From Apostichopus japonicus (lineage: Eukaryota; Echinodermata; Holothuroidea; Aspidochirotida; Stichopodidae), in assembly GCF_037975245.1 (NCBI RefSeq), contig NC_092563.1, positions 14,372,001 to 14,436,000 of the forward strand: a stretch of 64,000 nucleotides of DNA. The letters are read 5' to 3'. The position numbers were made by a program, and so were the translations under genes. The notes under the pieces were generated by a model that saw only the letters and a list, made by a program, of their open reading frames with translations, ran no database searches and was not told where the DNA came from. The stretch's first letter is position 1. Every line of letters begins with the position of its first letter. This document shows positions 1 through 64,000 of the stretch, one piece after another.

Positions 1-1491
1 AGTAACTGCTACCTATTCAGTTACGTATTCGACAATGGTATAGAAGTAACACCTCTGGCAAGACAAAAGCTTGCTTACAAGATGTTCAACATTTGGTCGT
101 GGAAAGAGGTTTAGTCATATGAACTCTAATGACTATGTAGAAGGGTACTATAATGCATCTTGCCCGGTCCAAATAGTTCTTAACCAACTAAAATGACCAC
201 TACCTCATCAGTTTTTAAATATGTACCGGGACCTGAAAAAATCACTTTAGGCCCTAATCAAGACTAGCACGCCTTGGACCACCAAACCAATGGGTCATAT
301 GAATTCTTAACACATTGTAGAAGGATACTATAATGCGTCATGCCCGGTCCAAAGAGTGCTTGACCAATTAAAATGACCACTAAATTAACAATTTTTTTAA
401 ATGAATGTAACGGGAACTGATATAAAAACATTTGGGCCCTAATCAAAACCAGCACGCCTTGGACCACCCAACCAATGGGTCATAGGAACTCTAAAGACAT
501 TGTAGAAGGGTACCATAATGCGTCATGCCCGGTCCAAAGAGTTCTTGACCAATTTAAATGACCACTAAACCATTACTTCTCTAATGAGTGTAACGGGACC
601 ACGAAAAAGCTTTGGGACCTTATATCCATGCAGCACGCCTTGGATCACCAAACCGATGGTTAACATGAACTCTAAAGACATTGTAGAAGAGTACCATCAT
701 GCGGCTTGCCCGGTCCAAAGAGTGCTTGAATAATTTAAATGATCACTAAATCATTACTTCTTTAATGAGTGTAACGAGACCACGAAAAACCTTTGGACCC
801 TAATCCATGCATCAATCCTTGGATCACCAAACCGATGGTTAACATGAACTCTAAAGACATTGTAGAAGAGTACCATCATGCGGCTTGCCCGGTCCAAAGA
901 GTGTTTGAACAATTTAAATGACCACTAAATCATTACTTCTTTAACGAGTGTAACGGGACCACGAAAAAGCTTTGGGCCCTCATCCATGCAGCACGCCTTA
1001 GACCACCTAGCAAATGGGTCATATGAACTATAATGACAATTATATAATGACAACGTATAAGGGTACCATAATGCGTCTTGCCTGGTCCAAAGAGTGCATG
1101 ACCAATTAAACTGACCACTAAATCATCACTTCGTTAATGAATGTAAATGGACCTGCAAATCTTTAGGCCCCAGTCAAGACCAGCAGCACGCCCTGGACCA
1201 CCCAACCAATGGGTCATATGAATTCTAAAGACATTGTAGAAGGGTACCATAATGCGTCTTGCCCGGTCCAAAGAGTGCTTAACCATTTAAACTGACCACT
1301 AAATCATCACTTCATAAATGAATGTAACGGGACCTAAAAAAAAACAAAAAACGTAAGGCCATAATTAAAACCAGCACGCCTCGGACCACCCAACCAATAG
1401 GTCATAAATTCTAAGGACATAATTGAAGAGTCCCATAGTCAGTCTTATACGGTCCAAAGAGTATTTGACCAATACAAATGTCTAATGCACA
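1..1491. repeat. Satellite array, about 182-bp unit, eight copies
   Basis: The word tgcccggtccaaa or a close variant recurs at about 161, 341, 526, 707, 886, 1079, 1260 and 1446, so the spacing is 179-193 bp. Each unit also has a block near gcacgccttggaccacc, a block near acattgtagaagggtacc and a block near taaatgaccactaaatca. Copies differ by scattered substitutions and small indels. The array runs off the left edge, so its full length is unknown. On the right it is interrupted by a MITE starting at 1500. The short open frames inside it are not genes. Confidence 0.9.
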
Positions 1492-1499
1492 ATCATTAT

Positions 1500-1881
1500 C
1501 AAGGGCGTAGGAACCGGGGTCTGTGAAAAATGTGGAGGGGCTGAAGTATCATTCCGCCCCCCCCCCCCCCCCCGCTTCGCAAGTCAGAAAACCCCTTTTT
1601 CATTTTATTTCCAAATGAGAAAAAAAATCTCATTTGGAGCACCAAATTGCATCTAAGGCCAGGTGAAAATACAAAATTAAGTTTACAAAATGGAGTGGGT
1701 GTTGAAGTGTGCTATATTGCACCAAATTGCATCTGAGGACACCTGGAAATGAAAACAATTCCAAAGGGGAGGGGACACCTCATCCCCTTAGACCTCTCCC
1801 CTTAGACCCCTCCCCCAGGCCGGCCATCAGTCTTCAGCCCCCCCCCCCCCACTCACTCAAAAGTACCTTACTACGCCACTG
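1500..1881. mobile_element. hAT-like MITE, 382 bp
   Basis: The ends form short inverted repeats: CAAGGGCGTAG on the left, and the complement of CTACGCCACTG on the right. The flanking 8-mers are ATCATTAT (1492-1499) and ATCATCAT (1882-1889), an 8-bp target duplication with one mismatch, as expected for hAT insertions. The interior has a C17 run and the phrase caccaaattgcatct twice (about 1641 and 1720). There is no coding sequence. It sits at the edge of the satellite array. Confidence 0.6.
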
Positions 1882-2433
1882 ATCATCATCCAGCAGATTT
1901 ATCAAAACGAGAGCCTATAGGTGATATCGTTCAATGCTTGGACGTTATTGCATGTGCCATTAATGCATGGTACGCCTAGGGAATGGTTTATTAATTTGAT
2001 TGTTTGTCCGGCTGTAAGCTTCAGTTGAGCATTTATGATAGTGCCTGCTACATGCCTGCTACAGCGTTGCTACAGCCCTGGTAAGATGCTGTCGCTTTAT
2101 ACAATTGTGTTCAAATAACTGCCACATTGCAAATTTCCCCTTTGATTAGGCTAAAATTTCGTAAGTGATTTGCGCAAGTTAAAGTGTTAAATAGGTTGAC
2201 ATATCAATGCATTCGGAAGTCATTTAGAGGTAACTTTTTAAAATTGTAAAAACATTCCCACAGAATTTGGCCATGGACATGCGGCCATTAATTGGAATGC
2301 ACTTAAAACGAGTTATCTTTTTTTCATTCCTTGAGGGTCCAAAGTGCAATTTGAAATGCTACCGGTTGACACTAAACGTACAACCCATAACATACGAGAT
2401 AGGGGTGAGTCACACGCCCCTTACGAAATCATT
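1882..2433. other. Intergenic, no gene seen
   Basis: AT-rich unique-looking sequence without a recognisable exon, RNA gene or repeat boundary. I see nothing supportable here. Confidence 0.5.
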
Positions 2434-2696
2434 GATCCGTCACTGGCTAACCTGTGTGTATAATAGGGATCAGCGCTGTAATGATGTCACTGTTCCTCTC
2501 TCTCTTCCTGGTGTCTTGGCGTTTCACTTTAACTCCCTCCTTTTTCTCTTTTTCTTCTTTTTCTTTTCCCTTCCTTCCTCTCCTCCTCCTCTTTTTTTCC
2601 CTCTCATTTTTCCTTTTTTCTTCTCTTCTTTGCTCTCCTCTTTTTCTTACCCGGGGGGCGCGCGCCCGAACGCCCCCCCCCCTGGATAAGCGCCTG
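2434..2696. repeat. Pyrimidine-tract dispersed repeat, copy 1
   Basis: This begins with GATCCGTCACTGGC, continues with gtgtataatagggatcagcgctgtaat-like sequence, has a CT-rich tract of about 140 bp, then cttacccggggggcgcgcgc, and ends in GGATAAGCGCCTG. A second copy with the same order and the same two boundaries lies at 42868-43125, so this is a dispersed element. The long CT-rich open frames through it are artefacts of base composition. Confidence 0.75.
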
Positions 2697-3272
2697 CATT
2701 TATCGCCTTTGCGAAAAAAAAAGTTTTTTCACCCAAAAAACCGTAAGCAGTTTTTGCAAAAAAAGTTTGCCAAAATTTGACCCATTTATTCATAAATGTC
2801 AAGATAAAACTCAAGATATAACAAAGGTTTGATTTGACTGCTTTGAAATCACGTATCACTGGCAAGATGCGTCGAGCGCCCTTTTATTTCGCTCAGTTTG
2901 CAACTTTTCAGAGGAACAATAGAAAACCGAAAAACTTTTAGGGACAGCAAAAGATTTTAAACCTTTGTTCGTCGTAAAAGTTTTTCGGGTCTTACTTTTT
3001 CTTGAGATGAAAAAACCTGTTGTCGCAAATGCGATAAATTTGTATCTTTTCTGTTTTTTTTTTTTAAGGAAAAAATACCATAAGTTACATTTACATAGAA
3101 AGAAAATAAATCAAACTCTTATTAACCTCAAAATTTAAACCCAGTTAGTTAATTAAGCCTTATATATTTGATGTGGTAACTCTGTGGTGGTGGTTTTTGT
3201 CTAACCGGGATGAACTCAATTGTCGCCCCGTGTATGCAAGAGTTTTAAGGATATTTTGGGCAATGGTCTAAA
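2697..3272. other. Intergenic, no gene seen
   Basis: AT-rich sequence with poly-A and poly-T runs. No exon or RNA gene was recognised. Confidence 0.5.
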
Positions 3273-3280
3273 AGGGGACA

Positions 3281-3566
3281 CAGGTGCGTAGCCAAGGGGT
3301 GGGGGACGGGGCAGCGGCCTCCCTTGAGCATATTTTTAAATTTGTTTTAAATGCTTTTATGATATCGCTAGTATTTTCAAAGGAGAAAATGCTAAGATGC
3401 AACTTACAAGGCCTGGGAAGTGCCATTTCCAGCGATCTGGAAGGCATTTTCAGCCAAAATTTTCTTGCATGCTTCACGCCAACCTATGGTGGCGCTACGC
3501 TTAAACAGTTTGCAATGCCGAATCTAGTTTTGCCCTTCCCTTGGCAAAATCCTGGCTACGCGCCCG
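3281..3566. mobile_element. hAT-like MITE, 286 bp
   Basis: Inverted ends: CAGGTGCGTAGCCAAGG on the left, and the complement of CCTGGCTACGCGCCCG on the right. The identical 8-mer AGGGGACA flanks both sides (3273-3280 and 3567-3574), a perfect target duplication of hAT size. The interior shares the phrases catttccagcgatct and gtggcgct with elements at 16799-17419, 25365-25659 and 26328-26697, so these form one family group. The open frames across it are not genes. Confidence 0.8.
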
Positions 3567-4027
3567 AGGGGACAAAGTAATTCCATTGGCCTACAGCCAA
3601 ACAGAAATGCTAAGTAATCTTGGCTCATGATTGGCGGGATTTATTAAGTGACCATTGCACTAGGATAAGTGACCGCTAGGATAAATTACCTCTACACTGA
3701 GATATAATGGGGTATTACAAGTTAACCCAGCTGGCCCACACATGCCCCCGTCAACAATGAAGGCAAGCAGTTTTTTTATAAAACATGTTTTAAAGCAAGT
3801 TCTTGCACGATACACCTATTTACCATCTACAGATGGTTCAAAGTGAAGGAATACAAGCAGATTATTATCAGAGGTTTTCATGTCTGATGTGTACGTAGGA
3901 CATCGTCAAAGTGTCTGGGAACACGCAGGCAAAATATTAGGATATGTCTGACAGGCGAATACTGATGAACGATATTCACCTACAGAAGTTAGATCTGAAC
4001 ACACCATTAACGTCTTATTTAGCAACC

Positions 4028-4378
4028 TTTAGAGGTATTGAAGACTCGCCCCAAACTGGGCTCTAAAAAACTTTCCGTTGCTTGCAAGTGAAGTTTTCTC
4101 CTTGCGATACAAAATGAGATAGTAATGAACGTGATACCTTGTTATCTTTTTATCTAGACCTTAGTTGTCTATCGCTGCTATGTACACTGTGTTGTGGGTA
4201 TTGACCGTAGCTGTATGTATTGACTGTACAATAGTGTCTAATAACCGACGGTAGCAAGCTGTGTGTGTACTTTCTGGGATCTATGGTGGTGTCTAACACT
4301 TCTGTTACACCTCATTCCAAACTAGGTCAGATTACTGGCATCAGACGTTTCTTCGTGCACGAGTCTTCACACCCTTTG
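4028..4378 (+). mobile_element. TTAA-type MITE, copy 1 (about 350 bp)
   Basis: It starts with AGGTATTGAAGACTCGCC and ends with the inverted counterpart GAGTCTTCACACCCT. The interior matches the copy at 62539-62906 almost throughout, for example ggtagcaagctgtgtgtgta and ggtggtgtctaacacttctg. The better-preserved copy is flanked by TTAA; here the flanks have decayed to TTTA and TTTG. TTAA target sites are typical of the piggyBac and Kolobok superfamilies. No coding sequence. Confidence 0.75.
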
Positions 4379-7300
4379 ACTGATGACTTATCTTTTTCTC
4401 CTACAGTGGTGGTTTTTCGGCCATTGTTACAATAACTATTAAAAAATCCCCGATATGTAATATGTCAACTACACAATAAGTGGAATTGGGTTGATAATGA
4501 GGAAATAAAGGTAAAATGGGAAAAAATAATTCAAATAAAAACAATAAATGTAAGAAATTTCAAAAATCTGCAGTATTGTACGTTGAATGCTCTCCCCCAT
4601 GCATATTGTATTTATTGCAAACTTTCACATGTACATAGACACAATCCTACAGTTTCCATCAATCTGTAATATTAGTGACTCTCTCAAGAATATTGTTTGA
4701 TGGGAAACCAGAGTGTAAATTTATGGCATTCAGATATGGTGAAACAAAAATGGATTGAAAGATTCGATGACCCGCAGATATCTGGGGGGGGGGGGAAATC
4801 ATTTTTGAAGCTGCTCTTTTAGGTAGTGTTTAAAGACATTTGGTAGTTATTAAATACTTTTATTTATAAGCTGAAAGAGTGATAATATTAAGACCTCTGT
4901 AAACCGATAACACAGAAAACATGCTGTCATTACTACTTACACAAAATGCTGCCCTCAGTGTGTAGACCTGTAGACTAGAACCAGTCCATCTCATACTATT
5001 CTAACAAAGGAGTTGCCACTTCAATCAATCAAGATTATTTTTTTTATTATTATTATCATTTTTTTCAGTCTTCATCATTTAAATTTTTTTATATTTTTTT
5101 ATCCTGTTGCCTTAATATTTTTGACTACTTTTTGCATATATATTATACCTTTAAAAAAAAGTACTTAAAAGGAATAACTACTGACTCCCAAATATGCTGG
5201 ATATGACAACATTTCTACAATCATAAAAAACTTTGATCAGCTGCTTTGACAACTTTTCTTCTTTTAGTGTACTTATTATCCTGATCACAGCTTTAATGAT
5301 GACCTTTGTGTTCACACAGTTGCCATGGTGACATGACTGAACTATGCAGTCTTTCCTAAATATAGTTCCCATTAAGCATTGCATCATTTTGTTTCACTAA
5401 AGAGACCCTTTAAGTTGAAAAGAGAATACTAATATTATATACTATTCCACACCAAATTTGGCTCTCAAGTCTCTCATTTTTTTGTATAAACTTTCTAAAA
5501 TGATTTCCCTGCTTCCTAATTTGCTCAGAGATGAATAAAATAAAACATTGCATTGCCTGGTCTTGAATTGACCAATAAAATAATTTTAAAGCAGAGTTGC
5601 AAAATTACACAAAAAATTAAAATCATAAGAAATATCATAATATTTTTAACAATTTTCAAACATGGTCTCTTAGGTTATAAATTTTGAATACGTTATATTT
5701 ACAATTACAGTAGTACAATTTCGAGTTCACTTTATAATGATCTACTCTCCATGAGGTTCCCGCCATCTCTAATGACGGCCTAAATAGTACTTAATAAACA
5801 TTTTCTCATATTAAGCTGTTATATTCAAGAACAGTATAGTATGTAAGATAGACCATGTCATCTTGTGTTCCATTAAACCTTCCATAACTATCAATTTTGT
5901 TTAAAATCTTAAAACTAATGAAAAAAAAAATACTCAATGCATTAAATTACTCCAACATCATTACACATTCATGCATAAGAAACAGATTGCTAATATTATT
6001 CCCTATTCATCACAGAGCCTATTGAAGTGAAGACAGATCTGTAAATGACCAAAGGAAAAGATTTTGCCCTCCGAGAAAATTAACCCCACTTGATCGTTGA
6101 CTTATATTGACCTCAAAGGTACCGAATATATGACAAACGAAAGTTTCAAATGTCCCCTCAATGGAAAACTGAAAACATTTAATAGGTTTATCTCTTACGC
6201 TAATGTTATTTAATTTATTTTGTAAACAATTAATACACAATGTAAATATATTTGTATTACAACAAAAACAACTGATTGAAATAAAACTAATTGGAAGACT
6301 AATCAAGTGATCGTTAATTAAAGCGACAAGAGGAAAGACGTGGAAAGGAGTTAATTAGTCACAAATTTTACCCTGGAAGCAACTTATTCCAAAAGTATTT
6401 TTGTCACCCTGCATATTAATATGACATCATATTTTGACAAGACATTTTTGCGAGTAGTATACATTTGAGTATTCGGTAACAGAATGACTTAATATGTAAC
6501 AATCAAAGCTTTCTTAAAACTTTTTAAATCATAATATCTGAAAGATTCTTCTGGCTAAACACTTCTATTGAGTGGGAAAGATGATGCCACAGCTTTGAAT
6601 ATGAACCCTGAATACAACGTTTTTGACATCAGGTAAGATTCACACTATTGGTGATTCAATGCTTTTGGCAAATGCAATTGAAGGCTACTGTGCATATTGA
6701 ATACCGTGACCTAGGCAGTGTTTGCGTACCAGACCAGTACCAAGATTTGATTTGACATTCCCCTGAAAGCAAATTTAATACAACTATTCTGTAGGTCCAT
6801 GGTGACATCTCACTCGCGGCAAGAATGTTGTATTACGGTGTGTGGTCGGAATGAAAACATTTGTGTACTGGGAACATTGAGTAATAAGTGTATAAGTGTC
6901 TCTTTTCCTTCATTCTGTGTGCAACATGAGGATCAGTGGTAGCTGGTTACTCCAAAACTTAGATCGGATCACTTGTATTTGGTTGACTATTTATACTATA
7001 CAAGCAAAAAGATTAGGTTGTAAAAATCAAGCAAGCATATTGTTAACACTCACTGCAATGCGTAACCATAATAGTCTCTGTAATACGATGTTCCCTCATA
7101 TTCCAGCGTTACCAGGCCTACAGTATAGTCTTTCCATACAGCGTTTACCCAATTAGTTATGCATTCTGGAAGCTTAGGCCCTCTATATATTAAGAAAATT
7201 CCATTGATTTCCAATTATTAGGCATAATTCTGAAAACTTAGGCCTTCTATATATTAAGAAAACTCCATTGATTTGCAAAAATTAGACATAATTTGGTCTG

Positions 7301-7872
7301 ATTATTATTTTCATGTTAAATGATGAGTGTAGAAGAACTAGTTGTTTTCACTCTGTTCGCATTTGCTGAGCTGCTTTTTGACCTTGAGTCACAAAAAACA
7401 CAGGATAGATGACCTTTGCTTCTTTATCATTATCACAGCCACCCCCATCACCACCCTCCCACCCCCCCACCACCGCCTAAACAGTATTAACATGACATTC
7501 CACCTACCTCCAGATGTGTATGAGAATTCCTGCACTCTAACTTCATTTTACTCTGATTCCAGGTTTACTGAAAAGCGGTAAATTTCTAATAGATTAAGCA
7601 AATTATTTGGTAAACTTTGATTTAACGACCTTTCCACCGCTCCGGTACAAGAGTCGTCCTTCTTTGTCCACCTTGCCTGTTAAGGAGTCCTATGTTTACC
7701 TTCCTTGTCTCTTCGTAGAATTTCAACGCAAATCTCTAGTGCTACTCGAGCGATCCTTCGCTTCCCCTGGTCGAACCTCGTCGACGACGCCCTCTTCCAG
7801 CATACAGCTGACGATATTTACCAACAGAGCAGCATCCTTAACTGGCACTGCTTGTATTCTCGTCTGGTATTA
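4379..7872. other. Intergenic, no gene assembled
   Basis: This AT-rich stretch holds no exon I can support. A 65-bp direct duplication is visible at about 7165-7290 (two copies of cttaggccctctatatattaagaaaa-type sequence with small differences). The last part, nearest 7872, is probably the 3' untranslated region of the MARVEL gene on the minus strand. Confidence 0.5.
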
Positions 7873-10800
7873 CTAGATCTGGGGTTTGGCGCCGGGGGGA
7901 GCATATGAGTACCCATCCATGTTCCCCTGCTCTACTGCCTCGAGTGTTTCCTTAATAATGCTTCTCTTCCACGCTCTGATGGCAAAGATCATCTGGCAAA
8001 AGTAGGCTACCATCGCTATGAAGGCAAACGCCTGCAAAAATGGAAAATTTATTGCAACATCAATGTCATCAAACTTACTAAAATATCTATCTATCTATAA
8101 AGAAAATAATTTAAAAAAAAAAAAAAATTTCTTTCTTATTTTAACAGAGAAATAGAAGTTTCCAGTTACTTAATACCATTTTAGCGAATCCGTGTTTATT
8201 GAATTCCAAAAAAATGATAAATAATTTTCCAAACATGTTGTCAAAGTATGAGAACGCTAATGTTGTGTTTGACAGAGAAACAATTTTTTAATCGTTATGG
8301 ATGGACACTTCCAATATGATTTGAACAGTACAGAACGTTACGTCATCTACGCTAATGCAGATTGCGACATAACCAACGCTCCGTACAGTACCTACAGTAT
8401 TCACAACAAAAACTGCGTTTGTATACAGATTAATTTCTTCCTTAATTTTCGGTGAAATTTCTTATAAATTAGATATGTTTTCAAAAACTCCTTAGGCCGC
8501 CATATATATAGTAGATTGGTGGTTTCGTGGTCTTTGTGTTACACAAGATTAGTTTGAACAGCAGACTCTTCGTTGTTTACACATGGAGCTATCCAGCTCC
8601 TACGCGAAGAATGTTTGCATGTAGGCTACTCTAAACGTTTACAATCGGACAGTTCTGCGAAGCCTAAGCTTCTCGGTACTACATTCTGCTCTGTTATCCA
8701 TTCCGCAAGTTAGATCTTTCGGTGTTCCAAATACTTTTCAAATTTCCTTTTACTGTAAATTTGATCCGTGAATTTTATTTCAGTGATTTCGAAGAACAGT
8801 TTATGAACTGTGGTTTGAGTGTATTATGTGCAACGCTATACAAGTACACCAACTGGGCATGGTAGGATATACGTTCGCGAGTGTATACGTAATATATAAT
8901 AGGCAATCACCTGTGTGTGTACACATGAGTGTGTATTTGCTGCGGAAATAGGAGTGCTAACTTCAAGTCACCTGTTTTGCCTATTTGCCAGCGCTACGTC
9001 AATCACCAAATTGATGCGTTCAAACAAACAGTACTTTTGGTGAGAAACTGGTAAATTTGAAAACCAGATTTCTACAAGAAGAAAACATCGAATGGGGACA
9101 ATTTTCACATGGTTAGAAAGAGAAAATTAAGAACTATAAGTACAACGTATCAAAATCTTTCACCAGACAATTCCTTTAAATTCATGAATCTGTGTGCACA
9201 TCAGGAATTTACAGTAGGTCTCATTACTTACAACTGCTAAAATCAAACCGGCCTTGCCCTCCGTGTTAGCAGCAACGTGGCCAGCCATCGTCATAGTGAC
9301 GATTGCTGCAATTGCACAGTAGGATAATTCCTGAAAGAGAACAAAAAAAAAACAAGAGGAATTAAAGAAAATAGATTAATTTTAAATATAGATATGAATG
9401 AATCCTGGCTGGCTAAAAGTAAGATGGGGTTCTCATCTAGAAGAATTCTACAGTCTTCCTGTCTAAAATCGCCTTCCAAATTGTTTACAAGAACCAAAAT
9501 AAACCTGTAAATTGGAAAAAAAGCCATCGGTTGAAAAGTTTACTGTGTAATTTATAATCAATCTGGCTTCTACCACATGCACATGTGGCTTCTGCTCACT
9601 GTAGCTTTGTAAACTAAATTGCTTTCCATGCTGATTATTATTAACGTCAGTTGACAGATCTATGTCAGTAAGTACTGCATGTGGTTAAAATCATTTGGGT
9701 ACTCTTAAATTAGAAAATAATTAAACTGTTTTAAATCCAGTACGGTAAATTTGGTTTTTGTTGTATTGTTTGATGATCTGCTTTCTCTTTGACTGTTTCC
9801 TTCGTAAACCTTTGAAATTTATACATAATTTCATCTTTTCTAAATTTGCAAATTTTCATTGTTAAAGATAGTATATCTTCGGATACCTGTTAAGTTTTTT
9901 TTTTCTTTTTTCTCTCTTATGTTTGATGAGGGATTTATTGTACCAATAGATTGTAGCTATAAACTTTACAAGTGCTGCAAAATGCAGCTAACATGAAAGG
10001 GGATTGGGAGGGGGGGGGGGGAATGCAGCAACAGCTCAGCTGTGATGATTTAGTATATCACCCAAATGGAAATAACATGCTGCTTTATCTCCATCACCAT
10101 CAACTTTTACGGTCTCTGTTCATTACCTTTCACGTTCCCCCTCTGATATACAGGGACGAACCGCTAACTCTGGCATGATGGTGAACTACCTAATATATAT
10201 CAAAGGTTGTATAAATACTGACCAGTAAACCCCACGGTAATCGGACCTTCTTCACGAGACCGGTGACGTAGAAAACGATGATGCATGTAGTGATAGCCAG
10301 AAAGACGGCCGAGGTCTGAATGAGATGCGCGTAGAATTCTTCGTCTGGGTTTTTGTCTGGCGTTGCCACTACGGAAATGATGCAGGCCAGCATGAGGAGC
10401 TGTTCAGTATGTACAGAAGAAAGGGAAAACTGGCTTTAATGCATTTTCAACATTTAAAAGATGTGTATAATACTACCTTAGATTGGCAGTCAAGATTAAG
10501 AAACTTGGTGATGGCTTAAATCAAATTTAAAAAAATAAATAAAAACTTGGTTTTGGAAGAAAATACAGTACAGTACAATCATGCCTTGGAATAGTAATAA
10601 TATAAATTTTTTTATAATAAAAAAAAATGAAAAAAAATGCACTTGGAAATATTTCAATGAAACTGAAAAATGAAAATTAAGGTTAGATCTGTCACAATTT
10701 ACAATGGTACTTATTAATAATGATTTACTAAATTCTAAATTTCTTATGATCTTTATATTGCATTCATGCTACTGTACAGTATTCTGGCAAGAAGTTCATC

Positions 10801-13800
10801 TGCAGGTTATCTTCTCATTTTAATTTTTTTTAATATCAGTTTCGATTGTAATGGAACTTTTTCTGTATGAAATGCGAATTTAATAAATGCCATGTCATGA
10901 AAGTAGTCCTGGCTTAGACTTGGTGTCTAACTTTTCATAGCATCAAGTTTCAAGTTGGAGGGCTCAGCTTCTGAGCTGCTAATAGTGGGGTACCTATTTC
11001 TTACAATTTTGTGTTTTTGTGAAGTTTTGGATGCCAAGCCGTGTTGGAAGATGTCTTGGCTACTAAATGATACAAATGCTAGAATCTTCAATGACACTTT
11101 TAAACCTAAAAGAGGTTTAATGGGTACAGTGTGAAAGTTCTAGACCTTTCCTTCTATCATTTCATTGACAGAACATGTATCACAGTATCCCCCAAAACTT
11201 GCTGGCACTTAACACTGCATCATTGGAATGGTAAGCACTGTGCCCCCACTTCCCGGAAAGTATAAACTAGCAAAGGAATTCCAGAAATCCCACCCTCCTC
11301 CCCCCTCCTCCCCCCCCCCAAAAAAAAACAGTTTATTTTTTGAATGGAAGATTTGGAAAGAGGAGAAATTGGGGGGGGGGGGCGGGATGGAGTGCTCCTG
11401 AAGTTGGGGCGCAGTGCTAAAATGTTCCAGTAAAGTGATTTAGGTAAATCTATAGTAAAATGCACATGTACAGTAGAGTTTGAGAGAGGTAACAGAGGGG
11501 TGGAGTAAAATTCAGCAAAACCCAACATAAGAAATGCAATATGAGGTATTAAATTCCATTCCTCCCTTCAAGACAATGTATTCAAGAATATAGTCTTGTC
11601 AATGTTCGTCATGGTAACTATGAAAGTTTGTCCAAGTTAGCCTTCCATGTACTGTACATGTGAGTGGTACTGTAATAAAATACTTTCATTATACTGTAGA
11701 TGTGGCCACATAGAGTAATTATTAAAAGCTCTGTAGTACCAGAACTGTGATTTTTAAAGTTTTCAAGCTCTTCACAAACTTAAAGGGATTGGTACTGTAT
11801 GTTACCTCAGTACACTGTACTCACAACTTCATACTCTATACTTTAGGGAATATTCCAAAATTGCACGTTTTTTCTTTTTCTTTCTTCTTTTATAGTGAAG
11901 AATGTGTTTTATCAGAGTGCATACAACTCCCTGGTGTGATAGGGTGATTACCGATTAGATACATACTGTATGTATCCAGTATTGTTATACCTAGACAGTA
12001 CTGTAAATACTACACAAGTCCCATTCCTGTTAAACAAATGTTATTTATGTATAACAGCTTAAATTTTAGACAAGACTAGATACAGTATCATGCTTTCAGT
12101 ATTTTAACTGACTAAAGACACAAGACATGAAAATTGCTACACAAAAGTATTTAATTACTCGCTGTAATTGCAACTGACTGCCTAAACCAAGAATTGGAAT
12201 CATTTTATGAATATATACAGATACAGAGCGAATAACTTCCAGAAAATAACTACTGTAGAATGTTACTTATTGTACTGTAAGTTACTTACAATACAAAGTG
12301 AGCATAATGGAGATCAAGTACAGAACTAAAAAAAGCTGCAGTTAGTATCTCTGACAGAGACTGACTTTCTGACTGCTGATTAGCTCTTTATTTGTTCAAC
12401 GGTTAAGAATTTAGATAACTTGTGATGAGTCAGCTCAAATACAAAACTACCGCTTAATTAATACCGGCTTCAATGCAAACTGCATATGGTAGGTACAGTA
12501 TTACTCTCAGGAGAATGGGATAAGCAGTAAGCACATGTATGTGTGCATGTGTGTATGTATGCATGTATGCATCTATGGGTGTATGTACTGTATGCATGTA
12601 TGTATACTTGTAAGTATGTACTGTATATATGTATTTATGAATGTGTGATGCAGAAGAACGGACACATACACTGCAATTATCTAAAGCACTTTCTGCAAAT
12701 AGTCGTCAGTTTCCAAAAGCAGTATTTCATCAAACCCATCGATAATTACTCAAAAGTAACAATGCAAGTTTCCAACAAAAAGACATCCAACTAGAAGGAG
12801 TAATTAAATTTTAAAAAATTATCTCATTATTATAATTCACTCTTCAGCCACTTTTTTTACTGTATACTATATTTCAGTTTTAATATGTTAAATGCAGATG
12901 TAGCAAATTAGAAATTCTGGTTTTTCTGGTTTCCTTAAATTGGAAATGAAACATATATATTCAACTGCCGTATCGAAATATTTAATCTGAAATCGAATAT
13001 CGAGTTTCTTAATCACTTCACTATCATTCAAAATTATTCACTTTATGGCACTTTGTGGCTCAGGGGTGTCTTAGTTTGATCAATCCTGACCTCATTTTGG
13101 TGCAATACCTGACTGGTTTTGTGAAATTGTGGACCAGATGCAAAAATGACTTTACAGTATAGATGTATATCAACTCTAATACTGTACTGGCCAATGATAT
13201 TGTTTGAAGTGTTCACTATATCATACTAGGGTGGCACACTATATTGTAATCAACCCATAGTCCCATACAGGTGCAAAGTTCAACTCATTGGATAAACTGG
13301 CAGTACCAATCCATGTCCTTCACACCACTTTCATGAGCTTGTGTTTAAACAATGTACAGTACCTGAATACAACAAGATATCAATTAGTAGTAATTAAATG
13401 GTCAATCACCCTTTCTTATGAATCTGATCTGACAATTAGGATGCAATGTACAGTATCTGTAACAAGTCTTGATGAAATCTGAGTGCCTTTTAAGTCCTAT
13501 GGAAAGATATATCATTCATCATATACTGTAGATTGGTTAATGGGATCTTTTTCAACGAATTTAAAACTAATTGGCACAAGAAAGTTATGCTCTTCAGAGG
13601 TTATCTAGACTATTTAGCACACTCACAGATCTTCTTACCAGCCACAGTTAACAAAAAATGGAGATGGGAAGGGGAGGGGAAGGGAATGGGAAGGGGAAGG
13701 AAAGGGGGAAGCTAAGGGGGAAGGGGAAGAGGGTGTGTACGACAAAAAACTTTCAAATATAAGTTTCAAAAGTTCTAATAAAATGTCTTTTCTGTATTAA

Positions 13801-15208
13801 CCGAACCCAATGTTTCTTAAAACATTTTCCACTAATAACACCCATTAGCGATTGGAAACCACTTTTGCACATTCCCCTTTACCAGAGCTGTGGATGACCT
13901 TTATACTCTTTCAGGGAATTTGTTGTTCAATGCCTACTATATATACACTTACAGTAGGCCTACTGTACTTAGCTAATTCACACTACTTGGAGTCCAGCCT
14001 GGCACCCTAAGGGAGTCTGTGCACCCAAGTTGAAGAAACCCTGCCCTAAACTACTGTACAGTATGAGAAAGAGACTAAAAATGGTCAAACATCGTAACCA
14101 ATCACAAAGTGCTTAACAAGTCGGTGGCAGTCGGCATAAACTGACACACTGTGTTATCGATCAGCACCAACAAAAATATATGACAGCTGTTCGACTAGCA
14201 GTAGGCTACTCATCGATTGCCACAACCAGTCTTGACATTTACCAGTTCTTAGGAGAATGTTAGTCATTTCTGCTTGCCACAATTTCACCTTTTCTTATTT
14301 TTGTTTACCCTGCGCCCTTCAACACATTATCCTACCAAGAGGCATACAATTTGTTAAATTACTTTACAACATTTAATTGGGAATACTTTGTATAGAGTGA
14401 AAAAAAACAAAACAACTTTTTGGTTAAAATTTGGGGGCAAAGAATTATGACCTTGTTCAGAACTACGGTTCACTAGTGATTATCAAAGGTGTGAGTTTGC
14501 TCTATTGATTGAGTACAATAACTGGTAATTGTCAATATTTTGATATCCATTGAACACAAATTATTGAAAACAAATTCTCCATACTTCAGCAAGCACAAAT
14601 GAACTTGAAGGGTGTCAAAAAATCTTTCTAAAACTTTCCAAACATACAGAGCTCCACTGGGAGGGTTGCACAATCATGTTCCTCTGTTTATAATGTCCAA
14701 ACATAACGCACTCTAATGTTCTTACAGATTTAGAAGGCCTACAATTTAACTTCTATAATTACTAAAGGTGTATACATTTCATAAGCCTAGGCCTTATTTG
14801 GGTTGCTTCAATAGCATGTTATTTCATAACTTATTGTGGTTTCTTTTTACTAGAATGCTATTAGTCATGCATTTAATCCAATCCAGAGCATTTTGTGTCC
14901 GAAGATTTAATGAAATAAACTTATTGGGTACTTTAACCCAAAAATGGTTAACTGATTACTAAACTATCCATTGAAGTTAATTTTTCATCGGTGTACCACT
15001 CAACTCCAGCGGGGTTATGCAATTTGTACTGAATGGAAAGCCTACTGTATAAACTTCAAATCAATGGACATGGTTTGGCGATAAGAATGATAAAATACTC
15101 AACTGCTTCACTTATTTCCAAGATCGCTTCGGGAAGCTTCAGGTACGCCAACCCGACTGGTATATCATATTCTTGAGATGGAAAGAGTATTGCTTCCGTG
15201 TCAGCCAT
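7873..15208 (-). CDS. MARVEL-domain four-pass membrane protein (CMTM/plasmolipin-like)
   Basis: Four coding exons on the minus strand: 15104-15208, 10223-10399, 9232-9330 and 7873-8031. All junctions are phase 0 with GT-AG ends (the first donor, GTTGAG, is weak). Together they give 179 residues, the usual size for plasmolipin and CMTM proteins. The protein starts MADTEAILFPSQEYD. Four hydrophobic stretches follow: roughly residues 28-46 (with LLMLACIISVV), 65-82 (AVFLAITTCIIVFYVTGLV), 93-112 and 123-145 (LILAVAFAFIAMVAYF). A charged loop (TPDKNPDEEFYAH) separates the first two, and the cytoplasmic tail is short (WKRSIIKETLEAVEQ, ending APPGAKPQI). MARVEL proteins act in membrane apposition and vesicle traffic; the exact role here is inferred from the family. 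CMTM versus plasmolipin cannot be settled by eye. A large foldback transposon begins only 210 bp upstream of the start codon. Confidence 0.85.
12535..12640. repeat. Degenerate (GTAT)n microsatellite
   Basis: About 105 bp of imperfect gtatgtatgcatg repeats, lying in the first intron of the MARVEL gene. Confidence 0.8.
13661..13735. repeat. Polypurine (GGGAA)n tract
   Basis: About 75 bp made almost only of G and A on the plus strand, such as ggggaggggaagggaatggg. It lies in the first intron of the MARVEL gene. Confidence 0.8.
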
Positions 15209-15442
15209 GTTTTTGATTGGTTTCTTGAACTAAGGCGACTTCTGATCTGTTCGCTTCCGTTTGGAGATCTTGTAGTTTCTACCTGTATTTAATATGTAAC
15301 ACTCAGTGTTGTAAGAGCTCACACATTTGTTGAGCGTGTAAAACAAGAGCGTGAAACTTACGCAATCAATCACTTAAAAGAGTAGTTACGTACGTACCAA
15401 GCCTGCAGCAGTACCGTATGGCAAGCCGTTTTACTTTTTATT

Positions 15443-16070
15443 CGATATTTGATGATATCATCAAATATTTGGTGATATCAGCAAATAATTGTTGATATCA
15501 TCAAATCATTTGATGATATCATCAAATAATTGCTGATATCAACAATTATTTGCTGATATCAGCAAATAATTGTTGATATCAGCAATTCATTTGCTGATAT
15601 CACCAATTCATTTGCTGATATCACCAATTCATTTGTTGATATCATCAAATAATTGCTGATATCAACAAATAATTGCTGATATCAACAAATATTTGCAGAT
15701 ATCAGCAATTATTTGGTGATATCAGCAAATGAATTGGTGATATCAGCAAATCATTTGATGATATCAGCAAATCATTTGATGATATCAACAATTATTTGCT
15801 GATATCATCAAATAATTGGTGATATCAGCAAATCATTTGATGATATCAACAATTCCAACATATCACTTATTCATTTGCTGATATCAACAAATCAATTGGT
15901 GATATCAGTAATTGATTTAATGATATCAGCAAATGAACCGTACATATCACTAATGCATGCTTTTGTTGATATCACCAATTCATTTGTTGATATCACCAAT
16001 TCATTTGATGATATCACCAATTCATTTGCTGATATCAGTAATTCAACCGTGACGATGATATCAGTAATTC
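15443..16070. repeat. Left palindromic TGATATCA array of the foldback element
   Basis: About 30 units of the form TTGN-TGATATCA-NCAA. The variable base N next to the core takes all four values, on both sides, in different combinations. The units are separated by AAT or AAA. Confidence 0.85.
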
Positions 16071-16155
16071 AACCGTGACAGCCCGTCTGTCAGTGTACTA
16101 AGCAGTACATGCAAATGACAGTGACGAGACAACAGGGTACGGGTAGCGTTACTTT

Positions 16156-16421
16156 CACCTTGGCGATTGCGGTAAACTTGATGAAGCACAGATCGTTATT
16201 GACAGAAGTTCTCGGATTTTGGGGGAAGTAGAGAGGCTCTTAACTGGCAATGAGAATGCTTCTGAAGCGAAAGAACGTCTTCTCCAAAGCAAAGAGAAAT
16301 TTAGAACGGATTAACGCGAGCATCGATGAGCACAGGTTCAATTCAATAGCAGCTGTGCACGATCAGCTCCTTTCCATCGCAGACGCACAGGCACAGCCAG
16401 ACGGAACGTTGCAGCCATGAG
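16156..16421 (+). pseudogene. Coding-like fragment inside the foldback element, with one frameshift
   Basis: One frame reads CGKLDEAQIVIDRSSRILGE, continues through VERLLTGNENASEAKERLLQ and SKEKFRTD, and then stops near 16313. A shift of one base at that point reopens the frame as RINASIDEHRFNSIAAVHDQ and LLSIADAQAQPDGTLQP, followed by a stop at about 16419-16421. Composition is helix-forming and coiled-coil-like, and the DNA is more GC-rich than its surroundings. There is no start codon in frame. I do not recognise the protein. It may be a captured host exon or a decayed transposon gene. Confidence 0.45.
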
Positions 16422-16798
16422 CGGCGATCATGGGGGGGGGGGACATATTTTAGGTGGGGGATATAGTATCTAATATCCCCCTCCCCAATATTTGGTGGCA
16501 TAGTGTTTTTGTGTGGCTATAAATAGAAAATAATGCATGAGATTATTTATCCAAATCCTATTTGGCGGTGGCTAAAACTTCATCCAACACATGCGCTATG
16601 AGGTAAATGACTCTTCGTCGTCGTTTCTGTGACCTGTGACCGTATAGCATGTTGTCACTCATGATTATTATCATAATGTCTGTACATCTCTTGTGTATGA
16701 GTGTAAGTACGTACAATCATATATATGATCCACATCGATATGGGTTCACTGGGTCACTGGGTTTCCATTTGGCCTGTTTCCTACAAGATTTCTAACCG

Positions 16799-17419
16799 CA
16801 GGCACGTAGCCAAGTAGGGGGGGGGGTGGGGCGAAGATATTTTTGTCTTTTTTAACGATATCGAAGTTTTATATTTATAATATTTGTACACAATAAATTA
16901 ACTGTGTCTGAATTTTCGAAAATTCCCTGACCAACATTCTTCATCATACTTCCCTCTACTGACCGGTCTGTTAGGGGTTGAAGGTTTTTCTTCTATATTT
17001 GTTGACCATAGATGAAATTTTGTGCAACATTTATGGATATGTTTTGAAGTGAATTTATAATTCAAATTCTGAACAAATAATTGGCTTCAAACCTTGAAAA
17101 GTGGGGCTGACGGGTATTGTATAGGCCGTTACGTAGTATTACCTTCCAAAGCAATGATCCACAGGAGAAGCGATGAGGTCGAACATGATGTGTGCATGAC
17201 TGGTGACAATCTTGAAAAAGGTTATGGATAGAAGAAAAAAACTATTGGGAAAACTTGATTCTCAGGCCAAAGTATACAACTTGTTGATCATTTTCAAGCT
17301 CGAGAAGTGCCATTTCCTGTGATCTGGGGGGCTATCAAAACCAGAAATTTTCTGTGGCGCTCCGCTTAGATAGTAATTCGATCGCGCCCCCGGGTTAGAA
17401 AATCCTGGATACACGCCTG
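16799..17419. mobile_element. Possible hAT-like element nested in the foldback interior
   Basis: The left end, CAGGCACGTAGCCAAG, mirrors the right end, CCTGGATACACGCCTG (17404-17419). The right part shares catttcctgtgatct and gtggcgctccgcttagat with the MITEs at 25365-25659 and 26328-26697. I find no convincing 8-bp flanking duplication, so the two ends may belong to different insertions. A (TA)n/(CA)n microsatellite follows at about 17424-17495. Confidence 0.45.
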
Positions 17420-17430
17420 TATTTATATAT

Positions 17431-17495
<65 letters not shown>

Positions 17496-18019
17496 AAATA
17501 ACGAAGTGCGCGAACAATTTTAATTTGGGGTGGGGGAATTGTTACGCGTCTGCACCCAAGTTAAAGTCCCCCCACCCCAATATTTGAAACAAATCTCCCG
17601 CCACTGGTTGCAGCCACCATCGGGGAGCCAGTCTAATGGACACAGTTCCCAGCCTGTTTCTGTCGCCGACCAGGGTATACTTTTTACATTTTGGTATTTC
17701 ATATTGAACTACTTAACCACCCCGATATTATTTTTCATAGGTTTATAGGCCTGGCCTACTCGTTGCTTGCCCAACGTTTGTCGTCCCTGTCACGAGTGCA
17801 TGAGTAGCCACGGTACCTCTCCCAGTGGCAGTAGTAGTACTGTGTAACTTAGTCCCCTTTCCCCTCCCGTTGATCGCTATAACCAAGGCTGAAATTAACC
17901 GCGCACCAGGCGCCTTTCTGTGCCCGCTACCAGTCAAACAGCGCCCTTAAGACCCAAAAAGAATGCCTGTTGATGGCGCTCGTTTCTAATTCCTTTTTGT
18001 AGACGTTGGTTCGATACGC

Positions 18020-18532
18020 TTGAATTACTGATATCAGCAAATGAATTGGTGATATCAGCAAATGAATTGTTGATATCAGCAATTCCAACATATCGCCAAT
18101 TCAATTGCTGATATCAGCAAATCTTTTAATGATATCACCAAATCATTTCATGATATCAGCAATTCGGTTCCTCATATCACTAATTAATTAGTGATATGTC
18201 GGAATTGTTGATATCAGCAAATGATTTGCTGATATCATCAATTCAATTGCTGATATCACCAATTCATTTGCTGACATCAGCAAATATTTGTTGATATCAG
18301 CTATTATTTATTGATATCAGCAATTATTTGGTGATATCACCAAATGAATTGGTGATATCAGCAAATGAATTGCTGATATCAGCAAATGAATTGCTGATAT
18401 CAACAATTATTTGCTGATATCAGCAAATAATTGTTGATATCAGCAATTATTTGATGATATCATCAAATGATTTGATGATATCAACAATTATTTGCTGATA
18501 TCACCAAATATTTGATGATATCATCAAATATC
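18020..18532. repeat. Right palindromic TGATATCA array of the foldback element
   Basis: The inverted partner of the left array: about 25 units with the same invariant TGATATCA core. One unit differs (gctgacatcagc near 18270). Confidence 0.85.
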
Positions 18533-18566
18533 GAATAAAAAGTAAAACGGCTTGCCATAGTACCGT

Positions 18567-21344
18567 TGATACGAGGTTAGTGTCGTATGCAAAAGTGCAC
18601 GAATTGAAAACAGAACGAGATAAGTAATGGGGTGAGTCCGACCTCATAACTAGTTGCTAACTTGCGATGACCAGTAGTGGGATGCAGAAAATTCTTGGTG
18701 GGGAAAGGGGAAGGGTGTCCAAATTCATAATTTCCCACGACTAATTAAGATAGGGGGCTAAATATTTGTGGAAGGGCAAGAGACGAATGAATGAATCAAA
18801 AAAGGAGAGGGGGGGGGGCTGCACTGGAATCAATTGAAGCCCACACCTAGTGTTGTGGGTCCTCCCCACCCCTACACCAAAATGCGAAATGGTGTACTCT
18901 GAGGCACATTAAGATTAAATTTTAGATATGTATACGTAGCCCTAAATGCAAGCTAGGGTTTGCATATAAATACTTTGTTAAGGTTGAGAAAAGGAGGGAG
19001 GAAGGTTAAGCCTAGTCGGTCTAATTCTTCCTGGGTTGAATGCAAACTCCCCCCCCCCACTGCAGATCAGAGGTAGTGGGAGCCAAGACATCCCCTGTAT
19101 AAGTAAAATATAAACTGAGAACAAAAGTTGGCTATAGTATTCCCTCATCAATTTATAATTCCTTCAAGTTTCACAGACATTTACATCCAGTTAATACAAA
19201 CTTGCAATAAATTTTGTAAATGATTTTGTTGGAATCCTGCAGGCTGTATGGTATATAGTTGGTGCACCGAGTTGAATGTCTGTAATCCCACTACCAGGGG
19301 TGGCAGAAAACCTCACCCCCCCCATCATCACCCCTCTCTAAGAAAAAGAAATCATCCTCACCCTCTCTCAACCACAGGACCATACATTTCCTTTCCCATG
19401 TTCCCTGCATAAGAAAAACTTGCTTCTAAACATCATAATAGAAATAGCACTGAAAAATGACATATGAAGTCAAACTTACCAACTTTAATGACTACACAAA
19501 ATGACTTTTATCTGTTTATTTCATTCTCTACTTTTTCATAACAGGATACTATTTTAAATGAAGATTCTTAAAATTATATGAAACCTTTGTTCCCAAATTT
19601 GAGTTAACATTGCACAGCGTTAGCACCGAACACGAATGGCAAGATACACTAGAACCATGGCTGTTATTTATCAAAATTATTTGAAGATCAAAAAATATGT
19701 GGAAAAAAAATAGTTTAAATTTACTATTCTTACATAAAGTTTCATAGCTAGTGTTTCCTTTCTGCTTAACTTCTCTTAGTACTGTTTGACAGTCTTTTCA
19801 AAGCACACACAACATAAATGCACATGAAAAAATAACAAACAAACAAACAAAACCATGAAGAAATGTAAAGAAAGCATATTGCAATGAAACACAAATATCA
19901 AGACAAAATTTTCATGAACATAACTTACAACAAAGTTTAGTTTCTTACATATAACTTCAGGCACTGACTTTTAATACTGGCTAATAAAAAAAGGTTCATT
20001 GGGAGTCAAAAACAGCAGTTCTCTCAAATTCAGAAGATATAATAACAATATTAACTGAAATTGGTATTTTATTAGCATTTTAGCCCCATTTCATGATATT
20101 GAAAGCCATTTCAATTGCAATTAATCTTACTCGGTCATTTAAAGGCAAGGATGTGAAAGTGCGATAAAGATACAACCTGGAATCGTAGCAATTGTCTTCT
20201 ACTACAAATCATACTTAATTATGTACCGACAATTAAAATTAATAAAACATCTGTACATTATAGATATCCGTAGTAAGTCATTGTTTCTTTCTCATTAACA
20301 TTCAATGATAACGATCATTCTTTTTAAATTTCTTCTGAAAGACGACTGTTTGACAGAAATAATACTGATAGCAATTGATAAATATATAAGTAAAGACACA
20401 TGTTGGAAAATTGGCTGGTGGTAGAAGAGGACGGCTTGGTGATGGTGGTGGGGGAGGTGTGGGGAGGGAGAGGAGATGACCAAACTAATCAAGGAGGAAA
20501 TCAAACTGCCATTGTTACAGGCATCTAGAAAATCACAAATTTATCCAGCTATCCTTTTTCATGTTTTTTAACAATATCAACATTTAGATTTCAACGTAAC
20601 AAATCACACTAAGTTGTGCAAAAGTTTGATTGTCTTAAGCAGGCATTTTTTCTTGAATATGCTATAATTTGGCATTACCATACTGGACTGTTAAAAAGAA
20701 AGACCAGATGCCTGGAACCACTATCTACTAGGTTAAATCTATCAGGATTGCAGCAAGAATGATGAAATATATCAAACAGTTTGCAAAAAAGGAACAAAAC
20801 AGCTAGTGGATTAAATTTCTGAGATAAAAGAGATTCTTGCTTGGATTATAAAGTTAAAGTTTCAAAGTTTAGAGTCTTGTATCCAAGCCAAGGCCTTTCT
20901 TACACTGACTTTTACAACAGCGAAACCCTGGTCATTGCTTAAACTTGTCACACCAACACACCCAAAGGTTCACAATATACTGTTTGTCTCTGCAATGATT
21001 TGGGTTTCCATTTATGCGTGAGTATTTACACAAGTCATGGGAGGTGTCAAAAGTAACAACCCAATACAAAATGAAGTACTAAAATCACAAAATGCTTTCA
21101 AGCAAATGTGAAAATTGGATATGACATGCTACTAGTAAACTTAAATACATTTGATCAGAACCTACCATTTCATATAAAAAATTCCTGCTTTGAAAGGGCA
21201 TAACGGGTAAACAGTGAATGCATCTTTCACTATCTTAGGAATGTGATTTGGAATGATGAGTGGATTAATTTGCAGAAACTGAAACAAGAACGAATGAACA
21301 TATTGAGTAGAAAAAGGCTCCCAACAACATTTTCATCATGTTTA
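18567..21344. other. Intergenic, no gene seen
   Basis: AT-rich sequence with G- and C-runs near 18800 and 19050 that look like decayed small repeats. No exon was recognised. The part nearest 21344 should contain the 3' untranslated region of the phosphoesterase gene. Confidence 0.5.
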
Positions 21345-24300
21345 CTAGGCCCTGCTTATCGCTGCATGAGAAGATCCAGTGTCGGACACCAACGATAAGA
21401 CCGCGACTTCTGGTGGTGCCATAAAACGCATCGGAATTCCCCAGAAACCGACTCCACTTGATACGTAGAGGTAGGTACTTTCCTTAACGTGATAAAGTCC
21501 ATAGAAGTACGGCACGGAGAGATAGACGACCAGAGACACAGGAAAAAATTGACCTCCATGAGTGTGACCTGTATTAACGAGAGCATAGACAGAAAAGAAA
21601 AACATTTATACCAGTAGGATGGCCAGATGTTTTTTGTCATCAGATCAGACATTCTACCAATTCAATGCACTGTCCTCCTCCATCTGGCATGGCTTATATG
21701 CTGGCATTTCTAATGTATTTGATGCCAAAGTAAACAATAAATGTTTGATGTTACACTAGTCATGAATATTCATCATTTGTAATAGACAGGAGAGACCAGG
21801 TACAAAATGTATTTGTAAAGAAGAGCAATAAAAGTTTGGTACCTCAATCTCAAGTCTTTGTTTTGGTTGGGTCTGTATTGTTTAAATGAGGGTAGGAGAA
21901 TTTTAATTAATTTTTATCGTGCTATTATTGAAAGTATTTTAACTTTAAACATTTTAGTCTGGTTTTGTCACGCGAGTCTGAATGATCATAGGAAACTAGA
22001 ATCTGTCATAAGAAACGCACAGGCCTACCGTCCCTTCACTCACTCTACCAGGGGGGAACATTAAAACCTGTTAAAAATATATTGAATGATGATTACCACC
22101 CAGCAACTGATTATTTCAAGTTCCTGCCTTCAGGCAAAGGAATGCATACTTTTAAGGGTTCTAAAAGATTTACTGACAGTTTTTATCCTTCTGCTGTGAA
22201 GATATTCAATGCGCACCAAAACCGTTAAATAATTTTATACTCCAATATATTTAAATATTTTATGTACAATTACATACTTTGTAGACTTTATATAAGATAT
22301 GAGAGCATTTATATATTTTTGTATGCTTTAATATTTTGTAGGTACATTTTATGTTTTTGTTCATCTTTATATTGTGAGTACATTTTCATATTTTTGTACA
22401 TTTTATAGGAACGTTTTCATATCTATGTATATTATTTTACATCTTATATGTTGTTTACAATTTTTAATGTTTTGAGCTCTTGTTATCAACCAATTTGTAT
22501 TATATAATAATATGATTGGCTGAATAAATATCTATCTATCTACAAAGGGTCTGACCCACAACCACTGGGTGTCCGGAAGGTGTCTCAAGAAATAACCAGA
22601 TTCTCACGATCTACACCAGAGTATTCAAACTTGCCATTTTGCAATGTTGCCGAGCAGATACTTCCACAGGTTTTGTATTGCAGGTTTGTGAATTGTGAAT
22701 TGGGCTTTTGGTTCTGTTTGGTTCAATGTTTCAGAACAGTTAAACAGCTGCATTTCTCATAGCTGCATTGCAGGAATGATATATGGGGTACCTTCACCTC
22801 CATTGGTTATTTGTACATTCTCTTCTATCATCTGTCTCGGGAACAGCAATGGGTGTGACAATAACACACCTCCTATGTAATTCTCTGAACACTAATCAAG
22901 AGCAAATCTTTGACATAAGCCTGTATTCATCCACAATCATCACATGGATAGGATTTCCAATGAGCTGTTGTTGGTCTCCTAACTCTTGAAAATACTAAAC
23001 TAACATGAATATACAACTTTTTGTTTTCATCAAGCCAAGAGTAGGACAATTTTTTTATGTGGTAGTGCTGGCATCTGATGAGCCTACAACATGTACTATT
23101 AATGTAACTTTAAGATCTTTAAAGTCTCAGAAAAACATCATATAAGTTTGTCAACCTGAGAGGATAAGATCAAATTTCTGATCGGTTAGGATGGCTTGCT
23201 TTGCTGCAGAGGGTTGATGTGTCAGTAGAACAACTGGCATCGCAGAGTCCACACCGACCAAAGCCTTGGTAAGATTGAAATTGCGTCCAGTTCTGGAAAG
23301 CAACCATTCAAGAAAGGATCATTTATTACAGCAAATTTGGATTGTCTTAGTACAGCTGTCCCCAACCTTTTAGATCACATACCCAGGCTCTTATATGAGG
23401 ACTGAGCCAAAACCCATCGGAACCAAATTCCTCGGCATTGATGCACAGAATGCATGAATTGTAGATTGCACTATAAGGACTTGACTTTAAGAAATGAATT
23501 TGTAGATAAGAAATTTCTTCAACTTCTAAAAAAATCTTGCAACCCACCAACAAGTTTTCAAGACCCACTTTTTGAATCGCGCCACATATCTTGCAGACCA
23601 TCGACTTAGTGTACTCCTGTCTACTAACTATCACCTTTAACTTTGTCCAAAGCAAAGAAACAACACCACAACCATATTAGTATGACTATCAATGGAGGGA
23701 GGGTATAATTCTTTTATTGTTTTATTATAGAACAGTAGAGATGAAGTTTTGCACAATGAGAGTAATCTTGAATATCTTGTGTCTTCTGTTACCGAGTAAT
23801 TTTTCCCACGTGACCAATCACAGACTTGAACAGCATTAGAGTACATTGACAATTTTGTAACATGACATGACATGATTGAACAAATTTTTAATAAATACAG
23901 TAAAAAAACTATACATACTTTTGTCATACAAACACTTAGCCCCATAGGCCCACAACACTGTAACATCATATTATCCATTTAAGATGCACAAAGTTAGAAT
24001 GAAATATGCATGAGATTCTGGCCGTTCTGGCAATATGTTTTTATTGCAACTATATGCTCAGAATAACCATATCAATAACTACTTTACAGGACCACTGCTA
24101 GCCCCACTCCACCCCTCCCCTGCTCCCCCCAAAAAATTGTACAGCACTGGGACTCACAATTAGCTAAAGAAATACAACATACTGCTTTAACGGTCATCCA
24201 CGCTAATCCACAATATGCTAGAAATTTAAAATGACAGTTTTGCTCATTCATAACCAAACAACATTAAATTCAAATTTATCATCCTGAAGACAATTTCTTT

Positions 24301-27300
24301 CTTTGAGACATGACATTATATCCTGATGACTCAAATCTATAGGACTGATATGAATCCTCAGAATCTACAGGTGCAAAAAATTACATTTTCCAAAATTATT
24401 AGCAACGTCTATAATGGAAATTTGTATGCCAAACTGATGACATTTAAATCAGTCTTACTGGCTAGGAAGGAACATACCTCTGTTTGGTTATCAGACCTTG
24501 CTCTTGACTGATATCTTCAGTTCCAACCAAATAAAAGCAGCTCTCTTCTTTATCATCCGCGTCACGGCAGATCTTCACACTTTCGTTTGAGAGTACTTTT
24601 ATACCAGTTTTCTTGAGGTGTTTATAAAGGTTTTCAATATCGCCCAAGTAGTAGTCATGGTTACCTGAAATGAAAACAAAAATTTACACTATTAACTGTC
24701 TGCCTGTAGATGAGTTAAATATTGTAATACCTATAGAGTACAAATGTTGCACCTACTGTCCTTGACTCATGCAGAGTATAGAAACATCTTTTTGCAACTT
24801 GCTTGACAAGTTGGGCGCTTGGACGCCCGTGAACTTCTGTGATTAAGAAAACATACAATTTTCTCACAATTTCACGAATGAAACTAAATTGGTTTCTTAT
24901 AGGAGATCTTAAGAAAAACTGATTAGTCAAACAAACCTGAACACACAAAACTTAAACTAACACCTACATTTTGCTGGTACCACCCCATAAAGATTATTGT
25001 TTGCCACATTGTACGTACTACAGACTGCAGGTGCAGTACCATACCATTATCAGGGTAGTGTACTGTAGGTCCACCCGAAAGATTAACCGTCAGAAAAGAG
25101 TCCTAATAAATGGACCTACTCTGGTGACATTTTTGGCTTTTCTGGAATCATGATCATTCTTTTTCATCCTTGGGACATTGACGAGGATGAAATAAACTAC
25201 TGATGGTCTAAATATCTGGAGGATTGGAGGTCATTTAAGGCATCTTAAAAAATTCTGGGTGAAACAAGAAGATTCCACAGTGAGAGCAGGCAGATGGGTT
25301 GGGGAACACTTTGCTAACCTTTCACCTCTTCTGTCATGGTGGTAAAAATTGACTTTTTTAAAGTTTTTTACCACTTTTTACTTATTCGCGATAATTGACT
25401 TTTTTATTGCGCTCTCATCTACCTATTGACATTTGTCACATTTTGTTGGCAATGACACCTATTTATTTTTATTTTATCTGCAAATTAGCAAGGCCCGGAA
25501 AGGGTAATTTCCAGCGATCTAGGGAGTATCTTTACTCAAAAAATTTCTGTACGTTCTGCGCCAACCTGTGGTGGCGCTCCACTTAGATAGCGTCGAACGC
25601 GCCCCTACAGACTATTCTCGACCCCCCCCCCCTGACCAATACCCCTAGCTCCGCCACTGCATGCATGTATTTCAAACCCAAAGGATGGATAGTAAACTTC
25701 AACAACTCAAATATTTACATAACTCTGTCAGTATTTCCTGCAACAGTTTGCTCCACAACCAGATCAAAACATTTTCAAATGAGCAGAACACTTTTTTAAT
25801 GAATAATTTAATGTACCAGTTTGTTTTAGATTTGATTTCATGCTGTCCAACAAATTTGGGAAATTAATATTTTACCATGATAAAAAAATTGGAAATTTCT
25901 TGGTGCAGCTAACCATTAAATTGCATTTACCTCCGACAAAGAAAATTCCCTTCTTTGATGTTAATCTCTCTAACGGTTGTATGGCATCTAAGACTTTATC
26001 AGTAGTCAGGTCAACGAGATCTCCTACAATGACAACAATATCTGAAAATAAAAAAAATAAAATAAAAACAAGTTAAAAAAGAAGAGAAAGTTATAATGAC
26101 ATGCTGAATATCATGAATATGTACTTGTTTATTCAAATTTTGTTATGTTACAAGATAAATCAAATTTCTTCTAAATTCTATAGTGTGCCAGAGATTTTCT
26201 GACAATACAAGTGTTAATATATATACTCTGTTAGCCCTCTGAAGAACTATTTAGGATGGACACATCAGGTACTACAACTTTTACATATTTTACCTACACA
26301 GGCTTCATTTGCAGTAGATAAGCAGTGCAGTGGCAGAGGGTCCATACAGTCAGGGGGGGCGGATGCCCCCCCTGACGGACTCAAAAGGACTGCTGGCGCC
26401 CTTTTCAGCTTTTACCACTTTTTAATTATTCGCCATTATTGATTCTTTTATTGCGCTCTCATCTACCTATTGACATTTGTCACATTTTGTTGGCGATGAC
26501 ACCTATTTATTCTTCGTTTATCTGCAAATTAACAAGGCCCGGAAAGGGTCATTTCCGGCGATCTAGGGAGTATCTTTACTCAAAAATGTCGGTACGCTCC
26601 GCGCCAACTTGTGGTGGCGCTCCGCTTAGATAGTGTCAGAAGCGCCCCTACAGACCATTCTCGCCGCCCTTGACCAATACCCCTAGCTCCGCCACTGAAG
26701 CAGTGTGCTAAACACTTCTGTCTCATTTTGTTTTTTTCTTTTTGCATGTAAGTGTTTAATCATAAACGTACATTGTTGAGAGAAACAATCTTTTCATGAA
26801 ACTATCAGAACATGGCAAGCAAGCAGAAAAAGTGCAGAAAAACATGCTCCTGTGGGTAGGAACAGCATAGACTAGATTTTCACAAAACATACTGTACTCG
26901 AGATAATCTTGTATGTTGCAAGACATATAAGCAAATACATTGTCTTCTTTTAGTAGTTTATAGTTTCTTTTCAAAGAATTGACTGGAGTTCACCAACAGG
27001 AGTCATGATCGCAAGTTAAAGATAGACCCAGTAACAATAACTCACATGGAGAAAAGCAACTCATCCAAATTACCCCTCACCTCCCCCCCCCCCATTCCAT
27101 CTGAAGAGACAAAGAAAACTTGATTGTCAAATGATTTTTAGAGTCATGTCAATTTTTATTTGATTAAAACTTGTGTTTCAAACTGGTATTTTATTTTGTG
27201 TAAGTCCTCACCACTCCAAACTCCCATGGTTGATAAAGTTCAATGATTTTCTTCTTTCAACTGCATATACACCTTAATGCATGCAAGAAAAGATAAATGG

Positions 27301-28288
27301 CTCCTCTGTTACGATCATTGATAATTGATCATTGATAAATGTATACCGTTCACCCACCTGGATGTAAATCATTGACTTTGTCTACAACTTTTTCAACATG
27401 TTCCTTCCAAAGCCACGGCCCAATATGGAAATCGCAAACCTGTACGATGCTGAACTGCTCCAAGGATGAGGGTAGCTCTCTGATGGGTATGTCGATTTCA
27501 TTTACCTTCAGGACTCTGTGAGCGCAATGCAGGCCATAAAATGTCACAGTGACAGTGAACAGCAGAGACAAACTTGCTTTCAGAGTTGGTGAAATCAGTT
27601 TGTTTGAGATTTTCTTCCAGTGAAATAACACTTTCCTTGGTTCTTTCAGTACGTTCAAAATATCGTTTAACAGTATATGATCGATATTGCTGTTACATCC
27701 GTGTAATATCTTTGCATCTTTTTGTAGGAATAAAAATATGATCTTACAGCAAAATAGTAAGAACAATAGGCAATCTAAAACAAAAAGAGAGAATACTAGA
27801 AAGGCTCCTAAGCCTAAAATTGTAAAACAAAAAGTGTCTATCAGGCTAAAGAAGGTGTTTCTTGTATGGCTATGCATCTTTAGGTATCCAAGCACAGCTA
27901 TTGACAGAACGAGAGCGACAATGATCTTCCAAATGGTAAAAAATGCCGAATGTTGAAATCTTTCCAGCTGAATAAATGTCACATCGTTTTCCACGGACAA
28001 AGATTCATCTGTTACTGGTAGTACACCATATCGACTTTGCAGCTCATGTTGATAGCTTTCTTCAATATCTGATACAAGCCGCCTCCATATGTACATTCCA
28101 CCCAGGACTATTGTTGTTATGTACACCACATACTTAAAAAGTCGGACGTAGCTTATATTTCCGACTGAGGTGAGAAACAAGGGCCTCGAAAAGCTAGCAA
28201 AAAGTAGTAATGCTATGAAGGTGAATGCTAGACATGACCTGCCTTTCGTGAATATCATACAGGGATATGGTTTTGTTTGTGTCGCCAT
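21345..28288 (-). CDS. TMPPE: Transmembrane protein with metallophosphoesterase domain (TMPPE-like)
   Basis: Five coding exons on the minus strand: 27358-28288, 25931-26041, 24478-24664, 23156-23292 and 21345-21568. The phases join exactly (1, 1, 2, 1) with GT-AG introns, giving 529 residues from MATQTKPYPCMIF. The first 265 or so residues hold about five hydrophobic segments, for example LAFTFIALLLFASF and VVYITTIVLGGMYIW. The calcineurin-like phosphoesterase domain follows with every expected metal-binding motif in order: VCDFHIGP (D-x-H), VGDLVD (GD), GGNHDYY (GNHD), LLTHQPS (H) and GHTHGGQ (GHxH). The GNHD motif is split by an intron. The family hydrolyses phosphoester bonds using two metal ions; the substrate of TMPPE is not known to me. 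Vertebrate TMPPE is somewhat shorter, mainly at the N-terminus. Confidence 0.92.
21835..22542 (+). mobile_element. 5'-truncated LINE, reverse-transcriptase C-terminus and 3' tail
   Basis: The plus-strand reading contains NFYRAIIESILTLNILVWF and HASLNDHRKLESVIRNAQ, the pattern found at the C-terminal end of reverse transcriptases of many animal LINEs (L2/CR1/Rex-like). Stops and frame breaks follow. About 340 bp of AT-rich 3' sequence then ends in a short (ATCT)n tail at about 22528-22540, a tail type typical of these LINEs. It lies in the last intron of the phosphoesterase gene on the opposite strand. It is a dead copy. Confidence 0.75.
25365..25659. mobile_element. hAT-like MITE, left-truncated copy
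   Basis: Closely similar to 26397-26697: both contain attgcgctctcatctaccta, cacattttgttggc and gtggcgctcc, and end in CCCCTAGCTCCGCCACTG. The left terminal repeat is missing. It is intronic in the phosphoesterase gene. Confidence 0.75.
26328..26697. mobile_element. hAT-like MITE, 370 bp, complete
   Basis: Starts CAGTGGCAGAG and ends in the inverted CTCCGCCACTG. The 8-mer AAGCAGTG flanks it on both sides (26320-26327 and 26698-26705), a perfect hAT-size target duplication. It lies in the first coding intron of the phosphoesterase gene. No coding sequence. Confidence 0.85.
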
Positions 28289-29714
28289 CTTTGGTGCAAA
28301 TTATTCCAATTCGCTGCATGCATGTGTATTAGCTAGAGGCTAAAGCCTAGTTTAGATACCATAGTGATGGTTTTGACAACTAATATTGCCTAAGATATTT
28401 ATATAACTATAACTGCCTGGTGCTTAAGTCACTGAATGCATTCACGTTTTCTCTTTAGTTAGGCTAAGAAATTTCACAAGGATTGTCAAAAGTTTGTGGT
28501 CAAAGTAGGTTCCAGTTCCACCTATATTGTTCAGTGTTTGTATTCGCAACTATCCAAGGGCATTACGAAATATCGGATCCGCGACAAACTAAAATTACGT
28601 ACACCTTTGTGATCAAAGTCAAACTCCTGAAAAGTTGTCAAAGATGTGTATATCCTCGTAGCAGTTGATAACTAAGATCATCTTTTGCGAATATTTGTAA
28701 ATTATATACAAACAGTTAATTCCTTCGCTCCTGCTTTTCACAATCCACGTCACATTTACAGTAGTGAATTGAGGAACTGTTTAGCAGTCGATGTCCCATC
28801 TGTTGCAGTTTACGCAGTGTGGTTGTTGACTTTCCGGGATAAAGCGCTTAGTTTACATGACCTTGTAGTATTGCGCAATGAGTCTGATGCGCCGGTTCAA
28901 TAAACTATTTCACTGACGAGGTACCCAACGGGGATGGGGTGGGGTGGTCATGCTGCAGCTGTTTGCGTGGTGGTCATGCTTGCAGAAAATCAAAGAGAAA
29001 ACAATGATACTACATAGATTGAAATTACATTTGGGGAGACTAATAACCTATCCTGAATATTTATCACCAAAACCAACAGGATTAATTTAAACAATATCTT
29101 CGTTTCTTTATCAAATATATAATACTAATATAATTCACATCACATGGGTAGGATGAGCACATCGCAAATTCAAGTGGTTTCTGAGATGTGTTCAAATCAT
29201 CATAGATCAGTAAGATCACTCTCATCATTTCAGGCATTTGCAACAAACTGCATTTTACATTGATCATTACATTGACTGATATGAGGCAAAAATTTAGAAT
29301 TCTTGGTTAGCAGTCATGTTTTGTTTTTTTCCTCTCTCTCTATTGACAAATTAAAGAGCAACAATATGCTCACTATTTATCCCTTTCTTATTTATTGTTT
29401 CCTTTTTCTTTCAGTTTACTTCATCTGTCTCGTCTCTTTCTTGTCTCTAATGTCAATGTCTTTGTTGAATCCAAACTTCTCTGTTTTGCTTTTATCTTTA
29501 ATGGTCACAATTAGCCGGGCTATAACACAATGTTTTCTAGTGTCCTTCACTTTATACTGTTTTTCTACTGTACTGTGTTACGTCTTCTTCTGTACAAAAA
29601 TATGAACTAAATTTGTATTGAAATATTTGTTTGATAGAACTTGGCCTATAAAGTAGGCCTACACCGGGTGAGGGGGACTAAACTCACTGATGATTTTCAT
29701 TAGCTGTTTAAGAG
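28289..29714. other. Intergenic, upstream of the phosphoesterase gene
   Basis: Should contain the promoter and 5' untranslated region of the phosphoesterase gene on the minus strand, but no defined core element was recognised. No other gene is supported. The short hydrophobic open frame at about 29303-29605 has no recognisable motif. Confidence 0.45.
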
Positions 29715-30008
29715 TGTTAGTCATAACAAGCCAGTTCCGTTAAATATATAGTTAATGATGGTTGGGTACGTATTTATATGATTTCAGTCAAAATAATATT
29801 ACATCAATAAATTACGTACTGCCTTATAATTTGATTTATGTCTCATTGTTTTCAGCTGGACTGTTAATTAGGTCACCGCCGATTATGTTATCACAATATA
29901 TCATAATTGTTAGTATGCTGCTCTCGGTCTCTAACAATTAACACGACCTGTCCACTTCCTGTTATCTCCATCGTGTGAAGTTTGTACAGTTGGTGGCAGC
30001 AGTGGGAT
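29715..30008 (+). mobile_element. Possible LTR with tRNA-Leu primer binding site
   Basis: At 29991-30008 the sequence TGGTGGCAGCAGTGGGAT closely complements the 3' end of leucine tRNAs (…CCACTGCTGCCACCA type) and is therefore a plausible retrotransposon primer binding site. It lies two bases after a CA (29987-29988), as expected after an LTR. An LTR start at TGTTAGTC (29715) is a guess; an AATAAA lies within. No gag or pol frame follows, so it would be a remnant. Confidence 0.35.
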
Positions 30009-33000
30009 TCTGGCCAACAGTTTGACTGGTGTCCTTCATTGGTTCAATGCTAAGAATGTCAAAGAATCATGATTTTTGTACAGCAAACAATAGAATAACA
30101 AAGCCATGACAACAAAATAAATATTTTATGATAAATCTCTCTGTATTAATATACAACACCATCATCATCCAGTGGCTAAAAAAATATTAGAAGACATCCA
30201 GAAGCCAAAAAATGTCACACAATATTTGACACATGGCTTGCCCTCAAAATAAATATGAAACTGCTGACAAACTTCATTGCTTTGATAAGATATTACACAA
30301 CAATAGCAGCACCTATATGACCACTCATACTTGAGTGCTCTACTGTGTCAGGTGTGCTGCCTGTATTCAAATGAACACAGCATAACGCTATGTTCCATTT
30401 GTCAGTAGGCTTCTTTACTCTAGATAAGTTGTCCCCACTTGCCTACCCCCACCCCCCTCCCCAGTCAGATCATAACAGAGGACAAACTTCTTTCCTACAT
30501 ACATATTATTACATTCCCCTCATTTCCAACAATTTCTCACTCAGAAATTCCTTTTGGAGTAAGAAGGGGAGAAGTGTCAATGGCCAATCCCACCAGCACG
30601 CAGCTTGAGTTATAACGAGACAAAACATTTTCTAATTGTTTGTCTTATAATAATACAATAACGTATCAACTTAACATTGGTCTTTGATCCAAAATTTAAC
30701 CACACATCATATACTTCACTCTCCTAAGATATACAAGCGCACCAAATACATTGTGGGAAAAGTCTAACTACTGTTGAAAAAGAACAATATTCCAAAATAT
30801 TGATGAAAGAGCTCTATAATATTTGTGCCATATATCTAAAGTCTCCTCACAGATTTCAGATTTTCCTCAAAACAAATTACATCTGTTGCTCAACAATCTA
30901 TACCTAAAATTCAAGAAAGGAAACCTACACTACTTGTGCAGTTTCCATAGTAATTTCTAAAATTCTTCACATTGTTATAAATAAAAAATAACTTAAGATA
31001 TCTCTACCAAAGATCAATTGTCATGTGATCAATTCTAAAGATCATACAACAATTAGGAACAGGAAGGGTAGGTAGTGGCACGACCCACACTGAACGTGGA
31101 GTTTTGCGCCTCTAAGGTAATAAAAATTGTGGCTTGACAAAGAGAGGACCAATCTTAGACTTGTCACATGTTTTAAATTAAAAGTGGAAGTCAAAGGTCA
31201 TTAAGAGGTGAACTTGACCCTTGTAAATTCGAAGGGTAACATATGACATCACCTCCTGGTTGACACAACTACCCTCTGCATTTCTACCAAAACTAGTCAC
31301 TACTACTACTACTATTAACCATTAATATCAATTGCTCATGGAATCAAATCTGCAAACTTATAAAGCAGTTACTTGAAAATAATATTCAACAGGAAAATAA
31401 ACTCTTAGGATAAGAAATACGGAAGACATGTTACTCTTCAAAAGATACAGAACCTGCAAATATGATACATATTCAAGTTACAGTCCAGACCAGCAAAACT
31501 ATCATACTAAGGCAAAATTAAAATTAAAAAACAATTGTTTACAAGTGTTCTTGGTCTTTATCCATACTGACCTCAATAATTAAAATTTGAACGAAATATT
31601 TCATAACAGATTTAATAACTGCATAAGAAAGCAGTTAATGAACTGTACAAATATTACACAAGCAAAATGTAGAATTTGAATTAAATTGGAATATTATTTT
31701 GTAATAATACGTGTTCTTTTCGGTTCATCAGACTTTGGTACCATGACCACTTTCATCACAAACACCATCACATTCCTCGATAAACATCATGAAACATGTT
31801 GTTAGCTCAAGTTTGGTGGTAGCCATCCATCTAAGTGAATGAATTTCATCCACTACCATTGACTGTTGACACTGCCATGTGATTACTTCATTACATCATC
31901 AGCAAACAACAAACCAAACAGACTCAAGTTCAACTTTTCTGTCCATTTTTCAGTTTACAATTCATTAATATTCTCTAATCTCAACAGCGGACTGGTTTTG
32001 ACAGTAACATTTGCATCATAAACTTTCCAAACACGAGAAGACAAAAGACACTTAATTTGTCAAGCCAGAATAGCACTCTTCGTAAAATAATCATAATAAT
32101 AAACAAACGTAAACTTAGTATCATTTGAAACTACAGAAGGAAGGCAAAATTCAAGTATAAATACCTGAGCACACAAAAGAATGTCTTCTCCAGAGTATAC
32201 AAAACAAAAAAATACTTCAAATTAGAAATGAAATAGTTTAAAGCTAAATGCCTTCCAAAATTTGGTAACAATTGAAACAGGTTTTGGAGGGGGGGGGGGG
32301 AGGGGGGAGTTAGGTTGGCAAGGGTACTAAATCTTTGGAGAATTACTTAAAATAAGATTGCACAGGATCAAGTTAAGACACACTTGTGGAGCCAATTCTA
32401 CCAATGAGGCTTAATTAGCCACGCATAAACAACTCTGATTTGAAGCCCAACACTTTCATCACCAGATTCCTTTTTAAAACAGAACTAAAATAACATGCAA
32501 TGAGCACACTGGAGAATAGCTGAATGCTTGACCTTAGTTTTCCCTTTATTCACAATTTGTAATGAATCTTCACTAGTTTAAGGTAACAACCTACAGTATA
32601 TTATGGGGCAAGTTTTGTACCAAATATATATCCCCCAAAAACTGAACCAAACCTCATCACACAAAGGCTGCTTTTAAGCATCCGTGGAGCAACTTTTGCT
32701 GTGCAAGGAACTGTAACAATTTACTGTATGATAGTGAAAATCTTCACTGAGTGGTGAGAACACACACCAGAAAGGTTCAACAACAGCATCAGCTGTTAAA
32801 TTAGAACACCAAACTTTAGGTTATTGCTCAATATTCATCCTTTGAGAGTCAGACTATTATTATTATTATTAATCATCACACCAAGGCAGTTTCCTGCCTC
32901 CTTGTCCATTCTAAATAAAGGGGGAAAAATCCAGAGCAGTGGGTCCAGCATTGAGTACTTCAATGACCTTCAACACTCCTGTCACACAAATGGACCTTAT

Positions 33001-33856
33001 TCCCTTAAACTTATACTTACTGAAGGTATTGTACTGGATCTCAGTCATTTCCTAAAAACAATAGTTCTATCTATCCATACACCTTTAATGTATATCCATC
33101 AAATCTTTGCAAATTTCTTCCCAAGCATTCTTCAGATATGTTTCATGTGTTTCTAAAGAATACTGCAGTTACCTTTCGATTTGATAAAGGCTTCGTTGGG
33201 TTACAAAAGATCCGCAGTCTACTGTACTAAAAAGTTACGGAATAAACTAAAGGCTTAGTCAAACCTTTTGTTGTTACTACTTCAAATGTGGTCTCCTAGA
33301 GACCACGAACAGTCACTTTGCGAGCGGATTCCTCCTCTGATTCCAAGCACGACACCCTTTTTTATCAATAATGCAAAACTCATGTAAAAGCCTCGCTTTT
33401 CTTCCATCATCAAAATTCTTCCCAAATCTCAAGAATTGTCAACTTTTTTACCGGTCTGTACCGACACTCCTATCTATCATTTTCATACGTAACAAAGAAA
33501 TCTGAAGAGAAAATTTCTATACCAAATAGATATGCAGACCTATTTTTCTTTGAAGTTTGAACGATAATAAAGGAGATATAATAACCCTGTTTGACTTTTA
33601 GAACAAGACTTTAAAGACAGACTGAAAGAATTACACAGCACAGAGGAACTCAATGACAGCATGATACATAGAAAGACAAGGGTGGGGGGGGGGGGGGTGG
33701 CAAACTAACACACTGCAACATCTTCCATAGATTAGCCTGAAGATGAGTCAAGGCCACGCATCTCATCCATAGGATAAATACTTCTTCTACAGAATAAACC
33801 TTGTCAAAAGTTTTAACCAATAGCTGGTTTTGATCTCCTAGACTGGGGGGCCTTGG
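30009..33856. other. Long gene-free stretch, probably part 3' untranslated region
   Basis: AT-rich on both strands with no exon recognised. The portion next to 33856 is downstream of the PRELI gene stop codon on the minus strand and probably includes its 3' untranslated region. A TGACCTTTGAC-type word lies at about 31191-31201 on the minus strand. Confidence 0.45.
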
Positions 33857-41728
<7,872 letters not shown>

Positions 41729-42867
41729 TTTGTTCCTTAAATCGTGATGTTTATCTATTATCAGTATCTTTGGGTTGTATATGTAAACGTAATTCGTAGT
41801 TCTGCGTAAAAATCTTGCCGCTTGACAACCAATGCAATTTGTACAGCACTATTGCGAAACGTAACTGCATGCAACATGTAACAACGTTGTTCTGTAAGTA
41901 ACCTTCATCGATCACGGTATACATGTGGTATCCAAAACGTGAGTAAGAATAGACGGATGCTACGTCATCCTGCGTGTAGGATGACGTCAACATACCATTC
42001 ACGAATTTTCTTTCCGGGAAAGTTTGTTCAGGGCGATTCGGCCAACACTGGGATCCCATGCTTCGAAATTCGTGAGCCTATACAGTGATTCATTTTAATA
42101 TGAAACAATAATAATATAACAATGTCCGCGAAATTTTTTGGCTACCAAATTTGCTATATTTAATGAAACTGTTAATAGCTATTGAATAACCAGTAGATCA
42201 TTCCAAGGGTGCAGTTATTAATATGAAGTTATAATATATAGGAACATATTTTGGTTGAGTATTAGGATATAAAAACCAATGGAATGAGGAGCCGACGTCA
42301 TCGTCAATTTAGCATTTCAGGGATTGAGCATATTTTAAAGGTGGATATCTTGAACACCAGTGTAGCTGCAGGCTAGAAAGTTTACTGACACTTAATTTTT
42401 TTTCTTGGACCATGCACATATCAAGACTAAAATTCTGCCTAAAGTCATGATATACTATGGAAGCATGCGGCGGTCATTAACATTAGAAAACTGTCGTGTC
42501 GTAAATAAATAAGGATCTGTTGTAATTATTTTTAAGACAAATCAGTAGAAAATGGTCCCAAAGTAAATCAATTGATAGAACATTAACTTTTCTGCTTAGA
42601 GTCGCGTTGTAAATATAGCAATATAGCCAACCTTGCGTACCGAAAATTCATTTTGCCAGTCAAAAATAATTTCAATTACGTTTGTGAATCTAAACTATTG
42701 AGGAACCGACCATGGCGTATTGTGGTCAAAAAAAAAAAAAATGTCAACATGTTTTCTGACCTGATTTTAGAGACATGCGCAATTGGAATAAAACACAAGC
42801 ACTCACCCTAACCTCAAGTACGGTAAATAAGGCAAACCCAGTCAATGATGTATATTTCGAAATCTTC
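41729..42867. other. Intergenic, upstream of the PRELI gene
   Basis: The region just above 41728 should hold the PRELI promoter and 5' untranslated region (minus strand). No TATA box or other defined element was recognised. The remainder is AT-rich with no gene. Confidence 0.45.
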
Positions 42868-43125
42868 GATCCGTCACTGGCTACCCTGTGTATATAATAG
42901 GGATCAGCGCTGTAATTATGTCACTGTTCCTCTTTCTAATTCCCGGTGTCTTGGCGTTTTTCTTCTGTTCCATCCTTTTCTCCTTTTTCTCTTTCTTCTT
43001 TTTCTTTTCCCTTCCTTCCTCTCCTTCCTCCTCTTGACCCCCCTCTTGTTTCCTTTTTTTCTTCTCTCCTCTTTTTCTTACCCGGGGGGCGCGCGCCCCC
43101 AATGCCCCCCCTGGATACGCGCCTG
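42868..43125. repeat. Pyrimidine-tract dispersed repeat, copy 2
   Basis: Same order and same ends as the copy at 2434-2696: GATCCGTCACTGGC, a block around tataatagggatcagcgctg, a CT-rich tract, cttacccggggggcgcgcgc and GGATACGCGCCTG. The flanking sequences of the two copies differ completely, which fixes the boundaries. Confidence 0.75.
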
Positions 43126-43449
43126 ACATAACACCTCGTCGTTCAAACTGCAAAGTGCTTTAAATTCTGCCAATAGAGTTGCCAATTTACATGGGCCATT
43201 CTTATATAATGGTATATCGTTGATTGAAGCTTTTTACATGACATACCGGGTTCCCATGCGTTCTGGAAAACAGTAAAAAAAAGTCTGAACGTGTACGTTA
43301 AAGTGTCCAGTCTGGAATATTAAGAAGTACTTCACATTTGAACAATCTTCTTATATGATTTGACTTGCGCGAGGACCGTTTTTTCTCTCTCTCTCTTATA
43401 TCTGTGAGATAAGGCCGGGTGACCAGTCATCCAGCATTTGGGAGGGGAG

Positions 43450-43530
43450 TTCGGCAATAGAGACCCTATCTCTATTAGGCAATTTAGAGCACTGCCCTCT
43501 ATTAGGCAATTTAGAGCACTGCCCTCTATT
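43450..43530. repeat. 27-bp tandem repeat, about 2.7 copies
   Basis: The unit cctctattaggcaatttaga plus gcactgc is repeated head to tail. Confidence 0.85.
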
Positions 43531-43989
43531 AGGCATGACGTCTCGCCTGTTAAAATTCGTAAGATCAATGATATGATTATGATTGTCAGGGTTTTAGTCC
43601 CCTTATTTAATCATTGAGACTTGTCTTTTCGCCTAATTGAATCTTCGTCAATGGCTATGATAGCCTATGAATAATAAATAATGACTATGAATAAGTGGGA
43701 GTCAAATACTTTCAGAAGTTACTTTAAGTTTGAAAACAAAATACAAAGTGGGGTCAATACTGCTGACTTTTAGGTAGCCTCAACTTCGGATATATCTGTT
43801 ATAAAATCCGGTATTATATATGTTTCTCTATGTGTATGACGTAAATGATATGCAAAATAATGATAAAATTGTCTTCTTCTCCTTCTCAATCTTACATATA
43901 AATCAATTCCTAAACCCATTTTCAATCTGGTTGAGGAAACTAAATATACCTTTGAAAGACAAGAAAGCAAACTAAAGAATGAAATCCAG

Positions 43990-44065
43990 ATTGCTTCTCG
44001 GCCTTTTGCTTGGCTGAGATCGCGTGTAAGTATCTGTCACCTTTCTAAAGGACACTTGATACACA
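43990..44065 (+). pseudogene. U2 snRNA-like 5' segment
   Basis: ATTGCTTCTCGGCCTTTTGC is followed by TTGGCTGAGATCGCGTGTAA and GTATCTGT. This matches the conserved 5' end of U2 snRNA (ATCGCTTCTCGGCCTTTTGGCTAAGATC, then GTGTAGTATCTG) with substitutions, inserted bases and an extra A in the branch-site recognition stretch. Similarity fades after about 44065, and no Sm site or 3' stem-loops were seen. It is best read as a truncated U2 pseudogene or the head of a U2-derived repeat, not a working snRNA. Confidence 0.65.
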
Positions 44066-44207
44066 TCTGACCATGCATGATCACACTGTCACAGTCTCGA
44101 TGTAAGAACCCGGACTGGGTTTGACATGCAGTCCATCAGTAGTTTGGTGTTCGTTCCTATAGGATTTTTCTTTGGTAACTTTTCTTTAATACCTATAAAG
44201 AGTATGG

Positions 44208-44350
44208 CGTATGGAAAGCCGTTTTAAAATTTAATAAGGAATTTCAGATATCTCGAAATAACTTCAGATATCTCAAATTAAATTACAGATACCTCCAAAT
44301 TATTTCAGATATCCAGAATAATTGCAGATATCTTAAAATCAATTTCAGAT
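44208..44350 (+). mobile_element. Solo end of a GATATC-array element
   Basis: Starts ATGGAAAGCCGTTTTAAA, close to the foldback terminus ATGGCAAGCCGTTTTACT. It is followed by about five spaced repeats of CAGATATCTC-type sequence with period about 24 bp. The inverted partner end is not found downstream, so it is a truncated relative of the 15418-18558 element or of a sister family. Confidence 0.6.
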
Positions 44351-44494
44351 TCTTGGAAGAAGATATAAATGTGATACTGATGACAGGGGTCATGGTGATG
44401 GCTTAATAATGCTGGTTTATCAGCCCACTGTTATTAAATATTTCATGCAACCTTTTAATTATTGAGGTCAGTATGGCTAAAGACCAAGATCCCG

Positions 44495-45885
44495 GCAGCG
44501 ATGGCCCGGCGGCGAATTTTTTTTTCCCAAACAGGTTTGCAATTACGGAGTTTTCCGCCAATCAGATTGCTCGTGACGTCAGCATCAATAATGGACATCG
44601 CTTCGAAGTTCGAAGACATGCACTGAGTTACACACTGACACTTAATTAAGTCTAGTTACGGGGTTTCCCATCAAACGCCCTAACTTTACTTTTAATGCTT
44701 GAATCACATGTTGACCTTACTTATGATACATACGCTACATTCTATTGGGTTCGTGTTTACGTTATTAAAGATTTGTGAGCCGTTCTACTGCAATCGGAAT
44801 TCGTTTCGTGGAATGGGTAGGCCTACATTAAAATCAACTTCACGAGTCTTGAAGGAATATACGCAAACAGTTTAGTGTATAGTCAAGGCTTCATAATTGA
44901 CGCACCCCCGTAATTGACGCACCTTCAATTATTACTAGCAACGATACAGCAGGCCACCTAAACTTTTTACAATCAAGCAGAATTACATTTTTCATGAGTT
45001 TGAATCCATTTCAGCTATTTGCTGACCAAATTGTGGTATTTTTTAAGCTTTTAACACCCCCCCCCCCCCCCCAGTTTTGAACGTTTTTTTGATTTTGGGT
45101 ATTTGGAAATCTTACATCCTAACTACCAACATTACCTCAATATGATGAGACTACTCTCTGGGACCTGACCTGTCTGCGCTTAGAGGCTCAGAGCATTGCA
45201 AACAGCATCTAAAGTCAATGGATGTATACTAAGGCCTGGACTACAGTTAGCTAATCGACGAATGTGTCAAATTAGGGGTATGAAAGAACTTGACACGGCA
45301 GACATTTTGTGGTCAAATTCTGCTCAATTGTACTGTGCATAAGCACAGATCCTTAAATATTTTGAGATCATGACATTTCTGAGGAACTACACATATGAAA
45401 AACACATAGAGTTGGGTGATTTGGATTTTTCCTTGATATACATCTTTGATCAAATCCTTAAGTGCGTCAATTATGAGCCCACCATGCTACAATATGATAT
45501 TTCTCCGTCACTGCACTGTGTACACAGTTATAATACATATAGGCAACCAGCGCATGTTTGATGTACCCTGTACGAACATTTCACTGTGCGTTGTTATCGA
45601 CTAATGCCTTCACAGAAAAATTCGATCAAAGTAGATGATCATACCATAGTAGTGTGCTCAATAAGTCTAAACCAATTCCAAACACATCTACAACCAAAAG
45701 CCTCGGGTAATTTTGAACGGGTATATCTTCGTTGCAACGAATGGATGCAGAGACTTTGGTTACCTGGAAGTGAAGGTTTCTATCGTGATGACGTAACTTT
45801 TCCGACCAATCATGAGCGCCTATTTACACGCAATTGCAAACCTGTTTGGGAAAAAAAAATCGCGGCCCGGCGCTGTGTGGACCGT
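44495..45885. mobile_element. Decayed inverted-repeat DNA element, about 1.4 kb
   Basis: A left block TTTTTTTTTCCCAAACAGG then TTTGCAATTA (about 44519-44549) is mirrored on the right as CAATTGCAAACCTGTTTGGG and AAAAAAAAA (about 45830-45860). An inner pair, CTTCATAATTGACGCACC (about 44888-44905) and GTGCGTCAATTATGAGCC (about 45463-45480), is inverted too. Intervening arms are poorly conserved. The 108-residue open frame at 45586-45912 runs through the right arm and has no recognisable domain, so I do not call it a gene. Exact ends and target duplication are unclear. Confidence 0.55.
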
Positions 45886-47006
45886 TGTTCGGCTCCCCCG
45901 GAAACCAGCTGACGCCAACTACCGGCGTTCCATGTTTGATTGCCGATGCATATCAGTGGATTCTATCATTGGGTGGTCTGAAATACAATAACAATGATGT
46001 TTATTGATTTTCATTTTCTTCCATTCTAAAATCCCATAACTGAAATGCACTTTCACACATAATTACTAAGCTCTGCCGCAACAACATCCACCAGAATATA
46101 AAAGTAGGTGTGTCTCATTTCAATGGTTCCCATACATAACCAGAAACAAAACAACCAGGAAAAACCGACTACCATAAAGTTTTGAACGAGCTAATGCATT
46201 TTGCTAAGCACTTTACCGACATAGTCTGTATGGTGTTTATCTACTCAAATATTTTGCAGACGGTTATGTGCTATAGTTCAGAATAGATATGGAGCTCAGC
46301 CTTTCCATGAATCGTTCGGAATTTGAGAGTTTGCACTGACAAAGATAAACGTTCAATTTAAATTACGTTAAGGATTTTTGGAAACCAGTCTTTTTTGCCT
46401 ATAGTAAATGACAATGAAACTTTTGTATTTTCAAAAATACCATCACGTACATTGCCGTCACTGAAACTTGAGAGTACAAACTGCATAGGCCTATATAAAA
46501 CATATATAAAACCATAGAAATTATTATACACTTGTTGACGAGAAACGTTCGTTCTTTATGCGTTCCAAAAGAAACATCACAACATTCGTTAGCCATGATT
46601 GCGTAATATGATACACGAGTTTTCACCCCAAAATATGTATATTCGCACACGGTCTTCTACTGGGGGTATAGGCCGAGATTAATGACCCGACAGAAAAATG
46701 AAAGTGAACCATAGAACAACAGTTTTTGGATGAAGTCCCAACCTGTGTACACTTAAAGTTCTTCGTGGACAAGGACCTTACTTTCGAGTCCTAACTGCTA
46801 TCGACTCAACGTTAAGCCTAACCGCTGTAGGCCTACTTCGAATACAATTGCTGGTGAGGTAGGCTAATGTACATTCACTCTCTCTATGTCTGTTTGTGGA
46901 ATCTTAGGTCTAAGTTCTAACGTTACAGTAAGTACAGTTTCGGTAGAGCTACCCCAAAACCTCACTTAAAGAATCGCCAAATGCTTACAGAAGTAGGGTT
47001 TGGCTA
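45886..47006. other. Intergenic, no gene seen
   Basis: AT-rich sequence with no recognised exon, between the decayed inverted-repeat element and the left end of the CACTA transposon. Confidence 0.5.
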
Positions 47007-47033
47007 CACTGTAAAAAAAATAGCACTGAATTC
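47007..47033 (+). repeat. Left terminal inverted repeat of the CACTA element
   Basis: CACTGT, eight A, TAGCACTGAATTC. It pairs with 60420-60446 in inverted orientation. A CTTGAAT-type subterminal word begins inside it (gaattcaag). Confidence 0.8.
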
Positions 47034-48782
47034 AAGCAAAATAGACTGGAATTTACGGCGTCATTTCAAGCGCTGCACACTAAGTCAGTCCCTTGAATTA
47101 AGTGTTAACATACTAGAATTCAGCGGTTATGTTAGTTACAAATATGCACTGAACTTCAGTAACACACTGAAATTTAGTGAAAAATGCTTGAGTCTACTGT
47201 ACCAGTTCAAGCACTGATGCACTTAACCAGTTCCTTGTATTTATTGCTAACTACTGGATTTGAGTTGACTGATCAATTGATAGCTGTGTCAAAAATTTTC
47301 AGGTTTATGTCTTTCTGTTCAATAGTGCATTATATGATTGAAATTTTGTGACTGTGAGATGTCCATTGTTCTTATAAAAAGTTTGCCATTCATTTTACAG
47401 GATTACGTGAAGATACCCAAAATTATCGTGTCAGTCAATAACTATTAGTATTCAATGTTACGTCTCAATCAATTGAATGTTAGGAATAACTGTCAACTCT
47501 CCCCTACTTCATTCAATTGCATCACATTTATTGCTACCCTACTAACATTAACTCTTCCCCACCCCCACCCCTTCATCTCAAAACAAACAGTTTGTGAATC
47601 TGCACAACATTTGAATGTAATGTAAGGGTCAAAATAGCAAACTTTATGGTGTGATACAAGGGTCAGCCACATCACTTCCCAAATTTGCTGTCAAATTACA
47701 AAAAAAAATTTCATAAAATTGCAAAGCACTTTCATCGAAGAATGTGACTGCTCCTGCTGGAAAGGCCACTATAAAACTGTAAGTAGTACTTTTCTGTAGT
47801 CCTTCTGTACCATACCTTAAGCACACTTGTAAAACATTTCATTTAAGGATTAAGGAACAGGAACCCAGAATTAACTGTATGACAACACTGATTCATGGTC
47901 AACCAGCTGTCCAAATATAGCAGAAAAAAAGAAAACAAGTCATTGCTCATGGTATCACTTCTTGTTGTGAAAAAGACTTCAAACTATTACATGATATGCA
48001 AAATGCCCAGTGGACCATAAACAAAGAATGGAAAACAAAAAGGGATGTGCTAAGGCACAGTTATGCACATTATTCCACACTTTGGTATGTTGCACAAACT
48101 TCTACAATACTTGATATGTCTCTAACATAAATAACAAGATGATATAAAGACATAAGTTTACCCACAATAATGAACTTGGTTGAAAAATAATGGCAGGAGC
48201 AGACAAACAGTTTCTCTTTTTTTTAATCCATGCTTTGGTTCCTTAATGAAGCATTGTTAATGTCAAGGCCATCATTGGATGTAAATATTGCAAATTTTGC
48301 TCTTTAACATGTTGTAACCTCTTTGAGAGTTAACTTGACACATTTTGCTGTCCAATAAAACAAATGGCCAACTTACTGATATTATTATTTAAAGGAAAGG
48401 TTACTGTTGCAACCAAAACAATTATATGCAAGTCAACACAATTACTAGTAAAAGTAATTAACAAAATACAGTAAGTCTTTACTGTGCCACAAATTTTAGG
48501 AGGTTTTTTACTCTTTCCTCTTACTTGAGAAATAATCAGCATAAACAGTATTTGCCACTTCTTTAATCATAATGATATCAAGTTTTTTTTTCAGGGTGCA
48601 CTGTTAAATAGAAAGGTTTGGAAAATGTGTAACTCCTTATTGAGCCAGCTAGCTGCTCAAACTTAACAACTTACATGTTTGACTTTACCACGAACACTTT
48701 TAATGTATCTTAAATCTTTGAAACATATTTACAGAGGCACAAGAAAGGAAAGTTTTAAGGGAGTGTTTTCAAATTCCCAACA

Positions 48783-51700
48783 CTAACATGAGTTTGCCAA
48801 AAATTTGGCATATCTAGAGACCTGATTTCGGTAACTAGAATTCTTGGATGTGTTGGCAGAATTGATGATGAATTCATCGAGGAATGCATATGCATTTGCT
48901 GCTTGCAGGGGAAACTCCAACTGAAATGCATAGTAGGCTGCACACAAAGAGACCACAGCCTTGCTAACTTCATCTCTCTTTAGCGTAAGGATTGGTACAT
49001 CCTGCTTTCCCATCAGGATAATGTCAGATGTTGTTACCAAGAGGAATGGTGTTGATTCATCACTGCAATCCTGGAAGTGTAAAAAGATTTGACACAATGA
49101 CAAAATATAGTAATATACTGTAGGTCTTAAACATGTTTTAAAAATATATCTAAACAAATACAAAGACCTGGCATGAGATCACATGTACTTGTATTTTAAT
49201 TTTCAAGCTTGTCCAATACAATTCCGTAACTCACCTAGCCTTATAACAGAATCGGACATCATCACAGATGTAGTCATCATCAATGCCAATATTTAAATAA
49301 TTTGTATTTGGGTGTTGTTGTGGGTGAATTTTTTATTTAAGAAAAACATGACTTTCAAGAGGTCATTGTACAATACCTTGCCATAATCTTCTCTTGTGAG
49401 AAAGAGCTGTTGTTTGGCGGGTGACAACCGCAACTTCCTCTTTGTAATAAACACATCACACAGATGTGTGATGGCCACTATTTCAACATCTGTTAAGGAA
49501 AGGAATGTATCATGTAAGGAATGTATCATATAGAAATGAATTTACCAGTAGTAATAACTGGGTTTGATAACCTTGCAAACCATTTGACCCACACTCTCAA
49601 AAAACTTACTGCTGTTGTGGGCAATGCAAGCTTTTAAAACAAAATTCCAATGTATACTATCAGCAGATCAGCAGAAATTTATTATTTTGTTGCAAAAATT
49701 GTCATTGTCAACTATTACCGAAAGTTTATAGACTTAGACAAACATCTGATATTAATTACCAATAACATTGTGAGAAATGGCATTGAAATTACTGTAATCA
49801 AAATTGAGCACTTATTTTGCATTCCTGGCAGGAAATGCATAAAGTTACTGGTTCTACAGCCCAAGTTCACTTGCTAACAAAAATACATAACTCAAAATGA
49901 ACATACTGTACCAACCATACACTGTAGAAGCTTCAAACAATTGCTCTAGTTATAAGTGTTAAAGCATTGAAGAGACTCCAAAAAACATAACTCACATTGT
50001 TATATAGTGAGGGAACCAATCAAAGATTTATACACATTCACATGCATAACTTGAGTTCACAGCTTCTTTTGCCATCAGCAACAGAACAGCAACAGTTGTA
50101 GTTAAGTAGTTATCGTGCAACAGAAAGACATGTTACAGGAGTGCAGTGAAGGTTAACATTTGCAAGCTCTGTAGGCTAACAGGTGTACTCTACTTTTTCT
50201 TATTGCACAGTTGCGATTCAATGCATTTCTAACTAATGCATGTCATTGTTTGACTCTGGTCAACGTTCTGTCATCAACCTTGCATCACTCACAAACTATT
50301 TTTCTGATGTTTCATCAACAACTGTTCATAATACTTACCGGCAGCTTCTGGTTCTTCTTCTATTATGTCGACTTGACACATGTATTTTACCAGAGACTTT
50401 GCATGTTTGTCAAAATTTGTGATGAACTCTGCTGTTTTTGATGCAAGTGGATATGTTCCCATCATCATCAGCATCTCGGCAGCAAGCTACAAAAGTATAT
50501 AAACACAGCAAGAAAAATGTTTCTTTTGTACAAGACATGATGCAAGTTACATCTGAGTTACCAACATTTTCAAAACGTTAACTGCCTTTATTCATCATTC
50601 ATAATATGATACAGGAATGGGTCAAATTGGGGAAGTGACCTATGGAGAGAAGGTCATTAGGCAATGCCTGGGATCAGAAGGCATACTAGCTGATTTATTC
50701 CAGATCATCTTCTCCAATTTCTTTTGTTCACAACAGAAATTTGGGGAAAATGATCAGAAATACAAAAGGTAGTGCCATTTTACTGTTTTGCCTTAGGGTA
50801 TCCAACTCTCGTTTCAAAATCTTGAATAATTGAGGGGACAATATTTTGTAATTTTTAATTAAATGGTTGAAAAGGAATTTTCTTTTTCTGCGAGGATCAA
50901 TGTGCACACAAACAGGATCATTGAAATGACAATCAATTACAAATGGTTATTCTTGTTGAAGAATCTTCATGTTAATTGCTGTAACATACACTTGTAAACC
51001 ACACCAGCACAACATACACAATAGACCATTGCTAGTCATCTTTAACTGCAGATTCCCCAAAAATATGTGATTTTTAATATGTTCATATTTTACCTTTTCT
51101 GAATCACCCAACAGGGGATAAGACTTTAGGGCTAGCTCAATTCGTTTGTTGGCTTGAAAATCCATGATAATTGTGTTCCGCTTTTTGAATGACCTCACAA
51201 AGAGATCGTTAACAATTTCTTGTGGGGCGCCATGATTCATGGCTTTCAGCAGCATTGAATGGTGTTTCTCAACTGCCTGCATTGACTCCTCACCTACATG
51301 TGAAATTGAAACAAGATGATATATTTAATGAATGTTAACAACTTTACCCAAAAGTGTCCTACAGAAAGCAGGTACATGCAATGAAGCATCACTGCAATGA
51401 GGATCAGTTACAATATCCATTTATAGCCACGTTTTGGATTATTTAAGGCAGGCTATCGAGATAGTTTTGTTAAAGAAAGACATTTAAAACATTCCTTAGC
51501 TTTTATTATTTTATAGTTTTTACCTTCATCAAGCTCTTCTGTATCTTCTTGTGAGTCACTGGTAGTGTCCACTTCAGAAAACCGTTTCAAACTTTGGCGT
51601 TTGTTTTCAAATGCCCGTGACAGCTTTTTGTACACTTCAAGCTAGATAAAAATACGTTAAGAAGAAAAAAATTCGTTAAGAAATTGCTTTTGTTCAAATA

Positions 51701-54700
51701 ATATTATAGTACCATTGAAATGAACCAAGAAACGATAAAACATTTAAGCTGTAAGTTCTTAATTTCTCACATTTAGTTAGATATATCATTATGCGAGGAG
51801 TAGACAAATAATGCTGTTTTGATGGATTTGCACTTATTTTCACTTACAGACATTGAGTTTCTGCCCATCCTTGGTACTTCAAGGTTATTGTTTCTACTAG
51901 CAAGGACATTAAGTTTCAACTTACCTCAGGTTTGAAATTTGGTAACTCACTTGGCACTGGAAGCCCCATCTTTTTAAGTGATTCATATGGGTGTTTTAGT
52001 GCCAGTGCTTCTGGGTACTTGTTGACCAATGCTCCTGCTAACCATTTTCTTGTCTGGACACTTGGGTTGGGACACTTCACCCAAACATGGGTTCTGACAA
52101 TGTCGATGACAGCATTGAGTTCCTTCGCTGATAGATGATTACCTTCTTTCAGTTTTTTGTCAAGGGCTGGTCCAAAATATTTGGGCAATTTGAAGTTATG
52201 TCCAAGTTCCTTTGGGTCGTCAGACTGATTTGCTATTTCAAGTCCATGACAACTGGATGATTGAAAATTAGCAACTGCATTCTGCCTCTTGAGTGGCACT
52301 GGTATAGATGGTGGGCTGAATGGAGAGTCAGAAAGTGCATCTTCTGTATCTGATGACACTGTTGCTGGTGAAACACAATGGGTTGGTGAAACACAAGGGG
52401 TTGAACTTGGAGTAGACACCTCAGAGAAACTCCCTTTGGAATGTTTACATTCATCCTGGCATTGAGAGACAAATATAGATGGGAGATAACAAGAAGATGC
52501 TTTGAAGTTCCCTTAATATTAAATATTATTACAACATAATTTCTGAGCAAACTCTAAAATAGTACAGCAGGACTTAACCTTCTGTTGCAAATTTGATATA
52601 TAACAACATTTATTACCCTGCCTTTATGCAGTCAAAATCTTTGAACTGTTTTCAAATTTCCTATTTACATTGTTTCCTATTTAAATTGTCCAAATGTAAG
52701 TCAATAATATATGCCATTCACTTACCTTCACAATTAACAGAAAACTGTGTAAGTCTTGTCGGATTCCAAAGAAGAGATCCCCTGGGAAAACTTCTAATAG
52801 ATCGTCTCTTGTTAGCTTAAGAAGGCGTGACCCACTGATATTGCAAGCTAAAAAGGGAAAAGCATGAACGGAAAATGAGCTTTAGTTTGTAGGTTATGAG
52901 GTCAAGAATGTTGTGACATAATGTTTACACCTTAGGTGATGTTATTTCTCTGAAAATATGAAATTGTGGGGAGAGGGATGGGGTAAAACATGGATCAGAT
53001 ACATTCACAAGTGGGGTGTCGAAATGTTGAATTTTGTTATTTGCAAAGTCAAGTTCTCCCTACCCTTAAACATACCTCATTTATTAAAATGTAGAGTAAT
53101 TGAGAAAATGTGTATATTTATTATTTTGGGATTTGGGTGGGTGGGGAAGGCGCTCATACAAATGTATTTTCAAAGCATTGTGAATGCATAAAGTAACCAA
53201 TGATACCATTAAAAGGTCAGAATTTGTATTCATTTTGTCACATTATTCTTCTGCAAAACTTAGAAAAGTGGTTTTCATGGGTGGGAAAGAACATGAAAAC
53301 TGAGCACAAGCTATATTAGAACATGAGCTAATGTTTGAAGTGAAACACAATGTGACCTGTTTGAGAACCAACGGTTTTTAAACCACATAGGAAAGGTTAG
53401 AAGTAATAAACTTATTAAACACCAAGGGCTGTACAGTAGTTGTCAAATAATAGAATATCCAATATTGACCTCAAATAATCTTTGACCTCAATAAAAACAA
53501 AATATCATCTTCTTACTAATGGCTTTTTACATATCCAGTTTGACGTTCAAGCAATTAACCATTCTTGAGATATTGTATTTTCAAATCAGATTGAACTCCA
53601 ATGATCTTGGACTCCAAGAAACGTACTACAAATAATCTACTCACTAAAGGCTACTTAAGGTATAAGTTTGGAGTTCAAGCAAGTTCCTTCTTGACATATA
53701 GCATATACAAAACATTCAGATGTTATTGCTTTTTATTGCAATCTGACCTTTGACCTCCACAAAAAACAACAGGCTTCTTGTACTGATTGTCACAACTACA
53801 CACTGAATGAGATTGGTCCAAGCTTCCTTTCTTGTGGTATGTTTTCAAGGTTTTCACAATTTGACCCCTGGTGACCTCAAATGACATTTGATGTCCCCAT
53901 AAACAATAAGCTTCTTCAACTTAATGTGGTACTCCTCCTCACAAAATAGGAGCTTGATCTAAGCTTCCCTTCTTGAGATATCATGTTTACAAGCAAGGGG
54001 TCACACATACACACACTGCCCTGCTCAGACCCTATTTAACACAATGTGAAAAAAATTTGGACTTGACTTATCCTTCCTCTTGATCTGCCTGCTCTAAAGT
54101 TAGTTTTCCAACAAACTTTCTCCCAACAAAAATTTCTGCAATTAAATCTATGATGATTAAAGAAATGCCTCAGTAAAAGCCTTCTGCTGATGCATCTCAT
54201 TTACCTTTTCATTTCTTATTATTTTATTGTAAAACTTATTTGTTGACAAAGCCATAACATGGTGATATGGCGCAATGTTGCAAGTTCTACAATACTCATA
54301 ACATCCGGGCTTCACGTGATTGTTCGTACTGGCGGACCGGTCACATATCAGTTACGATGTGTATAAGGAATAGGATTCTGGCCTATACTAAGTTATACAG
54401 CAGTGGCAAATAATGCATCACCTGAAAATCTACATAAATCAAGATAGCTACCGTAAAGATAAGCATCCAATATATTAAAAGGTAAAGTTCATACTTTTTA
54501 GCAAAACTTACGTAACGTTTTGAAAACGTCAGTCAACGGTATGAATGAATATAATGCCAGAGAAAAATTTCGTGACAATGCAATCGTCATAAAGTTTGCT
54601 ATACTTCCAACACGATAGGCTATTATTCATCTGTAATCAGTCGGTAGACTCGTGAGGGTCTTGAACATTGCGGCATAAACTACACGAGTTAACTGATTAC

Positions 54701-54850
54701 TTTAAATACCGTAGTTACAACAAAAGAATCCTTACCTGAAAAACGTTCGTCTACTATAGCACTCTCTTCTTCGGACATGTCTAATTTAGTCACGACAAGA
54801 CTTGCCGCGGCCGAAGGGTCCAGACACTTCAGGCTTTCCATCGTCGCCAT
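48783..54850 (-). CDS. SAM-domain protein of the SAMD3-like family, probable CACTA accessory gene
   Basis: Eight coding exons on the minus strand: 54736-54850, 52726-52847, 51925-52455, 51524-51641, 51094-51293, 50339-50486, 49377-49489 and 48783-49070. All junctions are GT-AG with matching phases (1, 0, 0, 1, 0, 1, 0), giving 544 residues from MATMESLKCLDPSAAASLVV. An in-frame ATG at 54916 would add 22. Residues about 15-78 form a SAM-like domain (LTRDDLLEVFPGDLFFGIRQ). A Ser/Pro/Thr-rich linker follows, then conserved blocks typical of SAMD3-like proteins: TRKWLAGALVNKYPEAL, LSRAFENKRQSLKRF, FKKRNTIIMDFQANKRIELA and LKSYPLLGDSEK. The C-terminal part resembles the variable tail of this family (QDVPILTLKRDE). 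It is divergent to the transposase and inside the same terminal repeats, so I infer a transposition role. SAM domains usually mediate oligomerisation. Confidence 0.85.
53460..54030. repeat. Degenerate tandem repeat of about 140 bp with TGACCTTTGACC-like words
   Basis: Roughly four diverged units. Each contains a form of (t)gacctttgacctc, then aacaataggcttctt, then ccaagcttccttcttgagatat and ttttcaagg. Clear cases lie near 53480, 53745, 53870 and 53960. It lies in the first intron of the SAM-domain gene. Confidence 0.6.
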
Positions 54851-55901
54851 CGAGGTAAATGATCGTCGCACGCAATTGCCAGATACTGTAAAGGTTTCCA
54901 CTCTTTGATGAAACATCTCTATCAGATGGGCGCAAACAATCTCAAGAAATTACGTAACCCATATCCACCGTTCGGACAAAGGTAAGTAATTAACAATTGT
55001 ATTTATCCTGGTAGTGTAAATTCATTTAGTTTGCAACTTTTTATACATTTGTTGCCACTTGACGAATTGGTAACGATTTTCCGTAATACTGTTCATGATA
55101 TTTTCCTTCGAAGTGGGGACACTGGCAGGTGTACACATTACTGTTACTCACGTTAGTTGTAACAGAAACGACTAGATCCTTGCGGAAACTTCCGAACAAA
55201 AAGTGCGGAATACTGGTTTTGCTTTTATGTTAAATGCGCTTGTGTACATATTGCGATATGCATGTGTAAGATAGGCTCAGCCACGCAGGAATGTTGATGC
55301 AACTCCATAGTTAGTTGAAGTATGTAAAATAACCAAACATGAGAAGAAACGGGGGTGTGGGGGGGGGGTCGGGCAATGCTAGATCTTACCAGTTAATGTC
55401 CAACACTGGTTGGAGAAGTTAACTGATGACAATCCATTGAAACTAGTCTTTTGTAGATATCACGTTTCATAAATTGTAAGCAATTATTAATATTAACAGT
55501 GTATTTGGTGTGATTTACACAAAGCAATATGCCATGATGAATTAACACAACTTGTTTTGAAATTCCAGCAAACTTGATACAACTTGATATGTTGATACTT
55601 GACAACCGGAATAGTCCTAACAATGATTACATAGCTGGTCACTTGACTGGCAGTTGATAGGTTGAAGGTCGTGCATGCAAAATCTATATTTTACGGTTAA
55701 GTCCAAGAATTAAAGATGTTTAAAGGCATATGAAATTAGCTGGAAATGCCCTTTAAAATGTATAGTAACAAAATCATAGTTCTGATTAAGTTGGCTAATT
55801 GTGTGGTTACAATTACTCACTGAGGTACAGTGCTAGTAACAAATGAACACAGTGCAACACACATAAATATGAGTAGAACTTTTTTTCCTCTTCAGATTGC
55901 C
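54851..55901. promoter_or_regulatory. Shared upstream region of the two divergent transposon genes
   Basis: About 1.05 kb separates the SAM gene start (54850, minus) from the transposase start (55902, plus). The transposase start codon follows a pyrimidine-rich splice acceptor (ttttttcctcttcag, ending 55895), so at least one 5' untranslated exon should lie within this interval. No TATA box was assigned. Bidirectional use is inferred from the layout. Confidence 0.5.
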
Positions 55902-58900
55902 ATGGATATTGAGCAGGAAGGGAGATGGATATGCTTTTCCTGTGCAGCTTCCAACATACTCCTTCCCAATCCCTCACTTACTGATCTCCTACACCATGTT
56001 AGATCCCCACATGGGTTATATCCAAACTTCAATCTAGTATGTGGTTTTGAACATTGCCTGAGGAATTACAAAACTTTTAAAGGTATCTGGAAACACATGA
56101 CAGAGGTCCATCCTCATTTCTTTCTAAGTGGACCAGCACCTAACAGCCCATACCTTTATCCAGCTGCCCCAGGTATTCTTGAAAATGCATTGGCATATCT
56201 TAGACTTGTACAAGAGGATCATGGATACATGCAAGATATTGCTAGGCCACTGGTAAGAGAACCTGACGAAGAAAACTTTATGGAAGAGGATGAAGAAGTT
56301 GGACAAGAGAATCATGCTTACATGCAAAATGTTGCTGGGCCTCTTGTCAGACAACCTGATGAAGGTGACGCTCAAAACGTAGAGGGTACATTAATGGCCC
56401 ATGAGGGGGATCAGCAAGCAGATCCAATATTGGTTGTGGAAAACAACAATCAGTGCAACCACTTAGACAAGTACACAACTGCTAGTATGTTTCTGGCTCG
56501 TGTTCAGCATAGAAGCTGTCTTCCTCAGGCAACAGTGGATAACATCAAAGACGAAACATGTGCGCTAGTGCAAAATATATTACAGAGATTACATATAAAA
56601 GTAAATTCAGCTCTAGAGGGGTACTGTTCCCCTGCATTGATGAACACTGTTTCAGAATATTTTCAGGATGAAATCAATCCATTTGACGATCTTGACACAG
56701 CATATCGACAGAAAAAGTTTTTCGAGACACTCTTTCCTCTTGTGGTGAGCATACAATTATGGTTTATCTTCATTTTTATTGTAATGGCAAATGTTGGAGA
56801 GGTAATCTTTTAGTGGTGGTGTTGGCTGAAAGGGTGCAAAAGACATATGCCATACGAATGACACATCTTGTAGCCATATATTCCCCATGCTTCCCTATTC
56901 GCCCACCCCACCCCTCCCCCTCCCAAAAAAAATTACCAAAATTAGGGGACTTTGGTTGAGTTTTTCCACCAGACACCCGAAGTTGATGCATTTTCACTAT
57001 ACAGTGTGTTAATGAAATAAGTGAAATTAATGAATTGAAGAATTCATGGTTAACTCTTGTGAAGTCAAAAGCCTCAAAAACTTAAGTTTAAATAATTTTT
57101 TTTTTTTATAGTTTGCTTAATCAGTTTGTGGTTTAAACCAAATCAATACCTAACCTTCTTACTAAACATTAATCATCATTTTAATATTCGAATGAGCCAC
57201 TTTAGTATGAACAATATTAGTGCAACCAATGTTTCAACAGTATTGTCATTATCTATTCTACAGAAAGCAAGAGAAGGATTTCTTGGCAATCGTCTGCTTT
57301 TTAGAGGTGCTGGAGACAGGCGAAGAAGAGTAATGGTTCAGGATTATTTTTACTATGTGCCTGTGTTGGAACAATTGAAAGTGTTATTATCTAATCAAAG
57401 GTATCTTAAAGAAGTGGTTAAAAGGCAGCACCACCAGAAAAATGCAATAATGACAGACGTGAGCAATGGTACTATTCTAAAAACACATGAATTATTTTCT
57501 AGAGCAGGGACCTCCTTGAAGCTTGTTCTTTACTATGACGACGTTGAATTGTGTAATCCAATAGGGACGAGGCGTATTAGACATAAAGTTGGTTTGTTTT
57601 ATTACTCTATTATGAATCTTGCTCCTCAGTATAGATCAAAAATGGAATCAATAAATTTGTATGCAGCAGCACTGTACAGTCACATCAAAGAGCATGGTCT
57701 TGATGTCATCCTAAAACCCTTTCAGCAGGATCTTGAAAGTCTTGCTGATGGTGTCACAATTGAAAATGACACGATGGTCACTGGGGCTCTTCTTGCTTTT
57801 GTTGCTGATACACCTGCAAGCCATTTAGGTGGCGGGTTTAAAGAAGGGGTTGGGTTCGCTTTTCAGAAATGTCGACATTGCAATGCTGATGAGGTGACAA
57901 TGCAAGAAAGTTTTTCTGAATCTAATTTCAACCCAAGATCTTTAAAATCTCATGAAGAGCAATGTAGATTGATTGAGACAGCTCCTAATACTGAACTTCG
58001 TAGTCATTATTCTACTGTATTTGGTGTGAACAGAAGAAGCATTATGTGCGATTTTCCTTTCTTCGATGTTACACATATGCTTCCACAAGACCTCATGCAT
58101 GTTTTCTTAGAAGGAATTTTGCCATTTGAACTGAAATTGTTCATTAAGTATTGTGTGCAAGAACAATTAACAACTATAGACCAGCTAAATGCTGGTATTA
58201 CATCATTCCCATATGGCTATTACCAAACAAGAAACATTCCTAAGCCAATCAGTGAGAATGTAATCAATGACAATGCATCACCTCTTATTGATGATGCAAT
58301 TAAGATGTGGACCTTGTGTAGGATTGTTCCATTTATAGTGAAAGATCTTGTACCATCAGAGAATGCGCACTGGCAAAATCTGCATCAAATTCTACAAATA
58401 GCTCATATTTGTATGTCATGCGTAATAAGTTTAGAAACAGTGAGTGTTTTGAAAGAACTCATTTCTGAACACCTTGCTCGATTTAAGCTTTTGTATAATC
58501 GACAAATTACCCCAAAGCAACACTACTTGATTCATATGCCAATGCTCATTGTCATGTATGGTCCACCAATAAGGCTATGGTGCACTAGATTTGAAGCTAA
58601 GCACAGATTCTTTAAGAAAATTGCACGACTTGGAAATTTCAAGAACATTGCCAAGTCTTTGTGCGAGAGACACCAGAGTCTGCATGCAACTAACTTTTTG
58701 GATGACCAACTGGATGGATCGTCTTGCCCTTTGTTCACAAAACTGGAAATTGGGAAATCTACAGCTCTCCAAAATAACGAATATAGAATGGCTGTTAATA
58801 CTCTATACCTTCAGGGTGTAATGCACAGAGATCAAAATCCTGTACGAAGCATATCAACAGCAAAATGGGTTGTTGTGTTTGGCATTAAGTTTGTTGCAAC

Positions 58901-59204
58901 CGTATCTGTGGTTCTATTGGGTTTTGACAAAGAGCGTGAACTACCAAGTTTTGCAAAGGTAAGCCAAATTTTGGTTGTTAATTATAATAAGATAATTTTA
59001 CATTGTGATTGCTTGCAAACAATTTTTTATCATGAAAACCTGCTCTCATATGAGATTGCAATTCCTGATGTGGAGAAAGAAATGTCATTGCTTATTGACA
59101 GTGACTGTCTTCCCCTACATGAAGTAGCACATATTCTTCAGTTTGGAGCAAAGAAATATGTCAATTTCAGAAATAATATTTCAGAACTGTTAAGTCAGGC
59201 GTGA
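55902..59204 (+). CDS. EnSpm/CACTA (tnp2-like) transposase with N-terminal zinc finger
   Basis: Two coding exons, 55902-56744 and 57264-59204, joined in phase 0 across a GTGAGC…CAG intron, give 927 residues from MDIEQEGRWICFSC. The N-terminus has a CFSC knuckle and a C2H2-like finger (VCGFEHCLRN…HMTEVH). An acidic linker holds two diverged copies of HGYMQDIARPLVREPDEE. The second exon carries the transposase core: LVLYYDDVELCNPIGTRR (first acidic site), YSIMNLAPQYRSKM, KPFQQDLESLADGV, FVADTPASHLGGGFKEGVGF with KCRHC, VTHMLPQDLMHVFLEGILP (second) and RLWCTRFEAKHRFFKK (likely glutamate). This order follows the Pfam tnp2 transposase pattern. Role: cutting at the CACTG ends and reinsertion. The frame is intact. 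Acidic residues are assigned by eye, not by alignment. Confidence 0.85.
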
Positions 59205-59621
59205 GAAAGAATATCAACCAGACAACCTATTTCTACCCATATTCACCCATTATTTGTTACTGTGGTTTCATGAATAAGTTGCAATTGGATGAAATATAGG
59301 TATGGTGTCATGTACGTCTCGGATTCTTGAAAACATATATTTACAAGGGCATAGTGGCTACAGAAACTGCACAGAGATCTTTACTTTGATAACCAGAAAG
59401 CCAAAAGGCTGAGTAATTCACAATTGCACCAATTCCTTTTGCCTGTGGAGTTATTTGTAACATTTTAAGCATAAAGTAAAAACATGTACACTGTTGGAAA
59501 GAGATGTGCCACACAATTATTCCATGCTTTGCAATGTATTAATGTATGGCCAATTGTTTTAGTAAGCTTTAATTGGGTTTTGAAGTTAGTTCAACATGCT
59601 TGTCACATCAAATTATAAAGT

Positions 59622-59627
59622 AATAAA
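59622..59627 (+). terminator. Likely polyadenylation signal of the transposase gene
   Basis: AATAAA on the plus strand, 418 bp after the stop codon, just ahead of the TTAA-type MITE insertion. No competing AATAAA was noticed between it and the stop. Confidence 0.5.
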
Positions 59628-59694
59628 CAAGTTGAGTTTGAAGTGTTCTGTTGAGTCATCATTTTATTGTCATATTTCAATTAACTAGAGGAAT

Positions 59695-59880
59695 TTAAAG
59701 GGTAGTACGACTCGGCGCGCAAAAAGAAACGTCTAATGCTGGTAATATGACCTAGACTTTTGAATGAGGTGTAACAGAAGTGTTAGACACCACCATTGAT
59801 ACCAGAAAGTACACACACAGCTTGCTACCTTCGGTAGGTGTACAGTCAGTACATGTATACAGCTGTGGTCACTGCTCAAG
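59695..59880 (-). mobile_element. TTAA-type MITE, truncated copy 2
   Basis: Starts TTAAAGGGTAGTACGACTCG and reads as the reverse complement of the right half of the copy at 62539-62906 (gtgttagacaccaccat, acacacacagcttgctacct). Similarity ends near 59880, where the other half is missing. It is nested inside the CACTA element downstream of the transposase gene. Confidence 0.7.
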
Positions 59881-60419
59881 CCACTTGGTGGCTTAGAATC
59901 CTGCTCGCAGAGACTGCATCTGATGTTTGCTGTGAAAATGCACTTCACTTCTATGAGTAAGCACTGTTACATATGTATATGGATTTACGGCTGGTAAGGT
60001 TGAATGCATCATAAATTTAAGGTAGGCAGCCTATAAGTTAACATTTGAATGCAACATCATGTGTCTATACCAATTCCATTCAAAATCAAGATCTAACAAT
60101 GACTATGATCCCATTCCATAGCATTTAATTGTGATCATTTGAAGTCTTGCTTTTGGATGTTACTACAGTACTGTAATCCTATGGGCCAAGTTCACTTGAA
60201 TCTAGTGAAACCAACTAAGCTAGCATAACTATACATACTGTACACTTAAATTTAGCACAAACCTTTGCAACACACTTGAATTGAGTCTTGTTATCCTATC
60301 ACTAGAATTAGGTGATACCACAAAACCTAATTCGCAGTGTTTCTTACTAATGTCCAGTAAGTGACAACTGAATTGCAGTTGGTGCACTCAATTCAAGTAT
60401 GCTGGGGTTTAATACTCTA

Positions 60420-60446
60420 GAATGAAGTGCTACTTTTTTTACAGTG
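60420..60446 (-). repeat. Right terminal inverted repeat of the CACTA element
   Basis: Read on the minus strand: CACTGT, seven A, GTAGCACTTCATTC. Inverted partner of 47007-47033. Confidence 0.8.
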
Positions 60447-60650
60447 TAGGAACTCTAACTCAAAAAGAGTCCAGCCTAGTAAAAGTAAGACAGATCAGAT
60501 TCAGAGTTGAAACTCCTGCATTGAGATTGGGACTCCTCCAGAGTCCATAATGACATTAAAATGGAGGACACAGACTTCAGAGCCTAAGCAAGAATCTGTA
60601 AAACTTATTTTGCAAAAGTCGTATATCAAAGTTGATTCAAATTGTGGTAC

Positions 60651-61255
60651 AATTATAGAATACAGGGCCATTCATTAACTCTTCCCAGCATCCGGATGCG
60701 CGGATGCGCGGTGAGCCTGTACATGTCCGTATAATTACACGTAAAACGCCCTCTAAAATTCCATCACGTATTTCATTTTGACTCCGCATCCGCGCATCCG
60801 CGCATCCACCTCGTGAGTACTAGGAAAGGACTTAAATAATTTTCGAAAGTTTCCCCATATACCATCACGTATTTCATTTTGACTCCGCATCCACGCATCC
60901 GCGCATCCACCCCTGGAGCACTAGGAATGGACTTAAATAATTTTCGAAAAGTTTCAACATATACCATCACGTATTTCCAATACTGAAAGTCCCGTATGTA
61001 CGAAGATATTCCACATCAATAGTGTGTCGTTCTTAAAAGGCATCCGTACATGTGCGACGCCCACTAAAATTCCGGAAGTACTAGGAAAGGACTTAGGAAA
61101 TTTTTGACTCCGCATCCACGCATCCGCGCATCCACTCAAAAAGAAAGAACTGGGACTTTGACATTTTTTACTTACATATGTACTGGGGTGAGACTGAGCA
61201 TCCGCGCATCCGGATGCTCAGATAGAATCATCGAGTGGCCCTGTATTCTATAATT
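60651..61255. mobile_element. 605-bp inverted-repeat element rich in GCATCCGC
   Basis: The ends AATTATAGAATACAGGGCCA and TGGCCCTGTATTCTATAATT are perfect 20-bp inverted repeats. Just inside, CATCCGGATGCGCGGATGC is mirrored by GCATCCGCGCATCCGGATG. The interior has about three imperfect copies of a roughly 107-bp unit (gactccgcatccgcgcatcc, tactaggaaaggacttaaat, ataccatcacgtatttc). No coding sequence. The target duplication is unclear. Confidence 0.75.
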
Positions 61256-61299
61256 ACTCCCAAATTGTTTCCAAACTACACATTGGCATATTGTGTGCA

Positions 61300-61556
61300 A
61301 AGTGTATGTATGTATGTATATGTATGTATATTAGATCCTCCTGCAAGCAGGAACTCGCGAAGAAGCCATCATTGGCTTATCAAAGCCGCAAGCTGACCAA
61401 GGTCAGTCTCTTACATTCAAATTTAACGTCCATGATTATGAATTGTTAATTGTCAACAACTCTGTAACTGGACGACATACATTAATCTTGGAGTGACTCG
61501 AACCAGGGACCTTATGATTGGAAGGCACCGGTGTTAACCACTGAGCTAACACTCCA
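61300..61556 (-). mobile_element. tRNA-derived SINE with intact tRNA-like head
   Basis: On the minus strand the head begins GGAGTGTTAGCTCAGTGG (box A TAGCTCAGTGG) and has box B GGTTCGAGTC followed by ACTCC. The ends GGAGTG and CACTCC can pair as an acceptor stem, and CCTT/AAGG as an anticodon stem. A body of about 150 bp follows, ending GCGAGTTCCTGCTTGCAGGA, then an (ATAC)n tail at about 61305-61332. The body and tail show that this is a SINE and not a tRNA gene. Confidence 0.8.
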
Positions 61557-61619
61557 GTAACCCTTTGTGTAACCCTTTGTCAAGTCATCAACTCCAGCAT
61601 AAAACAGTGTAGGCCGGCC

Positions 61620-61784
61620 TATCTCATCTGATGTCCCTCCCCTCCCCAAAATGTCTGGTCCACCTTTAAATGGTCAGAAAATGTTTACTTTTAGAAAATA
61701 GGTTCTGCTAGCCCCCTCCCAGCCCAGGAAGCACTGTGGGACCCCCTTAATTCAAAAAAAAAAGTTTTGCTACGCCCCTGATCA
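61620..61784. repeat. Decayed MITE-like fragment
   Basis: Ends in TTTTGCTACGCCCCTG, similar to the right termini of the hAT-like MITEs in this window. The left end was not found. Confidence 0.35.
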
Positions 61785-62031
61785 CTAAGTCATAATGTGG
61801 CTGCCTTTTCCTTGGAAGTTCAACCCAATCACAAAGAATGAGAAAATATCCAAACCTACAGATGGACACAACGTTGGCTTGTGAACAGTTGCATCGATTG
61901 AACGTGGCTTTCATTCATATGTACTTGTGTTGAATTCATTTCCCTGTTAGAGAAGCTATATATCGTCATCTTTGAGTAATCACAGGATTTCATAATTCTT
62001 TTGCTTCTTACAGTTGTGTTTTTCTTTCAGA

Positions 62032-63753
62032 ATGGAACCATTAAAACAGCACATAAAGAAAGTCTTTGCAACATTGCGGGGGGACCTGAAAACAAGAAGA
62101 GAGTGCCTGACATCGACAGAGGCCCTGTGGGAGAGCCTCATCAATACCGTTGAGCAGTACCATTGCTGCTCGAGGGCCCAGGAGGGAAAGACCAATGTTG
62201 CAGTATTCAGAGATTTTCCTGAAGCTAATGAGAAGTTGCAAACAAAACTTGTGTCCACCATGAGTCTCCTGGTTGACCGAATTCAGAAAAAAATGTTAGT
62301 GTTGAAAATAAATGTTTGATTTGTAATTTAGTGGAGGTGAAAGGTCATTTGAGACCTGCAGAGGATCATGCATATGCAGTAGGTAAACCATATGGTGAGA
62401 AGTCATCTGAGGTCATCATACTGTACTGTAGATCAGAAAGTAAAACTCATGTAAACATGATATTTCAAGAAGGGTTTTGATGCAGTCTGCCGTGATTCTC
62501 CTCATTGATACATTGCAGCCAAAAAAAAATTATAAAGATTAAAGGCATTGAAGACTCGCCCCAAACCGCGTGCGGCCATCTGAAAAAGTTAACTTTCTGT
62601 TGCTTGCAAGTGATGTTTTGTTTGTGTCGCTACAAAATGCAGACAGAAATGAAACATGATACCTTGTTATCTTTAGCTGGACCTGAGATGTCCATCGCTG
62701 TATCGTTTATACATTGTGCTGCGGGTATTGAGTGCAGCTGTTTGTACTGACTGTACACTAGTGTCTAATTACCGAAGGTAGCAAGCTGTGTGTGTATTTT
62801 CTGGGATCGATGGTGGTGTCTAACACTTCTGTTACACCTCATTCAAAACTAGGTCAGATTACCGGCATTAGATGTTTCTTTTTGCGCGAGTCTTCACACC
62901 CTTTAAGTTTTAAAGCAATATTGTAGTGGTAGATAATGTAAGCTTACAGTAAGATGTAAGGTATAGTATTTCACATTGTGCTATCATTTAAGTTTTAGGG
63001 GCTGTTAAAGTATCAGTACATTTTTAAATAAATCTCTTGGGCAAAACAAGCAAGAATCTTAAACAGAGAATCAAATGAAGTCCACTTTCAACCATCCTAA
63101 GACTTTCACAGATAATAGTTGTTGGCTTATATGTCTTCCTTATTTATGTACACATGACAGTAAGACTGCATGGTTCTCCTTCCATTACAGGCCGGTCCTA
63201 GAAAAGACATCCAAAGCAGCACACACTGGTTGGCAGTCTACTTGGCAGCTGCTCGCAAAGCAAGGGAGGCATGTTGATGTTGCAGAGAGTGTGAAAGGAA
63301 CCTCAACTGAGCCATGCCTAGCAGACATGTTGCTATGGTTACAAAGACTGAATCTTCTTTTACAGCAAGAGTATCCTTTTTCATGATAATGTTCCTCAAG
63401 ATCTGCTTTATTGGCTCCAATTATATATTCCTAATATTATATAATTCCTAATTCCTATAGCTAGGAAAGTTTTGTGATTACATAATCGACCTGCCTAGGT
63501 CGTAAATCGACCTCAGCCTACACAATTAGCCTGCATAGCTTCTGAACACCATTAGGCTCTTTGTGTAAACACTGTGTGGAAATATGTTCATGTCTACAGT
63601 GTAGTTAATCATACAACGTTCACACAAAGACCCTCATACAAGAAACAATATGTGGCAGACGTTGCAGACTTATTGGTAAAAAGAGGTCATGTTACGACCA
63701 AGGCAAGTCGTTTACGGAATCTCAAGAAACTTTTCCATGATAGCGTGCTATAG
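62032..63753 (+). CDS. AIRIM: C1orf109/AIRIM homologue (AFG2-interacting ribosome maturation factor)
   Basis: Three coding exons on the plus strand: 62032-62294, 63191-63370 and 63600-63753. Phases join (2, 2), giving 198 residues; human C1orf109 is 203. The start MEPLKQHIKKVFATLRGD follows a splice acceptor (tttttctttcag) by one base, so a 5' untranslated exon lies upstream. Features shared with the family are an early helix with a LW motif (TEALWESLINTVEQY), VFRDFPEANEKLQTKLV (family FPDLKERLRRKQLV) and CLADMLLWLQRLN (family VADMLEWLQDI). In mammals the protein works with the AAA ATPases SPATA5/SPATA5L1 in cytoplasmic 60S subunit maturation; that role is inferred here. The third exon (SYKKQYVADVADLL to the stop) is less like the human tail and is chosen mainly on splice phase and total length. 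A TTAA MITE sits in its first intron. Confidence 0.75.
62539..62906 (+). mobile_element. TTAA-type MITE, complete copy 3
   Basis: Flanked by TTAA at both ends (62539-62542 and 62903-62906). Terminal inverted repeats AGGCATTGAAGACTCGCC and GCGAGTCTTCACACCCT are separated by a 330-bp interior without coding capacity. Closely similar to 4028-4378. Intronic in the AIRIM-like gene. Confidence 0.85.
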
Positions 63754-64000
63754 TTGGGTATGTACAGCAGACCTTTAAGATAGCAAACCACCTCTCTCTG
63801 TGACAGTGTTATCCTAACTTTCAAGTTGTGAAAGTTTGTGTTACGTGGCAGCCTAACTCAGCAATTTTCATATACATCATGAACCGTAACATGATGCACA
63901 ACCTCGCTGTTCCGTTACCTAGCAAATGAGGTTTGCAAGCATTCCCTTAAATGTGCTATAAGATCTATTTCTTAACAATATCTTTAAAGATATTCATTCA
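63754..64000. other. Downstream of the AIRIM-like gene
   Basis: Probably its 3' untranslated region, running to the window edge. No other feature seen. Confidence 0.5.

Follow-up and report, generated by a model that had tools for sequence, protein, structure and literature searches.

A two-gene CACTA-type transposon of Apostichopus japonicus with a predicted RAG1-shaped transposase and an inverted SAM-type partner gene

A 13.4-kb interval of the Apostichopus japonicus genome is a two-gene jumping gene, a variant of a known element type, in which a transposase of predicted RAG1 shape is accompanied by a SAM-type partner gene in an unusual inverted position. The interval spans positions 47007-60446 of the window, by which we mean the whole 64,000-nt stretch analyzed (NC_092563.1, 14,372,001-14,436,000; Table 1). 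Quite likely, it is a single DNA transposon of the EnSpm/CACTA type (CMC/CMCT clade), complete in appearance and low in copy number, that transposes by cut and paste or did so recently, with a SAM-type second factor that acts like plant TnpA and whose gene has been flipped to the upstream side in this lineage. In the best reading, the element is of low copy number and EnSpm type, was functional until recently, and carries an animal counterpart of TnpA. Two divergent genes make up its content, the predicted exons of each joining into an open frame, and no third gene stood out among 49 stop-to-stop frames, not all of which were checked for relatives. The exons of both genes are predictions, made by visual inspection of open frames and splice signals in the DNA alone, and their introns begin with GT and end with AG.

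Table 1. Predicted features of the element and its flanks (window positions)
Feature	Position	Strand	Evidence
Presumed 2-bp target-site duplication, left half (TA)	47005..47006		TA directly outside end
Left terminal inverted repeat CACTGTAAAAAAAA...	47007..47033	+	24 of 27 bases match right end
Left subterminal palindromic sites CACTnGAATTnAGTG	47024..47266		Palindrome scan
SAM-type exon 8, with stop codon; C-terminal domain conserved among second genes	48783..49070	-	Leave-one-out E 4.2e-8
SAM-type exon 7	49377..49489	-	Open frame, splice signals
SAM-type exon 6	50339..50486	-	Open frame, splice signals
SAM-type exon 5	51094..51293	-	Open frame, splice signals
SAM-type exon 4	51524..51641	-	Open frame, splice signals
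SAM-type exon 3	51925..52455	-	Open frame; present but broken in C17 copy
SAM-type exon 2, second half of SAM-like domain	52726..52847	-	Sub-cut-off SAM_PNT
SAM-type exon 1 with ATG, first half of SAM-like domain	54736..54850	-	Open frame, splice signals
Transposase exon 1 (ATG; two C2H2 fingers, ~55932-56111)	55902..56744	+	Open frame; Cys/His in register with relatives
Transposase exon 2, RAG1-like D-D-E core (57537 D, 57807 D, 58593 E)	57264..59204	+	Alignment, predicted fold
BAH-like C-terminal domain of transposase	58779..59201	+	Fold only
Right subterminal palindromic sites	60193..60429		Palindrome scan
Right terminal inverted repeat ...TTTTTTTACAGTG	60420..60446	-	24/27 match; boundary common to C17 copy
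TA, right half of presumed target-site duplication	60447..60448		TA directly outside end

The sequence-only reading had described inverted ends matching at 24 of 27 positions with TA on both sides, and base comparison and self-BLAST agree. The 27 bases that start at 47007 and the 27 that start at 60446 on the reverse strand are identical at 24 positions, both beginning CACTG, and self-BLAST of 14.5 kb aligned 47004-47036 with 60449-60417 at 29 of 33 positions (E 2.8e-5). TA directly flanks both ends of this copy. The subterminal words of that reading were also recovered, as the palindrome CACTnGAATTnAGTG (at most 3 mismatches, either strand) has 14 sites in the outer 600 bp of the element against a mean of 0.24 and a maximum of 3 in 500 base shuffles of the ends, an enrichment that is post hoc because the consensus was derived from these same ends. 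Elsewhere, the palindrome has 5 sites in the 12,840-bp interior and 13 in the 50,560 bp outside the element, and across the whole window its excess is mild (39 sites versus 27.5 expected; 3 of 100 shuffles reach 39).

The transposase is predicted to have two exons that join into a 927-aa open frame without a stop. Residues D92, D182, and E444 of exon 2, together with C203-x2-C206 and H420-x3-H424, are invariant in 14 of 14 aligned transposases. In the available text of PMC12730594, a D-D-E triad whose second D and E enclose C(2)C and H(3-4)H marks the CMCT clade. We place the transposase in the CACTA/Mirage/Chapaev/Transib clade because it carries this signature, and we list the element as EnSpm/CACTA-like because CACTG ends, repeated subterminal motifs, and a transposase bearing that signature were all found. 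Moreover, an AlphaFold model (pLDDT 79.8, pTM 0.84) predicts a catalytic core of RAG1-like fold. The best Foldseek match of the model was RAG1 (4.1e-10), and VIA-align paired it with RAG1 (Z 20.6; 4.3 A, 414 aligned), BbRAGL (Z 14.9; 5.8 A, 429 aligned), and Transib (Z 13.5; 4.4 A, 375 aligned), at sequence identities of approximately 10-15%. Signature and predicted fold together uphold the earlier assignment of the transposase to the CACTA/EnSpm side at the level of CMC-clade membership.

A HMMER match to Pfam Transposase_21 (PF02992, tnp2), proposed as a check of that assignment, was absent from the element's own transposase at E<=1, though relatives match. The profile was matched by 5 of the 14 aligned members (E<=1; best 2e-5), and of two further relatives one reached 6.8e-4, below the cut-off, and the other had no match; DUF4218 was matched by 2 of the 14 (E<=1). 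The missing match is one reason to consider that the element belongs to another CMC/CMCT lineage (e.g., Chapaev, Mirage, or a relative of fungal ESTA) rather than to EnSpm proper. The start of CACTG instead of CACTA and the TA flanks point the same way, ESTA being named for TA duplications in the available text of PMC12730594. Placement in another lineage is nonetheless somewhat unlikely, as some relatives match Transposase_21 and DUF4218 and the duplications of a related family include TG in addition to TA.

The transposase of what we prefer to read as an EnSpm-type element may end in a BAH-like domain. A model of the tail (pLDDT 80.2, pTM 0.73) drew BAH proteins as 45 of its best 50 Foldseek matches (best E 0.012) and as all of the best 50 in VIA-align, where the top Z was 7.8 (4.0 A, 94 residues), just below the caution line of 8. 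Pfam BAH matched none of 16 transposase members, and a profile of the transposase tail found no relative among PDB sequences up to E 10. BAH domains are carried by DNMT1, MET1, and ZMET2. A literature search by title and abstract start, with subscription journals thinly covered, found no transposase with a BAH domain.

The partner gene lies on the minus strand, and its eight predicted exons form a 544-aa open frame without a stop. Its start is weakly SAM-like by sequence. SAM_PNT matched a 66-aa frame holding exon 2 at E 0.001 without reaching the 24-bit cut-off, and E values were likewise below cut-off for exons 1-2 (SAM_PNT, 0.0021; SAM_2, 0.05; SAM_1, 0.06) and for the whole protein (SAM_PNT, 0.041). 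The sole match of the protein to the PDB up to E 10 was Sfmbt (E 0.76). The partner may resemble vertebrate SAMD3-like proteins. Searches of the literature, again by title and abstract start with subscription journals thinly covered, found nothing on the sterile alpha motif with CACTA/EnSpm transposons and nothing relevant on SAMD3 with transposons, transposase, or domestication.

The SAM-type gene was probably inherited by the element, because its last exon is homologous to the last exon of the second genes in other families of the genome. In leave-one-out tests, a profile of that exon recovered 6 of 6 members, with the window exon at E 4.2e-8 and the best decoy in that run at 0.63; among PDB sequences, it found no relative below E 0.67. 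At 33 of 67 transposase matches, a second-gene last exon lies 3.9-14 kb downstream on the same strand (random mean, 0.2), and the search found none in any other arrangement within 20 kb. Copies of the query's own family account for 20 of the 33 positive rows, and the search missed the window's own last exon, so other inverted partners could be missed. The partner gene of the window, by contrast, has the opposite orientation and lies upstream of the transposase. A middle-exon profile from four other families did not recover the window, and its leave-one-out recovered 4 of 5 families. Among the second-gene first exons of four other families, one gave PB1 (E 0.0062) and one SAM_TNK (E 6.9e-4), both below cut-off, and the other two gave neither. 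In family f841, a second SAM exon was not found and the first exon had no Pfam match.

Alternatively, the SAM-type gene might be a captured host gene, carried as cargo with no part in transposition. SAM domains are common in host proteins, and the orientation and position of the gene differ from those of the second genes of related elements. Moreover, the whole SAM-type protein was found only in this element's family when searched against the genome (11 rows: 7 at its own locus, 3 in the C17 copy, and 1 at E 0.84). Capture is quite unlikely, however, given a last exon homologous to that of the second genes of other families, which leaves room for later capture of the SAM half alone.

The two-gene element has one other copy, at C17 (~18,666,525-18,676,677), in which the right end falls at the same base and the left part is missing. 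Both genes remain there in broken form: the aligned codons contain 6 stops, versus none in the element's own frames, and the coding sequence carries 21 frame-shifting length changes, including one at the start codon. The expectation that the same ends and both genes would recur in other copies thus held for the right end and the remains of both genes, the left end being lost. Compared with the broken copy, the element gives dN/dS values of 0.545 for the transposase and 0.64 for the SAM gene. Together with the ends, the TA flanks, and the open frames, the C17 copy bears out what the sequence-only reading had claimed, in so far as this is a complete-looking two-gene element of CACTA/EnSpm type whose genes diverge and which has a SAM-type partner.

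Recent mobility, also suggested from the sequence, is plausible only: genome searches, which give lower bounds, found neither a near-identical copy nor an empty site. The flanks joined with one TA returned the locus itself (2 rows) and 38 rows of a short right-flank repeat as the best 40 of 147 candidates. A 21-bp end pattern occurs in the genome with zero mismatches only at the element's own two ends and with up to 2 mismatches at 10 places, versus 6 for a backwards control. Insertions are not tolerated in that search, and the C17 end, with its one extra A, escapes it; within its scope (place counts at <=2 mismatches, no insertions), no short nonautonomous derivatives were found. A related family of ~15.3 kb (C7 and C3 copies) has CACTC.../...CAGTG ends and TG and TA duplications. 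The claim that an open, autonomous-looking copy is unusual fails, as 59 of the 67 transposase matches are free of stops over the part that matched (that part only, not whole elements) and copies in the two families compared are 99.4-99.5% identical. Finally, it is quite unlikely that one or both genes were adopted by the host at a single-copy locus kept by selection and not by transposition, with the ends as relics, for although the element is the only open copy found of its family, next to a badly broken sibling, and dN/dS is below 1, good preservation is seen in the terminal repeats and the 14 subterminal palindromes, which host use of the proteins would not need, values of 0.55-0.64 are also expected for a transposon lineage compared with a dead copy, and related families look recently mobile.

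How the EnSpm-type element might transpose can be outlined from its parts. The transposase would cut at the CACTG ends with its RAG1-like D-D-E site and would recognize them partly via the N-terminal zinc fingers, and nucleosome tethering is a possible role of its BAH-like tail. The SAM-type protein would be a second factor that, like plant TnpA, gathers at the subterminal palindromes, and its putatively self-associating N-terminal domain may help pair the two ends. In the related families here, the second gene ordinarily follows the transposase on the same strand; in this lineage it would have been flipped to the upstream side. We tentatively entertain, as a possible but doubtful generalization, an animal CACTA lineage in which a RAG1-shaped transposase chooses or avoids chromatin with its own BAH-type histone reader and the TnpA role falls to a modular partner, whose N terminus would swap SAM and PB1 head-to-tail polymerizing domains while the C-terminal domain stays constant, and whose gene would have been inverted, turning a co-directional pair into a divergent one.

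Like plant CACTA elements as described in the available text of PMC2613891, the element has short CACT ends, family-specific repeated subterminal motifs, and a transposase with a second protein, whose DNA binding here is putative. In the plant elements (En/Spm TnpA/TnpD; Tam1, Tgmt*), which reach 8.3 kb in Spm/En and 20.5 kb in Tgmt*, the second protein is poorly conserved and binds subterminal motifs, as shown for TNPA of Spm/En (PMC2613891). Whereas that text gives alternative splices of one transcript and 3-bp flanks, the genes here are separate and divergent, the flanks are 2 bp, the partner has a SAM-like start, and the transposase has C2H2 fingers and, in the model, a BAH-like tail. SmTRC1 and other animal TRC/CACTA elements are likewise animal members of the superfamily. 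They encode a Transposase_21-related protein, 7 of 14 TRC copies are bounded by 2-bp direct repeats, comparable to the presumed TA duplication here, and relatives are reported from a sea urchin (PMC1636069). TRC ends start CCC, however, the characterized copy measures ~4.7 kb, and the available part of the TRC description mentions neither a SAM nor a PB1 partner (PMC1636069). Fungal ESTA/EnSpm elements share the C(2)C and H(3-4)H signature, 2-3 bp duplications (presumed here), and an extra gene beside the transposase, but that gene, in fungi, is a TET/JBP dioxygenase in the available text (PMC12730594). The predicted catalytic core fold is like that of RAG1/RAG2, ProtoRAG (BbRAGL), and Transib. 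RAG2 carries a histone reader; unlike in RAG1/RAG2, no RAG2 was seen here, and the chromatin-reader-like domain would lie in the transposase chain itself.

CACTA elements of animals have received less study than those of plants. If the reading given here is true, the animal elements too would work with two proteins, the conserved partner being built quite differently. Moreover, a single chain that joins a RAG1-shaped core to a chromatin-reader-like tail would offer an instructive parallel with RAG1, whose reader lies in RAG2. A genome with many related elements is a place to test the two-protein system.

The element is best read as an EnSpm-type transposon with a two-protein system. Its terminal inverted repeats, at 47007 and 60446, are identical at 24 of 27 positions and were recovered at E 2.8e-5 in a 14.5-kb self-comparison, and TA adjoins the element directly outside both ends. 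The imperfect palindrome CACTnGAATTnAGTG is present at both ends: the outer 600 bp hold 14 sites, compared with 5 across the 12,840-bp interior and 13 in the 50,560 bp outside the element. After base shuffling, the ends held a mean of 0.24 sites and at most 3 (500 shuffles); part of this enrichment follows from the choice of consensus, which was drawn from these same ends. The whole window gave 39 palindrome matches against 27.5 expected, a count reached in 3 of 100 shuffles. The anatomy described in the sequence-only reading (these ends, the TA flanks, the subterminal words, and two divergent open-frame genes) was right.

Several other repeats were seen. Tandem-like repeats of ~100 bp at 36660-37260 carry three copies of CACTGAATTTTAGTG, which is near the subterminal palindrome in sequence. 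In the right flank, a short stretch (~60629-60693) recurs at 92 to 100% identity in at least 38 other genomic places, and a pair of 119-bp direct repeats (91.6% identity) lies at 60758-60977. Three sites on another contig, ~145 kb apart (C9:23437269, 23582693, and 23728366), share an identical 21-bp sequence that nearly matches the element's end, perhaps reflecting a large tandem duplication.

Both genes are predicted, on the basis of homology, splice signals, and open frames. The two transposase exons join into a 927-aa open frame, and the partner gene, on the minus strand, has eight exons spanning 54850 to 48783 and a 544-aa open frame.

Coordinates of the transposase exons in the window
Feature	Position	Strand	Status
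Transposase exon 1	55902-56744	+	predicted
Transposase exon 2	57264-59204	+	predicted

Within the 671,581,487 bases searched (35 contigs, with the window at C3:14372001-14436000), the left 294 bp occur at least once and the right 347 bp at least twice. The one other copy, on contig C17, matches 51684-60446 in pieces; it ends on the right at the same base, but its left part is gone. Noncoding mismatch between the two copies is 5.5% of aligned sequence (241/4395), with dS 0.053 and dN/dS 0.545 for the transposase and dS 0.074 and dN/dS 0.64 for the SAM-type partner. The C17 copy has six stops in aligned codons and 21 frame-shifting length changes in its coding sequence, including one at the start codon, and the window frames have neither. 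Such asymmetry would be very unlikely under equal decay, and we conclude that the window copy stayed functional until recently, either because it inserted recently or because selection maintained it in place. An intact copy is less unusual than had been claimed, as related families have near-identical copies: the two f872 copies (C7:3541611 and C3:18522044) share 99.5% identity across 15.2 kb and have CACTC...CAGTG ends flanked by TG and TA duplications, and the f841 copies (C10 and C12) share 99.4% across 18.0 kb. The right end of f841 was not found in these copies, one of which runs into an N stretch.

In an alignment of the transposase core with 13 relatives found in this genome (26 to 31% identity), exon 2 residues D92, D182, E444, C203-x2-C206, and H420-x3-H424 are invariant, a pattern that PMC12730594 gives as the signature of the clade. 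For the exon 2 structure model (pLDDT 79.8, pTM 0.84), RAG1 ranks first (Foldseek E 4.1e-10; VIA-align Z 20.6, 414 residues at 4.3 A), followed by BbRAGL (Z 14.9, 5.8 A, 429 residues) and Transib (Z 13.5, 4.4 A, 375 residues). The Pfam Transposase_21 match proposed as a check did not appear for the window protein at E<=1; 5 of the 14 aligned members matched (best, 2e-5), and 2 matched DUF4218. Of two further relatives, one matched Transposase_21 at 6.8e-4, short of the cut-off, and the other gave no match. Exon 1 carries two C2H2 fingers that line up with those of the relatives, and the family profile, whose window row lacks exon 1, matches PDB structures of GLI fingers at 1.4e-6. The tail of the transposase has a BAH-like fold as modelled, with a putative histone-reader role. 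Residues 493-629 of exon 2 align with DNMT1 BAH1 in VIA-align at Z 8.2 (101 residues, 4.2 A). When the tail was modelled alone from 16 sequences (pLDDT 80.2, pTM 0.73), BAH proteins filled 45 of the best 50 Foldseek rows (best E 0.012; the other five were viral spike and PARP1 chains) and all of the best 50 VIA-align rows (top Z 7.8, just under the caution line). Pfam BAH matched the tail in none of the 16 members.

Exons 1-2 of the partner gave sub-threshold Pfam matches to SAM_PNT (E 0.0021), SAM_2 (0.05), and SAM_1 (0.06), and the whole protein matched SAM_PNT at 0.041. Four first exons of other second genes gave one PB1 match (E 0.0062) and one SAM_TNK match (6.9e-4), neither reaching the cut-off; the remaining two exons matched neither domain. 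Both SAM and PB1 domains are capable of head-to-tail self-association. By profile comparison, the partner's last exon is homologous to the second-gene last exons of other families: in leave-one-out tests, a profile built from five of six hand-picked members found the sixth in every case (5.6e-5 to 7.1e-10; 4.2e-8 for the window), and the best reversed decoy reached 0.63 in the window's run and 0.045 across all six. Searched singly, the window exon finds one of those members at 2.6e-4 and 15 weak non-self places genome-wide (E 0.014-3.7); 9 of these are shared with places found by another family's last exon, and 6 of the 9 resemble copies of one family. The leave-one-out test on middle exons recovered four families (3.4e-6 to 0.002) but not the window partner. 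According to PMC2613891, maize Spm/En transposition requires both proteins, and TNPA recognizes the subterminal repeats. By analogy with TNPA, the SAM-type partner would bind the subterminal palindromes and bridge the two element ends.

The arrangement of the two genes was compared across 67 transposase rows (from scoring 66 of 314 candidates) and 150 last-exon match rows. A same-strand last exon lay 3.9 to 14 kb downstream in 33 of the 67, against 0.2 expected from random placement; 20 of these 33 belong to the family of the query itself, and 13 represent several families. No other arrangement occurred within 20 kb in any of the 67, although the query missed the window's own last exon, and so equally diverged inverted partners would escape the count. 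The other 34 rows had no last-exon match. Because 114 of the 150 last-exon rows lie near no listed transposase, the genome may hold further transposase families or orphan second genes. In seven families inspected closely (four covered to ~9.9 kb downstream), last exons in five and middle exons alone in two all lay downstream on the transposase strand. An inverted partner was seen only in the window element and its C17 sibling. In f841, an ATG exon reading MDFVEEKLREWGLERFLPAFQ (L013:4204-4267) lies upstream of the transposase, 360 bp from the left end, and the GT donor after it shares the phase of the window's SAM exon 1; Pfam gave it no match, and the next exon was not found. If that exon is real, the f841 transposase would sit inside the second gene's first intron, a nesting also seen in maize Spm.
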